From NCBI RefSeq assembly GCF_003172895.1, contig NZ_QGKL01000011.1, forward strand, positions 1 to 64,000: a DNA stretch of 64,000 nucleotides, read 5' to 3'. Below are positions 1 to 64,000 of this stretch, one piece after another (position 1 is the first letter of the stretch; each line of letters starts with the position of its first letter). The DNA comes from Leucothrix arctica (lineage in GTDB: Bacteria; Pseudomonadota; Gammaproteobacteria; Thiotrichales; Thiotrichaceae). The position numbers and the translations under genes are program-made. The notes under the pieces are model-generated. The model was not told the DNA's origin. It saw only the letters and a program-made list of their open reading frames with translations, and made no database searches.

Positions 1-1
1 G

Positions 2-988
2 TCTTCATACTCTGCAGCTCTAGGTTTTGATGCTGAGCGTGTATTCAGTTCTGCAAGCCGTAACACAACTATCGAAGCTGATGCTGCAGGTTCTATTTCT
101 CGTGGTTCTGCTGATGGCGCTAACTCAGTAAGCTACTTCGATGCAGGTATTGCTGGTCAGGTTGATACATATTTCCGCCCTAATTCAAAAGGCGCATTTT
201 GGTTCGGTGCTGCAAGTCTAGATGCTGAAAAAGATCAGGAAGACTTCGGTAGTACTGTTGGAGTTGGTCTAGGTTACGGTCGTGTTGTTAACGCTACGCC
301 AATGGCTAAGGCGATTCGTCTAGTTGAAGCGCTTCGTGTTCAGGGTGCTTTGAAGTCTGTACCAAGCACAGCTGCTCACCAGCAAATTGCTAACATCATC
401 AACAACGAAACTGCTTATAAGAGCAAGCACGGTTTTGACGTTTATGAGCAGTACTGGTTTGCTGACATGGAAAAAGCATTGGGCCAAGGTCAACTAGGCG
501 CTGGCGCAATCATCAAGGCATATGACGTTCTAACTAATGAGTATTTCACTACTCGTAAGATTGGTTGGAAAGTTCAAGCGGGTGTTGGTGTTGAGCTAAG
601 CCGTATTGATGGCGAAGATGGTGGAGATCCAACAGTGACTCTTGCTGGTGAATACCACAAGCCACTAAACCGTAAGACACAGTTCTCTAATGAAGCTGAG
701 CTAGTGACAGACTACGGTGATGACAACGGTTACGACTTTGAAAATGTTATGACGCTTACTTATGAGCTAAGTGACAAGATTGACTGGGAAAACTCTTGGA
801 CACTTACTTCTGTAGATTCTGGTGTTTCTGGAACAGATAATACAACTAACAACTATCTTTCTTCAGCGTTTAGCTATGAGTTGGATAACCAGTTAGACCT
901 AGGTCTTGTTGCTACAATTACTGATCTAGATGGTGCTGATGACCTTGATACATCTCTAAACTTTAACGTTGGCTACCGCCTTCGTTAA
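2..988 (+). CDS. Outer-membrane beta-barrel-like protein, 3' part
   Basis: The reading frame is open from the first bases of the window, so the gene starts outside it; about 328 residues are visible. The visible part has alternating polar/hydrophobic stretches, many Asp, Asn, Gly and aromatic residues, few Lys and no Cys, and it ends in GYRLR. Late segments such as VTLAGEYHKPL, LTYELSDKIDWENSWTLTS and LGLVATITDLD look like amphipathic antiparallel strands. This fits an outer-membrane barrel, but I do not recognise the family. Residues around 100-180 are more helical and could be a periplasmic or loop domain. An internal ATG at 302 exists but is not the start, because coding-like sequence continues upstream. 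A strong terminator follows at 1026. The membrane placement is inferred from composition and periodicity only. Confidence 0.7.
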   Translation, partial: SSYSAALGFDAERVFSSASRNTTIEADAAGSISRGSADGANSVSYFDAGIAGQVDTYFRPNSKGAFWFGAASLDAEKDQEDFGSTVGVGLGYGRVVNATPMAKAIRLVEALRVQGALKSVPSTAAHQQIANIINNETAYKSKHGFDVYEQYWFADMEKALGQGQLGAGAIIKAYDVLTNEYFTTRKIGWKVQAGVGVELSRIDGEDGGDPTVTLAGEYHKPLNRKTQFSNEAELVTDYGDDNGYDFENVMTLTYELSDKIDWENSWTLTSVDSGVSGTDNTTNNYLSSAFSYELDNQLDLGLVATITDLDGADDLDTSLNFNVGYRLR

Positions 989-1025
989 TTATTATTACTG
1001 AGCTTTATAGTTCAGTAATGGTAGG

Positions 1026-1065
1026 AAAAAGCGGAGTGATGCCTATGCATCCTCCGCTTTTTTTT
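1026..1065 (+). terminator. Rho-independent terminator of the barrel gene
   Basis: GCGGAG (1031-1036) pairs with CTCCGC (1052-1057), and GATGC (1038-1042) pairs with GCATC (1047-1051), leaving loop CTAT and one bulged T. The stem is preceded by an A run and followed by eight T from 1058. It lies 38 bases after the stop codon. Confidence 0.9.
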
Positions 1066-1718
1066 GCTTTGAAAATAGCTAAATGAATAAAGTATTATTT
1101 GTCGGTATAAGGGGAGTGTATGAATTGTCAGCTGACCTATAAATCTAAGTAATACACTAAAAGAATACTTAAGCAGTTCAGAGTTATACGCTCCATTTCG
1201 TTATATATTTAATGAGTTAAATAGCGTGTAAATATTTGATGGACGTGACTGTGCGTAAAATAAAATGCTGAAGAGGTGTTGGCATGCATTAAGGGGGGGG
1301 GGGGCAGGAGAGAAAGGGGTGGGGTGCAATTAACACCCCAATATTATTTGTTTACTTATGCCCTTTATAAATCTATCAAAGTAGCGTTTTATTTTTATTG
1401 TTCTCAGCCAGTTTATTCTTATTGTTTATTTTGTTCTTATTCTTTGCTTCGGCTGATTGGCTACTCGATGTGAGAACTATAAGTTAAAGCCGATGAACGG
1501 TATCTTAATGGGTGGGGGATTTTTAAACTTTAATTGTTGATTGGGCAATTAGTTTCATATTTCACGCTTTTGAGTCGCTCAGCAGGTAAATAAGTGACAA
1601 GTATCAAAATAGTGACGTCGTAACGTGACACTATCAGTTTTTCAGAACCTGTTTTTTGTAAGTGATTAAAGGTATTAAGTTATTACTTTACAAGGGCTTG
1701 AGTTTTTATGTGGGAAGT
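1066..1718. other. Gene-poor AT-rich stretch with a G12 tract
   Basis: I find no convincing coding region here. It holds a run of twelve G at 1293-1304 and a small hairpin at 1320-1340 (TGGGGTG/CACCCCA, loop of seven). A 65-codon frame starting with GTG at 1276 runs through the G tract but does not look like protein. Sequence between 1480 and 1700 is AT-rich without a recognisable RNA family. Confidence 0.5.
1293..1304. repeat. Homopolymer of twelve G
   Basis: A run of twelve consecutive G stands in otherwise AT-rich intergenic DNA, 11 bases before a second purine-rich stretch. Such runs slip during replication and are also hard to sequence, so the exact length should be treated as provisional. 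Confidence 0.9.
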
Positions 1719-1734
1719 TGGCATGCTAACTGCA
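1719..1734 (+). promoter_or_regulatory. Sigma-54-like -24/-12 promoter
   Basis: The element TGGCATGCTAACTGCA matches the RpoN consensus TGGCACG-N4-TTGCA at all but two positions. It keeps the invariant GG (1720-1721) and GC (1732-1733) with exactly ten bases between them. Predicted transcription would start near 1745. There is no protein gene between it and the terminator at 1858, which points to a non-coding transcript. I have not identified an enhancer-binding-protein site upstream. Confidence 0.45.
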
Positions 1735-1744
1735 ATATATAAAT

Positions 1745-1893
1745 CAACAACAGAGCAATAATAATAAAATAACTATAAAAAGATTTACCAGCAAGCCCCC
1801 GAGAAGAGCGATCTATAAATAATAAAAATAAGATCACCGCCAATCTCAATCCCCTAGCGCCCTTTACTTCCCCCGGTAAAGGGCGTTTTTTAT
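1745..1893 (+). ncRNA. Candidate small RNA, about 145 nt
   Basis: The region is bounded by a sigma-54-like promoter at 1719-1734 and a strong intrinsic terminator at 1858-1893, on the same strand and with no plausible coding frame. The predicted transcript begins with an A-rich, poorly structured segment (AACAACAGAGCAATAATAAT and following bases) of the ARN-repeat kind that the distal face of Hfq binds. It carries three C runs (about 1796-1800, 1851-1854 and 1870-1874), the last in the terminator loop. C-rich unpaired patches are common seeds for pairing with Shine-Dalgarno sequences. The sequence does not look like Qrr or any sRNA family I know. Both ends and the existence of the transcript are predictions. 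Confidence 0.4.
1858..1893 (+). terminator. Strong intrinsic terminator in the gene-poor stretch
   Basis: CGCCCTTTAC (1858-1867) and GTAAAGGGCG (1876-1885) form a perfect 10-bp stem with loop TTCCCCCG, followed by five T, an A and more T from 1886. The T tract is on the plus strand only, so it ends a plus-strand transcript although no plus-strand protein gene lies upstream within 850 bases. Confidence 0.85.
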
Positions 1894-1975
1894 TTCCGAA
1901 GGCTTTCACATTTCACCCCTTATTTATGCTGGCGGGTGATTCACTGGTTATGTGCCACAAAAGTTTTTGAATGGA

Positions 1976-2004
1976 TTCAACTTGACAGGTTTTGCTGCTA
2001 GAAT
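1976..2004 (+). promoter_or_regulatory. Probable promoter of tRNA-Arg
   Basis: TAGAAT at 1999-2004 is preceded by TGC, an extended -10, and lies 12 bases before the mature tRNA 5' end. With 17-bp spacing the -35 would be TTCAAC (1976-1981), a weak match. The better -35 string TTGACA at 1982-1987 is only 11 bp away, which is too close to work with this -10. Confidence 0.4.
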
Positions 2005-2015
2005 ACTTGCGCTAA

Positions 2016-2092
2016 GTCCCCGTAGCTCAGTTGGATAGAGCATTCGCCTCCTAAGCGAAGGGTCGGACGTTCGAATCGTCTCGGGGACGCCA
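2016..2092 (+). tRNA. tRNA-Arg(CCT)
   Basis: The acceptor stem GTCCCCG (2016-2022) pairs with CGGGGAC (2082-2088), the discriminator is G2089, and the CCA end (2090-2092) is encoded. The anticodon stem TTCGC/GCGAA (2043-2047/2055-2059) holds loop CTCCTAA, giving anticodon CCT at 2050-2052, which reads AGG. The D-loop and the T-arm with GTTCGAATC are complete. Confidence 0.97.
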
Positions 2093-2167
2093 CTCCAATA
2101 CTTTCTGTATTAAATGCCTTTTATATTCTGAAGCCTTACTAGTAACTATAAGTAACTGATTGTTTAA

Positions 2168-4747
2168 TTACTTTATCAACTTGCGAAGTTGGTACAGTGC
2201 GTCATGAGCCTGTCTCGGGGTCAAGTCGTCCGGATCAATCTCAGCAAGTGCCGCCTTAACGGCATCTGCCTGTGGGTCATGAAATGGCTCTGGTTCAAAG
2301 TTAAGCGCTAGCGGTAACGTTCCGCCTTCAGGTGCTTTCAATGATTCAGCTTCAAGCGCATGAAGTTTCTTTTGTGCCTGATGAATAACTGACTTTGGAA
2401 CACCTGCAAGCTGTGCAACCTGCAAACCATAACTCTGGTTGGCAGGGCCATCTTTAACTCTGTGTAAAAAGACAATTTTATCCGCGTGTTCAACCGCATC
2501 AATATGAACATTAGCGATACTGTTTATTTGATCTGGCAGAACTGTTAGCTCGAAGTAATGGGTAGCAAACAAGGTAAACGCCTTTCGTTGAATCGCAAGG
2601 TATTCAGCGAATGCCCACGCCAATGACAAGCCATCAAATGTACTCGTACCGCGTCCGATCTCGTCCATCAGTACTAATGAGTTGGAGGTTGCATTATTAA
2701 GAATGTTAGCCGCTTCGGTCATCTCAACCATAAAGGTAGATCGACCTGTGCTTAAGTCATCATGTGCACCGATACGGGTAAAGATACGATCAATAGGGCC
2801 AATTACTGCACTTTGTGCAGGGACAAAGCTACCAACATGCGCCATCAGTACTAATAGCGCAACTTGTCTCATGTAGGTCGACTTACCACCCATGTTTGGT
2901 CCAGTGACCATTAACATGCGACGCTTCGTATTCATCACAAGATCATTGGGAACAAAAGGTGCGTCCAGCGTAGTTTCAACAACAGGGTGGCGACTCTCAA
3001 CGATGTTTAAGCCCGCTTTATTCGTCAGTTCTGGGCGGGAGTAATTTAGAGTAACGGCACGCTCAGCAAAGTTACTCAATACATCTAGCTCAGCAATAGC
3101 TTGAGCGGTGGTGCGTAATGGTTGTAGATGCCCAGCGAGTGTTTGAAGTAGCTTTTCGTATAATGACTTTTCACGCGCCAAGGCGCGTTCACGAGAGGAC
3201 AGTACCTTGTCTTCAAATTCCTTAAGCTCTGGTAAAATAAAGCGTTCAGCGCCTTTGAGAGTTTGGCGTCTTACATACTCAGGAGGGACTTGATCCGAGT
3301 GCAGTCGAGAGACTTCTATATAAAATCCATGAACACGATTGTACGCAACTTTTAGCGTTGAAATCCCCGTACGCTGGCGCTCGCGTGTTTCTAAATCGAG
3401 TAAGTATTGATCTGCATTTTGACTAAGGTTGCGTAGTTCATCTAGCTGTTCATCATAGCCTTCAGCAATCACGCCACCATCGCGGATGAGGGCTGGCGGT
3501 TCATTGATAATTGCCTGGCTTAATAATTCCAGTAGCTCACTATGACAGTCGATTTGTAAGCGTAAATCTTGTATGTAGTTGAAATCAATAGGATCAATCG
3601 TTGAATGAAGTTGCGGCACAATTGTTAGTGAATTTCGCAACGTTGATAAGTCACGTGGACGTGCCGACCCTAATGCAATACGAGAAACGATTCGTTCAAT
3701 ATCGCCAATTTGTCGCAGTAGCGGTTTGATGTCTTCATAGCCATAAGTATCAATCAAGCACTCTACGGATTGGTGACGATTGCGGAGCACGTTCTGGTCC
3801 TTTAGCGGTTTGTTCAACCAGCGACTGAGTAAGCGTCCGCCCATGCTCGTTGCCGTTTGATCAAGCACTGAAATCAGTGTGTTCTTATGGTCACCACTTA
3901 AACTTTGCTCAAGCTCAAGATTACGACGACTAGCAGCGTCTAGCACGATACCGTCATCGGTCGATTCAATATGCATGCCTGTAATGTGAGGTAGGGCAGC
4001 GCGTTGAGTTTCTTGGACGTATTGTAAAAGTGCGCCAGCAGCAACAATGGCTAGCGGCAGGTCGGTACAGCCAAAACCACTAAGGTCATGAGTTCCAAAC
4101 TGCTTAGTCAACAATTGTAGTGCAGTGTCACCATCGAAGTGCCAGCTGGCGCGTCGAGTAATTGAATGCTGTGTCTTGTGTAGTGGGTTTTGTTCTTCTT
4201 GGAGAAGTATCTCTGCGGGCTGTAAGCGCTCAATTTCATTAATTAAAGAATGTGAGTTCTCAAGCTGTGAAAGTGTGAAACGGCCACTACTTAAGTCGAT
4301 ATAAGCCAGACCAAAAGCATCATTTTCTTGGAAAATGGCCATTAGTAGGTTGTCACGTGTTTCATCTAAAAGGAAATCATCGGTCACTGTGCCGGGCGTT
4401 AAAACGCGTGCCACCTTACGTTCAACAGGGCCTTTACTCGTTGCAGGGTCGCCCACTTGCTCACAGATAGCCACTGAAACACCGAGCTTCAGCAGCCGAG
4501 GCAGGTATTGTTCAGCGGCATGGTAAGGTATCCCCGCCATAGGAATAGGCTCGCCATTTGACTTGCCACGAGCGGTGAGTGTGATGTTGAGTAGTTCAGA
4601 TGCTTTTTTTGCGTCCTCAAAAAACAACTCATAAAAATCACCCATGCGATAAAATAACATTTGATCTGGATGCTCAGCCTTAATTTTAAGAAACTGTTGC
4701 ATCATAGGGGTATGAGTTGGTTTGGCTGTTTTTGGTTTTGCTGGCAT
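2168..4747 (-). CDS. mutS: DNA mismatch repair protein MutS
   Basis: MutS recognises base mismatches and small loops and recruits MutL. The 859-residue product has the usual length. The mismatch-binding N-terminal domain is complete, with the Phe-x-Glu type motif in [12 protein letters not shown] near residue 37. Connector, lever and clamp regions follow, then the ABC-type ATPase with Walker A GPNMGGKS at about 617-624, Walker [17 protein letters not shown] and a helix-turn-helix near [13 protein letters not shown]. The start ATG is the first Met of [10 protein letters not shown]. It is transcribed away from pncC-recA, as in many gammaproteobacteria. No terminator with a T tract is visible between its stop and tRNA-Arg. 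Confidence 0.98.
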
Positions 4748-4959
4748 TGTCTAAGCTAACTCTATTGAGTGACGTAAGGGGTAGCTCGCTATCATAGCGA
4801 ATGCCGCATCGTTCCTCTAGTAGAGAGTAGGTCTAGCAGTGAATGATGTCGCCTACTTTTGCGTCGGTTCTTATTATATTAATGGTTCGAGTGTCATCAA
4901 AAGAAACAAAAAGCGAACAAAAGCTTTTTAAGCGCAAATTTTTTAGGTAGGATATGGCG

Positions 4960-5451
4960 ATGAATGAGTTAAACCTCCAAAACACAGCAAAGCAGGTAAT
5001 GAGCTTGTTGGCTGAAAGAAATTATCAATTGGTTGCTGTTGAGTCATGTACGGGTGGTTGGGTTGGTAAAATTATCACTGACTTGTCGGGTAGTTCGGCT
5101 GTGTTTGCTGGAAGTTTTGTTACTTATAGTAACCGTGCTAAACAGCAAATGGTGGGTGTTCAACTTAAAACCTTAGAAGCTTTCGGTGCAGTAAGCGAGC
5201 AGGTTGCTGCTGAAATGGCTCAGGGTGCAGTACAAAGAACGGATGCTCAAATTGCACTATCAATTACCGGTGTAGCAGGTCCAACGGGTGGTACCAAGGC
5301 AAAGCCAGTGGGTATGGTTTGTTTTGGTTGGGCGATAGAAAATAACGATCCTGAAACAACGGTTTGTTATTTTGATGGTGATCGTGACGAGGTTCGTCAG
5401 CAAGCAGTAGAATATGCATTGCAGGGTGTCGCATTGCGTTTGGCTAAGTAA
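4960..5451 (+). CDS. pncC: Nicotinamide-nucleotide amidohydrolase PncC (CinA C-terminal type)
   Basis: PncC deamidates nicotinamide mononucleotide to nicotinate mononucleotide for NAD recycling. The 163-residue protein is a stand-alone CinA C-terminal domain. Family motifs are visible in VAVESCTGGWVG near residue 27, SGSSAVFAGSFVTYSN, and ITGVAGPTGGTKAKPVG near residues 106-122. I chose ATG 4960 over ATG 4954 because the AGGA at 4949-4952 is seven bases from the former and only one from the latter. It sits directly upstream of recA, the classical pncC/cinA-recA-recX order, with an 84-base gap. Confidence 0.93.
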   Translation: MNELNLQNTAKQVMSLLAERNYQLVAVESCTGGWVGKIITDLSGSSAVFAGSFVTYSNRAKQQMVGVQLKTLEAFGAVSEQVAAEMAQGAVQRTDAQIALSITGVAGPTGGTKAKPVGMVCFGWAIENNDPETTVCYFDGDRDEVRQQAVEYALQGVALRLAK

Positions 5452-5535
5452 GTCATATACGTTTAGAATGCGTCACAACTTAAATTATAATAATCGGGCA
5501 ATCCTATTTGCCGTTAGCTGAAAGGAAATTTACGC

Positions 5536-6585
5536 GTGGATGATAATAGAAAGAAAGCTTTAGCCGCAGCACTTGGTCAGATTGAAAAGCAGTTTGGTAA
5601 GGGCGCAGTTATGCGCATGGGCGATGATAGCGCTGCTCGTAATATTGAAGTTATCTCTACAGGTTCTCTGACCTTGGATATCGCATTGGGCATAGGTGGT
5701 TTACCACGTGGCCGCGTCATCGAGATCTATGGTCCAGAGTCGTCAGGTAAAACAACCATGACGCTGCATACTATTGCAGAGTGTCAAAAAGCAGGTGGTA
5801 CAGCAGCATTTATCGATGCTGAGCATGCACTAGATCCAGGTTATGCTGAAAAGCTGGGTGTACAAATTGATGATCTACTCGTTTCTCAGCCAGATAACGG
5901 TGAGCAAGCACTAGAGATAGCGGATATGCTAGTGCGCTCTGGTAGTGTTGATTTGGTTGTCATTGACTCGGTGGCTGCATTGACGCCTCGTGCAGAAATT
6001 GAAGGCGATATGGGTGACTCTCATATGGGTCTTCAGGCGCGTTTGATGTCACAGGCTCTACGTAAGCTGACTGCAAATATCCAGAAATCAAAGACGATGG
6101 TTATCTTCATCAACCAAATTCGTATGAAGATTGGTGTGATGTTTGGAAGTCCAGAAACTACAACGGGTGGTAATGCACTTAAGTTCTACGCATCTGTTCG
6201 TTTGGATATTCGCCGTATCGGTGGTATCAAGAAGGGTGACGAGATCGTTGGTAACAGCACGCGTGTTAAAGTTGTTAAGAATAAAATGGCACCTCCGTTC
6301 AGAGAGGCTGAGTTTGAAATTCTTTATGGTCAAGGTGTTTCTCAGCAGGGTGAGATAATTGACCTTGGTGTTAGAGAAGGTTTGATCAATAAAGCAGGTT
6401 CCTGGTATAGCTACAAGAGCAATAAGATTGGTCAGGGTAAAGATAATGTTCGTACCTTCCTTTTGGAAAATCCTGATATTTCTGACACGATTGAAAAGCA
6501 ACTTCGTGAGAAATTGCTAAAGCCTGCCGGTCGTCCTGAGAAGCCAGTCGAGAAAGAAGAAGACGGTGCTGACGAAGCAGAATAA
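5536..6585 (+). CDS. recA: Recombinase RecA
   Basis: RecA forms filaments on single-stranded DNA, drives homologous strand exchange and activates LexA cleavage. The 349-residue product starts with [21 protein letters not shown] at a GTG codon preceded by AAAGGAAA. Walker A GPESSGKT lies at 66-73, the L1/L2 DNA-binding loops around [20 protein letters not shown] and [18 protein letters not shown], and it ends in the usual acidic tail (EEDGADEAE). I see no CTGT-N8-ACAG LexA box in the 84 bases upstream or in front of pncC, so SOS control is not evident from sequence. The last 20 bases overlap recX. Confidence 0.99.
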
Positions 6586-7030
6586 GTTAGATGATGTCAG
6601 TCGCTGCTGGAAGTCAGCGATTGACTATTTGTCGAGGCGTGAACACTCGCGCCTCGAACTTAAAAGAAAGTTACAACTTAAGCCTTTTTCCGAGTCTGTT
6701 GATTTAGAAGGGTTACTAGATCGCCTGTTAGAATCAAACTATCAGAGTGATGAGCGTTACGCTGAGAGCTTCGTTCGATCTAGGATAATTAAAGGGCAGG
6801 GCGAGAATAAAATTCGCCAACAACTACTCCAGCGTGGGGTTGATAGTCGACTGGCCGATCGCTCAATTCAAGAAGCTGATGTTAATTGGTGGGATCTTGC
6901 TGAAAAACAGCGAGAGAAGCGCTTTGGTGAGGCTTACCCTGTTGGCAGAGACGCACAAGCCAAGCAATCGCGTTTTCTCTTATCTAGGGGCTTTCCCTCA
7001 TATATCGTTCGTGAAGTGACTCAAGCTTAA
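6566..7030 (+). CDS. recX: RecA regulatory protein RecX
   Basis: RecX binds RecA filaments and limits their growth. The 154-residue, basic, helix-rich protein fits the family: [19 protein letters not shown] near the N-terminus, [23 protein letters not shown] in the middle and [19 protein letters not shown] at the end are the three-helix repeats. The start is GTG 6566 inside the recA 3' end. No other start codon is available before the conserved region, so recX translation is probably coupled to recA and kept low. Confidence 0.93.
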
Positions 7031-7112
7031 TTTTTTAATTAAAGCGTTTATAATGCCGTCCTTAGTCTAGCGCTGTTGTTGCTAGTGACTTTATATTTAG
7101 GGCGTACTTATT

Positions 7113-8330
7113 ATGGAAATCACCACTCAGGTGCTTCTTTGGGCTTTCGGGCTCGCATTTATCTTAGGCGTCGTAGCCACCAAAACCAGTTTTTGTACTA
7201 TGGGTGCTGTGTCCGATATAATTAATATCGGTAATACAGGCCGTATGCGTGCATGGTTGTTTGCAATGGGGCTAGCTATACTAGGTGTTAGTTGCTTAAG
7301 CTTGTTGGGTTATGTAGATATGTCATGGACAGCTAGCAATGACACTGCAAACCCTCCTTACCGTGCACCATTGTTTGCGTGGCCTAGGCATTTACTCGGT
7401 GGGGTGATTTTTGGGGTGGGTATGACAATCGCCTCAGGTTGTGGAAATAAAACGCTAATACGAATTGGTGGAGGTAATCTCAAGTCGGTAGTAGTGCTCT
7501 TGGTTATGGGAGTTGCCTCCTACTTGATGATTTTTACTAACTTTAGTTATGACTACTTTATTGGGTGGATGGAACCCGCTTTCATTAACCTCAGTCAATA
7601 TGGTGTTGCAGACCAAGGCGTGAATACAATAATAAGCACCCTAGGCGGTTTTGATAGTGACCGTAGCTTGATGGTTACTGCTGGAGTAATCGGTGGAGGG
7701 TTTGTCTTATGGGCGTTTCTCTCTAAAGACTTCACTGCTTCATTTGATCATTGGTTATCAGGTCTTGTGGTTGCTGTAGTGATCGTTGCAGCGTGGTGGG
7801 TTACAACCGGTACGTTAGGTGTTGAGCTATTAGATGAAGTTGAAATGATGGATGAGCGTCCTTTTGCGGTGGGTGCGCAATCATTTACCTTTGTGCAACC
7901 TTCGGCTCATTTATTAAGATGGATTGAAACAGGGTTTTCGAGTCAAATGATTACTTTCGCGCTGTGTGCAGCTGCGGGAGTTTTATCTGGAGCTTTTGTA
8001 TATTCACTAGTCACGAAGCAGTTTCGAGTTGAGTGGTTCTACAATGTAAAAGACTTCGTTGTTCATGTGATCGGTGGCTTCTTGATGGGGGTTGGTGGTG
8101 TGCTTGCGATGGGTTGTACTGTTGGGCAAGCAATCTCAGGGGTCTCTACGCTGGCGTTGGGTTCTTTTCTGACATTTGCGTCGATTGTTTTTGGTAGTGC
8201 TTTAACAATGAAAATCCAGTATTACGGAATGGTCTATGAAGATGAATCTAACATCTTAAAGGCGTTAGTTTCATCATTGGTTGATATGCACTTATTGCCA
8301 GAAAAACTGCGTCAATTACAAAAAGTGTAA
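7113..8330 (+). CDS. YeeE/YedE-family sulfur-compound (thiosulfate) transporter
   Basis: This is a 405-residue polytopic inner-membrane protein of the YeeE/YedE (TsuA-like) family, which passes thiosulfate or related sulfur species through a line of conserved cysteines. The three family cysteine motifs are all present: TSFCTMGAVSD (C28), ASGCGNKTLIRIGGGN (C110) and AMGCTVGQAISGVSTLA (C335). It is in the full-length two-half form. There is no TusA/YeeD-like partner beside it, so the substrate may be thiosulfate or another sulfane sulfur donor. The gene stands alone, 82 bases after recX, with tRNA-Lys genes following. The ribosome site before ATG 7113 is weak. Confidence 0.85.
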   Translation: MEITTQVLLWAFGLAFILGVVATKTSFCTMGAVSDIINIGNTGRMRAWLFAMGLAILGVSCLSLLGYVDMSWTASNDTANPPYRAPLFAWPRHLLGGVIFGVGMTIASGCGNKTLIRIGGGNLKSVVVLLVMGVASYLMIFTNFSYDYFIGWMEPAFINLSQYGVADQGVNTIISTLGGFDSDRSLMVTAGVIGGGFVLWAFLSKDFTASFDHWLSGLVVAVVIVAAWWVTTGTLGVELLDEVEMMDERPFAVGAQSFTFVQPSAHLLRWIETGFSSQMITFALCAAAGVLSGAFVYSLVTKQFRVEWFYNVKDFVVHVIGGFLMGVGGVLAMGCTVGQAISGVSTLALGSFLTFASIVFGSALTMKIQYYGMVYEDESNILKALVSSLVDMHLLPEKLRQLQKV

Positions 8331-8347
8331 AAAGTTTTAAAAAGAAC

Positions 8348-8375
8348 TTGTAAAAATAATCGCGGTGTCTATAAT
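8348..8375 (+). promoter_or_regulatory. Promoter of the tRNA-Lys pair
   Basis: TTGTAA (8348-8353) and TATAAT (8370-8375) are separated by 16 bp. The first tRNA begins 18 bases after the -10, and the intervening discriminator starts with ACGGC, a GC-rich type often seen at stable-RNA promoters. Confidence 0.65.
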
Positions 8376-8393
8376 ACGGCTCTTCTTGACGGA

Positions 8394-8469
8394 GGGGCGT
8401 TAGCTCAGTCGGTAGAGCAGTTGACTTTTAATCAATTGGTCGAGCGTTCGAATCGCTCACGCCCCACCA
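8394..8469 (+). tRNA. tRNA-Lys(TTT), copy 1
   Basis: The acceptor stem GGGGCGT (8394-8400) pairs with ACGCCCC (8459-8465), the discriminator is A8466, and CCA is encoded at 8467-8469. Anticodon loop CTTTTAA gives TTT at 8427-8429. The D and T arms are standard. It is identical over its whole length to copy 2. Confidence 0.97.
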
Positions 8470-8488
8470 TCCTCAAGAATCCCAAAAT

Positions 8489-8564
8489 GGGGCGTTAGCT
8501 CAGTCGGTAGAGCAGTTGACTTTTAATCAATTGGTCGAGCGTTCGAATCGCTCACGCCCCACCA
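8489..8564 (+). tRNA. tRNA-Lys(TTT), copy 2
   Basis: This is an exact repeat of the first tRNA-Lys shifted by 95 bases, including the encoded CCA at 8562-8564 and anticodon TTT at 8522-8524. Only 19 bases separate the two copies and no promoter is visible between them, so they are probably cut from one precursor. Confidence 0.97.
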
Positions 8565-9083
8565 TTCTTTTGCAGTATCCTCTCATAGTTAATCCTCAGT
8601 AAAATTCAGTTCGAATAAACCAATCAATTGTAATTAAATTTACCCTTGTTACTACCCAGTAAGCAAGCTTATCTGCGCCCTAAATAAAAGATTTTTCATT
8701 GTGTGCGATGGTATTCTTAAGCCTGTTTTTCAGGTGAAAATTTCTTCAAATAGTCAGTAAAAAAAACACTCATAAAGCTATTTTGGCGGAATAAAAACAC
8801 CCTATTTAGTGCTTATAATTTCAGTAAATTATTTAAAATTGATTTTTTCTCTAGCTTAAAAATATTTTTCGGTGCTATTCTTTTTCTCTTCAAATTAAAT
8901 TTTATTCGAAAGGCGAGCCTATGAATTTTAGAATTCAGTCAAGAAAGGTGACCCTTGTCAGCATGCTCCGCAAAGAAAAAGCTATGTTTTAGACGTGGTG
9001 TTGGTGAAGCTTCGGCGGTAAGTGATGGAGGAGCGTGTTGATCCTAAATACATATTAAGTTTAGACATTATAGAGAGAAAGCC
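8565..9083. other. 519-base AT-rich region before ETF-QO
   Basis: Very AT-rich DNA with many A and T runs and no T-tract terminator after the tRNAs. A 23-codon frame runs from ATG 8921 to TAG 8992 behind an AAAGGCGAG ribosome site; it could be a leader peptide or chance. The promoter for the ETF-QO gene should lie here, but I could not pick one with confidence. Confidence 0.4.
8921..8992 (+). CDS. Possible 23-residue leader peptide
   Basis: ATG 8921 lies six bases after an AAAGGCG ribosome site and opens a basic 23-codon frame (begins MNFRIQSRKV, ends EKAMF). It ends 91 bases before the ETF-QO start. There is no repeated codon run of the attenuation type and I do not recognise it. Chance is a real alternative. 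Confidence 0.2.
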   Translation: MNFRIQSRKVTLVSMLRKEKAMF

Positions 9084-10724
9084 ATGAGTGAAAGAGATGC
9101 TATAGATGTGGATGTAGTTATTGTTGGTGCTGGCCCTGCTGGTTTATCGGCGGCAATTCGTCTGGCACAGCTAGCCCAAGAAAATGACAAAGAAATAGCA
9201 ATTACAGTGTTAGAGAAAGCGGCTGAAGTAGGTGCTCATTCTTTGGCAGGAGCAGTCCTAGAGTCACGTGCTCTAGATGAGTTAATACCAGACTGGCGCG
9301 AAAAGGGTGCGCCAATCAAGACTCAAGTGACGGAAGATCACTTTGTGTATCTTACTGAGAAAAAATCAATACGCTTACCGACGCCGCCATCAATGGATAA
9401 TCATGGTGAGAAAAACCATATTGTTAGTTTAAGTCGTTTGACTAGCTGGTTAGGTGAGCAAGCCGAGGCTATGGGTATTGATATATATGCGGGTTTTGCT
9501 GCAGCCGAAGTGTTAACCGATGAGAATAATAAAGTTGTTGGTGTGGCTACGGGTGAAACAGGTGTAATGAAAGATGGAACCCATGGTCCTGAGTATGACC
9601 CAGGTATGGAGTTGCGCGCTAAGGTAACGATTGTTGCAGAAGGTTGTCGCGGATCAGTTAGTCGTGTGTTGATCGATAAATATGATCTTGCTAAAGACTC
9701 GGCGCCACCAACTTACGGTTTGGGTATTAAAGAAATTTGGGAAGTGTCGCCTGAGCAGCATTCAGAGGGGAGAACATTACACTCGATTGGTTGGCCTCTG
9801 AAGAGTGATACTTACGGTGGTTCATTCTTATATCATATGGAAAACAACCTAGTTGCTGTTGGTTTTGTTGTTGGTCTAGATTATTCAAACCCTTATTTAA
9901 GCCCTTTTGAAGAATTTCAGCGCTTTAAAACTCATCCAGATATTCGTAAAACATTTGAAGGTGGTAAGCGTGTTAGTTACGGCGCTCGTGCAATCACTGA
10001 AGGTGGCTTGCAATCATTGCCTAAACTTGATTTTCCTGGTGGCTTACTGGTTGGTGATGCGGCAGGTTTCTTGAATGTTGCAAAAATCAAAGGTATTCAC
10101 ACAGCAATGAAAAGTGGCATGTTAGCTGCTGAAGCTTGTTTTGATGTGGTGACTGCTGAAGATTCTGAGGCTGTTGGTGATGTTTCTTATGATGCCGCGT
10201 TCCGTAGTTCTTGGATGTTTGATGAGCTGAATGCGGTGAGAAATATCAGGCCTGCGTTTAGTAAAGGTCTTCTGTTCGGTTTAGTAAATGCTGGCTTCAC
10301 TGCCTATGTGACTCGAGGTAAAGAGCCTTGGACAATGACGCATCATGCAGACCATTTGCAGCTAAAGAATAAAGATGCTGTTGAAAAGATTGAATATCCA
10401 GCGCCTGATGGAAAGTTGACGTTTGATCGTTTGTCATCGGTGTATTTGTCTAACACTAACCACAATGAACAACAGCCAATTCATTTGAAATTGAAAGACC
10501 CTAGTGTTGCTATCGATACTAACTTGGCACTCTATGATTCACCGGAGTCGCGCTATTGCCCAGCTGGAGTATATGAAATAGTTGAGCATACGGAGGGTGT
10601 GCCAGAAATGCAGATTAATTCGCAAAACTGTGTGCATTGTAAGACGTGTGATATCAAAGATCCGACGCAAAATATTGTATGGACAACGCCTGAAAGTGGT
10701 GGTCCTTTATACAGCAGTATGTAA
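9084..10724 (+). CDS. Electron transfer flavoprotein-ubiquinone oxidoreductase (ETF-QO)
   Basis: ETF-QO is a membrane-surface flavoprotein with one FAD and one 4Fe-4S cluster that moves electrons from reduced ETF to ubiquinone. The 546-residue length is typical. The N-terminal FAD motif VVIVGAGPAGLSAAIRLA (residues about 10-27), the mid-region GGLLVGDAAGFLNVAKIKG, and the C-terminal cluster ligands (C492, then CVHCKTC at C516, C519, C522) are all intact. The start ATG follows AGAGAGAAAG. It precedes a dehydrogenase and etfBA separated by a LysR gene on the other strand, so it is probably the quinone exit for the same pathway. Confidence 0.97.
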   Translation: MSERDAIDVDVVIVGAGPAGLSAAIRLAQLAQENDKEIAITVLEKAAEVGAHSLAGAVLESRALDELIPDWREKGAPIKTQVTEDHFVYLTEKKSIRLPTPPSMDNHGEKNHIVSLSRLTSWLGEQAEAMGIDIYAGFAAAEVLTDENNKVVGVATGETGVMKDGTHGPEYDPGMELRAKVTIVAEGCRGSVSRVLIDKYDLAKDSAPPTYGLGIKEIWEVSPEQHSEGRTLHSIGWPLKSDTYGGSFLYHMENNLVAVGFVVGLDYSNPYLSPFEEFQRFKTHPDIRKTFEGGKRVSYGARAITEGGLQSLPKLDFPGGLLVGDAAGFLNVAKIKGIHTAMKSGMLAAEACFDVVTAEDSEAVGDVSYDAAFRSSWMFDELNAVRNIRPAFSKGLLFGLVNAGFTAYVTRGKEPWTMTHHADHLQLKNKDAVEKIEYPAPDGKLTFDRLSSVYLSNTNHNEQQPIHLKLKDPSVAIDTNLALYDSPESRYCPAGVYEIVEHTEGVPEMQINSQNCVHCKTCDIKDPTQNIVWTTPESGGPLYSSM

Positions 10725-10733
10725 TCTTTGGAC

Positions 10734-10771
10734 TTGAAATAATGGTTGGTGTGAGCTAACCATTGTTTCAA
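10734..10771. terminator. Hairpin between convergent ETF-QO and LysR genes
   Basis: TTGAAA-T-AATGGTT (10734-10747) pairs with AACCATT-G-TTTCAA (10758-10771), 13 pairs around one T/G position, with a ten-base loop. It sits between converging genes and could stop transcription both ways, but neither side has a T run, so function is uncertain. Confidence 0.5.
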
Positions 10772-10792
10772 TTGGCCAAATTAGCAAGCAAA

Positions 10793-11713
10793 TTACAGCT
10801 CAAGATCCTTCGCGATCCAATCCCTTAATATCATTGCGTTATCAGAATACATTCTTGTTGATGCCGCATAAAAGTCATAGCTGTAACTATTTAGAGATTT
10901 TTTGAATAGTCGTATGAGCAAGCCATTGTTTAGTTCGTTAAGCATTAGTTCATCCGCTAAAACTAAACCCTGTCCATCGACAGCGGCTTGTGCGCGAACA
11001 TTAGCATCGCCCAGTGTTCGACGTGGATTGTTTAGTCTTAGTTCGCTGTCTGGCAGTTGATATGCATCAAGCCAGTCTTGCCACATATCTTCTTCTCTAT
11101 CTTCGCATAGCAAAGGAATATTTTTCAGTGGTCCGCTCAGTAGGGTGTCGATGTTTAGGTGCTGTGTCGAGCTGATATTGTGAGTTTCTAATAGTCGTGG
11201 GCTTATAACTGGAAATAAAGGCATGGTAATTTTAGCAAAACGATCTTTGTCTAATTTATCGTTACGAGGTCCCCAGATAATAGCTAAGTCAACATCGTCG
11301 AGCTTGAAATCATCCGCGTCTACAGTGTGTTGAAGCATAATGTTGATGTTTGGAAATGCTTCGTTGAAGCGACTAATGCGTGATGATAGCCAGCGTGCGG
11401 CGACATAGGTTGTGGCTGCAATAGTCACATTTGCTTGTTGTTTGCTGACTTTTAGTTTGGAAACTGTGTGCTCTAATTCTTGAAATAATCGGCGAGTCGT
11501 TTGGAAGAGTAATTGCCCTGCTTCGGTGAGATAAATTTGACGTATGGAACGTTTAAATAATTTGCATTGGAGGTCTTCTTCTAGTTTCCTAATTTGGTAG
11601 CTGACTGCTCCTTTGCTAACACATAGTTCTTTGGCTGCTAGCAAGAAGCTTAAGTGGCGAGCGGCTGCTTCAAAGACCTTTAGACTTTCAAGTGGCGGGA
11701 GTGAATGTTTCAT
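10793..11713 (-). CDS. LysR-family regulator, GcvA-like
   Basis: The 306-residue protein has the N-terminal winged helix-turn-helix of LysR regulators (LKVFEAAARHLSF, then GAVSYQIRKLEEDL at about residues 33-46) and a C-terminal effector-binding domain. The opening LPPLESLKVFEAAARH and the later VTIAATTYVAARWLSSRISRF are the style of the GcvA subgroup. It is divergent from the FAD-GcvT dehydrogenase gene with 149 bases between the two starts. By the usual LysR arrangement it probably controls that gene and perhaps the whole etfBA-transporter-purU block. The inducer is unknown; a methylated glycine or a folate intermediate would be consistent. Confidence 0.88.
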   Translation of the reverse strand: MKHSLPPLESLKVFEAAARHLSFLLAAKELCVSKGAVSYQIRKLEEDLQCKLFKRSIRQIYLTEAGQLLFQTTRRLFQELEHTVSKLKVSKQQANVTIAATTYVAARWLSSRISRFNEAFPNINIMLQHTVDADDFKLDDVDLAIIWGPRNDKLDKDRFAKITMPLFPVISPRLLETHNISSTQHLNIDTLLSGPLKNIPLLCEDREEDMWQDWLDAYQLPDSELRLNNPRRTLGDANVRAQAAVDGQGLVLADELMLNELNNGLLIRLFKKSLNSYSYDFYAASTRMYSDNAMILRDWIAKDLEL

Positions 11714-11862
11714 TAGTCATGTTTTCCGAAGGTGGATGAGCGAGGAAGGCTTTAATGTATGGGTCAGTTTATTTGAACTATATAACAGAAACTTTCGTTT
11801 GTCATTCATGTGTCGTATTGTGCATTATGATAATCAATATTTAAATAGCTTGGAGTATGTAG

Positions 11863-14289
11863 ATGGTTGATTCAGTTAAATCCCATGCGCGCGTCGTGGT
11901 CATTGGTGGTGGTATCGCAGGTTGTTCAACGCTGTATCACTTGACTCAGTTAGGCTGGACGGATGTTGCTTTGGTTGAGCGTGACGAGCTAACGTCAGGT
12001 TCTACTTGGCATGCGGCAGCTCAGGTTACACAGTTTGGTGGAAATCAAACGATGATTGGTTTGAAGCGTCATAGTATTGATTTATACCGTGAGCTTGCTA
12101 AAGATACTGAGCATCCATTCTATTATGAAATTACGGGTGGTATGCGTACTGCTTACACTCAAGATCATATCGATACTTATCAGCATTACATTGGTATGGC
12201 TAAAAGTATGGGTGTTGAGATGGAGTACATCAGCCCTAAAGAAATTAAAGAACGTCATCCTCTTTTGTCGACTGATAAAATGTTGGGGGCTTGGTGGGAT
12301 CCATTGGATGGTTATATTGATCCATCAGGAATCACACTAGCACTTGCTCGTAAAGCACGTGAAGCAGGCGCATCGGTTTACCGTTCAAACCCTGTTGAAA
12401 GTATTACTAAGAAAGAAAATGGCGAGTTCATCGTTCATACAAAGAATGGTGATATCACTTGTGAAAAAGTAGTTAACGCGACAGGTTATCGTGTAAATGA
12501 AGTAGGTAACATGTTGGGTGTAGAGCATCCTGTTACATCAATGGAGCACATGTACTTCCTAACGGACAACTTACCTGAGCTTGAAGCGCTAGATTTCCAA
12601 GTTCCAATCATTCGTGATCCTCTTGATGACTTCTATAGTCGTCAGGAAAAGAATGGTCTATTGGTTGGTATTTACGAGCAAGATTGTAAGACGTTTGGTA
12701 TGGATGGTATCGATCCTAACTTTACACGTGACCTATGCCCACCAGATCTAGATCGTTGCCTAGATAACATGGAGCGTATCTTTGAGCGTATGCCTGCACT
12801 ACAAGAAGCGGGTATTCACACAACAGTAAATGGCCCAATCACTTATACAATTGATGGCGCGCCATTGATTGGTCAGATTCCAGGTATTGAAAACGCTTAC
12901 TGTGCAATCGGTCTTCGTGCGGGTATCGGTGAAGGTGGCGGACACGGTAAGATTTTGGCAGACTTGATCGTTCATGGTGAATGTGAGTGGGATGCTTGGT
13001 GTGTTGATCCACGACGTTTCACACAGTATGCAAACACAGAGCATACGACTTTAAAGACGATCGAAGATTATCAGAACGAATTCCATTACCACATGCCGCA
13101 TGAGCATCGTCCAGCGTCACGTTTAGCAAGAACAACACCTATTTATCCTGTGCTAGATCAAAAGGATGCAGCTTGGGGTGTGGTTAATGGTTGGGAAAGA
13201 ACATTGTTCTTCAAGCCAACTCCTGATTTTGTAGATGAGCATTCGTTCCGCTTTACACCAACAAAAGATGTTGTTGATAAAGAAATCAAAGCGATGACTA
13301 AAAATGTCGGCATCATGGAAGTTTCAGGCTTTAACCGTTTCTCTATTCAAGGTGAGGGTGCTGCTGACTTCTTAGATGGTTTGACGTGTAGCAACATTCC
13401 TAAAAAGGTCGGTAAAGTAAGTCTGTGTTACTTGCTAAACGAACATGGTCACGTACTAACTGAAGCAACACTTGCTAAGTTAGATGAAGATCATTTCTGG
13501 TACGGTTCTGCGGCTGCGGCTGAGTGGCACGATTTAGATTGGTTGAATAAGCATAAGCCAGACACAGTAACGATTACTGAAATGGCAGCTTCACATACTA
13601 TTCTTGTGGTTGCTGGTCCTAAGTCTCGTGAATTGTTGCAGTCACTATCACCACGTTGTGATTGGTCAAAAGCAGCATTCCCTTGGTTGAATGCGAAAGA
13701 AATGACAATTGGTCACGCTAAAGTAATGGCAATGACAATCAGTTTTTCTGGTGAACTTGCATACGAGTTACACGTTCCAAATGAGCAATTGTACTTGGCG
13801 TATAAGTTGATCAACGAAGCGGGTGAGAAGTTTGGTTTGACCCAGTTCGGTATGTACGCGACAGAGTCAATGCGTATGGAAAAAGGTTACCTACACTGGA
13901 AAGCAGATTTGATCTATGAGCGCAACCCAATGGAATCAGGTATCGGCTTCTTCGTGAAGATGGATAAGCCAAGCTTCATCGGTAAAGAGCCACTAGCAAA
14001 AATGATCGCTGAAGGTAATAAGAAGCAGCTAGCTACATTCGTATTTGAGTGTGATATAGCACCTGCACACGTAGGTGACTCTATGTACAACGGTGACAAG
14101 TTGGTTGGTACAGTAACTTCTGGTGCTTACGGGCATCGAGTTAACAAAAACATTGCGTATGCTTTTGTTGAGCCTGAGTTTGCAGTTGTTGGAACTGAGT
14201 TGAAAATTGAAATACTTGGTGAGATGTATCCAGCAGTTGTTACTGAAACTTGCTTGTATGACCCTAAGAACGAATTAGTTCGAGGTTAA
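11863..14289 (+). CDS. FAD oxidoreductase-GcvT fusion, dimethylglycine/sarcosine dehydrogenase-like
   Basis: Enzymes of this build oxidatively remove a methyl group from N-methylglycines or related amines and transfer it to tetrahydrofolate, passing electrons to ETF. The 808-residue protein has an N-terminal DAO-type FAD domain (VVVIGGGIAGCSTLYHL at about 11-27; GSTWHAAAQ with H50 at the position that binds FAD covalently in dimethylglycine and sarcosine dehydrogenases). A GcvT-type folate-binding domain runs from about residue 450 (VSGFNRFSIQGEGAADFLDGL) to the C-terminal barrel. The GGAG at 11852-11855 sets the start. Adjacent etfB and etfA are the expected electron acceptor. The exact substrate cannot be read from sequence. 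Confidence 0.85.
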   Translation: MVDSVKSHARVVVIGGGIAGCSTLYHLTQLGWTDVALVERDELTSGSTWHAAAQVTQFGGNQTMIGLKRHSIDLYRELAKDTEHPFYYEITGGMRTAYTQDHIDTYQHYIGMAKSMGVEMEYISPKEIKERHPLLSTDKMLGAWWDPLDGYIDPSGITLALARKAREAGASVYRSNPVESITKKENGEFIVHTKNGDITCEKVVNATGYRVNEVGNMLGVEHPVTSMEHMYFLTDNLPELEALDFQVPIIRDPLDDFYSRQEKNGLLVGIYEQDCKTFGMDGIDPNFTRDLCPPDLDRCLDNMERIFERMPALQEAGIHTTVNGPITYTIDGAPLIGQIPGIENAYCAIGLRAGIGEGGGHGKILADLIVHGECEWDAWCVDPRRFTQYANTEHTTLKTIEDYQNEFHYHMPHEHRPASRLARTTPIYPVLDQKDAAWGVVNGWERTLFFKPTPDFVDEHSFRFTPTKDVVDKEIKAMTKNVGIMEVSGFNRFSIQGEGAADFLDGLTCSNIPKKVGKVSLCYLLNEHGHVLTEATLAKLDEDHFWYGSAAAAEWHDLDWLNKHKPDTVTITEMAASHTILVVAGPKSRELLQSLSPRCDWSKAAFPWLNAKEMTIGHAKVMAMTISFSGELAYELHVPNEQLYLAYKLINEAGEKFGLTQFGMYATESMRMEKGYLHWKADLIYERNPMESGIGFFVKMDKPSFIGKEPLAKMIAEGNKKQLATFVFECDIAPAHVGDSMYNGDKLVGTVTSGAYGHRVNKNIAYAFVEPEFAVVGTELKIEILGEMYPAVVTETCLYDPKNELVRG

Positions 14290-14297
14290 TCAGTGTG

Positions 14298-14332
14298 GCA
14301 GGGTAGTTGCTGTGATACAGCAACTACCCTGC
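14298..14332. repeat. Perfect 16-bp hairpin with three-base loop, before etfB
   Basis: GCAGGGTAGTTGCTGT (14298-14313) is followed by loop GAT and its exact reverse complement (14317-14332). No T run follows. A second small perfect hairpin (AATAGGT/ACCTATT, 14347-14363, loop AAG) lies just before the etfB ribosome site. The pair may partly terminate, protect the upstream mRNA end, or lower etfB translation. Confidence 0.85.
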
Positions 14333-14392
14333 ATTAGGTAATTTCTAATAGGTAAGACCTATTGGTTAAGTACTTTGAAAAGAGGAATATTA

Positions 14393-15139
14393 ATGAAAGT
14401 TTTAGTTGCTGTGAAACGTGTTGTTGATTACAACGTGCGAATTCGCGTTAAGTCAGATGGTACGGGTGTCGATAAAGACAATGTTGTGATGTCGATGAAT
14501 CCTTTCGACGAGAACAGTCTAGAAGAAGCGATGCAGATGAAAGAAGCTGACGTTGCTAGCGAAGTTATCGCTGTCAGTATTGGTGATGAGAAATCGGAAG
14601 ATACGTTACGTAGTGCATTTGCAATGGGTGCTGATCGTGCGATTTTGATTAAAACTGACGTAGAGTTAGAGCCTTTAGCGATTGCTAAATTGTTGGCTAA
14701 GGTTGTTGAACAAGAGTCGCCACAGGTTGCGATCTTGGGTAAGCAAGCGATTGATGATGACTCAAACCAAACAGGCCAGATGTTATCTGCAATGCTAGGT
14801 TGGTCTCAAGGTACTTTTGCGTCAAACGCTGAGCATGTTGACGGTGCGATAAACCTAACACGTGAAACAGATGCGGGTTTAGAGACAATCAAAATTACAC
14901 TTCCTGCTGTAATTACAACTGATTTACGTCTAAATACACCTCGTTTACCTAAGCTACCTGCAATCATGAAAGCTAAGAAGAAGCCGATTGAAACGCATGA
15001 AGCAGATTCGTTTGGGATTGATTTAGCGCCGCGCTTAGAGGTTGTAAGTGTTGCAGCACCAGCAGAGCGTGCAGCGGGTATCATTGTTGCAAATGCAGCA
15101 GAGCTTGTTGAAAAATTGAAAGAAGCGGAGGCACTATAA
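14393..15139 (+). CDS. etfB: Electron transfer flavoprotein beta subunit
   Basis: EtfB forms the ETF heterodimer with EtfA and carries AMP; ETF collects electrons from flavin dehydrogenases. The 248-residue protein begins [20 protein letters not shown] and contains [19 protein letters not shown] and the AMP-binding stretch [20 protein letters not shown], followed by [20 protein letters not shown] chose ATG 14393, which has AGAGGA six bases upstream, over an in-frame TTG at 14375. The stop codon overlaps the etfA start (TAATG), so the two are translationally coupled. Confidence 0.97.
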
Positions 15140-16068
15140 TGTCTATTTTAGTAGTTGCAGAGCATGATAACGCTAGCCTGATTTCTGGCACGTTAAGTAC
15201 ATTGGCAGCAGCAAAAATTATCGGTGGTGATATCACTGTATTGGTTGCCGGTGAAAATGCGGGTTCAGTAGTGACTGAAGCTCAAGCTTTAGAAGGTGTG
15301 AGCAAAGTATTGGTCGCTGATAATGCGGCACTTGCTGATGGCCTTGCAGAGAATATTGGTAACTTAGTATCGAGTATTGCTGGTAACTACAGTCACGTAC
15401 TAACACCAGCATCAAACTTCGGTAAAAACTTCATGCCACGTGTAGCTGCAAAGCTAGATGTGATGCAGGTTTCTGATATCGTCGAAGTAGTTTCTGCTGA
15501 CACATTTGTACGTCCTATTTATGCAGGTAATGCATTAATGACGGTGAAGAGTAATGATACTGTTAAGTTAATTACTGTTCGTAGTACGGCATTTGATGCA
15601 GTTGAAGCGACTGGTGGCTCTGCTGCAGTAGAAGATCTTGCATTCTCTGATGTATTTGCTGGCTCCTCATTTATTAGTCGCGATGTGACTTTGTCTGAAA
15701 GGCCAGAGCTTGGGACAGCGAAAATTGTTGTTTCTGGTGGTCGTGGTGTCGGCAGTAAAGAAAACTTTGCTGTGATTGAAGGGTTGGCAGAAAAGCTAAA
15801 TGCAGCTGTTGGTGCATCTCGTGCGGCAGTAGATTTAGGTTATGCGCCTAACGATTGTCAGGTCGGTCAAACAGGTAAAGTTGTTGCTCCTGAAATTTAT
15901 TTCGCTATTGCTATCTCTGGTGCGATTCAGCATCAGGCTGGTATGAGTGAAAGTAAAATCATTGTAGCGATTAATAAAGACGCTGACGCACCAATTTTCA
16001 ATATTGCAGATTACGGTATTGTGGGTGATTTGTTTGATGTCGTTCCAGAGTTAATGGAAGTTTTATAA
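15139..16068 (+). CDS. etfA: Electron transfer flavoprotein alpha subunit
   Basis: EtfA binds the redox-active FAD of ETF. The 309-residue protein has the N-terminal alpha/beta domain (ILVVAEHDNASL) and the C-terminal FAD domain with VVSGGRGVGSKENFAVIEGL near residue 195, VGASRAAVDLGYAPNDCQVGQTGKVV and ISGAIQHQAGMSESKIIVAIN. The ATG overlaps the etfB stop by one base. A terminator at 16085 ends this transcription unit, separating the ETF genes from the transporter that follows. Confidence 0.97.
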   Translation: MSILVVAEHDNASLISGTLSTLAAAKIIGGDITVLVAGENAGSVVTEAQALEGVSKVLVADNAALADGLAENIGNLVSSIAGNYSHVLTPASNFGKNFMPRVAAKLDVMQVSDIVEVVSADTFVRPIYAGNALMTVKSNDTVKLITVRSTAFDAVEATGGSAAVEDLAFSDVFAGSSFISRDVTLSERPELGTAKIVVSGGRGVGSKENFAVIEGLAEKLNAAVGASRAAVDLGYAPNDCQVGQTGKVVAPEIYFAIAISGAIQHQAGMSESKIIVAINKDADAPIFNIADYGIVGDLFDVVPELMEVL

Positions 16069-16084
16069 GGCATAGTTCAAATTT

Positions 16085-16114
16085 GCAGGGTGAGAATTTT
16101 GCACCCTGCGTTTT
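16085..16114 (+). terminator. Terminator after etfA
   Basis: GCAGGGTG (16085-16092) pairs with CACCCTGC (16102-16109) around a nine-base loop and is followed by GTTTTGTT. The arm shares its first seven bases with the hairpin arm before etfB. Confidence 0.75.
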
Positions 16115-16559
16115 GTTAAAGCTCTTTTAATAGTCGAGTTATCGGTTCTTTTTAATATCCTATGGAAGATGTCATAAATATAAAACAAGTTTTTCTGGGA
16201 ATGTTTGTCGTTATAAAGTTTTAAAAAAGCAGTAAATTGTTGTGTGTTTATTGCCCTTGAAGGATTGTCGTTTTCCCTGTAAATGTAGGGGTTAGCGTTT
16301 GTTGAGTGGTTTTTATCGTTTTGGTTGATACTTATTTATTTGTTTTTAATCACTGAATGTTGGTGGGTATAGGACTAGTCAACTGAACCATTGATTTAAA
16401 TTACTCATTTGTCATATGGGTTGATTTATGAGAAGTTTTCATGGTCAATTCTTTATTGACTTAAAGAATACGGGTCTGTTCTGCTTGTGTTGGTAACAAG
16501 ATGGTGATTACTGCCAAGGTCGTATCTCTTTGGTTAACTGTTAGCAATGAGAGGATAAA
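16115..16559. other. Leader region of the transporter operon
   Basis: This is 445 bases of AT-rich DNA without a credible gene. It contains an 8-bp perfect inverted repeat ATTCTTTA-N6-TAAAGAAT at 16448-16469, about 90 bases before the binding-protein start, which could be an operator. The ribosome site GAGAGGA just before 16560 is strong. Confidence 0.45.
16448..16469. promoter_or_regulatory. Operator-like inverted repeat upstream of the binding-protein gene
   Basis: ATTCTTTA (16448-16455) and TAAAGAAT (16462-16469) are perfect inverted halves separated by TTGACT. It may bind a dimeric regulator such as the nearby LysR protein; the assignment is inference from position and symmetry only. Confidence 0.3.
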
Positions 16560-17621
16560 ATGAAACCAATGAAAAATCTTTTAAAGAAAGCTACGTTTAC
16601 AGCAATCGGTTTAACATTTGCAGCATCTGCTTCCGCAGATATTAATGTTGCATATTTCCTAGAGTGGGCAACACCGAATCAAATCGCGAAAGTTGAAAAA
16701 ACATACGACGAGGCACTGGGTGAAAAAGTTAACTGGGTTAACTTCGCATCAGGTGTTGCAATGACGGAAGCGATGTTATCTGGGGATATTGATATCTCTT
16801 TCAGTCAAGGTATGGCGCCTTTTGTAAACGCAATAAATGCGAATGCTCCACTTAAAGCGGTTGGTATTGCTGTTGTTTATGGTGCTGGTGGTGATTGTGT
16901 TGTTAGCAATGCTTCAGGTATCACTAAGGACAATGCTTCAGAGTTAGAAGGCCAATCAGTTGCTGTACCACTGAATACAATGTCTGATTTTGAATTCCGT
17001 ATGACAATGGTAAACCTTGGTGTTGATGTAAGTAAAATTACAGTGGTTGACCAAGAGCCAGCTGACGCAGCGGTATCACTAACAGATGGTCAAGTTGCAA
17101 TGGCTTGTGGTTTTGGTGAGAACTCTCTTTCTAAGATGAAAGAAGTTGGTAAGCCAATCTTCACCTTAGCGGAAAAGACTGCGGCAGGTATTGAAAGTTA
17201 CGACATTGTTTCTGTATCAGAGAAGTTTGCTGAAGAGAATCCAGAAGCACTGAAGACTTTCATGGAAGTCACATCACAAGCAAATGCAGACTTTGCTAAA
17301 GATCAGTCAAAAATATCTGTTATCGCTAGCGATGCAGGTATGAGTGTAGACAAAACGAAGAAGCAGATGGCTGGATTTAGCTTCCCTTCAGCAGAAGTTC
17401 AAGTAAACGAGTACCTTAGTAAAGACGGTAAAGTTGCAACGCTATTGCCTTTCATGGGTAAGATGTTTGCGACAGCAGCAGCGCCTGCAAAAGCAGATTA
17501 CAGCGCTGTGATTGACGCATCTTTTCTTGGTGCAACACCAGCAGTAGCAGCGACTTTAGAGTCACTAGCAGAGCGTGTTATGTCACTAGAAGCTAAAGTA
17601 AAGACTTTAGAAACTAAGTAA
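16560..17621 (+). CDS. Periplasmic substrate-binding protein, taurine/nitrate (TauA/SsuA) type
   Basis: This is the high-affinity binding component of the ABC importer encoded next. A Sec signal peptide ends AASASA before D27. The mature protein has the NMT1/TauA-like features INVAYFLEWATPNQIAKVEKTY, MLSGDIDISFSQGMAPF and the C-terminal lobe KTFMEVTSQANADFA. Unusually, the last 30 residues (PAVAATLESLAERVMSLEAKVK and following) form a leucine-heptad helix, which could make the protein oligomerise. The ligand is not clear: the neighbours (dimethylglycine dehydrogenase-like enzyme, ETF, PurU) suggest a methylated amine or amino acid rather than taurine, and no taurine or sulfonate catabolic gene is present. 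Confidence 0.85.
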   Translation: MKPMKNLLKKATFTAIGLTFAASASADINVAYFLEWATPNQIAKVEKTYDEALGEKVNWVNFASGVAMTEAMLSGDIDISFSQGMAPFVNAINANAPLKAVGIAVVYGAGGDCVVSNASGITKDNASELEGQSVAVPLNTMSDFEFRMTMVNLGVDVSKITVVDQEPADAAVSLTDGQVAMACGFGENSLSKMKEVGKPIFTLAEKTAAGIESYDIVSVSEKFAEENPEALKTFMEVTSQANADFAKDQSKISVIASDAGMSVDKTKKQMAGFSFPSAEVQVNEYLSKDGKVATLLPFMGKMFATAAAPAKADYSAVIDASFLGATPAVAATLESLAERVMSLEAKVKTLETK

Positions 17622-17637
17622 TAATCGTCGTGTTACT

Positions 17638-17677
17638 AAAAGCGGCAGCGAGAGTTCTCTCTCTGCCGCTTTTTTTT
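17638..17677 (+). terminator. Terminator between binding-protein and ATPase genes
   Basis: AGCGGCAG (17641-17648) pairs with CTGCCGCT (17663-17670), with an extra inner stem, an A run in front and eight T behind. It lies inside the transporter operon, where partial read-through would give much more binding protein than membrane components. Confidence 0.85.
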
Positions 17678-17778
17678 AATCAAAAAATTCGATGATCAGT
17701 AACTAATAGTAGCCGGAGCTAGGCCTGCTTAGCTAATAGTTACCTGAAGAGTGCGGTTCATTATTTTAAAGGGAATAT

Positions 17779-18573
17779 ATGAGTGATCTTGTCGCGAAAG
17801 ACTTAAGTATGGTTTTTGATGTTGGTTCGGGGGGGCAGGTGCATGCGCTTAAGAATATCAACTTCACATTGAAAAATGGTGAGCTACTCTCCGTTTTGGG
17901 ACCATCAGGGTGCGGAAAAACTACGCTGTTAAATATCATTGCGGGCTTTAACCGCCCTACAGGTGGGGCAGTCTACTTAGGTGATGAAGAAATTGAAGGG
18001 CCAGGTGTAAACCGAGGGATGGTTTTCCAGCAAGGCGCTTTATTTGAATGGTTGACTGTGTCAGAAAATATTAGTTTTGGCCTTCGTATGAAGGGTGGAA
18101 CATCAAAAGGAAGTCAAAAAAGGGTTGATGAGTGGTTGGATATTGTTGGCTTGTCAGGCTTCGGTAATGTGCCAACGTATCAATTATCTGGGGGTATGCA
18201 GCAACGTATTGCATTAGCACGTTGTCTTATTAATGACCCTGATCTGATTTTGATGGATGAGCCATTAGGTGCTTTAGATGCGCTTACACGAGAAAAAATG
18301 CAGGCTCTAGTTCTGAAAATTTGGAAAGAGACTGGAACCACCATCATGATCATTACTCACTCAGTAGAAGAAGCGTTACTGCTAGGGGAAAGGTTGTTTG
18401 TTATGGCGCCACGTCCAGGGCGAATTCATAAAGAATACAATCTTCCATTTGCGGAAATGGGGGTGACTCAAGACACTCGCGATATCAAAAATACACCTGA
18501 ATTTATTCAGACACGTGAAGAGATTCTTACCATGATTTGGGATATGGAAGAAGAAATTATGGGGCAGACGTAA
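17779..18573 (+). CDS. ABC transporter ATP-binding protein, TauB/SsuB type
   Basis: This 264-residue ATPase powers the importer. Walker A GPSGCGKTT (41-49), Q-loop in GMVFQQGALFEWLTV, signature LSGGMQQR at about 136-143 (Met in place of the usual Gln), Walker B LILMDEPLGALD and the switch His in ITHSVEEALLL are all present. This matches the nitrate/sulfonate/taurine class. It is separated from the binding protein by a terminator and 157 bases. The permease gene begins two bases after its stop, so those two subunits are translated together. Confidence 0.93.
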   Translation: MSDLVAKDLSMVFDVGSGGQVHALKNINFTLKNGELLSVLGPSGCGKTTLLNIIAGFNRPTGGAVYLGDEEIEGPGVNRGMVFQQGALFEWLTVSENISFGLRMKGGTSKGSQKRVDEWLDIVGLSGFGNVPTYQLSGGMQQRIALARCLINDPDLILMDEPLGALDALTREKMQALVLKIWKETGTTIMIITHSVEEALLLGERLFVMAPRPGRIHKEYNLPFAEMGVTQDTRDIKNTPEFIQTREEILTMIWDMEEEIMGQT

Positions 18574-18575
18574 TT

Positions 18576-20507
18576 ATGTTAGATTTCTTATTTACATACC
18601 GAGGCCCCATCGTAGGCACGCTATTCCTGGCTTTAATTGCGACTATTGTCTGGGCTGTGCTTTATGGCCGTAAACTCATGCGTACAGAAAAGTCAGATGC
18701 TGTTTTTGGTAATCCAGAGCGTGCATTAGGTGGTTGGCATTGGGTAATTACAGGTGTCAGTTTTATCCTGTTGTTATGGTTCTACTTCTCTTGGGATGCA
18801 GCAAGGGCGTTTCGTCCAGTAGCGGCAAACGAGTTTTGCCAAGTAGACAAGCTTTCATCAGCAGGTAATCCAATTCGTTCTGTTTTGCCTCTGGAAAAAT
18901 CTTTCTTGAAAGGCACTAGTCTATTAGTTAGAGAAAATAGGCAATTAAGCGATTTAGCGGACGACCTCGAACGCCTTGGCTTTTCTGATACAGAAAAAGC
19001 GGAAGCGAAAGAGATTGTCAGCTTGATGCGGTTAGCTATTGTGGGAGCAACGTCTCCACAGTATTTGGATGCGTCAACGCAAACTAGATTTGTAGATATT
19101 GAAAGTCGTATAACAGCACTAACCGCTAAATTAGCGAATGAAGGCTACCCAGGTGCTCCAACGGCAGCTCAAGAAGAAGCCGCTGCTAATATTGCACGCT
19201 GGGGTGATTCTGGTAACGAAATACCATATGCACCAGCAACACCTCTTGGTTATAAGTTCGCTGCTGCTGCAGTAGAAATGAAAGCTATTTCTAAAGACTT
19301 TATTAAGATAAAAAATACCAACGAGCACTTTTTAGGTCAGGTTGATGAGCTTAAGTCTCAGATAGCTGCGTTTGATACTAAAGCTAAAGCTGCCACTGGT
19401 TTAGATGAGCTACTCGTTGAGAATCGAGCTGATTTCTTTAAGGGTTTAACGCATGTGTTACGACGTGTTGATGACGGTAATATTTTTCCGCCAGATGCGT
19501 TAAATGGCATTCAAACAGCTTTAGTAGCACTAGATGGTGAACAAAAGAGTCAGCAGGGTGGGTTGAAGTATTTTGGTGCATTAATGATGCCAGGTGGTGA
19601 AATTCGTGCCGGTAGTAACTCATGTAGTGAGCAAGGTTCAGGGCGTTGGTTGCCAAAGCCATCTGACACTTTGCGTACATTTGTGCGTATCTCTAACCCT
19701 GAAATTGGTTACAAAGGTAACCCACTACTTTGGTACAAAATGAAGCCGTTTGGTGAAATGGTTGACTTGGTTGTTCCAGACTTTATTTCTTCTTTCGTTC
19801 CTGGTGACTTCCCTCGTCATGATGAGAATGGCGTCGTTACGCCTAACCTGAAGAGTAAAGTACATGACTTTGTTACTGGTAATTTTGTTTCATTTAAAGT
19901 GCCGATGCCAGCAGGCCATGTTTGGGACTCGTTAATCCGTGTTGTTGCAGGACTGTTCTTCGGTATTCTCTTAGGGGTTCCATTAGGGTTGTTCATGGGG
20001 CTGTCGAGATTTTCGAAAGGTTTCTTTGACCCAATTATCGAGCTTTATCGTCCTGTACCGCCACTTGCTTGGGCGCCATTGATCTTAACGATCTTCGGTA
20101 TTCAAGATGACGGAAAAATTTTCCTACTATTCATGGTTGCCTTCGCAATTATGGTTGTCTCTGCAAGAACAGGTGCGACAGGTACAAATCTCTCTAAAAT
20201 CCATGCAGCTCATTCGCTGGGTGCTTCTAAAGGGCAGATTTTGCGTAAAGTGATTTTGCCAAACTCTTTGCCTGAAATACTGACTGGTATTCGAATTGCC
20301 ATTGGTGTTTGTTGGGGGACGTTGGTCGCTGCTGAAATGCTCGCAGGAACGACGGGTATTGGTTTTGTAGAGAACGTTGCACGTAAGCAGTCGGACTACG
20401 AAATTATTTGGACGACGATTATTATCCTTGGATTACTTGGATTGTTATTTGACCTGATGATGCGTTGGGTGATTGATAAGACAATTCCATGGAGAGGTAA
20501 AGGTTAA
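18576..20507 (+). CDS. ABC permease with large N-terminal and soluble insert region
   Basis: The C-terminal 200 residues are a normal TauC/SsuC-type permease: about five membrane helices starting at residue 445 and the EAA loop HSLGASKGQILRKVILPNSLPEILTGIRIA that docks the ATPase. Ahead of it lie two extra membrane helices (about 9-33 and 53-78) and about 360 residues without membrane segments, containing coiled-coil-like stretches (LVRENRQLSDLADDLERLG, EMKAISKDFIKIKNTNEHF). Typical TauC is about 275 residues; this is 643. I chose ATG 18576, two bases after the ATPase stop, over an upstream in-frame ATG at 18537. The insert is probably periplasmic given two preceding helices, but topology is inferred. 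Confidence 0.85.
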   Translation: MLDFLFTYRGPIVGTLFLALIATIVWAVLYGRKLMRTEKSDAVFGNPERALGGWHWVITGVSFILLLWFYFSWDAARAFRPVAANEFCQVDKLSSAGNPIRSVLPLEKSFLKGTSLLVRENRQLSDLADDLERLGFSDTEKAEAKEIVSLMRLAIVGATSPQYLDASTQTRFVDIESRITALTAKLANEGYPGAPTAAQEEAAANIARWGDSGNEIPYAPATPLGYKFAAAAVEMKAISKDFIKIKNTNEHFLGQVDELKSQIAAFDTKAKAATGLDELLVENRADFFKGLTHVLRRVDDGNIFPPDALNGIQTALVALDGEQKSQQGGLKYFGALMMPGGEIRAGSNSCSEQGSGRWLPKPSDTLRTFVRISNPEIGYKGNPLLWYKMKPFGEMVDLVVPDFISSFVPGDFPRHDENGVVTPNLKSKVHDFVTGNFVSFKVPMPAGHVWDSLIRVVAGLFFGILLGVPLGLFMGLSRFSKGFFDPIIELYRPVPPLAWAPLILTIFGIQDDGKIFLLFMVAFAIMVVSARTGATGTNLSKIHAAHSLGASKGQILRKVILPNSLPEILTGIRIAIGVCWGTLVAAEMLAGTTGIGFVENVARKQSDYEIIWTTIIILGLLGLLFDLMMRWVIDKTIPWRGKG

Positions 20508-20573
20508 GCCTCAGTTATACGCTGTTTTTTGTGATTACAGATTTATTTACTAAACTTTTTAGAGATTGCAACA

Positions 20574-21446
20574 ATGTTAGAATCAACGTTATCGAACGAC
20601 GAATTTATTTTCCAAGCAACATGCCCCCTAGGAGGGGGTATTGTTTCGGAAGTATCGTCTTATTTGTGGGATAAAACCTGCTACATAAAAGAACTGCATC
20701 AATTTGATGATTTAAATACCGGTGAGTTTTTTATGCGTGCGGTATGTCGCATCGACTCTGATGAGGTATCAATAGACTCTATTCGTGAAGGGTTTGGTGC
20801 TCTTTCCGATAAGTTCGGCATGACGTGGGACATGCACGACAGCACTAAGCCTTGTCGCGTATTAATCATGGTAAGTAAGCTGGATCATTGTCTTGATGAT
20901 CTTCTTTATCGTCACCGTAAAGGTGAGTTGGCAATGGATATCACGGCGATTGTTTCTAACCACCAAGACGTGCGTCCAATGGCAGAGCGAGAAGGGATTC
21001 GTTTTGTGCATTTACCAATAACGAAAGAGAATAAAGCTGAGCAAGAAGCGGCTTTACTTGAAATCGTTGATGAGACGAATACTGATTTAGTTGTTCTAGC
21101 TCGTTATATGCAGATTCTTTCTGATAAATTGAGTAAAAGACTGAGCGGTAAGGTAATCAATATTCATCACTCTTTCTTGCCAGGCTTCAAGGGTGCTAAG
21201 CCTTATCATCAAGCGTTTGATCGTGGTGTTAAGTTGATCGGTGCGACGGCTCACTACGTAACGGCTGATCTTGACGAAGGTCCAATTATCGAGCAGGCAG
21301 TACAGGTAGTAGACCACTCGTTCAATTCAGAGATGTTGACTGCTGCAGGTCGTGATACAGAGACAATTGCACTAGCGAAAGCAGTTAAGTACCATGTAAA
21401 CCATCGTGTGTTTATGACGGGTAATAAGACTGTCGTGTTTAAGTAA
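20574..21446 (+). CDS. purU: Formyltetrahydrofolate deformylase PurU
   Basis: PurU hydrolyses 10-formyl-THF to formate and THF, balancing folate one-carbon pools. The 290-residue protein has an N-terminal ACT domain (FIFQATCPLGGGIVSEVSSYL) and a C-terminal formyltransferase-like catalytic domain with INIHHSFLPGFKGAKPYHQA near residues 194-213 and TAHYVTADLDEGPIIEQ. It lies 66 bases after the permease gene and is probably co-transcribed. Beside a THF-dependent demethylating dehydrogenase its likely job is to free THF and export the methyl carbon as formate. Confidence 0.93.
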   Translation: MLESTLSNDEFIFQATCPLGGGIVSEVSSYLWDKTCYIKELHQFDDLNTGEFFMRAVCRIDSDEVSIDSIREGFGALSDKFGMTWDMHDSTKPCRVLIMVSKLDHCLDDLLYRHRKGELAMDITAIVSNHQDVRPMAEREGIRFVHLPITKENKAEQEAALLEIVDETNTDLVVLARYMQILSDKLSKRLSGKVINIHHSFLPGFKGAKPYHQAFDRGVKLIGATAHYVTADLDEGPIIEQAVQVVDHSFNSEMLTAAGRDTETIALAKAVKYHVNHRVFMTGNKTVVFK

Positions 21447-21448
21447 AA

Positions 21449-21502
21449 GCTTCAAACATTGAAGCCTTATGTTACCTATAATAGGTAACTGAGGTTTCAA
21501 TG
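21449..21502. repeat. Two mutually exclusive hairpins between purU and thrS
   Basis: GCTTCAA (21449-21455) and TTGAAGC (21459-21465) form one small hairpin. The second uses part of the same bases: CATTGAA (21457-21463) pairs with TTCAATG (21496-21502), extended inward by CCT/AGG and by the perfect 19-base palindrome GTTACCTATAATAGGTAAC at 21471-21489. There is no T tract. The overlap means only one form can exist at a time, which suits attenuation or processing upstream of thrS. Confidence 0.7.
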
Positions 21503-21694
21503 CTCTTCGATAAAGCGTTTGTTCATATCTCCTAAAGCAAAATAGCGTCGTAATAACCAACAAACTTATGAAAAACAATGGTTACTCTAACGCGATGAAG
21601 TTGCTACACTTCGCACTCTGAATTTACCAACACCGATTAATACGGTGAAAAAATCATGTGGCCATTGGTATTGGTCACCACTGGAGATAAAGAT

Positions 21695-23626
21695 ATGCCT
21701 GTAATTACCCTTCCTGACGGTAGTCAGCGTGACTTTGACGCACCCGTAACTGTTTTAGACGTAGCATTTGATATTGGCCCAGGTTTGGCCAAAGCAACCT
21801 TGGCTGGAACAGTTAATGGTGAGCTTGTTGATGGCAGTTATGTAATTAGTGAAGACGCTAGCTTAAGTATTGTCACTGCTAAAAATGATGAAGGACTAGA
21901 AGTGATTCGTCACTCGTCTGCTCATTTGATGGGGCAAGCTGTAAAACAGTTGTTCCCAACGGCTCAGGTAACGATAGGCCCGGTCATCGAAAATGGTTTC
22001 TTCTATGACTTCGCATATGAGCGTGCATTCACGCCAGAAGATCTAGAAGCCATCGAAAAGCGCATGCAGGAACTCATCAAACAAGATATCCCTGTTACTC
22101 GTGAGCTAATGGAGCGTGATGAAGCGGTGAGCTTCTTCCGTGGCATGGGCGAAGAATATAAAGCAGAGATCATCGAGTCTATTCCCGCGGATCAAGCGTT
22201 ATCGCTTTATCGTCAAGGTGACTTCATTGATCTTTGTCGTGGACCACACGTACCAAGTACAGGAAAAATTCCAGCGATTAAGTTAACGAAACTTGCAGGC
22301 GCGTACTGGCGTGGAGATTCTAACAATGAAATGTTGCAGCGTATCTATGGTACGGCTTGGGGTAACAAGAAAGACCTAAAGTCTTATCTACATAACGTAG
22401 CAGAAGCTGAAAAACGTGATCACCGTCGTCTAAGTCGTCAGTTGGATTTATTCCACATTCAAGAAGAGGCACCGGGTCAGGTATTTTGGCATCCAAAAGG
22501 TTGGACTGTTTATCAGACAATCGAAAATTATATGCGTGAGCAGCAACGCTTACGTGACTACAAAGAAATTAAAACACCACAGTTAGTTGATTTTTCTTTG
22601 TGGGAACGCTCTGGTCATGCGGCTAAGTACAGTGAAGATATGTTCTCACTGGTATCTGATGAAAAGCAGTTTGCTTTGAAACCAATGAATTGCCCATGTC
22701 ATGTGCAAGTATTTAATCAGGGTCTTAAAAGTTACCGTGATTTGCCAATGCGTTTGGCAGAGTTTGGCTCATGTCACCGAAACGAGATGTCAGGTGCGCT
22801 ACATGGTTTGATGCGTGTGCGTGGATTTGTTCAGGATGATGGGCATATCTTCTGTACTGAAGATCAGATTCAAACAGAAGTTGCTGACTTTATCGACTTC
22901 TTACATGACGTTTATCGTGACTTTGGTTTTGATAATGTTATTTATCGTTTATCGACACGTCCAGAAAGTCGTGTAGGTAGTGATGAAAATTGGGATAAAG
23001 CAGAGAAAGCGTTAAGTGATGCGTTAGATGCGCAAAACTTAGACTGGGAAGAAAACCCTGGTGAAGGTGCTTTTTATGGTCCTAAAATAGAATTCTCATT
23101 TAAAGATTGTATCGGTCGTACTTGGCAGCTTGGTACAGTTCAGGTTGATTTCTCTATGCCTGGGCGTCTTGATGCACAGTATGTTGCTGAGGATGGTTCT
23201 CGCCAAGTGCCGGTTATGTTACATCGTGCGATCCTTGGGTCATTCGAGCGTTTCATCGGTATTTTGATCGAACATCACGAAGGGCGTTTCCCTTTGTGGT
23301 TGTCTCCTGATCAAGCTGTTATCATGAATATTACTGATTCTCAGTCAGATTTCGTTCAATCGGTAGCCGATAGACTGAAAAAAGTTGGCATTCGAGCGAC
23401 TTCGGACTTGAGAAATGAGAAAATTGGATTTAAAATCCGCGAGCACACTTTACAACGCGTCCCATATCTATTAGTGGTTGGTGATCGTGAAGTAGAAGCT
23501 GATTCTGTTGCAGTAAGAACGCGAACAGGTGAAGACCTAGGTACAATGACTGTTGATGCCTTGATTTCACACCTGCAAACCGAAATTACTCAGCGTGCAG
23601 ACTTAAATGGTGTGCAGAAAGACTAA
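21695..23626 (+). CDS. thrS: Threonyl-tRNA synthetase
   Basis: ThrRS charges tRNA-Thr. The 643-residue product has the N-terminal TGS domain ([20 protein letters not shown]), the editing domain with [17 protein letters not shown], the class II core with zinc ligand region [12 protein letters not shown] and [20 protein letters not shown], and the C-terminal anticodon domain. I chose ATG 21695, preceded by GGAG nine bases upstream, instead of an in-frame ATG at 21656 lacking a ribosome site and family similarity. It heads the thrS-infC-rpmI-rplT-pheST-ihfA operon. The 209-base region upstream has long hairpins that may control it. Confidence 0.98.
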
Positions 23627-23676
23627 GCCAAATGGTTTGTCTTTTATATTTTTTAATAATTAAGGAGGGCTAGCAT

Positions 23677-24213
23677 ATCGCTCGCAACCTAAAAAAGAAT
23701 CGTGTCAATGAAGAAATTACCTTGCCGAAGGTAAGGTTAATTGATGCAGAAGGAGAAAATGTTGGTGTTGTATCTTATGAAGATGCAATGGCACGTGCTG
23801 CAGCAGTGACACTTGATTTGGTTGAAATCGTGCCGAATGCTGAGCCTCCAGTATGTCGAATTATGGACTTTGGTAAGTTCAAATTCGAGAGCAGTAAGAA
23901 GAAAGGTGCTGCTAAGAAGAAACAGAAGAAGACTCAAGTTAAAGAGATCAAGTTCCGCCCAGTGACAGATATTGGAGATTACAATATCAAGCTGCGTAAC
24001 ATGATTAAATTTCTTGAAGTTGGCGATAAGACTAAGGTTACAGTACGTTTCCGTGGTCGTGAGATGGCTCATCGTGATTTAGGCATGGCTATGCTTAAGC
24101 GTGTTGAGAAAGATCTTGAAGAGTACGGTACTGTTGAGCAATTCCCTAAGATGGAAGGTCGCCAGATGATTATGGTGATGTCTCCAATTAGTAAAGATAA
24201 GCAACAGCCGTAA
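23677..24213 (+). CDS. infC: Translation initiation factor IF-3, ATC start
   Basis: IF-3 proofreads start-codon choice on the 30S subunit. The conserved N-terminal residues [20 protein letters not shown] are encoded from 23680 onward. The only possible start after the in-frame stop TAG 23671 is ATC 23677 (the alternative TTG 23722 would delete the conserved N-terminus). AAGGAGG at 23662-23668 is eight bases upstream. The 178-residue length is normal, with linker and C-terminal domain ([19 protein letters not shown]) intact. Use of an AUU/AUC-class start is the known basis of IF-3 autoregulation, because IF-3 itself rejects such codons. Confidence 0.95.
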
Positions 24214-24233
24214 CAAGCTAAAGCGTTCGAGCG

Positions 24234-24265
24234 CATCACTTTAAGGAGGGCACTCTTGAGTGATG
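24234..24265 (+). promoter_or_regulatory. Leader hairpin with trapped Shine-Dalgarno upstream of rpmI
   Basis: CATCACT (24234-24240) and AGTGATG (24259-24265) are perfect inverted repeats flanking an 18-base loop that contains AAGGAGGG (24243-24250), a stronger ribosome site than that of rpmI itself. Only tiny frames of three or four codons follow it. In other gammaproteobacteria ribosomal protein L20 represses rpmI-rplT through a structure in this interval, so this may be its local version. Confidence 0.45.
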
Positions 24266-24297
24266 TTTGATTAACCCGTTACTAACGGAGTATGAAG

Positions 24298-24495
24298 ATG
24301 CCTAAGATCAAAACTAACAGCGGTGCTGCAAAGCGTTTCCGCAAACGTGCTAATGGCACATTTAAGTGTAAGCAATCACACTTGCGTCATATCTTGACTA
24401 AGAAAAGCTCAAAGCGAAAGCGTCACCTGCGTGCAGGGGATGTTATTGAGGCGTGTGATACGCCTGCGGTTCGTAAAATGATGCCTTACGCTTAA
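24298..24495 (+). CDS. rpmI: 50S ribosomal protein L35
   Basis: This 65-residue, highly basic protein ([20 protein letters not shown], then [15 protein letters not shown]) is a typical bacterial L35. ATG 24298 is chosen because it gives the canonical MPK start and lies seven bases after GGAG; the in-frame ATG 24292 is too close to that site. It sits between infC and rplT as in nearly all bacteria. Confidence 0.97.
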
Positions 24496-24511
24496 TCAGG
24501 AGATTTAAAAG

Positions 24512-24871
24512 ATGGCAAGAGTTAAACGTGGTGTAACAGCCCGTGCTAAGCACAAAAAAGTACTAAAGAAAGCTAAAGGTTATTATGGTGCGCGTAGTCG
24601 TATCTATCGTGTTGCGACACAGGCAGTAACTAAAGCTGGTCAATATGCATACCGTGACCGTCGTCAGAAGAAACGTCAATTCCGTTCTTTATGGATTGTT
24701 CGTATCAATGCGGCAGCTCGTATGTTTGATATGTCTTACAGCCGTTTAATGAACGGTATCAGTAAGGCTGGTATTGAAGTTGATCGCAAGATGCTGGCTG
24801 ACCTAGCAGTACATGATATTGATGCATTTGAGAAGATAGCAGAGAAGGCTAAAGCCGCCCTAGCTGTTTGA
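24512..24871 (+). CDS. rplT: 50S ribosomal protein L20
   Basis: L20 is an early 23S rRNA-binding assembly protein and a translational repressor of its own operon. The 119-residue product has the expected opening [20 protein letters not shown] and the conserved core [20 protein letters not shown] and [19 protein letters not shown]. It is 16 bases after rpmI with AGGAG as ribosome site. A strong terminator follows, so part of the transcription stops before pheS. Confidence 0.98.
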
Positions 24872-24879
24872 TTCAATAG

Positions 24880-25989
<1,110 letters not shown>

Positions 25990-26002
25990 GGGGATACACA
26001 AA

Positions 26003-28390
26003 ATGAAAGTCAGTGAAATGTGGCTGCGTGAATGGGTTAACCCTAATATTGATGCGGCAGAAATTGGTAGTCAGCTTACGATGGCTGGTGTTGAGCTAGA
26101 TGGTATTGAGCCAGTAGCTAGCGATTTTACCAAAGTGGTAATCGGCGAAATCTTAAGTACTGAAAAGCACCCAGATGCAGACAAACTTCGTATTTGTCAG
26201 GTTGCCTGTGGCGAAGCTGAGCCAGTACAGATTGTGTGTGGTGCGCCAAATGCACGCACAGGTCTGAAAGCACCTTTAGCAATGATCGGTGCAAAGCTTG
26301 GTACAAGCGACGGTGGTAGCTTCAAAATCAAGAAGTCAAAGCTTCGTGGTGAGTTATCATTTGGAATGCTTTGCTCTGCAAAAGAGCTAGGTATGGAAGA
26401 CGCTATCGATGGTTTGCTAGAGCTTGCGAGCGATGCAACTGTAGGTATGGATATTCGTGAATATCTAATGCTTGAAGATGTAGTGCTAGAGCTAGATGCA
26501 ACGCCAAATCGTGCAGATTGCCTAAGTATTGCAGGCATTGCGCGTGAGACGGGTGTATTGACTCAAACAGAAGTGACGGAGCCTGTTATTACAGCCGTTG
26601 CTCAGGCTTCGGATGAGCAATTCCCAATAGAAATTATTGCAACGGATAAGTGTGAGCGTTTTGTTTCTCGTGTTATTCGTAATGTAAATGTTAAAGCTCA
26701 AACACCATTGTGGATGGTTGAGCGCTTACGTCGCGCAGATATCCGTAGTTTAGGACCGATTGTTGACGTGACTAACTATGTAATGATCGAGCTAGGTTCG
26801 CCTATGCACGGTTTTGACTTTGATAAGCTTGTAGGTGGTATCAAAGTGCGTAACGGTGTCGAAGGTGAGCCTCTGACGCTGCTTGATGGGCGTGAAGTTA
26901 AGTTGCGTGAAGATACATTAGTTGTTGCTGACCATGAGAAAGCATTAGCACTTGCCGGTATCATGGGTGGTTTGGATTCGTCAGTGACTGATGAGACACA
27001 AAACATCATGTTGGAATGTGCGTACTTCGTGCCTGAAAAGATCATGGGTAAGTCTCGTACTTACGGTCTCCACACGGATGCTTCTCACCGTTTCGAGCGT
27101 GGTGTGTCTCCTGACTTGCAAGAAAAAGCAATACAGCGTGCAACACAGTTAATCGTTGAAATTTGTGGTGGTGATGTAGCTGCTGTGAATGATGTTATTA
27201 GTAATCCAGAGCTACTGTCTCGCGATTCTATTACTTTGAAGGCTAGCGATATCGTTCGTCACCTTGGTATTGAAGTCGATGCGGCACGTGTGACGGATAT
27301 CCTGACACGTATCGGTTGTGATGTGTCGGTAGGAAGTGATAGTTGGACAGTAGTTCCTCCTGTATTCCGTTTTGATATTTCTATTGAAGTAGATCTAGTT
27401 GAAGAAATCGCGCGCGTATACGGCTACGATAAAATTCCTTCTCGTTTGCGTCCAATGACTCCGGTTATTGCGCGTAAGCTTGAAACAGAAGTAAATGATG
27501 ATGTTCTTCGCCAGTTGTTGGTTGATGAAGGGTATCGTGAGGCAGTGACTTACAGTTTCGTTCCTTCCGAGATTGAATTGATGCTAAACCCTGCGCATGA
27601 GCAGATTCGTTTGGCTAACCCAATTTCTGAAGAACTAGCGATCATGCGTAGTACCTTATGGTCTGGTTTATTGCCTGCATTGGCTAAAAACTTGAACCGT
27701 CAGCAGTCACGTGTTCGTTTGTTTGAAGTGGGACTGAACTTTGTAAACGGCGAATCAGGCATGAAGCAGCGTAAGCAGCTTGCAGGTGTTATTACTGGTA
27801 CGCGCAATACTGAGCATTGGGATGTAAAGCCAGATAACGTAGACTTCTTTGATGCTAAAGGTCACGTTGAACAGCTTTTGGCTCAAGCAAGTGGAAGTAA
27901 ATATCATTTTGTCGCGGTTGCGCATCCTGCATTGCATCCTGGTCAGTCAGCGCAAATTACTGATGGTGAGAATGTTGTTGGTTGGGTTGGGGCGTTACAT
28001 CCACGTTTAGAGAAAAAGTTTGGTATTTCTCAAAGCGTATTTATGTTTGAGTTAGACCTAGGTTATGTGGCTAAGAAGTCACTAGCGGCCTATGAAAAAG
28101 TCTCACGTTTCCCATCAATTCGTCGTGATTTGGCGTTAATTGTTGATCAAGCGGTAACTGCATCTGCCATTGAAAATTGCTTGAATGCATCCGGTATCGA
28201 CATCTTACAATCGAGCCGAGTGTTCGATGTATACGAAGGTGCTGGGGTAGAGGACGGACAAAAAAGCCTTGCTCTAGGCTTGATTTTTCAAGACTTTTCA
28301 CGCACTCTAGAGGATGGCGATATCAATTCATCAGTAGATGAAATTGTTCAGTTGCTAGAAAAACAAACAGGTGCGGTACTGCGTCAATGA
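26003..28390 (+). CDS. pheT: Phenylalanyl-tRNA synthetase beta subunit
   Basis: PheT handles editing and tRNA binding. The 795-residue product contains the N-terminal EMAP-like tRNA-binding domain ([20 protein letters not shown]), B3/B4 editing region ([22 protein letters not shown]), B5, the inactive catalytic-like domain and the C-terminal ferredoxin-fold anticodon-binding domain ([16 protein letters not shown]). It begins 13 bases after pheS behind AAGGGG. The length and domain set are normal. Confidence 0.98.
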
Positions 28391-28445
28391 TGAATTTTAT
28401 CAATCTGAATATATTCTCAAAAAATCGAAGGTTAGGAGCTACACA

Positions 28446-28745
28446 ATGACATTGACCAAAGCGGAAATGGTCGAACATTTATTTGATGAACTTGGTTTAA
28501 ATAAACGTGAAGCTAAAGAGCTTGTCGAGATGTTTTTTGAGGAAGTTCGTGGTGCACTTGAACGCGGTGAAGGGGTAAAGTTATCAGGTTTTGGTAACTT
28601 CACTCTGCGCGATAAAAAGCAGCGTCCAGGAAGAAATCCGAAATCAGGTGAGGCAATCCCCGTCAGTGCAAGACGAGTGGTAACCTTCAGACCTGGACAA
28701 AAACTGAAGCAGCGGGTAGAAAACTATGCTGGAACCGTCGAATAA
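28446..28745 (+). CDS. ihfA: Integration host factor alpha subunit
   Basis: IHF-alpha pairs with IHF-beta to bend DNA at specific sites. The 99-residue protein starts [20 protein letters not shown] and contains the beta-arm GKNPKSG-type sequence [20 protein letters not shown] with the intercalating Pro. ATG 28446 is chosen because TTAGGAG lies upstream and because residues encoded before it are unlike the family. It follows pheT in the normal gammaproteobacterial order and overlaps the MerR gene by 20 bases. Confidence 0.97.
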
Positions 28746-29082
28746 TCAGGAGCTTCCTCCAATACCGGGGAAGCGCTATTTCACTATTGGTGAAGTAAGT
28801 GACCTATGTGGCGTTAAGTCACACGTATTGCGTTACTGGGAGCAGGAGTTTCCTAATCTCAAGCCGATGAAACGACGTGGAAATCGTCGTTATTATCAGC
28901 GTCAGGATGTGTTATTGATTCGTCAAATACGCAGCTTGTTGTATGAGCATGGTTATACTATCAGTGGTGCTCGACAGAAATTAAATGGTGAAGAAGCTGA
29001 AGATGATACAAATCAATCTAAGCAACTCATTCGCCAATGTATTACTGAGCTTGAAGGTATTTTAAAGCTTCTTAAGCAGTAA
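28726..29082 (+). CDS. MerR-family transcriptional regulator
   Basis: The 118-residue protein carries a MerR-type winged helix ([20 protein letters not shown], then [20 protein letters not shown]) and a C-terminal helix for dimerisation ([20 protein letters not shown]). It has no cysteine pattern for metal sensing: its only cysteines are in DLCGV and RQCIT. This gene follows ihfA in many gammaproteobacteria; its target is generally unknown. Its start lies inside the ihfA 3' end, implying translational coupling. The tRNA-Pro that often follows in pseudomonads is not present. Confidence 0.9.
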
Positions 29083-29100
29083 TAGGAGTAAATCAAGGAA

Positions 29101-29125
29101 GTGGGCTTAAGCAATTTAAGCTCAC
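29101..29125. terminator. Hairpin between merR and the convergent gene
   Basis: GTGGGCTTAA (29101-29110) pairs with TTAAGCTCAC (29116-29125), ten pairs with one G-T, around a five-base loop. It overlaps the stop codon of the minus-strand gene at 29122. It is probably a shared transcript end, but lacks a T run. Confidence 0.45.
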
Positions 29126-29643
29126 TCACTAGATGCTACACACTCATCAACTAACATTTTTATCTCTTCTTGTGAAAGCGACTCTAGTTGGCTAATTGCT
29201 GATTCGCACTCTTCCAATACTGCCATATATTTGTCGTCAACGTCAGGCTCATTTTGAGTGAGATGGGCACTGTTGCGATTGATGCACTCCATCGTTGCTT
29301 GCTCTATTTGAGCTTCAGGTATTCCTACCGATTGGGTAAGGCTTTGACATTCAGAGACAATATCTTCGATAGTAAGATCTAAAGATCCTAAGGAAATTGG
29401 ATTTTTGTCCGTTGCTATAGGCTCATCAATCAACTCTGGAATTTTCGCGTTTTTATCAGGTGTGAAAAGAGGGGCTTTTTCAAGAGAAACTGAACCAGTA
29501 GTGTCAGATTGCTTAACACTATCACTTATAGATAATTTGGGCTCTGCATCTTCTACCCAGTTGTATTTCATGCCGAAATAGATAGCGGCAAAAAATACAC
29601 ATACTGCAATTATAATAGTCCAGATTATTGATTTAAGCGTCAT
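29122..29643 (-). CDS. Hypothetical membrane-anchored protein with four EC motifs
   Basis: I do not recognise this 173-residue protein. It has a single N-terminal membrane helix (about residues 5-24, no cleavage site evident), a Pro/Asp/Lys-rich linker to about residue 85, and an acidic helical C-terminal domain. That domain contains four cysteines, each preceded by Glu (C99, C120, C146, C168), spaced 21, 26 and 22. The spacing suggests helices joined by disulfides in the periplasm. It lies 92 bases downstream of the Wzc-like gene on the same strand and could belong to the polysaccharide cluster, though nothing in the sequence proves it. Confidence 0.7.
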   Translation of the reverse strand: MTLKSIIWTIIIAVCVFFAAIYFGMKYNWVEDAEPKLSISDSVKQSDTTGSVSLEKAPLFTPDKNAKIPELIDEPIATDKNPISLGSLDLTIEDIVSECQSLTQSVGIPEAQIEQATMECINRNSAHLTQNEPDVDDKYMAVLEECESAISQLESLSQEEIKMLVDECVASSE

Positions 29644-29735
29644 CAGTTTTGACTCTACTAACTAAGGTTACATACGACCTGAAATTAGATCAGAAATGCA
29701 TTCGGATAGCTAGAGAGTCACCACTAAATTAATGA

Positions 29736-31988
29736 TTAGGACCTGCCAAGTAGTCGGTTGTTATTACGCTGGCGTGAACGTTGTAGATACTTATGATCTT
29801 GCTGTGCTGCTGTTTTAGCATTAACAACTAAGAACCCGCTCACATTTTGTTTGATACGTGTGAGTGAGTCCACTGTACGTTTTACACGATCAGAATGATT
29901 TTTCATGTTCTTTTCATTCGTCACCATAAGTGTCTTAGTTGCAAGTGAAGATAGAACAAGTGTTTCAGCTAGCCCCGAAGCAGGTGCAGAATCCATAATG
30001 ACAAAATCAAATCTCTGTGATGCTTGTGCAATTAAGTAAGCCATCTTTTCACTACTCAGTAACTGCATAGGGTCAGCTTTAAAGTTTCCAGCAGTAATAA
30101 CAAACAAGTTTGGTATTGCTTTGATTGTTTGTGTAATCCCAACTAGATCTGTTTCATTACCTAGGTAGTCAGACAGTCCAGTGGTATTTTGTATGCCTAT
30201 CTTGTGATGTATCGAAGGCAGTCTAAGATCACCATCTATCAGTAATACTCTCATACCCATCTGTGCATAAGCGCAGGCAAGGTTGCACGCTGTTGTGCTT
30301 TTTCCTTCTTCTCCCATGGTACTTGTGACAAGGAGTACTTGATCTGCTTCATGGCCTTGTAGCTTCATGTTAGCTGCAAATATCCGGTAGGCTTGAGCAA
30401 ATTGAGTATCGGGTGCTGTTTTACAGGCGAGGGCAAGGTTCTTTTTCGCTTTGCCATCTGGTTTTGGTATAGAGCCTAAAACGGGTAAGCCAGTAAACTT
30501 CTGTAGATCATCAGGAGACTTAATTGATTGGTCCAGTGAGTCTCTAAGGAAAGCTAATCCAATACCTAGTAGTACACCTGCAAGCGTTCCAACCAACACA
30601 TTAAGTTTTGGGTTAGGACGATACTTCTTAACTGGCTCACGTGGCGGATCAATAATACTGATGCTGCTTGTATTAGCATTAGCGGCAGATGAAATCCCAA
30701 ACTCTTCAACGCGTTGTAATAAGCCGTTATATAGCGCACCACTAGAGTCTACTTCACGCTTCAACGTATTGTAGTCAAGGCCCTTGCCTTGTAATGAATA
30801 AAGTTCTCTATTGAAGCTTTTTAGCTCAGCACGAAGTTTGTCTTCTTGTCTGCGCGCAGACTCAAAATCTGACTCTAGAGAGCCTTTAATTGTACTTAGC
30901 TCTCTTGTTAAGTTTTGACGTAACTGAATAATCTGCTGATTAAGTCTCTGCATATCAGGATAACCCGGCTTAAATAGCTTAAGCTTTTCTTGATACTCGC
31001 CTTCAAGTTGGACTAGACGACCTTTAAGGTTGGTAATAACTGGGTTATTGAGGACTGTTGAGACAGAACCAGTATTTTGCATTTCGCGAAAGTGACTTTC
31101 GGCTGCTGTTCGACGAATTTCTGCTTGTACTAATGCAGCGCTTAGATCGTTTAACTTTCTAACGTGTCGTGTTTGATTGCTGTCGATAGCCAATATGCCG
31201 TTCTTATTTGAATAAGTAACGAGCTTCTTTTCAGCATTCTGTAAATTACCGCGTGCTTTTTCTAGCTCACGACTTAGGAATTCTTTTGCGTACTCACCTG
31301 TTTCACTTTTTGTATCGATCTGCATTTGGATGAAGTTACTAATCACAGCGCTAACGGTACGCTGTGCTTCATTTGGAGAGCTAGCTTCATAAAATATATT
31401 TACAAGGTGAGTCGCATCGATAGCTTGAATTTGTAAATTCTTACCAAAAAGCTCAGTGATATCTGCTTGAGGCTGCGCATCCACTTCTGCTGCTGACTTA
31501 TCTGATCCTAACCACTTTGAAACACTAAATAGGCTGAAAAAGCCTTTCATCGCTTCAGGTGGTTCACCGGCAGTTCGTAAGCTTGTTTCTAGGTTTTCCT
31601 GATCAACAACAGTTTCAGCAAGTGCTCGACTTTTCAGCATTTCGTAGCGAGTACGAAAGAAGGGGTCTTGCAGAGAGTCTGGTGCTCCTTGAGTCGTAGT
31701 AGGGCTAAAGGAAACGACTGTAGGTGCTTCTTTCTCAATTTGAATAGTTGCATGTGCAACGTAGCTAGGCTTTGTTGAGAATGTGAATAGAAGCGCGAAG
31801 AGTATTGTGAATAATGTTGTAAACAGGATTGTCCACTTACGCCTTCCTAATATCGAAAAGATATCACGAAGTGACAATTGCCCTTCATCTACAGAAGGCG
31901 CTGGGCCTGCATGCATAACTGATACATGCGGAGCTCCGCCCACCTGTGGGACTGCCCCATTTTGCTGTACCACTGGTACTCTAGACAT
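29736..31988 (-). CDS. Polysaccharide chain-length regulator with BY-kinase domain (Wzc/GumC/ExoP type)
   Basis: Proteins of this kind control chain length and export of capsule or exopolysaccharide from the inner membrane. The 750 residues comprise a Gly/Pro-rich cytoplasmic start, a Wzz domain with membrane helices near 50-72 and 463-482, a long periplasmic coiled coil (about 230-420) and a C-terminal tyrosine-kinase-like ATPase. That ATPase has Walker A STMGEEGKSTTACNLA, Walker A' VLLIDGDLRLP and Walker B FVIMDSAPA. The tail has one Tyr (HKYLQRSRQRNNN) in place of the tyrosine cluster normally phosphorylated. It is in one strand with the glycosidase-like gene upstream. Confidence 0.92.
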   Translation of the reverse strand: MSRVPVVQQNGAVPQVGGAPHVSVMHAGPAPSVDEGQLSLRDIFSILGRRKWTILFTTLFTILFALLFTFSTKPSYVAHATIQIEKEAPTVVSFSPTTTQGAPDSLQDPFFRTRYEMLKSRALAETVVDQENLETSLRTAGEPPEAMKGFFSLFSVSKWLGSDKSAAEVDAQPQADITELFGKNLQIQAIDATHLVNIFYEASSPNEAQRTVSAVISNFIQMQIDTKSETGEYAKEFLSRELEKARGNLQNAEKKLVTYSNKNGILAIDSNQTRHVRKLNDLSAALVQAEIRRTAAESHFREMQNTGSVSTVLNNPVITNLKGRLVQLEGEYQEKLKLFKPGYPDMQRLNQQIIQLRQNLTRELSTIKGSLESDFESARRQEDKLRAELKSFNRELYSLQGKGLDYNTLKREVDSSGALYNGLLQRVEEFGISSAANANTSSISIIDPPREPVKKYRPNPKLNVLVGTLAGVLLGIGLAFLRDSLDQSIKSPDDLQKFTGLPVLGSIPKPDGKAKKNLALACKTAPDTQFAQAYRIFAANMKLQGHEADQVLLVTSTMGEEGKSTTACNLACAYAQMGMRVLLIDGDLRLPSIHHKIGIQNTTGLSDYLGNETDLVGITQTIKAIPNLFVITAGNFKADPMQLLSSEKMAYLIAQASQRFDFVIMDSAPASGLAETLVLSSLATKTLMVTNEKNMKNHSDRVKRTVDSLTRIKQNVSGFLVVNAKTAAQQDHKYLQRSRQRNNNRLLGRS

Positions 31989-32221
31989 GATGTGATCCTA
32001 ATTCTTTATTATATTTGCATGGTCATCTACCAAGAAAATTATTGGTAAAAACTCAACTGCAGGTCGAATTATTGAAGTAATTAGTGAGCAATGTTAAGAG
32101 TAACGGCTGTACACGTAAATGTTTTCAAGATGAAAGGGGAAGGACTGCATTTATCGGAAGGGTTAAGCGAGGCATACGGTATCTATGATCCGTATGTCTT
32201 TGCTCGGTTAAAGGTTCGTCA

Positions 32222-34081
32222 TTACTGCTGTAAAAAATTGACTCTTAATAGCATGAGATTGACGGGGTTAATGTTTGCAATTAGCTTGAAGTCAGCTTGA
32301 TTATTATGACTCGGTGTTAGATTGATCCTAAACGTGGCCGTTCTCAATTTACCATCACCTTTTGTAGCTAACGCAGCTGTTTTTTTGTTGTCAGTTTGTA
32401 TTGATAGTTTAGATTGCTGACTATCAAGGTAGGTCACTTTGACCTCTACAGGGCAGTCGCCATTGCATCTAGTTTTGGTCAGTTGGTCATTTAAATTGAA
32501 TGAAAACGCCTGTGATGAGCGTGCCGCATACTCATAATCAATCCCTTGAGGAAGGTAGTAACCTTGTCCCCAGAGCTTATCGCTAGCAGGCATATTTATG
32601 CGCATAGCAGGCTTACTATCACTTGTTTCAGTTATCCAGCGTCCAAATGATCGAAAGGCTACTCGGTCTTTTACTTGGCAGGCTTTACGTTCTGGATATT
32701 CTGCTGCTAAACGATAATCAGCGACATAGCGCTCCCCTAAAAGGATGAATGCATCCGGAGTATCATTTTTTAACTTACCCATCGTTTTATCAAGGTAGCG
32801 CAAAAACTCCTGAGTTTTATAGACAGGGTGATCTAGTTTTTCCATACCACGTGCAAATATAAGCGAATAATTTCGACGCATCTGTAAGCCACGTAATGAG
32901 CTAATAAGAAAGCGGTAGGCTTGGTTTTGATAACTTCCATGCTCAGCCCGTACATAATCTAGGTCTCCATAAAACTCATTTTCAGTTCCCCAGTAGCGGG
33001 TCGAAAACCGATCAGCAACACGTTCATCCATATCGAGGGAGCATGTGCCGTTATTTGCAGGCTTCACTTGCATACCGAGTATGCGGTGCATGTATCTCAT
33101 CCAGTGTTCGACTTGTCCATCACGTGCGCCAATACCTTTGTCTAATACGTATTTAGCAATGACAGGAATTCTTTGATTGTATGGCTCTGCAATAGCATTC
33201 CATGAGAACTGTTCAAGGTTGTTAAACACGAGCTTAGAAACATTAGCTCCAAATGCATTGGCGAATACGTTGACGATTTTTTTTGTAGAAGACTCAAGCT
33301 TTTCAGGTGTGAAGCCAAAGTTTGTTTCAGCTTCTTTTAATTCTTGAGGGTTCATATTGAATTCACCCCAACCATCTTTGAGTGCAAAGTTTTTACAATC
33401 TCCTCTGTATTCACCGTCTCCAATCCCTAGCTGGACACCAATGACTTGAGGGTTTTTGCGAACAAAGTTTGCGAGTGCTTTAATGAAGGGCTCAACAATA
33501 CCTGCATACTGTGAATCCCAAAATATTAAACTACCATGCTGGGTATGTCTTAATTGCTTAAGCGCCCACGCGGGTGCCTCGCAGCGTGAATAAATTTCAG
33601 GCCTTAACAGGATTTGTTGGTTTGGTGCTCTATCTAATGCGCGCTGTAGCTCTGTGAAATTGTATTGTCCTGAACTAGGGTTTGTTTTATCCCATCGAAC
33701 AATGTGGAAGTCACCTCGAACATAGTCAGAAGCACCTGCTGTTTCGGAAATGAGACCGCCGTTTTTACTGCGCTTAGCATAGCTAGGTAAGCGCCAGTCC
33801 ATACCCTCGATAACCTCAACTTGGCTATTTAGTCTAGCTGGCTCAGCTTTTACTTGTTGGAAGGCGGGAGGCTTGGAAGCAACTTGTGTATCCCTGGCTT
33901 GAGGTTTGATCAGCTGTGTTGTTTTTATAGGTTTTGCTAGCGAGGAGGGTTGTGAAGCAGTATGAGTTTTTGGGTAAAGCAGGTCGTCATAAAACCCCTT
34001 AGGCATCAACAAGGCAGCGGTTAATGCCAGCAAAGTGCCACCTAGTAGTATTATAAATAAGATATTCTTTAGTATTTTCAT
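32222..34081 (-). CDS. Membrane-anchored glycoside-hydrolase-like protein of the polysaccharide cluster
   Basis: The 619-residue protein has one N-terminal membrane helix (about 5-27), a Ser/Pro/Lys/Gln-rich stalk to residue 90, a central domain of about 400 residues and a C-terminal beta-rich domain (from about 500). The central part reads like a TIM-barrel glycosidase of the GH-A type: DFHIVRWDKTNPSSGQYNF, ILLRPEIYSRCEAPAWALK, VIGVQLGIGDGEYRGDC and TRYWGTENEFYGDLDY place conserved Trp and acidic residues at strand ends. I cannot assign a GH family or the catalytic pair with confidence. Lying between the chain-length regulator and the polymerase/flippase genes, it may trim or process the exopolysaccharide in the periplasm. 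Confidence 0.65.
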   Translation of the reverse strand: MKILKNILFIILLGGTLLALTAALLMPKGFYDDLLYPKTHTASQPSSLAKPIKTTQLIKPQARDTQVASKPPAFQQVKAEPARLNSQVEVIEGMDWRLPSYAKRSKNGGLISETAGASDYVRGDFHIVRWDKTNPSSGQYNFTELQRALDRAPNQQILLRPEIYSRCEAPAWALKQLRHTQHGSLIFWDSQYAGIVEPFIKALANFVRKNPQVIGVQLGIGDGEYRGDCKNFALKDGWGEFNMNPQELKEAETNFGFTPEKLESSTKKIVNVFANAFGANVSKLVFNNLEQFSWNAIAEPYNQRIPVIAKYVLDKGIGARDGQVEHWMRYMHRILGMQVKPANNGTCSLDMDERVADRFSTRYWGTENEFYGDLDYVRAEHGSYQNQAYRFLISSLRGLQMRRNYSLIFARGMEKLDHPVYKTQEFLRYLDKTMGKLKNDTPDAFILLGERYVADYRLAAEYPERKACQVKDRVAFRSFGRWITETSDSKPAMRINMPASDKLWGQGYYLPQGIDYEYAARSSQAFSFNLNDQLTKTRCNGDCPVEVKVTYLDSQQSKLSIQTDNKKTAALATKGDGKLRTATFRINLTPSHNNQADFKLIANINPVNLMLLRVNFLQQ

Positions 34082-34264
34082 TGTCAGTATTCATTATTTT
34101 AAAATTACCTGAAACTAGATGGTAACGATAAGCGCGGCTATGCATGTGGGTGAGTCTATTAATGGTTGAAAATTCACGATAGTGGGTTGTGTGGCAAACC
34201 ATCCTTCTGGAATACCGCAGACTTTATCCCCTTGAGTGATTGTTAATACATCACCTAGGGTAGA

Positions 34265-35524
34265 GTGACGGAACTAGCAGCTTACAAAACATCAATAATT
34301 AAAATGATAAGTAACAGTAATGCACCTCAACAGCCATCTGTAATGACAAAACCAAAAATGAGCTTTGTCCATCGTTTAGCATGGTACTGCTTGTTGTTAA
34401 TGGTATTTCTGATTCCATGGGGAGAGGGTTTGTATGATGGCGCGGCCAAGGTCATGGCTATGCCGACAATCGCTTTATCACTTGTTATGGTGGTTCTTGA
34501 GGGAACGCATCGCCGCTTTTTTGCTTTTAATTTCTTTGCTTTATTACTGGGTGTTTGGTACTTGGTAGGTGTTTGGTGGGCGCCAGATCTCGAGTGGGCA
34601 AAAGAAATCGTAAAAACTTATGTCATGTTAATCCTCATGTCATTCATGTTTACTTACTTAATAAACAGTGAATATAAGTTTCGTTGGATCTATCAGGCTT
34701 ATGTATTAGGTGCTTTGGCAGCGACAGGAATTATTTTCAATAATTACCTTAATGGCATCACTGGCCCTTATTATAATCGCTATACGGTTGAGAATATTGA
34801 AACGGATAATATGGCAATTCTGTTGTCGTTTGGTATCCCTTTAGCCGTTTGGCTCTATACCCAGTATCAACAGTGGTGGCTTAAGCTACTTAATGTGATG
34901 GCTATTCCTATCATTTTTTATGGCATCTTTTTGACTGGTACCCGAACAGGCTTGGTAACAGGGATGTTGGGGATGATGTATTTGGCATTTACGCAGAGAA
35001 AAGCATCGTTTAACTTAAAAATGATTTATGTTGGCGGTGCGATTGGCGCTGCTATAGCCGTGATTAGTTTGGCACCACCAGAGTCCGTTGAGCGTATATT
35101 CTCCATTGGTAAAGCACTTCAGAGTGGTGACTTAAACCATCGAGAAGTGCTTTGGGCGAAAAGTCTCTCGGTATGGTTAGATAATCCGATACTAGGTAAT
35201 GGCACAGGGTCACTTGGCTATGTACTGAATCCGCTTCATGAAGACTTCAAATGGGCACATAATGCCTATGTTCAAATCTTAGCAGAGAATGGCCTTATTG
35301 GTCTGTTGATCTATTTAGCAATGATAGGGAGCTTGCTTTACTACATCACCAAGTGTGGGATTGAAAATCAAATATTTCTGTTCACACTTTGGGTCACGAT
35401 AGCGATATCTCAGATGACGCTACATTCTCAGAACTTAAAAGAAGTCTGGTTTATTTGGTCTCTTATCGGGATTCATGGTTATCACTACTCACACAAGTTT
35501 GCCAAAGCCCGACGTGGGCATTAG
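34265..35524 (+). CDS. O-antigen ligase/polymerase family (Wzy/WaaL-like) membrane protein
   Basis: This 419-residue polytopic protein has about ten to twelve membrane helices and the Wzy_C-type periplasmic loop: GTRTGLVTGMLGMMYLAF, then RLF-like region MERIFSIGKALQSGDLNHRE, and NPILGNGTGSLGYV with HNAYVQILAENGLIGL. Such proteins polymerise or ligate lipid-linked sugar repeats. In a cluster with a Wzc-like protein and a flippase, a Wzy polymerase role is most likely. I use GTG 34265, behind AGGG, but ATG 34304 or 34343 are possible starts. It diverges from the glycosidase-like gene across 183 bases. Confidence 0.83.
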   Translation: MTELAAYKTSIIKMISNSNAPQQPSVMTKPKMSFVHRLAWYCLLLMVFLIPWGEGLYDGAAKVMAMPTIALSLVMVVLEGTHRRFFAFNFFALLLGVWYLVGVWWAPDLEWAKEIVKTYVMLILMSFMFTYLINSEYKFRWIYQAYVLGALAATGIIFNNYLNGITGPYYNRYTVENIETDNMAILLSFGIPLAVWLYTQYQQWWLKLLNVMAIPIIFYGIFLTGTRTGLVTGMLGMMYLAFTQRKASFNLKMIYVGGAIGAAIAVISLAPPESVERIFSIGKALQSGDLNHREVLWAKSLSVWLDNPILGNGTGSLGYVLNPLHEDFKWAHNAYVQILAENGLIGLLIYLAMIGSLLYYITKCGIENQIFLFTLWVTIAISQMTLHSQNLKEVWFIWSLIGIHGYHYSHKFAKARRGH

Positions 35525-35535
35525 AGACAACATTC

Positions 35536-36951
35536 ATGTTAGTTAAAAACAGTAGTATTTATGTGCTGGCAAAGGCAATTCCTGGGTTAATGGCGTTCAC
35601 TGCATTAGCTGTTTACACTCATCTATTAACGCCTCAAGAGTATGGTATTTACACCTTAATATTCTCTGCAGCATTATTTTTACACAGTGCGGTGTTTAAC
35701 TGGCTACCAGTCGGAATGATGCGATTTTGGCCAGGTGGTACCTACAAAGATAGCGCCTTTATCTCGACACTTGGTGTTATCTATCTAAGGTTGCTCACTC
35801 CCATAGGCGTCATCATAGTGCTAGCGTTGCTAATACTTGGGTGGGATTACATCTTGCAGATCATGGCAGGTGTGCTGTTACTGACAGGTTTCGCAGTTTT
35901 AACGATTGGCCAGCAACTACAGTCTGCTCAGATGTTGCCAAATCGTTATGCGATCATGACAATAAGCTATTCATCATTAGCGTTAGCTTTCGGAGCAGCG
36001 CTTGCCTACTTTGGCTTTGGTCCTACCGGCGTTGTAATAGGTGTTGCCTGCGGTATGTTATTACCAGCCGTAGTTATTAGTGCTAGAAGTTGGGCTTTAT
36101 TCGACAGGACTCTGTATACCCCAGAACTCACACAAAAGCTATTGATGTACGGGATGCCCTTAGCGGCGTCATTTTTCTTAGATGAAGTCGCAAACTTATC
36201 AGATCGTTACATGCTGGCATGGTTGGTCGATGAAGCAGAGGCAGGTAAGTACGCAGTGGGTTACGATTTGGCGGGTAATTCCATCATGATGGTGATGAAT
36301 GCAATCAACCTTGCAGCATACCCAATGATCGTTAAGTTGCTTGACCAAAAAGGTAAAGAGGCTGCATTAGAGTACTTCAATACTTACGTTATTTTGCTAC
36401 TCGGTATTTCGATTCCAGCGGTAATGGGTCTGTCTCTTGTGGGGCCGGGCTTAGTTGATATGATGATTGGAGAAGAGTACCGAGAGTCGGTAACTTTGAT
36501 ATTGCCATGGGTTGCGAGCGCTATTTTCTTTATGGGGCTAGGTGCATTCTACTTTCACCTGCCATTTCAGCTTGGTAATAAAAACTTCGGTATTTTCCGT
36601 ATTGCAGGAGCAACTGCTGTACTCAACCTTGCGCTGAATTTTTGGCTTATTCCTAAAATGGGAATGCACGGAGCAGCGATAGCAACACTCTTGTCGTTTA
36701 TGTTTAGTGCTGCGCTAGGTTTTATCTACGGTAGAAAGGTCTTTCCAATTCCATTTCCAGGAAAAGAAGTCGGCAAAATTATCATTGCAACGTTATTCAT
36801 GGGCTTTTGTCTTTGGTTCTTGAAAGACTTAAGAGGCTGGGACTGGTTGGCATTACAAATGGTGGTTGGCTTAGGAAGTTACGGTGTAGCAAGTTACCTG
36901 CTTAACATTGGTGGTATTAAGCAGGTAATTAAGGCGCGTTACGCTGGGTAA
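35536..36951 (+). CDS. Polysaccharide flippase (Wzx/MATE-like)
   Basis: The 471-residue protein has about twelve to fourteen membrane helices and the typical opening KNSSIYVLAKAIPGLMAF, followed by TPQEYGIYTLIFSAALF and DEVANLSDRYMLAWLVDEAEAGKYAVG. Such proteins move lipid-linked repeat units across the inner membrane. ATG 35536 is chosen since the upstream in-frame ATG at 35389 lies deep in the previous gene and adds sequence unlike flippases. It starts 11 bases after the Wzy-like gene and forms an operon with it. Its 3' end overlaps the convergent aminopeptidase by 13 bases. Confidence 0.88.
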   Translation: MLVKNSSIYVLAKAIPGLMAFTALAVYTHLLTPQEYGIYTLIFSAALFLHSAVFNWLPVGMMRFWPGGTYKDSAFISTLGVIYLRLLTPIGVIIVLALLILGWDYILQIMAGVLLLTGFAVLTIGQQLQSAQMLPNRYAIMTISYSSLALAFGAALAYFGFGPTGVVIGVACGMLLPAVVISARSWALFDRTLYTPELTQKLLMYGMPLAASFFLDEVANLSDRYMLAWLVDEAEAGKYAVGYDLAGNSIMMVMNAINLAAYPMIVKLLDQKGKEAALEYFNTYVILLLGISIPAVMGLSLVGPGLVDMMIGEEYRESVTLILPWVASAIFFMGLGAFYFHLPFQLGNKNFGIFRIAGATAVLNLALNFWLIPKMGMHGAAIATLLSFMFSAALGFIYGRKVFPIPFPGKEVGKIIIATLFMGFCLWFLKDLRGWDWLALQMVVGLGSYGVASYLLNIGGIKQVIKARYAG

Positions 36952-38309
36952 CGGTTCTGTAAATAATCAAATACAGCAAATAAACCCATCGCCTCGCCAC
37001 CTAATGGTCGGCCGGGGCGTTTGCGTACATTGAAGGCCATCAGGTCGATGTGTGCCCATGAAATATCTTCATCGACAAACTCGTTAAGGTATAAAGCTGC
37101 AGAAATTGCACCACCATAACCGCTAGCGCTATTCACCATATCAGCTACATTGCTTTCAAGGCCGTAAAAGTAGGGCTTGTATAACGGTAGTTGCCAAATA
37201 AGCTCTTCACTTTTGACTGATTGGCGTTGAATATCTTGAGCGACGTCATTGTCATTACTAAAGATAACAGGTACTTCAGTACCTAGTGCCACACGAGCAG
37301 CGCCTGTCAGTGTGGCGAAATCAATGATTAGGTCTGGATAAGCATCGCAGGCGAGAGATAACGCATCGCACAGTACCAAGCGACCTTCAGCATCCGTATT
37401 ATCTATCTCAACAGTCTTACCACTACGCGTTTTGATCACATCACCAGGTCTAAATGCATCGCCTGAAATTGCGTTGTCTACTGCAGGGACCAGAACTTCA
37501 AGTGATACTGGAAGTTGAAAAGCCATGACGAGTTTAGCTAGTCCTAAAACGTGAGCAGCGCCGCCCATGTCTTTCTTCATTTGGCGCATGAAGTTAGAGC
37601 CCTTGATGTCCAAGCCGCCCGTATCAAAGCAAACACCTTTACCAACCAACGAGAGTCTCGGGTTTTCTGGCTCACCCCATGTTAATGACAGTAAGCGTGG
37701 CGCGTGGTCGCTTGCTCTACCAACAGCATGAATAGTGGGGAAGTTTTGAGTTAATAAGTCATCCCCAACAATTTCGCTAAACTCTGCATCATATTCATTT
37801 GCCAATGTTTCTAGCTCTTGTGACAAGTGCTCCGGCATCATGTGGTTTGCAGGTAGGTTAATTAGATCGCGTACCGTGCAAAGCGAATCGTAAAACGCTG
37901 TAACCGTTGTTTTGAGAGCGCTAGGCAAGTGAAGTAGTGGCATCGCTTTGTCGTTATCAATGAACTGGTCAAACTTGTAACTACCTAAGCCCCAGCCAAT
38001 AAGCGCTTGAGTTTGCTCTTCAGTCGTCCAGCTACATTGTAGCTCGTAGTGGTTGACGGGTAGCTGAGTTGGTAAGCCAGAAATTGACCATCGACGATCA
38101 CCTTTTCTTGCCACACCAATCAATACTTCAGCAAGCTCGCCCATTTCATTGCTAATTAGGCAGTACTCACCTTCCTTTGCCTCAAAGTCACTTTGTTGAA
38201 TCCAGTTGCCTACTGCAGGCTTTGAGTGCTCGATCAGTGATTCAAGCTGACTCTTAGTAACAGGAGTAATGGGAATGTAAGAATTTTTTAGGTCACTGGA
38301 ATAAGGCAT
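36939..38309 (-). CDS. M17 leucyl aminopeptidase family protein
   Basis: M17 enzymes are cytoplasmic two-metal aminopeptidases, usually hexamers. The 456-residue protein contains the metal/catalytic core SLVGKGVCFDTGGLDIKGSN (metal-binding Lys and Asp) and DNTDAEGRLVLCDALSLA (Asp, Glu and catalytic Arg), plus LIDFATLTGAARVALG. ATG 38309 is preferred over an ATG at 38378 inside the Nudix gene, because residues before MPYSSDLK have no family character and 20 bases then separate the two genes. It is the last gene of an SDR-Nudix-aminopeptidase series, an association I do not recognise from a known pathway. Confidence 0.92.
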   Translation of the reverse strand: MPYSSDLKNSYIPITPVTKSQLESLIEHSKPAVGNWIQQSDFEAKEGEYCLISNEMGELAEVLIGVARKGDRRWSISGLPTQLPVNHYELQCSWTTEEQTQALIGWGLGSYKFDQFIDNDKAMPLLHLPSALKTTVTAFYDSLCTVRDLINLPANHMMPEHLSQELETLANEYDAEFSEIVGDDLLTQNFPTIHAVGRASDHAPRLLSLTWGEPENPRLSLVGKGVCFDTGGLDIKGSNFMRQMKKDMGGAAHVLGLAKLVMAFQLPVSLEVLVPAVDNAISGDAFRPGDVIKTRSGKTVEIDNTDAEGRLVLCDALSLACDAYPDLIIDFATLTGAARVALGTEVPVIFSNDNDVAQDIQRQSVKSEELIWQLPLYKPYFYGLESNVADMVNSASGYGGAISAALYLNEFVDEDISWAHIDLMAFNVRKRPGRPLGGEAMGLFAVFDYLQNRYPA

Positions 38310-38329
38310 ATAAGTTACTCGGCTATATA

Positions 38330-39202
38330 TTAGGTATGTATTTGAATAGGGGATGGCTTTGCATAAAGCAGACTGCATATTTCCTGATAGTCAGGATGGC
38401 TTGAGTCGATTAGGCCTAAGCGTATTAGTAAGTCGATATTAACGAGGTTGCAGTTACTTTTAAATTCACTTGTCTCATCAGTGATTTTTGCCATTTCTTC
38501 GATAGGCATTAATTTAAAAGACTCAACCTCACCGTCAGTATTGTGTGGAACGAAGTCTTCAGGAAGCCAAAGGTCATAGTTAAACAAACCATCATTATGC
38601 AAACCGCGTTCGCCGGCATTGCAATAGTGAATCTCGCCTTCAAAGGTGGCAGTCGCTGCGACTTCAGGTGTGATATCTGCTTCTTCTTGTGATTCTTTAA
38701 TGATGTTTTCTTGAGGGCTGAGGCCAAAAGGCTGACCGCCAGCGACGATTTGATCCAGCATGCCTGGCCAAAATGGCTTACTCAAAGAGCGCTCAGCGAT
38801 CCAAATATAAATACCGTCTGCTTTTCGTACTAAGCCATTTAAGTGTACGCCATAGCCCCTAGTACCTAAAAATGCCACTGCCGCGCGTTCAATAAGCATC
38901 GCGCTAGGGCTGTCAAAGCTTTCACTAATGTTGTATTGCTCACCAACCCATGAGTCAATGATACCTTTTTTATGCAACGCCCACATGACTTCATTAGCAG
39001 CGTTAGTGCGAAGCTCTGGTGTATTTAGCTCAGGGTTTAAGTACAAGCCCTGACTGTCAGCACTAAAAACTTCTGGCCACTCAATAAGGTGTTGAATATG
39101 TGTCTTATGAGTCAGTCCATAGCAGGTTTTACCAATGAAAAAAGGTAAAAAATCTTCAGCAGGGTAGCTGTTACATTGTTTTATGTGATCAAGGTAAGAC
39201 AT
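38330..39202 (-). CDS. Nudix hydrolase with DUF4743-type N-terminal domain
   Basis: The 290-residue protein resembles the Tnr3/plant Nudix 20-24 group, in which an N-terminal alpha/beta domain (here to about residue 125) precedes the Nudix fold. The group includes enzymes that clear oxidised thiamine diphosphate derivatives. The Nudix box is degenerate in the family way: GGQPFGLSPQENIIKESQEE, with Lys where classical boxes have Arg, and EEAD at the end. It starts directly after the SDR stop codon (no gap), implying coupled translation. Substrate assignment is by family resemblance only. Confidence 0.88.
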   Translation of the reverse strand: MSYLDHIKQCNSYPAEDFLPFFIGKTCYGLTHKTHIQHLIEWPEVFSADSQGLYLNPELNTPELRTNAANEVMWALHKKGIIDSWVGEQYNISESFDSPSAMLIERAAVAFLGTRGYGVHLNGLVRKADGIYIWIAERSLSKPFWPGMLDQIVAGGQPFGLSPQENIIKESQEEADITPEVAATATFEGEIHYCNAGERGLHNDGLFNYDLWLPEDFVPHNTDGEVESFKLMPIEEMAKITDETSEFKSNCNLVNIDLLIRLGLIDSSHPDYQEICSLLYAKPSPIQIHT

Positions 39203-40042
39203 CTATTTCATTTCCGATTTAGAGACGTAAAGTAATACTTTGTCTAACCAGCGAGTCGGCAGGATACGTTTCAAATATCCAAACAAGTAGGTCGGAAAAG
39301 TCACGTAGTACCGTGCTTTTGGTTTGTTGCTTTCGAGCGCATGAATGACTTTCTTCAATACCGCTTCAGCGGGAAGTGTAAAGGGTGCAGCAGGGCCGAT
39401 GGTTTCCATGCGTTTAATCTGGCGCAAATATTTTTTCGAGTGATGACTATTCTCAATATCGATATTAGCTTTGAAGGCTTTTAGAGAGTTTTTTCGAAAG
39501 TCACTTTCTACTGGGCCGGGCTCAATAAGGCATACATCAATGTTACTAGAGTGAAGTTCTAGGCGCAGTGTGTCAGCCATACCTTCAAGTGCATACTTGC
39601 TCGCGTTATAAGAGCCACGGTATGGTAGTGAAATAATACCAAGTACAGAGCTATTGAAAATAATGCGTGCTTTGTCTTGTTTCCTAAGCAAAGGAATCAA
39701 TAGGTTGTTTAACTCAACCCAGCCAAAAAAGTTGGTAGCAAACTGAGTTTCTAATACTTTACGGCTCAAGTCTTCGATAGCGCCCGGTTGCCCATAGGCA
39801 GCATTGTGAAATACGGCATACAGTTCGCCATTACAAAGCTCATGCACTTTTTTGACGGCCTGGTGAATGCTGTCTGAGTCGCTGACTTCTAAGTTGATAA
39901 CTTCAAGACCTTCAGCCTCAAGTTTGGCAATATCATTTTCTGTTCTTGCTGTCGCAATGACACGATAACCTTTCACTTTTAAGCCTAAGGCTGTGCAATA
40001 ACCGATTCCGGTTGAACAACCTGTAATAAGTACATTTTTCAT
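39203..40042 (-). CDS. Short-chain dehydrogenase/reductase
   Basis: This 279-residue classical SDR has the nucleotide motif TGCSTGIG (7-14), NAAYG, and the catalytic Ser-Tyr-Lys in NSSVLGIISL and YNASKYALEGM. The opening MKNVLITGCSTGIGYCTALG favours NAD(P). A hydrophobic C-terminal part (VTFPTYLFGYLKRILPTRW) may touch the membrane, as in several short-chain enzymes acting on lipids. The substrate is unknown. It is the first gene of the SDR-Nudix-aminopeptidase run and is separated from the sugar transferase by a terminator. Confidence 0.93.
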   Translation of the reverse strand: MKNVLITGCSTGIGYCTALGLKVKGYRVIATARTENDIAKLEAEGLEVINLEVSDSDSIHQAVKKVHELCNGELYAVFHNAAYGQPGAIEDLSRKVLETQFATNFFGWVELNNLLIPLLRKQDKARIIFNSSVLGIISLPYRGSYNASKYALEGMADTLRLELHSSNIDVCLIEPGPVESDFRKNSLKAFKANIDIENSHHSKKYLRQIKRMETIGPAAPFTLPAEAVLKKVIHALESNKPKARYYVTFPTYLFGYLKRILPTRWLDKVLLYVSKSEMK

Positions 40043-40114
40043 GCGAATTATCCTAACAGAAAGCTATTTGTATGATTAGAATAAATCATCACATAGTCGT
40101 TAGTCCAAATACAC

Positions 40115-40150
40115 AAAAACCTGCATCCTCGTTAAAGAATGCAGGTTTTG
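40115..40150 (-). terminator. Terminator after the sugar transferase gene
   Basis: On the minus strand, AATGCAGG-type arm 40139-40145 pairs with 40120-40126 (ATGCAGG/CCTGCAT) extended by A/T pairs, with a 12-base loop, and ends in five T (plus-strand A run at 40115-40119). The plus strand also has four T after the stem, so it may work weakly both ways. Confidence 0.8.
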
Positions 40151-40168
40151 AAAGAAGCAGGGCTTATT

Positions 40169-40822
40169 TTAGTAAGCGCCGCGACCTTGAAATATTACAC
40201 TTAATGTTTTGAACATAAGAAACATATCCGTATGCATTCTCCAGTTCTCAATGTAATAGCAATCTAGACTGATGCGTTCACGGTAAGTTGTGTCATTTCG
40301 ACCACTGACTTGCCATAAACCTGTCATACCTGGACGAGCTGACATGTACTTTTGGGTAAGTGCTCCATACATTGCTAATTCATCTGCAACGACAGGGCGG
40401 GGACCAACAAGGCTCATATCACCTTTTAAAACGTTGAACAGTTGTGGTAACTCGTCAAGACTGGTTTTACGAAGAAAACCACCAATACGGGTTATACGAG
40501 GGTCGTTCTTTAGCTTGAAATCTTTCTTCCACTCGGCACGAGCGTCAGGGTTGTTAGCTAGAAAGTCTTCCAAAAATTGTTGAGAGTCCATAATCATGCT
40601 GCGAAACTTAAAGCACTTAAACGATTTCCCACCATATCCAACACGGGACTGGCTAAAAAGACTAGAGCCACCGTCACGGTAAATCAAAAAAGCAATTACA
40701 ATAAGTATGGGGGAAAATAAAGTAATGAGTGTAAGGGAGCCAACAATATCCATGGCACGTTTAAGCGAGTTGCTTCCGAGGTCGATGTCAGAGGCCTTCC
40801 ATTGAGCTGACACTTTTTCCAT
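40169..40822 (-). CDS. Initiating sugar transferase (WbaP/WcaJ C-terminal type)
   Basis: This is a polyprenyl-phosphate hexose-1-phosphate transferase, which starts repeat-unit assembly by loading the first sugar phosphate on undecaprenyl phosphate. At 217 residues it has only the catalytic domain: one membrane segment (about 24-47), then [48 protein letters not shown] and [16 protein letters not shown]. This is the short monotopic form, without the N-terminal CoA-binding-like domain. It is 3.2 kb from the flippase, separated by metabolic genes, but probably serves the same exopolysaccharide system. A terminator at 40115 follows it. Confidence 0.92.
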
Positions 40823-41123
40823 TGTCTATCCTCATCGATAGTTAAATATGTAACAGGGGTATGAAGTAATACGCTATTTGTAGTCTACCGCTCATCAACT
40901 GGAAATCTGTTTACTTGTAGACGGTAGCTTTAGTCCAGCCGGATGGTATGTCGCTATTTAAAAGTGTATGAAAACTTGTCGTTCTATCGTGTGATAGCTA
41001 ATATTTTACTCTGCTTGAAATAGAAGCAGGTGCTTGTTTTAGTTGCTTCAATATACTTGAAAGCCTATGCTTCACGCCCATAATTGTAGTGTGTTAGACA
41101 GTTCTTTTTTTACGAGGTTAGTT
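40823..41123. other. Divergent promoter region, sugar transferase / fmdB
   Basis: These 301 bases lie between a minus-strand and a plus-strand gene and must hold both promoters. I find no clear -35/-10 pair, repeat or regulatory motif in it. An in-frame ATG at 41067 precedes the fmdB-like gene but adds no conserved sequence. Confidence 0.4.
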
Positions 41124-41348
41124 ATGCCAATTTATGAATATCAGTGTGCAGAGTGCAAGCATGTTGAAGAAGTGATACAGAAAATCAGCGATGAGCCATT
41201 ATCGGTTTGCCCAGCATGCAACAAGCCAGCTTTGAAGAAGAAGGTGTCTGCAAGTGGTTTTCGTTTGAGTGGTGATGGTTGGTATGAGACTGACTTTAAG
41301 AGCGGGAATAAGAAGAACTTAGCAGATAAAGGAAGTAACTCAGAGTAG
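41124..41348 (+). CDS. FmdB-type zinc-ribbon protein
   Basis: The 74-residue protein begins MPIYEYQCAECKHVEEV and has two CxxC knuckles (CAEC and CPAC) about 20 residues apart, followed by KKKVSASGFRLSGDGWYETDFK, the hallmark of the FmdB putative regulatory family. The role is not established. ATG 41124 is chosen since MPIYEY is the invariant start of the family and GAGG lies upstream. It stands alone; the aspS gene that often follows is absent. Confidence 0.92.
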   Translation: MPIYEYQCAECKHVEEVIQKISDEPLSVCPACNKPALKKKVSASGFRLSGDGWYETDFKSGNKKNLADKGSNSE

Positions 41349-41361
41349 AGTTACCTCCTCA

Positions 41362-41392
41362 TTGATCGTTTAAACGTAGTTTAGGCGATCAA
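41362..41392. repeat. 14-bp hairpin with three-base loop at the hisN 3' end
   Basis: TTGATCGTTTAAAC (41362-41375) pairs with GTTTAGGCGATCAA (41379-41392) apart from two G-T positions, with loop GTA. It spans the stop codon region of the minus-strand phosphatase gene and lies between convergent genes. No T run is present. Confidence 0.7.
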
Positions 41393-42137
41393 GTAATGCT
41401 TTATGTGTCGCTGCAGAGTTGCACGCTAAAACAGTCGTTGTATCTAGCGTTAATGCGTTACCAGACAAGTCTGTGAATGTTCCACCTGCTTCACCCACGA
41501 TAACTGATAATGCAGCAATATCGAGGATGTTCACATCTGACTCTAGGACGATGTCAATTTTACCGCTTGCAAGTAAGTGGTAATGATAGAAATCACCGTA
41601 ACCACGAATGCGGTGCACTTCTTGAACTAACTCACCAACCGTCTGCCACTGTGGCTTCGACGCGACTGTTGCGATATTACCCAGTGATAACGTTGCTTTA
41701 CTAATATCAGTAATGTCACCCACTTCAATCTTCTCGCCATTTAGCCAAGCGCCTTGGCCTTTTTCGGCGTATGCCATCTCTTTAAACCCTGGGGCATTTG
41801 ATACACCAACGATTAGCTCACCTTTATGCATCAATGCAATTTGCGTTGAGAAGAAAGGGTAGCCACGAACAAAGCTTTTTGTTCCATCGATAGGATCAAT
41901 TAGCCAGTTGTAGTCAGCGTCTTCGTTAACTTTCCCTGTTTCTTCACCGAAAAAACCATGGTCAGGAAACGCATCAAGAATGATCTTTTTGATCGTTTCT
42001 TCTGTTTCAATATCGGCAATAGTTACGGGACTTTGGTCAGGTTTTATTTCAACCTCGAACTCGCCAGCATAGTACTTATCAATAACTACTTGGGCTGCCT
42101 GAGCAGCTTCGATTGCAATTTTTAGAAACGGTGACAT
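41370..42137 (-). CDS. hisN: Inositol-monophosphatase family phosphatase, probably histidinol-phosphatase
   Basis: The 255-residue protein is a Mg-dependent Li-sensitive phosphatase: DIETEETIKKIIL, GFFGEETG (metal Glu), WLIDPIDGTKSFVRGYPFF (Asp cluster) and the distal LDIAALSVIVGEAGG. The pattern TKSFVRGYPFF and overall length resemble the HisN histidinol-phosphatase subgroup rather than SuhB or CysQ. The His pathway genes are not here, so the exact substrate (histidinol phosphate, inositol phosphate or a nucleotide) is not proven. ATG 42137 lies behind AAGGA. Confidence 0.8.
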   Translation of the reverse strand: MSPFLKIAIEAAQAAQVVIDKYYAGEFEVEIKPDQSPVTIADIETEETIKKIILDAFPDHGFFGEETGKVNEDADYNWLIDPIDGTKSFVRGYPFFSTQIALMHKGELIVGVSNAPGFKEMAYAEKGQGAWLNGEKIEVGDITDISKATLSLGNIATVASKPQWQTVGELVQEVHRIRGYGDFYHYHLLASGKIDIVLESDVNILDIAALSVIVGEAGGTFTDLSGNALTLDTTTVLACNSAATHKALLDRLNYV

Positions 42138-42279
42138 TCGTATTCCTTGTGTAAAGAGTGGTGTGGGGATGTTGATAGTGTAATCTATATCGCCCTTTTT
42201 TCGCAGGCGAAGTTAACAATATTGAGGATAAATGACAAGGATGTGGGGGGAGGTGACTTAGCTAATTTAGGCATTATTC

Positions 42280-42295
42280 ATGTTATTTATATCAT
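42280..42295. promoter_or_regulatory. Zur-like imperfect palindrome upstream of the ZrgA-like gene
   Basis: ATGTTAT-TT-ATATCAT (42280-42295) is a near-palindrome, six of seven positions symmetric, resembling the ATGTTATA-type half sites of the zinc regulator Zur. It lies 67 bases before a gene whose family is zinc-controlled. This is a resemblance, not a match to a full consensus. Confidence 0.35.
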
Positions 42296-42313
42296 TTTAA
42301 TGTCATTTTAATG
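42292..42313. repeat. Tandem 11-bp direct repeat
   Basis: TCATTTTAATG occurs twice without a gap (42292-42302 and 42303-42313), about one helical turn apart, partly overlapping the Zur-like site. Side-by-side sites one turn apart are typical of cooperative binding. Confidence 0.85.
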
Positions 42314-42362
42314 TGTCGTTATTTACACTAGCGTCATATTTAAATTTAACGAGGTCAATCAA

Positions 42363-42947
42363 ATGACTTTTACTTCTCGTTTGGCAGCCTTATGCGTGTT
42401 GTCCATCTCTACCGCAATTGCTGTTCCACTTCATGGTCCTCATGAGCATGGGACACTCGCGGTGGCACTCATAAAAGAAGACAGTTTTTTAACGTTTAGA
42501 ATGGTCGTTCCGGCTCAGGATTTGTTGGGCTTTGAAGATTCTCCAAAAAAGCCTGAGCAAAAAAAGAAGTTAAATGATCAGTATGCCAAGCTATATAAAG
42601 AAGAAGCGCTATCGAAACTCTTTAAGTTTACGCCTGCGAATACTTGCTGGGCTTACAGTGCAGACATGGACTCAGAAATGCTTGATTATCATGAGCATAC
42701 AGACAACGAAAAAGAAAAATCTAACCCAAAAGACGTTCATAGTGTAGGTAATGCGAAAGGGCATAGTGATTTTGAGTTGGTCTATACCTTTGAGTGTGAT
42801 GAGGTTGACAGTTTGCAAATCACTTTTAATGAAGTTTTTCCAAGTATCCGTAAAGTAGATTTTTACGGTAAAGGTGAGTTGAAAGGAAAAGTGCTACGTT
42901 CATTACCCGCAGATAGGGCAATAGTTAGTGGAAGCGAGTTGAAATAA
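42363..42947 (+). CDS. ZrgA-like (DUF2796) periplasmic zinc-binding protein
   Basis: ZrgA proteins are secreted His-rich helpers of zinc uptake. The 194-residue product has a signal peptide (AALCVLSISTAIAVP), a metal-binding start HGPHEHGTLAVALI, the family patch VVPAQDLLGFEDSP, and a second His-rich region (DYHEHTDNEKEK, VHSVGNAKGHSDF) before VYTFECDEVDSLQITF. The central His/Asp loop is shorter than in Vibrio ZrgA. It begins 61 bases after the tandem repeat and is followed after four bases by xerD. That suggests one transcript, but the functions seem unrelated. Confidence 0.78.
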   Translation: MTFTSRLAALCVLSISTAIAVPLHGPHEHGTLAVALIKEDSFLTFRMVVPAQDLLGFEDSPKKPEQKKKLNDQYAKLYKEEALSKLFKFTPANTCWAYSADMDSEMLDYHEHTDNEKEKSNPKDVHSVGNAKGHSDFELVYTFECDEVDSLQITFNEVFPSIRKVDFYGKGELKGKVLRSLPADRAIVSGSELK

Positions 42948-42951
42948 TCAT

Positions 42952-43860
42952 TTGAGCCAATTAATAGAGCCATCGCAAATAATTGATAACTTCCTTGATG
43001 CCTTATGGTCTGAGAGGGGGTTAAGCCAAAACACGCTAGCCGCTTATGGTCGAGACTTGAAAGCTTGGGCTAAGTGGTTGGACGTTGAAAAATCATTGAG
43101 TTTATTCGAGGCTGACTCAATTGTATTACAGCAGTATTTGGCATTTAAAGGTAAGGAAGGCGCGAAGACAAGCAGCATGGCGCGTGTATTGTCTAGCTTA
43201 CGGCGCTTTTATCGCTATCAAGTTAGACAAGGCTTGATGACGGAAGACCCTACTGCTTTGATCGATGCGCCACGCATTGGCCGCTCATTACCTAATACAT
43301 TATCTGAAGCCCAAGTGGACGCGCTACTTGAAGCACCAGATACTGACCATATGTTAGGTCTAAGAGATCGCGCAATGTTGGAGTTGTTATATGCTTCAGG
43401 TTTACGTGTTTCAGAGCTAATTACTTTAGACCTCTCACAAGTTAACCTACAAATGGGGGTTGTGCGGGTTGTCGGTAAAGGTAATAAAGAACGTTTAGTG
43501 CCTTTAGGTGATGTTGCTGTTGACTGGGTAACGGAATATTTGGCTATTTCTCGACCTCAATTGATGCAAGGCCAAGGTGTGTGTGATGAAACTTTTGTAA
43601 CACGCAGGGGTAAGGGGATGACGAGGCAGGCTTTTTGGTATTTAATTAAGCGATATGCTGTGAATGCAGGGATTGAGCAATCTTTGTCTCCACATACATT
43701 ACGTCATGCGTTTGCCACGCACTTATTGAACCATGGGGCTGACTTAAGAGTCCTACAAATGTTGTTAGGCCATAGCGACCTTTCAACAACACAAATTTAT
43801 ACTCACATAGCGCAAGCACGTTTGCAGGAAGTTCATAAGCAACATCACCCTCGTGGTTGA
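42952..43860 (+). CDS. xerD: Site-specific tyrosine recombinase XerD
   Basis: XerD with XerC resolves chromosome dimers at dif. The 302-residue protein has the N-terminal SAM-like domain (DALWSERGLSQNTLAAYGRDL) and the catalytic domain with Arg in ASGLRVSELITLDLS, the box HTLRHAFATHLLNHG (His-x-x-Arg), GHSDLSTTQIYTHI with the nucleophilic Tyr. The start is TTG 42952, four bases after the preceding stop; family alignment of SQLIEPSQIIDNFLD supports it. Similarity is to XerD rather than XerC because of the pattern RVLQMLLGHSDLSTTQIYTHI. It precedes dsbC, the usual neighbour order xerD-dsbC. Confidence 0.93.
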   Translation: MSQLIEPSQIIDNFLDALWSERGLSQNTLAAYGRDLKAWAKWLDVEKSLSLFEADSIVLQQYLAFKGKEGAKTSSMARVLSSLRRFYRYQVRQGLMTEDPTALIDAPRIGRSLPNTLSEAQVDALLEAPDTDHMLGLRDRAMLELLYASGLRVSELITLDLSQVNLQMGVVRVVGKGNKERLVPLGDVAVDWVTEYLAISRPQLMQGQGVCDETFVTRRGKGMTRQAFWYLIKRYAVNAGIEQSLSPHTLRHAFATHLLNHGADLRVLQMLLGHSDLSTTQIYTHIAQARLQEVHKQHHPRG

Positions 43861-43915
43861 TTTGCATCCATTCAGCCTGCTTACAGCGTAATGTTATTAA
43901 CGTATTTAAAAAATA

Positions 43916-44692
43916 ATGGTAGTTAAAAAAATGATTAAAAAAACATTATGGACAGCCACTTTAAGCTTTTGTTTATTGGCTTCTGGCGTTGCGAGCGCTG
44001 CTGTTGATTCTACTAGTAACGATGACACGGTCACTAAAAACTTAAACAAGGTACTTGTTGATACGTTTAAGTCTCAACCTGACTCTGTAGCCGAAAGTGT
44101 GATTGCTGGTTTGTACCAAGTTATGTATGGTACAGAAATCGTATATTTGAGTGCAGATGGTAAGTACTTTATTAGTGGTGATCTTCTAAACTTGAAAACG
44201 CGTGAGAACATGACTGAAGTGTCTCAGCGTAGTGTTCGAAAGAAGATGGTTGACGATTTCGAAACGGAAATGGTGACTTTTAAAGCGAAAGATGAAAAAC
44301 ACGTACTGCGCGTATTTACGGATATCGATTGTGGTTATTGCGCGAAACTACATCGTGAAATGAAAGATATTAATGCGCTAGGTATTACTGTTCAGTACAT
44401 GGCTTTCCCACGTGCCGGTCTAAACTCACCGTCATACGATAAGATTGTTAGTGTGTGGTGTGCAGATGATCAGCAAAGTGCGATGACTAAGTCTAAGAAC
44501 CGTCAAGCAGTCGCTTCGAAGACATGTGCAAACCCAGTAAAAGCACAATATGAGTTGGGTCAAGCACTAGGCGTTAACGGGACACCTGCATTACTAACTG
44601 AGTCTGGCCAGCTTATCCCTGGTTATATGCCAGCGGATCGTTTGCTTGCAACTTTAGAGCAGGCAAAGCCAAAGACTGTGTTTAACCAGTAA
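43916..44692 (+). CDS. dsbC: Thiol:disulfide interchange protein DsbC
   Basis: DsbC is a periplasmic disulfide isomerase that works as a V-shaped dimer. The 258-residue protein has a signal peptide (about 1-28, ending ASAA), an N-terminal dimerisation domain and a thioredoxin domain with the DsbC-type active site CGYC at 139-142 and the cis-Pro in NGTPALLTESGQ. The sentence FTDIDCGYCAKLH is strongly conserved in the family. Two starts are possible (43916, 43931); neither has a strong ribosome site. Located between xerD and the glycine riboswitch. Confidence 0.93.
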   Translation: MVVKKMIKKTLWTATLSFCLLASGVASAAVDSTSNDDTVTKNLNKVLVDTFKSQPDSVAESVIAGLYQVMYGTEIVYLSADGKYFISGDLLNLKTRENMTEVSQRSVRKKMVDDFETEMVTFKAKDEKHVLRVFTDIDCGYCAKLHREMKDINALGITVQYMAFPRAGLNSPSYDKIVSVWCADDQQSAMTKSKNRQAVASKTCANPVKAQYELGQALGVNGTPALLTESGQLIPGYMPADRLLATLEQAKPKTVFNQ

Positions 44693-44759
44693 GTTATGAA
44701 TGGCGCTTTAAATAGCGAACCGTTTTGACTATACTTCAGATATTAGCAACACACTTTAC

Positions 44760-44925
44760 AGAAGAGAGTCGACGTAAGTTGGCCGCCGAAGACGCAAATC
44801 CGCCCGGAAACGCTCAGGCAAAAGAACTGTAACAGTGTGCTAGCTCTGGAGAACGGTATTTAAGTATACCTACCGAAGGGTTTAACTCGCAAAGCGAGGA
44901 ATATCTCAGGTATCAGGACAGAGGG
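44760..44925 (+). ncRNA. Tandem glycine riboswitch
   Basis: Two glycine aptamers are visible in a row. Aptamer 1 spans about 44764-44832 with CGCCGAAGACGCAAAT and GCTCAGGCAAAAGAACTG. Aptamer 2 spans about 44844-44923, opening with CTCTGGAGAACGG, then ACCGAAGGG, CTCGCAAAGCGAGG, TCTCAGGTATCAGGACAGAG. The last P1 stem is CTCTG (44844-44848)/CAGAG (44919-44923). A terminator begins at 44925 and gcvT at 44973. A plausible promoter is TTTAAA-N17-TATACT (44707-44735). Tandem glycine switches of this kind turn on gcv genes when glycine is high; sense here is inferred. Confidence 0.93.
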
Positions 44926-44959
44926 GCGGCAGACGTATAAACGTCTGCCGCCTTTTTTT
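44925..44959 (+). terminator. Expression-platform terminator of the glycine riboswitch
   Basis: GGCGGCAGACG (44925-44935) pairs perfectly with CGTCTGCCGCC (44942-44952) around loop TATAAA, followed by seven T. The 5' arm starts two bases after aptamer 2 and its first six bases are complementary to GCCGCC at 44782-44787 in aptamer 1, a possible anti-terminator contact. Confidence 0.93.
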
Positions 44960-44972
44960 ATGGAGATTACTG

Positions 44973-46061
44973 ATGCCACAGCGTACTGCACTTTATGAAA
45001 ACCACCTCAAAGCTAACGCCAAAATCGTTGACTTTGCAGGCTGGGAAATGCCAATCAATTACGGTTCTCAAGTTCAAGAACACAATCTAGTCAGAACCGC
45101 TGCCGGTATGTTTGATGTGTCACACATGGTTGTTGTGGACATCACGGGTAAAGAGGTCGGTCCGTTCTTACGTTACTTGTTAGCAAACGACGTCGCCAAG
45201 TTAAAAACATCAGGTAAGGCGCTTTACAGTGGCATGCTCAATGAAACCGGTGGCGTGATTGATGACCTAATCGTTTATTACATGGATGATGAATTTTATC
45301 GTTTAGTGGTTAACGCAGGTACTCGCGACAAAGATCTAGCTTGGATCGAAAAGCAAAGCCAGTCTTACGACTTAAATATCCTAGTGCGTGATGACCTTTC
45401 TATGCTGGCCGTTCAAGGCCCTAAAGCAATCAGTATTGTTCAGTCTCTATTATCAGAAGAAAGCCGCAAAGCCGTTGAAGGCTTAGGTGTTTTTTATGCT
45501 GCTGAAGTCGAAGGTAAATTTATTGCGCGCACGGGTTACACCGGTGAAGAGGGCTACGAAATAATGGTGCCTAATGAGCAGGTTAGTGATTTCTGGGATG
45601 AGTTACTAGCTGCAGGTGTTGCACCGATTGGTTTGGGCGCACGTGACACCTTGCGTTTAGAGGCAGGTATGAACCTTTATGGCTCGGATATGGATGAGAC
45701 TATCTCTCCTCTCATCGCAGGCATGGGTTGGACAATCGTTTGGGAGCCTTCAGATCGTAAATTTATCGGTCGTGAAGCACTAGAAGCTGAGAAAGCAGCC
45801 GGCGTCACTCAAAAATTAGTGGGTTTAGTACTGACGGGTAAAGGTGTTTTACGTGGGCATCAAAAGGTATATTGTGCGGCAGGTGAAGGTGAAATCACGA
45901 GTGGTACATTCTCGCCAACACTGGGTAAGTCAGTTGCTTTGGCGCGTGTACCTGTCGGCATCGACGGTGCGTGTGAAGTAGAAATTCGCGGCAAGCTACT
46001 TGCCGCAACAGTGGTTAAGCCAGTGTTTGTTCGTAACGGGCAATCGCAACTCGATTCTTAA
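44973..46061 (+). CDS. gcvT: Glycine cleavage system T protein
   Basis: GcvT moves the aminomethyl carbon of glycine to tetrahydrofolate. The 362-residue protein has the usual opening [36 protein letters not shown], the folate/catalytic region MFDVSHM and the later [20 protein letters not shown], with the C-terminal beta barrel [17 protein letters not shown]. It begins 13 bases after the riboswitch terminator with GGAG as ribosome site, so its level should follow glycine. GcvH and gcvP follow in the same direction. Confidence 0.98.
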
Positions 46062-46124
46062 AATTATTAATTAACTTTACGGTGGTAATTTATTTATCAG
46101 CGTAATGCTATGGAGCAAAAAAAT

Positions 46125-46511
46125 ATGAGTGATTTTCCTACAGATTTAAAATATACGAGTTCACATGAGTGGGTTCAAAAGAATGACGATGGCACGATCA
46201 CGATGGGTATTTCTGATCATGCACAGGACGCGCTAGGTGACTTGGTATTTGTTGAGTTGCCAGAAGTGGGCGAGTCATTTGGTAAAGAAGAGCAGTTTGC
46301 GGTTGTTGAGTCAGTTAAAGCAGCATCAGATGTTTACTCACCAATTTCAGGTGAAGTCGTTGAAGTAAACGAATCTTTAGAAGATGCACCAGAGCAAGTT
46401 AATACACATCCTTTTGCTGAAGGTTGGTTGGTACGTATTAAACCTTCTGATGAGAGTGAGATAGATACTCTTATGGATGCTGAAGCTTACAAAGAGTCTT
46501 GCGACGAGTAA
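46125..46511 (+). CDS. gcvH: Glycine cleavage system H protein
   Basis: GcvH carries the lipoyl arm between the P, T and L proteins. The 128-residue protein starts [18 protein letters not shown] and has the lipoyl-lysine site [16 protein letters not shown], with K65 modified. ATG 46125 is chosen over ATG 46110 because GGAG lies nine bases upstream of it and because MSDFP is the family start. It is 63 bases after gcvT and 28 before gcvP. Confidence 0.97.
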
Positions 46512-46539
46512 TTTGTTTTAAAATTTAAAGGTCTGATGT

Positions 46540-49434
46540 ATGAAAGGTTCTGTTCCTTATTCGCTACAAACGCTTGAACAACACGATGATTTTGTAAGAC
46601 GGCACAACGGTCCAAGAGTGCAAGATGTTGAACATATGTTGTCTACTATTGGTGCAGATAGCTTGGATGACTTAGTTAACCAAACTGTCCCTAAAAAAAT
46701 CTTGTCGGATCAAGGCTTAGCACTGGGTGGTGCATGTAGTGAGCAAGAAGCACTTTCAGCATTAAAGGCCATGGCTGACCAAAATATCGTAGCGACGTCA
46801 TACATTGGTATGGGTTACTACGATACGGTTGTTCCGCCCGTTATTTTGCGAAACGTATTAGAAAACCCTGGTTGGTATACGGCGTACACGCCTTACCAGC
46901 CAGAGATTTCTCAAGGTCGTTTAGAAGCATTACTTAACTACCAGCAAGTAGTGACTGATCTAACAGGGGTGGACATTGCTAATGCCTCTCTACTGGATGA
47001 AGCAACGGCAGCTGCTGAAGCAATGTCTTTGTGTAAGCGCTCAAATCGTCTTAAAACGGACAAGTTTTTTGTTGATAAAAATATCCATCCACAAACACTA
47101 GATGTACTTAAGACGCGTGCTTACCATTTTGGTTATGAGTTGATCATTGGCGATGCTGCGACTGAGTTAGTAGAACATGAAGTGTTTGGTGTGTTGGTTC
47201 AGTACCCCGATACGACGGGTGCCATTACAGACCTTCAGCCATTAATTGATCAAGCACATAAGCAAAAAGCACTGATTTGTGTGGCGGCTGACTTGATGAG
47301 CTTATTGCTACTTAAGTCTCCAGGTGAAATGGGGGCGGATGTTGTTTTAGGCTCTGCTCAGCGTTTCGGAGTACCAATGGGCTTCGGTGGTCCTCATGCC
47401 GCATTCTTCGCAGTACGTGATAAGTTCAAGCGCACCATGCCAGGTCGATTGATTGGTGTGTCGGTTGATACTAAAGGTAACGCTGCTTTACGTATGGCAT
47501 TGCAGACGCGTGAGCAACATATCCGTCGTGACAAGGCGACATCAAATATTTGTACTGCGCAGGCATTGCTAGCGAATATGGCTAGTTTTTACGCGGTATA
47601 CCACGGCCCAGTGCGTCTAAAGCAGATTGCTCAGCGAATTAATCGTATGGCAAGTATTGCAGCACTTGGTTTGACGCAAAAAGGCATTGAATTAGCTAAC
47701 GACACTTGGTTCGACACATTGACACTTAACCTTGGTGATAAGCGCGACAGTGTTTACGCGGCGGCACAAGCTAAAAATATCAACTTACGTTTGATGGGTG
47801 ATGATCAAGTCGGTATCAGTTTTGATGAGCGTAAAACTCGCCAAGATCTAGAAATGTTATTTGATGTAATTTTGGGTGAGGGGCATGGCCTTTCAGTTGA
47901 TACGCTAGATGCAGCATGCACAGCAGATAATGCTGATTGTATTAACGCTGAGTACGTGCGTGAAAGTGAATATCTAACGCATGCTGTGTTTAACACGTAT
48001 CATTCAGAAACAGAGATGCTTCGTTATCTGAAACGTTTGGAGAATAAAGACTTCTCATTGACTCACGGAATGATTCCTTTGGGGTCTTGTACCATGAAGT
48101 TGAACGCTACGAGTGAAATGCTGCCAGTGACATGGCCTGAGTTTGCAGATATTCACCCGTTTGCTCCGAAAGAACAAACCATTGGTTATCGTGCAATGAT
48201 TGCGGACTTGGAAACAAGTCTAGAAGAAATCACCGGTTACGATGCAATCTCTATGCAGCCAAACTCTGGCGCGCAAGGTGAGTACGCTGGTTTGGTCGCA
48301 ATTAGTCGTTATCACGAAAGTCGCGGAGAAGGGCATCGTAATATTTGTCTGATTCCAAGTTCTGCTCACGGTACTAATCCTGCTTCGGCTGCGATGCTGA
48401 GTCAGAAAGTTGTCATTGTTGAATGTGATGAAAACGGTAACGTGGATATAGCAGACTTCAAAGCGAAGGCTGAGTTACATGCTGATAACCTAGCAAGCGT
48501 TATGATCACTTACCCTTCAACGCATGGTGTGTTTGAAGAAGCGGTGGTTGAGCTATGTGAAATTACACACCAGTTCGGTGGTCAGGTTTACATGGATGGT
48601 GCGAACTTAAATGCCCAGGTCGGTCTTTCTAAGCCGGGTAAATTTGGTTCTGACGTTTCTCATCTAAACCTACACAAAACATTCTGCATTCCTCACGGTG
48701 GCGGTGGTCCAGGTATGGGGCCGATCGGTGTTAAGTCACACCTTGCACCGTTCTTGTCTAGTCACGTAGTTAGTGCGGTTGATGATAAGGTTGAAGGTAA
48801 TAGTGCAGTATCTGCAGCGCCTTATGGTAGTGCGGCTATTTTGCCAATCACTTGGATTTACATTAAACAGATGGGCGCTGAAGGTCTCAAGCGTGCAACT
48901 GAATTAGCGATTTTGAATGCTAATTACATCATGGAGCGTTTGGCGCCTCATTACCCTGTTTTGTTTAAGGGTGCTCAGAATCGAGTAGCACATGAGTGTA
49001 TTATTGATATACGCCAAATTAAAGTAGCGTCAGGTATTACAGAAGAAGATATAGCAAAGCGTTTGATGGATTACGGTTTCCATGCGCCAACAATGTCATT
49101 TCCTGTAGCGGGAACGCTGATGATTGAGCCAACTGAGTCAGAGTCTCTAGGTGAGTTGGATCGTTTTTGTGATGCAATGATCGCTATTAAGCAAGAGATT
49201 GATAAGGTTCAAGCAGGTGGGTGGCCAGCGGATAACAACCCGCTTGTAAATGCACCTCATACATTAAGAGACTTAACCGAAGCTTGGGATCACCCTTACA
49301 CTCAAGTTGACGCAGTGTTTCCAAAAGGTGTATTGCAAACGAGTAAATACTGGCCTACTGTTAGCCGTGTAGATAACGTCTATGGTGACCGTAATTTAGT
49401 GTGTGATTGCCCTAGTATAGATGCTTATCGTTAA
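46540..49434 (+). CDS. gcvP: Glycine dehydrogenase (decarboxylating) P protein
   Basis: GcvP is the PLP enzyme that decarboxylates glycine and loads the lipoyl arm of GcvH. The 964-residue single-chain (alpha-beta fused) protein has [18 protein letters not shown] near its start, [29 protein letters not shown], and in the second half the PLP-binding Lys in [18 protein letters not shown] (K713). The end [12 protein letters not shown] is normal. No gcvL (lipoamide dehydrogenase) lies beside it, as usual. With the riboswitch it forms a complete glycine-degrading unit. Confidence 0.98.
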
Positions 49435-49463
49435 TCATCTAACTTGAAAAGAGTAGAACTTGC

Positions 49464-49826
49464 ATGGCTAAAAGTACAAATATTGGGTTAAAACGTTTAA
49501 TCAATGCATTTGGCTTTTCTATGCAAGGGCTGAAAGCCGCTTACAAAGGTGAAGAGGCTTTTCGTCAAGAAGTTGCTGTATTAGTGCTCGCTGTACCTCT
49601 CGCCTTTTGGCTAGGTGACACAGCTATTGAAGTTGCACTATTGATAGGTAGTATCATTTTAGTATTAGTTGTTGAATTACTAAACTCCGCTATTGAGGCC
49701 GTGGTTGACCGCTTTGGTGGAGAGTTACATGTACTGTCTGGTCAAGCAAAAGATATGGGATCATCTGCTGTATTATTGATTTCGATCAATGCGTTAATTA
49801 TATGGTGTGCTGTAATATTGTTCTGA
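49464..49826 (+). CDS. dgkA: Diacylglycerol kinase
   Basis: The 120-residue integral membrane kinase phosphorylates diacylglycerol, mainly recycled from membrane-derived sugar decoration. It has three membrane helices and the family core ELLNSAIEAVVDRF with the preceding AYKGEEAFRQE and the end LSGQAKDMGSSAVLLI. The start ATG follows AAAAGAG, 29 bases after gcvP; read-through from the gcv operon is likely but no functional link is obvious. Confidence 0.95.
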   Translation: MAKSTNIGLKRLINAFGFSMQGLKAAYKGEEAFRQEVAVLVLAVPLAFWLGDTAIEVALLIGSIILVLVVELLNSAIEAVVDRFGGELHVLSGQAKDMGSSAVLLISINALIIWCAVILF

Positions 49827-50026
49827 GGAGGCGATGGTTTATTTAAGAATTAGATTCTAATCATCACTTCTTAAAGAAAATTATCATTAATTATGTTTTT
49901 AGGGGCAGTAAGCAATGACTAATTCTGTTCTTGTATTGTATGATTGCCACCCTTAGAATGCTCGCCCGCTAGAGACCTACTTGTTTCTAGCTTTAGTTAC
50001 GGATTAATTTAAATTGAGGTAATAGC

Positions 50027-51472
50027 ATGGTTCATAGTAGTGCCAGCTCAACAGAGCTATATAACTATGACATTGTAAAGAAATTCGCAATAGCATCGCT
50101 TGTATGGGGTGTATTGGGAATGTTTACTGGGGTCTGGATTGCCTCAGAATTGGCTTGGCCTTTTCTGAATTTTGATATTGCGCAGATCAGTTTTGGTCGT
50201 TTGCGCCCAGTTCATACCAGCGGTGTTATTTTTGGCTTTGGTGGTAATGCGTTATTTGCAACGTCTTTCTACATTGTCCAACGTACCTGTCAGGCGCGTC
50301 TAGCCGGTACCTACACTACACATAACTTCTTATTTATCGGTTGGAACCTTGCGCTAGTGATAGCGGCTGTAGGCTATACGATGGGTATAACTCAGGCGCG
50401 TGAGTACGCAGAGCCTGAATGGTATGTGGATATCATGATTACCGCCGTATGGGTTGTCTACTTCTGGGTATTCGTGACAACGATTACTCGTCGTAATCAG
50501 CCGCATATCTATGTTGCGAACTGGTTCTTCATGGCGTTCATACTTGCTACCGCCATTCTCCACATATTCAATAACTTGGCTATGCCGGTTAGCTTCACTG
50601 GCGCTAAATCTTACAGTCTGTTTTCAGGCGCGCAAGATGCAATGACGCAATGGTGGTATGGGCATAACGCCGTTGGGTTCTTCCTAACCGCGGCATTCTT
50701 AGGAATGATGTACTACTTCGTACCTAAGCAAGCGGGCCGTCCTGTTTATTCATATCGTTTGTCGATCGTTCACTTTTGGGCGCTAGGATTTATGTATATG
50801 TGGGTTGGAACGCATCATCTTCATTGGACTGCGATTCCTGATTGGACTTCATCGCTAGCAGCTGTGTTCTCGATACTACTGTTGATGCCATCTTGGGGTG
50901 GAATGATCAACGGAATTATGACGTTGTCAGGTGCATGGGACAAACTACGTACTGACCCAATCATGATGTTCATGATTACTTCATTATCATTCTACGGGAT
51001 GTCTACTTTCGAAGGGCCGATGATGGCACTGAAAGAAGTTAACGCACTTTCGCATTACACGGATTGGACAGTAGGTCATGTTCACTCTGGTGCGCTGGGT
51101 TGGGTGGCGATGATCACTATTGGTTCTTTCTACCATATGATCCCAAGACTGTGGAATACAACACTTTATAACATGCAGCTAGTGAAGGCTCACTTCTTCT
51201 TGGCGACGCTTGGTATTATCTTGTACATCACAGCAATGTGGGCATCAGGTATCGGTCAAGGAATCATGCTTCGTGAGTTTGACGAGTTCGGAAATTTAGC
51301 AAATACGTTTATCTCAACAGTAGTTATGTCACATGGCCCATTTGTTGTGCGCGCTGTTGGAGGCATGTTCTTCTTAACAGGAATGTTGTTGATGGTTTAC
51401 AACATATTCATGACTATCTGCCAAGCGAAGCGTGAAGAGCGTGCTTCAATTGAACAGTCAGTTACTGCCTAA
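50027..51472 (+). CDS. ccoN: cbb3-type cytochrome c oxidase subunit I (CcoN)
   Basis: CcoN holds the low-spin heme b and the heme b3-CuB oxygen-reducing site. The 481-residue protein has about twelve membrane helices and typical sequences [20 protein letters not shown] (heme ligand His), [20 protein letters not shown] (CuB His), [13 protein letters not shown] (His pair) and [16 protein letters not shown]. The 200 bases upstream show no TTGAT-N4-ATCAA FNR/ANR box, unlike many cbb3 operons. The operon order is ccoN, O, Q, P, G, H, I. Confidence 0.98.
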
Positions 51473-51499
51473 AAGATCAGAGAAAGCTGGAAATTATTC

Positions 51500-52258
51500 A
51501 TGAAAATTAAGCACGAAATTTTTGAAACGAATATTGGTGTGCTGATCGTCTTTACTATGTTGGCAATCAGTATCGGTGGTCTAGTAGAGATCGCACCGTT
51601 GTTTTATATCAACGATACGGTCGAGGATGTACGTAATGCGGATGGTACGCAATCTGTACGTCCTTATTCGGGACTAGAGCAGCACGGTCGTGACATCTAC
51701 ACTCGTGAAGGTTGCTACAACTGTCACTCACAGATGATTCGCCCATTCCGTGATGAGGCGTTGCGCTACGGTCATTATTCGTTAGCAGCAGAGTCTCAGT
51801 ATGATCACCCGTTCCAATGGGGGTCTAAGCGTACTGGACCGGATTTGGCTCGAGTAGGTGAGAAGTATTCTGACGCTTGGCATGTGAAGCATTTGATTGC
51901 TCCACGGTCGGTTGTACCTGAGTCAGTTATGCCTAACTACCCATGGTTGCAGAAGAACGATTTAGATTACTCACAGACGCAAGCGAAAATGCGAGCACTG
52001 AAAAAAGTGGGTGTGCCCTATTCGTCAACGCAAGAAGAGTATGAGGCGAATGTGAAGCAGTTTGGACAAGCTGTTGCAGACAAGTTAGATATCACTCGCG
52101 CAGATGAAAACTTAATTGCTGAAGCTGAAAATAATAACCGTGACGGCCTTCCAGATCGTATTACAGAGATGGATGCTTTAGTTGCCTATTTGCAAGTGCT
52201 TGGAACGATGATTGACTTCAAAGCACATGATGAGCATGAGTTCATCAAAACACGCTAA
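51500..52258 (+). CDS. ccoO: cbb3 oxidase monoheme cytochrome subunit (CcoO)
   Basis: CcoO is an inner-membrane-anchored cytochrome c subunit passing electrons to CcoN. The 252-residue protein has one N-terminal membrane helix (about 11-33), the heme c motif CYNCH at about residues 72-76 in [16 protein letters not shown], and the axial Met region [17 protein letters not shown]. It begins 27 bases after ccoN. The length is typical for the family. Confidence 0.97.
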
Positions 52259-52290
52259 TTAGCAGTATCACGTTTTAAGGAGTATTGAGT

Positions 52291-52494
52291 ATGACAGATA
52301 TATGGTTATGGATGTCTGACCTAGCGAATAGCAAGATAACGGCATTGCTGATTTTCTTTACGTTATTCTCTGGCATGCTGCTTTATGTTTATGGCGATAA
52401 AAAGCGCAGTAAACGGTTAGAGTCTTACAAAGATATTCCGCTAGATGATGATATTCACGAGAATATGACTAAAGGTGATAGAAAAAATGGGTGA
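52291..52494 (+). CDS. ccoQ: cbb3 oxidase small subunit (CcoQ/FixQ)
   Basis: The 67-residue protein has one membrane helix (about 16-36) followed by a charged tail (DKKRSKRLESYKDIPLDDD), the usual CcoQ build, which stabilises the complex. ATG 52291 is selected: AAGGAG is seven bases upstream. Its stop overlaps the ccoP start by eight bases, implying coupled translation. Confidence 0.9.
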   Translation: MTDIWLWMSDLANSKITALLIFFTLFSGMLLYVYGDKKRSKRLESYKDIPLDDDIHENMTKGDRKNG

Positions 52495-53413
52495 AAGAGA
52501 TCCGCTTACTGGTGCTGAAACAACAGGCCATACTTGGGATGACAACATTCAAGAGTTTAATAATCCACTACCTCGTTGGTGGTTATGGAGCTTCTATGCG
52601 ACAGTTATCTTTGCGATTGTTTATTGGACGATGTACCCATCCTGGCCTGTAGCATCTAGCTACCTGAAGGGATTGACGACCATTACTTACCAAACTGATG
52701 CTGGTGAAGAGGTGACTTCTCACTGGAATACGCGTGCTTTATTACAGCGTGACATGCAGACCGGTAAAAGTGCAGTAGCACAAAAGACTTATCTTAAGGT
52801 TATTGAAGACTCTAGCTACGATGATATCGCAGTAGATGCTGATAAAATGGCGTTTGTTGAGTCTTATGGTAACGGTGTCTTTGGTGATTACTGTGCGGCA
52901 TGTCATCAGTCTGGTGCTGGTGGAGTTGTCGGTGAATATCCTAACCTTATCGATGATGATTGGTTGTGGGGTGGGAGTTCAACAGAAATCGAAACTACCC
53001 TCAAAGCGGGTCGTGTAGGTTTCATGCCAGCCTTTGAAGAAACATTCAATGAAGAGCAATTAACTCAGGTTGCTAGTTATGTGTTGAGTATGTCTGGTGA
53101 AGAAAACGACGCAACCCTAGCTAAAGCCGGTGAAGAAATATTTCAGGGTCAAGTCGGTGGTTGTCATCTTTGTCACACAAGTGCAGGTACTGGTTTGAAG
53201 TCTCAAGGTGCTGCAAACTTGACGGATAAGATCTGGACGATTGCTGATGTTCGTGGTGCGACAACACCCGAAGAGAAATTAAGTCGTGTGAAGAGTGTTA
53301 TCCATAACGGTGTTAACCGTGTCATGCCAAGCTGGAGCTCTCGTTTAAGTGATACTGAAATCAAAGTACTGACAGCTTACTTGCTAAACAAGCGTGCTAC
53401 TGGCGACCAGTAA
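52487..53413 (+). CDS. ccoP: cbb3 oxidase diheme cytochrome subunit (CcoP)
   Basis: CcoP feeds electrons from soluble cytochromes into the oxidase. The 308-residue protein has the N-terminal signature TTGHTWDDNIQEFNNPLPRW, one membrane helix (about 33-53, typical for the one-helix form) and two heme c sites, CAACH (136-140) and CHLCH (226-230), with axial Met in FMPAFEE and VMPSWSSRL. ATG 52487 is taken over an upstream GTG because AAAGGTGA is properly placed. It is followed by a hairpin and ccoG. Confidence 0.97.
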   Translation: MGERDPLTGAETTGHTWDDNIQEFNNPLPRWWLWSFYATVIFAIVYWTMYPSWPVASSYLKGLTTITYQTDAGEEVTSHWNTRALLQRDMQTGKSAVAQKTYLKVIEDSSYDDIAVDADKMAFVESYGNGVFGDYCAACHQSGAGGVVGEYPNLIDDDWLWGGSSTEIETTLKAGRVGFMPAFEETFNEEQLTQVASYVLSMSGEENDATLAKAGEEIFQGQVGGCHLCHTSAGTGLKSQGAANLTDKIWTIADVRGATTPEEKLSRVKSVIHNGVNRVMPSWSSRLSDTEIKVLTAYLLNKRATGDQ

Positions 53414-53428
53414 TAACAACTTATGATA

Positions 53429-53459
53429 GGTGTCGCTAACATTCCCCGTTAGTGGCACC
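53429..53459 (+). repeat. 12-bp hairpin between ccoP and ccoG
   Basis: GGTGTCGCTAAC (53429-53440) pairs with GTTAGTGGCACC (53448-53459), two of the twelve pairs being G-T, with loop ATTCCCC. No T run follows, so it is more likely an mRNA stabiliser or processing site dividing oxidase genes from assembly genes than a full terminator. Confidence 0.75.
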
Positions 53460-53477
53460 AAAATATCGGTGACTAAG

Positions 53478-54887
53478 ATGAACGAAGTTCCTCTAAAGTT
53501 TGTTGAATACCAGAAGATCATCGAGCCTCGCTCTGTAAAAGGGCAATTTCGCAATATTAAGACCATTATTTTGATATTGGCTTTTGTCACTTACTTTCTT
53601 CTTCCTTGGCTTCCATGGTCTCGTGACATTGGTCCTAACCAAGCGGTTATATTTGACCTCTCAAGTCATAAATACTACCTATTTAATTTAGTCCTTCACC
53701 CTCAAGATATTCTTTCCTTGGCTATTTTGATGGTGTTTGCGGCAGCTTTTCTATTTTTCATTACAACCATAGCTGGCCGAGTATTCTGCGGTTTTTTCTG
53801 TTTTCAAACAATTTGGACGGATGCATTTCGCCTAATAGAAAGACTTATTCAAGGTGATAGAGTCACTCGTCTGCGACTGAAAAAGCAAAAATGGAACTTT
53901 GAAAAGGTTCGAAAGGTTGGTTTAACCACAGCACTTTGGTTAGCTTTAGCATTTTGGAGTGGACTAACCTTTACATTGTATTGGTCAGAAGCCGGCCAGC
54001 TATTAGTCGACTTCTTTACCGGCCAAGCACCACTAGCTGCATACATGTGTACCGCTATTTTAACAACAACGACATTTCTTGCAGCAGGTATGGCGAAAGA
54101 TGTTATCTGTATGCATATTTGCCCATACTCTCGTTTTCAAAGCGCTATGTTTGATGAAAACACAGCGATAGTAAGTTATGACAAAGTACGTGGTGAAGGT
54201 GAGAATGGTCGGGCTAAACCACTAAAGACATTAAAAACACAAGAAGATCGTACAAAGGCTGGTGTAGGTGACTGCATTGATTGCAACTACTGTGTACAAG
54301 TATGCCCAATGGGTATTGATATTCGAGATGGTTTGCAGGTTGCTTGTATCCATTGCGGCTTATGTATTGATGCTTGTGATAATATTATGGATAAGCAGGG
54401 CTGGGCACATGGTCTTGTTAGTTTTAGCTCTGAAAATGCCTTAGCCAAAAAGAAGACATCTCGTTTTGGGATACGAACCATTGGATATGGTCTGGCATCG
54501 TTGATTGCGGGGGCTTTCTTAGTCTTTAGTGTTGTTAACTCTGCCAAGCTGACTGTTGATATTGCCCATGTTAGAAGTCCTTTGTATGTTGTTCTGTCTG
54601 ATGGCTCGATACAAAACAGTTATAAATTTAAGTTTTACAACATGACCTCGAAGCCAGCTACTTTTGACCTCAGTGTCGAAGGACTCCCTAACGCTAAAGT
54701 TGATATTGGTAAGCTCAAACATATCGAGCTAAAAGCGAGTAGAGGGTTACGAGTGTCTGTTCGTGTAAGACAAGCAAGTGCTGATGTGAAGCGTAATGCT
54801 AATCAGCCTATTCGATTTAAGTTAACACCCATTAAGGGTGAGTTTGAGGAGGCGATTATTCATCCTTCTCAATTTATAACACCCTAG
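53478..54887 (+). CDS. ccoG: Cytochrome oxidase accessory protein CcoG (polyferredoxin type)
   Basis: CcoG is an Fe-S membrane protein thought to reduce copper for cbb3 assembly. The 469-residue protein has about four to five membrane helices, FCGFFCFQTIWTDAFRLIER, and two 4Fe-4S motifs in tandem: CIDCNYCVQVCP and CIHCGLCIDACDNIM. An immunoglobulin-like domain ends the protein (from about 370). ATG 53478 is chosen; an earlier in-frame GTG lies inside the hairpin and adds non-conserved residues. Confidence 0.95.
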   Translation: MNEVPLKFVEYQKIIEPRSVKGQFRNIKTIILILAFVTYFLLPWLPWSRDIGPNQAVIFDLSSHKYYLFNLVLHPQDILSLAILMVFAAAFLFFITTIAGRVFCGFFCFQTIWTDAFRLIERLIQGDRVTRLRLKKQKWNFEKVRKVGLTTALWLALAFWSGLTFTLYWSEAGQLLVDFFTGQAPLAAYMCTAILTTTTFLAAGMAKDVICMHICPYSRFQSAMFDENTAIVSYDKVRGEGENGRAKPLKTLKTQEDRTKAGVGDCIDCNYCVQVCPMGIDIRDGLQVACIHCGLCIDACDNIMDKQGWAHGLVSFSSENALAKKKTSRFGIRTIGYGLASLIAGAFLVFSVVNSAKLTVDIAHVRSPLYVVLSDGSIQNSYKFKFYNMTSKPATFDLSVEGLPNAKVDIGKLKHIELKASRGLRVSVRVRQASADVKRNANQPIRFKLTPIKGEFEEAIIHPSQFITP

Positions 54888-54896
54888 AGGCGCCTG

Positions 54897-55667
54897 ATGG
54901 CAAATATTCATATATTGATCACAATGGGTTGCGGTATTGTCGCTACCTTTTTGTTGTTCTTCCTATTTCATCTGGCTATAAAGTTGAGTGGGCGTTTTTC
55001 TGCTACGTTGACTATTTTGTTGGTTTGGTCGATTTACTTCCCGTTAGCATATTTCTATTGGCCAGGTATTGACGTATTCGCTATTCACTTTTCATTCTTT
55101 AGCATGACTGCTTATGGCTTGGGGATTGTTACCTACAGAAAAGAAGCGGTAACCGATGCTGATAAGGCGAATGCTGGTTGGTTTCATTGGGCACCTGCAA
55201 CAATCGTTTGTTTCTTTTTGATTTTAACCATAGTGGATTCAAATATCATTGCATTTGCAATGAAGTATGCACCGGGTATTGTTGCTCATGATTTCCGCAA
55301 AAAGTCAGGCCAGTTTAATGAATACCTTGACCGTGTAGAGATTCAAAAACAACGCGGCTGGCAGGTTTCAGGCGGTTGGGATAAAGCACCTGAGTTGAAT
55401 GTGAAAGAACCTATTGAGATGACGGTGCTGGATAAGCAAAGTCAGCCAATCGATGGTGCAACAGTAACAGCGAAACTATTAAGTACAACTGAGCCAGATC
55501 AAGATTATCAAATTGAATTAGTTGGAACGAGTGCTGGGGTTTATAAGGCTAATGCGACGTTAAATCGTCCGGGGCGATGGACCGTAGTGGTCACTATTGC
55601 TAGGGGTGATGATGTTCATGAAATTAAAGGTAGCGTCGATGTTGGGCGAGAGTTTCGTGGCAATTAA
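54897..55667 (+). CDS. ccoH: FixH/CcoH-like assembly protein with N-terminal membrane extension
   Basis: The C-terminal 150 residues match FixH: one membrane helix (about 101-122), then the soluble domain with PIEMTVLDKQSQPIDGATVTAKL and LNRPGRWTVVVTIARGDD. Ahead of this lie about 90 residues forming three hydrophobic helices (ILITMGCGIVATFLLFFLF; TLTILLVWSIYFPLAYF; a third near 60-80). Ordinary FixH is about 160 residues with a single helix, so this 256-residue form is extended. The gene starts nine bases after ccoG, and its stop overlaps ccoI (TAATG). Confidence 0.8.
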   Translation: MANIHILITMGCGIVATFLLFFLFHLAIKLSGRFSATLTILLVWSIYFPLAYFYWPGIDVFAIHFSFFSMTAYGLGIVTYRKEAVTDADKANAGWFHWAPATIVCFFLILTIVDSNIIAFAMKYAPGIVAHDFRKKSGQFNEYLDRVEIQKQRGWQVSGGWDKAPELNVKEPIEMTVLDKQSQPIDGATVTAKLLSTTEPDQDYQIELVGTSAGVYKANATLNRPGRWTVVVTIARGDDVHEIKGSVDVGREFRGN

Positions 55668-58123
55668 TGATCGACGCGTCTTTTGTTGCTAAGCCGGACG
55701 ACTGCTTTCATTGTGGTCTGCCGCTCAATGGTGCGACTTACTCTATAGTTATAGATGATAAGTCAGAACCGATGTGTTGTTTGGGTTGCCAAGCGGTCGC
55801 TCAAACAATCATTGATAATGGTTTAGATGACTTCTATCGTTATCGTACAGAGCCATCCGTTAGGCCAGATTCCGTTGTGCCAGATGTGCTTGAGCAGTTT
55901 TTGGTGTTCGATAATGATGCCGTACAAAAGACATTTGTTAGACAAAGTGATGATGAGAGTGAAGCGTCTCTTATTGTTGAAGGTGTTGTTTGTGCTGCTT
56001 GTGTTTGGTTGCTTGAGCATCACTTACAAAAACTACCCGGCGTCATTTCCTTTCGAGTTAATCTAACAACTCACCGCGCCGTTGTTGTGTGGGATAAGCA
56101 GCAGTTAGTGCTTAGTCAAATATTACTTAAAGTACAACAGGTGGGCTATCAGGCACATCCATTCGATACTGGCCGTTTACAAAAATTACATGATGATGAG
56201 CGAAAGCGATCACTAAGACGTATTGCGATTGCAGGCATTGGTATGATGCAGGTAATGATGACGTCTTTGGCGCTATATGTCGGTGCTGATAGCATGAGTG
56301 AGTCTGCACAGCAGATGTTGAGATGGGCAGGGTTTATCATCACTACGCCTGTCGTTATCTTTGCTTCAAGTATTTTCTTTAAAGCCGCTTGGCGGGATTT
56401 AAGGCGTAAACACTTAGGTATGGACGTCCCTGTCAGTATTGCGATCTTAGCAGCGTTTGTGGCAAGTATCTGGGCTACTTTTTCTGGTACTGGTGAAGTT
56501 TATTTTGACTCTGTCACGATGTTTACCTTTTTCCTGTTACTGGGTCGATACTTAGAAATGTCTGCCCGCCATCAAGCTGGAAAAGTAGCGGATGAATTAG
56601 TTCGTTTATTACCGGCAACCGCAACGAAAGTTGAGTCGGATGGTAGCTCCAAACTTATCAGTGTTTCTGAGCTTGAGTTGGGGGATGTTGTCTCTATAAA
56701 GCCTGGGGAGGTTGTACCTGCTGATGGTGTTGTGCTCGAAGGTAGAAGTAGTGTGAATGAATCTATGCTGACAGGAGAGAGCGTTCCTGTCTTGAAGTAC
56801 GAAGGTACTTCACTCAGTGGTGGCACAGTTAATGTAGAAAGCCCCCTGATGATGAGCGTTGAAGCGCTTGGTGAAGAAACAATGCTGTCTTCAATCGTGC
56901 GTTTATTAAATCGCGCACAAATGGATAAGCCAAAGTTTGCAACCTTGGCAGACTCCGTTGCTTCATGGTTTGTTTTTGCCGTTTTAATCGTGTCAGTGGT
57001 GGTCTTTTCTGTTTGGTACGTTTTAGTGCCAGAGCAAGCTTTCTGGGTCACTATTTCAGTACTTGTTGTTACCTGTCCTTGTGCATTGTCACTGGCAACG
57101 CCTGTTGCGTTGACGACAGCAACAAGCCGCTTGACTAAAATGGGCTTACTGACTACTCAAGGCCAAGCTTTAGAGACGCTATCAAAAGTCACTCACGTTG
57201 TATTCGATAAAACGGGGACGCTGACAACAGGTAAGCTGATGCTCGTCGATGAGTACAGCTATGATGCTAATGATAGTCAGTTTATAAATGCTCAACAGCG
57301 CTTGATGTTGGCAGCAGGGCTTGAAAGTGCATCAGAACATCCGATTGGAAAAGCGATTTATTCAGCAAGCGCAGACAGATATACCTGTACTCATTTAATT
57401 AACGTTCCTGGGAAGGGTGTTGAAGGTGTTTATGGTCAGGAAAGTTATCGTATCGGAACCTTAGACTTTATTAGTGAGTGGATAGCCTATGATAAGGAGT
57501 TTGAATCGGGTCCGTTAGCGATCAATCAAGAGTCATTAAGAACGATTGTTTACTTAGCATCGCAAGATGAGTTATTGGCTATCTATTATTTAGAAGATCA
57601 AATTCGAGATGATGCACAACAAACGATTCAAGCATTAGGGAAGGAAGGTTATCAAACGGTATTGCTGAGTGGCGATAAGCCCGAGGTTGCTGAAAAAGTA
57701 GGGCGTAAGTTAGGTATTGGTACAGTAATAGCTGGTCAGTTACCTGATCAAAAATTGGCTTATTTAAAGAAGCTACAAGCTCAAGGCAATGTGGTAACGA
57801 TGGTGGGTGATGGTGTAAATGACGCGCCAGTATTAGCAGGGGCTGATGTTTCCATAGCGATGGGCGAGGGAAGTCAGTTGGCACAAGTGAGTGCAGACAT
57901 GGTGTTAATGTCTAATCGATTGGAGTTACTACCAGAGGCATTGCGCGTATCAGGAAGTACCAAACGTATTATTCTGCAAAACTTAGCGTGGGCTTTAAGT
58001 TATAACGCATTAGCATTACCAATGGCTGTATTGGGGTATTTAGCCCCTTGGGCTGCAGCCATTGGTATGTCATTTAGTTCTGTTTTTGTTGTGTTAAATG
58101 CATTAAGGCTACGATCTAAATAA
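55667..58123 (+). CDS. ccoI: Copper-translocating P-type ATPase for cbb3 assembly (CcoI/FixI)
   Basis: CcoI exports copper to the periplasm for CuB insertion. The 818-residue P1B-ATPase starts with a Cys-rich stretch (CFHCGLPL, CCLGCQAVA), then a heavy-metal domain with CAAC near residue 108, eight membrane helices, the channel motif CPC at about 470 (TCPCALSLATPVAL), phosphorylation site DKTGTLT, TGES and hinge GDGVNDAP. The N-terminal motifs and neighbours separate it from a detoxifying CopA. It ends only 28 bases from the convergent glmM, leaving no space for ccoS, which usually follows. Confidence 0.95.
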   Translation: MIDASFVAKPDDCFHCGLPLNGATYSIVIDDKSEPMCCLGCQAVAQTIIDNGLDDFYRYRTEPSVRPDSVVPDVLEQFLVFDNDAVQKTFVRQSDDESEASLIVEGVVCAACVWLLEHHLQKLPGVISFRVNLTTHRAVVVWDKQQLVLSQILLKVQQVGYQAHPFDTGRLQKLHDDERKRSLRRIAIAGIGMMQVMMTSLALYVGADSMSESAQQMLRWAGFIITTPVVIFASSIFFKAAWRDLRRKHLGMDVPVSIAILAAFVASIWATFSGTGEVYFDSVTMFTFFLLLGRYLEMSARHQAGKVADELVRLLPATATKVESDGSSKLISVSELELGDVVSIKPGEVVPADGVVLEGRSSVNESMLTGESVPVLKYEGTSLSGGTVNVESPLMMSVEALGEETMLSSIVRLLNRAQMDKPKFATLADSVASWFVFAVLIVSVVVFSVWYVLVPEQAFWVTISVLVVTCPCALSLATPVALTTATSRLTKMGLLTTQGQALETLSKVTHVVFDKTGTLTTGKLMLVDEYSYDANDSQFINAQQRLMLAAGLESASEHPIGKAIYSASADRYTCTHLINVPGKGVEGVYGQESYRIGTLDFISEWIAYDKEFESGPLAINQESLRTIVYLASQDELLAIYYLEDQIRDDAQQTIQALGKEGYQTVLLSGDKPEVAEKVGRKLGIGTVIAGQLPDQKLAYLKKLQAQGNVVTMVGDGVNDAPVLAGADVSIAMGEGSQLAQVSADMVLMSNRLELLPEALRVSGSTKRIILQNLAWALSYNALALPMAVLGYLAPWAAAIGMSFSSVFVVLNALRLRSK

Positions 58124-58151
58124 GCTTTCTGCATTTAACTTTAGCTATGAT

Positions 58152-59489
58152 CTAGCTGGCTTGAGCTTTTACGACTTCGGCAATTCCAGCGGCAAGCATT
58201 GATGTTTCTTGCTCGTCCTGACCTTCAACCATGACTCTTATGAGCGGTTGTGTACCTGATGCACGAAGAAGAACACGTCCCCGTTTACCAAGTTGCGACT
58301 CAGCACTACTGACAGCGTCTTTGATTGGTGAATTATTAGCTAGGTCAACGGAGCCACTCAAATCAACATTGATCAGTGTTTGAGGATACTTCGTCATCAC
58401 TTGTTTAAGCTCATGTAGCGATTTACCGGATTCAATCACAGCTTGCAGAACTTGAAGAGCGGCAATTGTTCCATCACCTGTTTCAATTCGATCACGAATG
58501 ATAATGTGACCAGAGGACTCTCCACCTAGAAGACCATCGTGTTGCAACATTTGTTCCATTACGTAACGGTCTCCTACGTTGGCACGGTGGAAATTCAATC
58601 CCATACCTTCAATCGCTTGCTCAAGACCTAAGTTACTCATTAGTGTCCCAACAATGTGCTGACCTGAGTTACCATTTTTCAATCTGTGCTGAGCAATAAT
58701 CGCTAATATCTCATCGCCATCAATGATTGCACCAGTATGGTCTATCATCATTAATCGGTCGCCATCACCATCTAGTGCTATGCCTAAATCCGCTTGGTGT
58801 AATGTGACTTGCTTTGACAGCATGTCTAGCGATGTTGCACCACATTTGTCATTAATGTTAAAGCCATTTGGCGAGTCAGCAACAGTAATCAAATCTGCAC
58901 CAAGCTCTTCTAGAACATGAGGTGTTACGTGATAGGTCGCACCATTAGCGCAATCTACAACAATCTTCAGCCCTTCTAGCTTGATATGAGAGGGGAGTGC
59001 GCGCTTGCAAAACTCAATATATCGACCTGCTGCATCATCTATACGAACAACTTTACCAAGCTTATCAGATGGGACAGTGACGATGTCTTGATCAAGGTAT
59101 TCTTCGATCGCTATTTCTGTTTCATCATCTAGCTTTGTTCCGTCAGCGGAGAAGAACTTAACCCCATTGTCTTGGTACGGGTTGTGGGAAGCACTGACAA
59201 CGATACCTGCTGAGGCTCTAAACGTTTTTGTTAGGTATGCAATTGCAGGGGTAGGCATGGGTCCTAGTAGGCGGATGTTCACGCCTGCAGCCACCAATCC
59301 AGCTTCTAGTGCTGATTCCAGCATATACCCAGAAATACGGGTGTCTTTACCGATGAGTACCAAAGGGTTTTTTTGTGTCGCTAGTACTTTACCTGCGGCC
59401 CAACCTAACTTTAAAACAAAGTCAGGAGTCATTGGGTATTTGCCGATTTCGCCACGAATTCCATCCGTTCCGAAGTATTTTCTTCCCAT
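58152..59489 (-). CDS. glmM: Phosphoglucosamine mutase
   Basis: GlmM converts glucosamine-6-phosphate to glucosamine-1-phosphate for UDP-GlcNAc, peptidoglycan and LPS. The 445-residue protein has the start [17 protein letters not shown], the phosphoserine loop [19 protein letters not shown] (active Ser near residue 102), the metal loop [13 protein letters not shown] and the sugar-binding GGESSGHII. It lies downstream of ftsH on the same strand, but folP, usual between the two, is absent and a terminator divides them. Confidence 0.97.
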
Positions 59490-59618
59490 TATAATACCTT
59501 TTTATTAGTGGTTAGATTTGTAATAGATACAATGTGTAGATCAAGTATCTGGGTTGATTCATATCGTGCACGGTATCAATTTGTATAAGCTGAAGTCAAA
59601 AATACCCGACGCATAAAC

Positions 59619-59654
59619 AAAAAAGCAGCAAGAATTTCTCCTTGCTGCTTTTTT
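59619..59654 (-). terminator. Terminator of ftsH
   Basis: GCAGCAAG (59625-59632) pairs with CTTGCTGC (59641-59648) with loop AATTTCTC, extended by six A/T pairs; the plus-strand A run at 59619-59624 is the T tract for the minus strand. It stands 22 bases beyond the ftsH stop and separates ftsH from glmM. The plus strand also has six T, so it may act in both directions. Confidence 0.88.
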
Positions 59655-59676
59655 GAACTGATAATGTCAGATTAGT

Positions 59677-61617
59677 TTAGTGTGAGCTTGCTGGGTCCGC
59701 ACTAACCGTTCCATCTTTCTTATCTGTTTTATCATCATCTGAAACAGCTTTGCCACCATCAATATCACCTTGCTCTGGATGATCATCATCATTCCAGTCT
59801 TCAGGAGGAGTAGGCTCTTTGCCTAACATGATTTCAGCAATTTGATCAGCATCAATAGTTTCATACTTAATAAGTGCTTTAGCCATCAAGTGTAAGATAT
59901 CAATGTTCTCGCGCAGAATGTTCTCGGCACGATCATAGTTTCTATCGATCAAATCACGTACTTCCATATCGATATTCTTAGATGTTTCGCCTGACATTTG
60001 CTTGCTAGATGATGAGCCTTGGCCAAGGAATGTTTCGCCTTGTTCGTCAGCATAAGCAATAGCACCCATCTTTTCAGATAGTCCCCACTTAGTCACCATG
60101 TTGCGAGCAATATCAGTAGCACGTTCAATATCGTTTGAAGCACCCGTAGTTACACTGTCTTTACCAAAGATCATCTCTTCAGCAATACGTCCGCCATAAA
60201 GTGTAGATAGTTGGCTTTCTAAAGACTGCTTACTGTAACTAAAGCGCTCTTCTTCAGGCAAGAACATAGTCACACCTAAGGCACGTCCGCGAGGAATAAT
60301 TGTAACTTTGTAAACAGGGTCATGGTCTGGCACTTTAAGTCCAATAATCGCATGTCCTGCTTCGTGGTAAGCTGTGTTACTCTTTTCTTTGTCATTCATC
60401 ACCATGGATCTGCGCTCAGCACCCATCATGATTTTATCTTTAGCTTTTTCGAACTCGACCATGCCAACTGTACGCTTATCACCACGAGCAGCAAATAAAG
60501 CCGCTTCGTTGACTAGGTTAGCTAAGTCAGCACCAGAAAATCCAGGTGTACCACGTGCTAATAATGATGGCTTTACGTCGTTTCCTAAAGGAACCTTACG
60601 CATGTGCACCTTCAGAATTTGCTCACGGCCACGAACATCTGGCAATGGAACAACAACTTGACGGTCAAAACGACCAGGGCGAAGTAGAGCAGGGTCAAGC
60701 ACGTCTGGACGGTTAGTCGCAGCAATGATGATTACGCCTTCTGTACCTTCAAAGCCATCCATTTCAACCAATAACTGGTTAAGTGTTTGTTCGCGTTCAT
60801 CGTTACCGCCGCCCATGCCAGCGCCACGTTTACGACCAACCGCATCGATCTCATCGATAAAGATAATGCAAGGCGCATGCTTTTTAGCTTGCTCAAACAT
60901 GTCACGTACACGAGAAGCACCAACACCCACAAACATCTCAACAAAGTCAGAACCAGAGATGCTAAAGAATGGAACCTTTGCTTCACCAGCAATCGCCTTA
61001 GCGAGAAGTGTTTTACCTGTACCCGGTGAGCCAGCTAAAAGAACACCGCGTGGAATTTTACCACCAAGCTTCTGGAACTTACTCGGGTCACGTAGGAACT
61101 CAACTAATTCAAAGACTTCATCTTTCGCTTCCTGACAACCCGCAACGTCATTGAAAGTTACTTTTACTTGGTCTTCAGTCATCATGCGAGCCTTGCTCTT
61201 ACCAAATGACATTGGGCCGCCTTTGCCGCCGCCGCCTTGCATTTGACGCATGATGTAAATCCACAAACCAACAATAATCAGGAATGGGATAGTATTAATA
61301 AGAATGTCGACAAGGATATTGCGACCTTCTGGTGGGTCAACTTTAACTTCTACGTTATTGCTGAGTAATTCATCATACATCTTAGGGTCATTCGTTGGCG
61401 CATAGGTGTTGTAAGCCTGTGAACCGCTCGTGTAACCGATGATTGTTTGACCACTAACTTCAACTCTAGATATTTCCTTAGCCTTAATGCGATCAAGGAA
61501 TGCAGAGTATGGAATATTGTTAGCTGATGTTGTAGGTTCTTGAAATTTACTGAAAACTCCAATTAACACGAGTGCTATTACAACCCACATCAAAATATTT
61601 TTGTTTAACTCGCTCAA
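59677..61617 (-). CDS. ftsH: ATP-dependent zinc metalloprotease FtsH
   Basis: FtsH is the membrane AAA+ protease that degrades sigma-32, LpxC and misassembled membrane proteins. The 646-residue protein has two membrane helices (about 7-24 and 100-120) around a periplasmic domain, a [16 protein letters not shown] linker, Walker [14 protein letters not shown] at about 195, Walker [12 protein letters not shown], the arginine-finger region RPGRFDRQV and the zinc site HEAGH near residue 420. It ends in an acid-rich tail. It follows rlmE by 84 bases in the conserved rlmE-ftsH order. Confidence 0.98.
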
Positions 61618-61701
61618 GAAAAAGTCCTCTATTAAGCTGTATATCGAGTATTAAATTAACCGTCATTCTATCACGGTTTGTTTTAAATACTTTCGGCGCT
61701 A

Positions 61702-62328
61702 TTAATTAGTAGAAAAAAACTGCTGTGCTACAACGTATACTTCTCGACTACGCGCTCTGGATGCCTTTGGTTTACGTATTTTTACCTGACGGAAGCTTTT
61801 CTTCACTTCTTTAAGGTATTCATCAGATCCAGCACCTTGGAAAAGCTTCACAACCATCGAGCCGTTGGGGGCCAGTATTCGTTGGGCCATATCTAACGTA
61901 AGTTCACATAAGTAAATTGACGTAGGCTGATCAATTGCATCATTACCACTTAAGTTGGGGGCCATATCAGAAATAACAATGTCTGCCTTATCTTTTCCAA
62001 TTAATTCTAAAAGTTCTTCAAGAATACGCTCATCAGTGAAGTCACCCTGTATAAACTCGACAAATGGTATCGGGTCAATTGGTAAAATGTCGCTTCCAAT
62101 CACTCGCCCTTTTTTGCCTACTAACTCGACAGCATATTGGCACCACCCACCGGGTGCTGCACCAAGGTCAACAACAGTCATCCCTTGTTTGATAATGCGG
62201 TCTTTCTCTTGAACTTCTTTTAATTTATAGATTGCACGTGATCTATAGCCCTCTTTTTGCGAGAGTTTCACGTATTCATCATTAAAATGTTCTTTTAGCC
62301 ACTCAGTACTGCTTTTGCTTCGAGCCAT
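61702..62328 (-). CDS. rlmE: 23S rRNA 2'-O-methyltransferase RlmE (FtsJ/RrmJ)
   Basis: RlmE methylates U2552 of 23S rRNA at a late stage of 50S assembly. The 208-residue protein has the SAM motif [17 protein letters not shown], the catalytic K-D-K-E set in [30 protein letters not shown] and [11 protein letters not shown] 62328 gives the normal start ([15 protein letters not shown]); an in-frame TTG at 62340 adds four residues. It is divergent from yhbY with only 19 bases between the starts. Confidence 0.96.
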
Positions 62329-62347
62329 AACGTCATACAATCCCTAG

Positions 62348-62647
62348 ATGGATATGAATACTAAACAAATTAAGCACCTCAAGTCTCTTGGTCACAAATT
62401 GAACCCTATTGTTACAGTAGGTCAACATGGAATGAAAGAGAGTATTAATAACGAGTTGGAAATCGCATTGGATTACCACCAGCTAGTAAAACTTAAAGTG
62501 AGTGTTGGTGATAGAGATGCGCGTGACGCATTAGTTCAACAAATCGTAGAAACGCATAAGGTACTTTTAGTACAGCGTGTTGGAAATATTGCTCTACTCT
62601 ATCGTAAAAACAAGAATAAGCCTTCGGTTTTTGAAGTCTCAGTCTAA
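62348..62647 (+). CDS. yhbY: YhbY-type ribosome-assembly RNA-binding protein
   Basis: YhbY is a single CRM-domain protein that binds pre-50S particles. The 99-residue protein has the family sequence KQIKHLKSLGHKLNPIVTVGQHG with the GxxG-like loop and KLKVSVGDRDARDALVQQIV, VQRVGNIALLYRKN. ATG 62348 or 62354 could be the start. It is back to back with rlmE, as in Escherichia coli. Its 3' end overlaps the convergent CDGSH gene by nine bases. Confidence 0.95.
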   Translation: MDMNTKQIKHLKSLGHKLNPIVTVGQHGMKESINNELEIALDYHQLVKLKVSVGDRDARDALVQQIVETHKVLLVQRVGNIALLYRKNKNKPSVFEVSV

Positions 62648-62890
62648 CTTGCTATGTTCACGGTCGCAGAAGGGTGCTTTTTTAGTATGTTTACAGCCGC
62701 AAAGGCCATACTTCTTGCTCTCTTCTGCGATAAATTTTAATGGTACAAAGTCGGTTACTGTATGTGAGCCATCACAGAACGGTTGTTTCTCAGAATGGCC
62801 ACAAGTACACCAAAAGTAAGTTTTACCTTCCTCTAGTTCAACAACGTAAGGGCCTTTCTTAGCAATAACGGGGTTGTTCTTATGGGACAT
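62639..62890 (-). CDS. CDGSH iron-sulfur domain protein
   Basis: The 83-residue protein has two CDGSH-type 2Fe-2S sites: CTCGHSEKQPFCDGSH, a textbook match, and CGCKHTKKAPFCDREH, which keeps the three Cys and one His ligands but has Arg-Glu in place of Gly-Ser. Two-site forms of this length are the MitoNEET-related bacterial type. The function is not established; redox or cluster transfer is suggested for relatives. It is separated from ssb by 92 bases holding a long hairpin. Confidence 0.93.
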   Translation of the reverse strand: MSHKNNPVIAKKGPYVVELEEGKTYFWCTCGHSEKQPFCDGSHTVTDFVPLKFIAEESKKYGLCGCKHTKKAPFCDREHSKLD

Positions 62891-62921
62891 ATCACTTTCA
62901 CCGCTTGTTTATTCTAAATGA

Positions 62922-62956
62922 TTATAAGTACGGGCACAGAGTGCCCGTACTTATAA
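62922..62956. repeat. Perfect 16-bp hairpin with three-base loop, after ssb
   Basis: TTATAAGTACGGGCAC (62922-62937) is followed by loop AGA and its exact reverse complement (62941-62956). It lies 27 bases beyond the ssb stop on the minus strand and 32 bases before the CDGSH start. There is no T run. It may end or stabilise the ssb message. Confidence 0.85.
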
Positions 62957-62982
62957 AGTCATACTTTGATTTTAACTGATTC

Positions 62983-63480
62983 CTAGAACGGGATATCATC
63001 ATCAAAATCATCAAAGTTTTGAGGTGCTGCTGGTGCTTGGTTTGACTGAGCAGGAGCCTGATTTCTTTGTTGAGGTGGACGTTGCTGCGGTTGACTGCGT
63101 TGCTGTGGAGTTGATGACTGATCCATCTCGCTGCTACCACCAGTACGACTACCTAGCATCTGCATTTCAGAGCCAACTATTTCAGTCGTGTATTTATCTT
63201 GTCCGCTCTGATCCTGCCACTTACGTGTACGAAGAGACCCTTCGATATAAACCTGAGAACCCTTCTTAAGGTATTCGCCAGCAATCTCAGCTAAACGATT
63301 AAAGAACACAACACGGTGCCACTCTGTTCTATCAACACGCTCGCCAGATGTTTTGTCTTTCCAACTATCTGCAGTCGCTAGACTAAAGTTAGTTACAGCA
63401 CCACCGCTTGGCATGTACTTTACTTCTGGGTCATTACCCAAATTTCCTACCAGAATGACTTTATTAATGCCCTTGGCCAT
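62983..63480 (-). CDS. ssb: Single-stranded DNA-binding protein
   Basis: SSB coats single-stranded DNA as a tetramer. The 165-residue protein has the OB fold [44 protein letters not shown] and [20 protein letters not shown], a Gln/Pro/Asn-rich linker (about 120-155), and the acidic tip DFDDDIPF for partner proteins. The start is ATG 63480 behind AAGGAA. No LexA box is obvious in the 96 bases upstream. Confidence 0.98.
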
Positions 63481-63576
63481 GGTTGATTCCTTGTATTAGC
63501 TTATCATTATTTTCTTTCAGCTTGGCATTATACCGCCTTAGCTGATTTTTTCGATAGGTATTTGAAGTGCTTACGC

Positions 63577-64000
63577 TTACTGGTTTTGCATTGTCTCAAG
63601 TATCTGTTCTAGTTGTGTTTTAGCGGCTGTACTTGGTTGTTCTGTTGTATCTTTTGCGGCATTAGGGACGACAGCTTGCTCTTTTGGTGTTTCGTCAACG
63701 ACAACTTTGGTTGGTATAACTGCCTTAGCCTCTTCATTAATTGACTGCTGAATAGCGGCAGCTTTGACTTTTTCTTCTTTGAGTTTAAGCGCTAATGCTT
63801 CTAGCTTTTCAGTCTCAGCTTTAACCGCCAAGTCTTCTTCATGCTTAACTGCCTCAGCCGCTGCTTCGTTAATAGCTTCAACATCTTCCTGCTTTACCGC
63901 TGGTGCTGTAAGAGAAATTGCTGGTTTAGCTGCAACATCGTTTCCAGAGCTAAACACATTTTGTGTCCAAGTTTTTAGCTGTTGATCAAAAGAGGTATCT
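63577..64000 (-). CDS. Unrecognised gene, 3' part, Ala/Glu/Lys-rich tail
   Basis: The frame is open to the window edge (it reads DTSFDQQLKTWTQN, then VFSSGNDVAAKP), so only the last 140 codons are seen. The visible part has no hydrophobic segment and few aromatic residues. A central stretch EALALKLKEEKVKAAAIQQS is a likely long helix, followed by a Pro/Thr-containing tail and QLEQILETMQNQ. It looks like a charged coiled-coil region of a larger protein. The product cannot be named. It is 96 bases upstream of ssb on the same strand. Confidence 0.6.
   Translation of the reverse strand, partial: DTSFDQQLKTWTQNVFSSGNDVAAKPAISLTAPAVKQEDVEAINEAAAEAVKHEEDLAVKAETEKLEALALKLKEEKVKAAAIQQSINEEAKAVIPTKVVVDETPKEQAVVPNAAKDTTEQPSTAAKTQLEQILETMQNQ

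Follow-up and report, generated by a model that had tools for sequence, protein, structure and literature searches.

A long TauC-type permease in a tauABC gene cluster

The window, a stretch of 64,000 nucleotides from Leucothrix arctica (contig NZ_QGKL01000011.1, positions 1 to 64,000), contains genes in the order tauA-tauB-tauC, so that the permease is encoded together with a TauA-type binding protein and a TauB-type ATPase (Table 1). The ATG start of the permease at 18576 is backed by relatives that start at the identical alignment column. As the first-pass annotation had described, the ABC core makes up only about the last 200 of the 643 residues: the Pfam family BPD_transp_1 (PF00528) matches residues 467 to 633 with 89.8 bits, above its gathering cutoff of 26.4, all NCBIfam matches listed (25 of 38) begin at residue 432 or beyond, and all PDB sequence matches begin at residue 448 or beyond. 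The best NCBIfam family, the TauC equivalog PRK10160, covers only residues 448 to 642 and scores 174.7 bits, short of its cutoff of 342; judged by these matches, the long permease is TauC-like but not a certified TauC. The nearest solved chains, the NrtB (nitrate) and CmpB (bicarbonate) permeases, align with residues 449 to 638 only. Within the core, Cys579 is invariant in all 48 rows of the long-permease alignment described below.

The rest of the protein is nearly blank in the libraries. Pfam matched against the whole protein at an E value of ≤1 returned only BPD_transp_1 and DUF7018 (0.2), and residues 75 to 445 have no credible counterpart in Pfam, among the NCBIfam matches listed (25 of 38), or among PDB sequences. 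Weak helical matches in PDB and Pfam, with E values from 0.0015 to 10, were taken as chance helix matches. The binding protein matches the SsuA and TauA families of NCBIfam beneath their cutoffs, and the single PDB sequence that it matches at an E value of ≤1e-5 is the taurine-binding protein 6ssy (1.1e-13). The hairpin between tauA and tauB, which is not among the results of a simple terminator scan, may act as an internal terminator by which TauA is held in excess of TauBC.

TABLE 1 Features of the long-permease locus (positions in the window unless another locus is named)
Feature	Position	Strand	Evidence or remark
TauA-type periplasmic binding protein, 353 aa	16560..17621	+	Pfam NMT1, 41.7 bits
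TauA C-terminal leucine-heptad tail, residues 325-353 (29 residues)	17532..17618	+	Window genome only
Strong hairpin with trailing T-run, tauA-tauB intergenic	17638..17673	+	RNA fold -23.3 kcal/mol, z -6.2, 0/200 shuffles as good
TauB-type ATPase, 264 aa	17779..18573	+	ABC_tran, 117.5 bits; PRK11248 (TauB), 269 bits, below cutoff of 357
Long TauC-type permease, 643 aa	18576..20507	+	ORF, Pfam/NCBIfam, relatives
TM-a, residues 11-31, sole extra membrane helix	18606..18668	+	Hydropathy peak 11-27; model helix 9-37
TM-b, residues 54-72, homologous to ordinary TauC TM1	18735..18791	+	Three-form alignment; model helix 50-71
Insertion 1, residues 75-356 (~280 residues), helical, probably periplasmic	18798..19643	+	AlphaFold2 on residues 73-362
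Invariant Cys88, start of insertion 1	18837..18839	+	48/48 rows
Invariant Cys350, end of insertion 1	19623..19625	+	48/48 rows
LPKPSDTLRTF, residues 359-369, counterpart of ordinary TauC LP.P element	19650..19682	+	Alignment
Insertion 2, residues ~386-446 (~60 residues)	19731..19913	+	Alignment; block pLDDT 48-79 in full model
Permease core, residues 447-643	19914..20504	+	PF00528, 89.8 bits
Medium permeases with Big_9 Ig-like insert above cutoff	L131:4326-5588; L026:826-2091		2/4 tested

Two insertions between TM1 and the permease core

The anatomy of the N-terminal region was read from an alignment of long, medium (408 to 436 aa), and short (270 to 340 aa) permease relatives, and it departs in two respects from the first-pass annotation, which had counted two extra membrane helices and a block of about 360 extra soluble residues. 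Only TM-a is additional, and medium permeases also have a hydrophobic stretch at its place. The second helix, TM-b, is the first helix of ordinary TauC: in the alignment, the motif and helix at residues 42 to 72 (VFGNP...GGWHW...) correspond to the beginning of ordinary TauC-like permeases and their first helix (TVTFGDPSA..GGRFW...). TM-b is weakly hydrophobic, with a scan-window mean of 1.5 versus 2.7 for TM-a, and mean hydropathy over the 48 rows peaks at residues 11 to 27, weakly at 60 to 67, and in the core. The long helix-rich region is real, but it consists of two insertions (residues ~75 to 356 and ~386 to 446) instead of a single block. The larger one lies exactly between TM1 and the LP.P element, with the conserved motifs CSEQGSGRWLPKPSDT and AANE.CQV at its base; the smaller one, which is not present in the medium and short forms shown in the three-form alignment, lies between LP.P and the core.

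Counts of charged residues over the 48 rows suggest that the loop before TM-b (residues 31 to 52; K+R 4.8 versus D+E 2.6), residues 530 to 560 (4.4 versus 0.1), and the C terminus (4.3 versus 0.4) are cytoplasmic. Residues 75 to 445 are net negative (K+R 43 versus D+E 50). The probable periplasmic location of insertion 1, already suspected in the first-pass annotation, is supported by this positive-inside pattern, the invariant cysteine pair, and the homology of the flanks to TauC TM1 and the core. Cys88 and Cys350 probably form a disulfide that clamps the insertion.

Predicted structure of the insertion

AlphaFold2 run on the full length with the 48-row alignment gave a model with a mean pLDDT of 71.4, in which the insertion is confident and the core is poor; block pLDDT past residue 450 is 36 to 71, and the orientation of the insertion on the permease is not fixed by this model. 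Residues 73 to 362 modeled alone reached a mean pLDDT of 89.1 and a pTM of 0.85, with seven helices of 21 to 23 residues, several short helices, and one beta hairpin, in agreement with the many helices anticipated for the extra region.

In a structural comparison (VIA), the full model gave as its top match 3i9y, the sensor domain of TorS (Z 11.2, root mean square deviation [rmsd] 10.4, 155 residues aligned), and the matches also include PilJ (7zjr; Z 9.1, rmsd 3.4, 114 aligned), McpZ (8f7n; Z 8.7, rmsd 8.0, 159 aligned), and McpS (2yfb; Z 8.5, rmsd 20.7, 178 aligned). The insertion alone recovered McpS (2yfb; Z 10.4, rmsd 9.2, 168 aligned), the TorS-TorT complex (3o1i; Z 9.3, rmsd 10.1, 168 aligned), McpZ (Z 9.1, rmsd 10.1, 165 aligned), and PilJ (Z 8.6, rmsd 11.0, 173 aligned), with the unrelated TTYH2 (7rtt; Z 11.8, rmsd 19.1, 180 aligned) and TTYH1 (7p5j; Z 10.7) ranked higher; helical bundles can attain a Z of about 13 without kinship, and all values for the insertion are lower. 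Foldseek found no match to the insertion alone at an E value of ≤0.001, and its six matches to the full model at that threshold are all CmpB, that is, the core. The periplasmic domains of TorS and McpS are presumably helical bimodular (HBM) domains, with two stacked helical modules, placed between two membrane helices. The HBM family is not among the Pfam matches listed for a 12-row permease family (25 of 35, the other 10 being one-member matches), and the HBM likeness of the modeled insertion is a lead only. No MalF structure is among the PDB sequence and fold-comparison matches listed.

Distribution and descent of the long form

Long permeases were collected from 92 loci, 48 of which passed the filters (length of ≥560 residues, ≤97% identity to the window protein, and <93% mutual identity); 47 of these (L068 was left out) and the window make up the 48-row alignments A3 and A4. 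The collections overlap, and several of their loci come from one genome; for example, L001 is the window itself, and the pairs L002/L043 and L021/L055 have equal contigs. The 47 other loci share the layout of the window protein at 49 to 83% identity over their length and span two bacterial classes; Cocleimonas flava and Leucothrix pacifica are among them as named isolates. This refutes an assembly artifact or an erroneous fusion of two genes, one of the outcomes that the first-pass annotation had named as refuting its reading; nothing was found in its favor, the long forms fall in one clade, and we regard it as having practically no chance of being right.

The family search recommended in the first-pass annotation located the N-terminal region in scattered Gammaproteobacteria and in many genomes of one SAR11 family. 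The full-length form occurs in 8 of 39 genomes among relatives (window included) and in 5 of 6 within the genus. A draw from the class Gammaproteobacteria at an E value of ≤1e-40 matched 20 of 369 genomes, 5 with the long form (window included) and 15 with the core only, and in a further draw with the N-terminal part, 1 of 398 matched, the window itself; Gammaproteobacteria thus carry the long form only sparsely. When species genomes were scanned with the N-terminal 440 residues, there were at least 549 relatives among at least 595 pattern matches, and the best 80 of these relatives are, by title, 40 from Gammaproteobacteria and 40 from Pelagibacteraceae. Around a SAR11 genome, the long form is present in 8 of 337 genomes drawn from the class and in 94 of 197 drawn from the family (the central genome is included in both counts, and some of the 94 are fragments at contig ends). 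It is single copy in all six SAR11 genomes that were chosen as carriers.

The long form is widespread in SAR11 and, in the libraries searched, apparently unannotated; annotation misses the domain because it has no credible sequence counterpart among the Pfam, NCBIfam, and PDB matches listed. No description of the form was found in a literature search of titles and the beginnings of abstracts, with subscription papers outside its scope, or in passages of PMC10356861 and PMC6906117. Cargo of phages or plasmids was considered as well and left no sign: residues 1 to 440 have no match in the phage or plasmid collections, nine plasmid records match by the permease core only, and viral contigs gave no confirmed match to the whole protein in a scan that catches close relatives only.

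In a 77-row tree of the core, the long forms constitute one clade (48/48 rows, support 100/100), next to which stands a group made up of 10 medium forms and 5 short ones. Very long branches of some outgroup rows make the deeper order unsure. The medium forms are a separate clade (10 rows, support 96/96). The bacterial Ig-like family Big_9 (PF17963, cutoff 23.6) matches the inserts of L026 (39.5 bits) and L131 (24.4 bits), falls below the cutoff in L133 (16.1 bits), and is not found in L025. The insert of the medium form at the same site is thus a different one, so this permease group apparently had its first periplasmic loop enlarged on at least two occasions, by unrelated domains.

TauA and its pairing with the long permease

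The first-pass annotation had also pointed to a leucine-heptad helix at the C terminus of TauA as a possible partner of the insertion. The leucine-heptad tail exists, but the pairing found no support: an alignment of 61 TauA proteins taken from long-permease loci, among which SAR11 near-copies are numerous, has the tail in 1 row, and in all five near relatives checked, a stop codon follows directly after ...SFLK. These five include C. flava and L. pacifica, with a permease 81% identical to that of the window, and the tail is also lacking wherever the permease is 80 to 81% identical. A search of the window genome for another copy of the tail found none. Because the 60 other TauA rows lack it, the tail is a local, probably recent extension of TauA, and as a general partner of the insertion it is ruled out.

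The association of TauA with the long permease is nevertheless durable. In 27 of 38 loci, tauA lies directly upstream of tauBC, and in 11 it does not; 10 genomes were searched for an unlinked tauA, which was found elsewhere in 8 (52 to 57% identity) and not found in 2. In a TauA tree of 53 rows (50 different), selected by similarity to the window TauA, the proteins that belong to long permeases fall into a single clade (43 rows, of which 40 differ; support 100/100). As the clade includes unlinked tauA genes, the pairing outlasts gene linkage. Identity to the window TauA is 56 to 67% in four long-form genomes, 34 to 44% in twelve that have medium forms or related short ones, and 24 to 28% in three others, but SAR11 TauA proteins are 42 to 56% identical (five rows), so identity alone cannot separate the groups.

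Coinheritance of TauA and TauC is expected for any transporter pair. A mirror-tree analysis of the 31 of 48 A3 rows with TauA and TauB at hand gave partial correlations of 0.44 for TauA and the insertion (given TauB and core), 0.52 for TauA and the core (given TauB and insertion), and 0.28 for TauB and the insertion; this crude correlation of distance matrices over 31 genomes does not single out the insertion as the partner of TauA.

Gene neighborhoods and substrate

Besides the window, 37 loci with a length of 8 kb or more entered the comparison of neighborhoods, with 10 SAR11 loci chosen from 40 retained. All 10 SAR11 loci have an alanine dehydrogenase and an omega-aminotransferase gene beside the transporter, both above the NCBIfam cutoffs in the one locus tested, and 9 have a sulfolactate-dehydrogenase-like gene, which is below the cutoff in the one tested. 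These neighbors fit taurine as the substrate. In the window (11863 to 21446), the transporter is flanked by other genes: before it are an 808-aa FAD/GcvT-type protein similar to the sarcosine oxidase alpha subunit and to demethylases (all below cutoff) and two further genes that we take to encode electron-transfer flavoprotein subunits, and after it is the formyltetrahydrofolate deformylase gene purU (above cutoff). Because of these demethylase-like, flavoprotein, and purU neighbors, the substrate of the window transporter may be an N-methylated compound and not taurine itself; the literature search returned nothing useful on N-methyltaurine. In six Granulosicoccaceae loci (L066, L067, L068, L070, L073, and L077), long tauBC genes are followed by a conserved pair (clusters 10 and 11) that, named by eye, resembles a response regulator and a sensor kinase; tauA adjoins tauB in L066 only.

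A possible docking module for loaded TauA

The architecture, the single clade, the confident helical fold, and the invariant cysteines are computed observations, and a mechanism can be proposed on top of them. The long form would be the permease of a TauABC-type type I importer in which the first periplasmic loop is enlarged by the helical domain at residues 75 to 356, probably clamped by a disulfide, and by the smaller insertion at residues 386 to 446. Each half of the TauC homodimer would bear one such domain on its periplasmic side, with the conserved base of the domain (residues 75 to 98 and 336 to 379) beside the pore and the docking face and the variable helices (99 to 205 and 231 to 294) reaching outward. 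There the domain would make extra contacts with loaded TauA. Such contacts might raise docking efficiency or orient TauA, as MalF P2 does with MalE. The solute would be taurine or a close relative, such as an omega-amino acid or an N-methylated amino sulfonate. We tentatively favor this reading, in which the insertion engages TauA as a periplasmic module comparable to MalF-P2, and rate its chance slightly below even. Besides the signs of a periplasmic location, the confident fold of the insertion alone, and the shared clade of the cognate TauA proteins, it has precedents: MalF-P2 (residues 91 to 271) contacts MalE according to PMC3150292 (the domain is treated also in PMC8134467), and PMC6321045 has TorT docking on the TorS sensor domain and, more generally, TorT, LuxP, and XylFII docking on periplasmic domains of sensor kinases. 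The outward helices, at 0.40 to 0.43 majority identity the least conserved, are unlike a strict docking surface.

This fast variation speaks for a scaffold or lid that stabilizes the homodimer, shields the periplasmic gate, or spaces the transporter from the cell wall without touching TauA. In that case, the different domains that occupy this site would be interchangeable spacers, and the medium form, with its different and partly Big_9-like domain, indicates that the site tolerates unrelated folds. However, the conserved motifs at the base and the retention of the domain in genome-reduced SAR11 suggest more than a spacer, and we judge a scaffold or lid rather unlikely, although it is the closest competitor. 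Less probable still is a role as an HBM-like sensor, in which the insertion would measure the solute or loaded TauA and control transport. TorS, PilJ, McpZ, and McpS do recur in the comparisons of both the full model and the insertion alone, but TTYH2 and TTYH1 outrank them for the insertion, all Z values are below the chance level, Foldseek has no match to the insertion at an E value of ≤0.001, the window protein has no Pfam HBM match, and among the Pfam matches the protein has no kinase or chemotaxis output domain.

SAR11 are abundant ocean bacteria with streamlined, reduced genomes. Streamlined cells that keep an extra importer domain of 280 residues probably gain from it, for example, by capture at very low solute concentrations, and the function of the insertion is directly testable with recombinant TauABC.

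Comparison with known systems

The long permease shares the ABC core, TM1 (equivalent to TM-b), the LP.P element, and the tauABC order with TauC/SsuC/NrtB-type permeases, including that of Escherichia coli, whereas E. coli TauC, at 275 aa, has neither TM-a nor either insertion. The medium TauC-type permeases of Ruegeria, Paracoccus, and several Gammaproteobacteria resemble the long form in the first hydrophobic helix and in having the first periplasmic loop enlarged at the matching site; unlike it, they are shorter and their insert is unrelated and partly Ig-like. The HBM sensors TorS and McpS, together with PilJ and McpZ, are helical bundles like the insertion and recur as middling structural matches, but these similarities do not exceed what bundles reach by chance and have no equivalent in sequence, and the insertion belongs to a protein devoid of signaling output.

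MalF-P2 is beta rich and located elsewhere in the topology, unlike the helical insertion of the long TauC. In both, a large region, periplasmic in MalF and probably so in the long TauC, is built into the permease of a type I importer; that of MalF touches the binding protein (PMC3150292), and that of the long TauC would do so under the reading favored here. A bolder version, which we consider unlikely, is that in scattered marine Gammaproteobacteria and in a large proportion of SAR11, the permease that imports taurine-like solutes contains its own helical receptor for loaded TauA, structurally akin to the docking domain of TorS, in which case a receptor module would have moved from signaling to transport or been invented twice.
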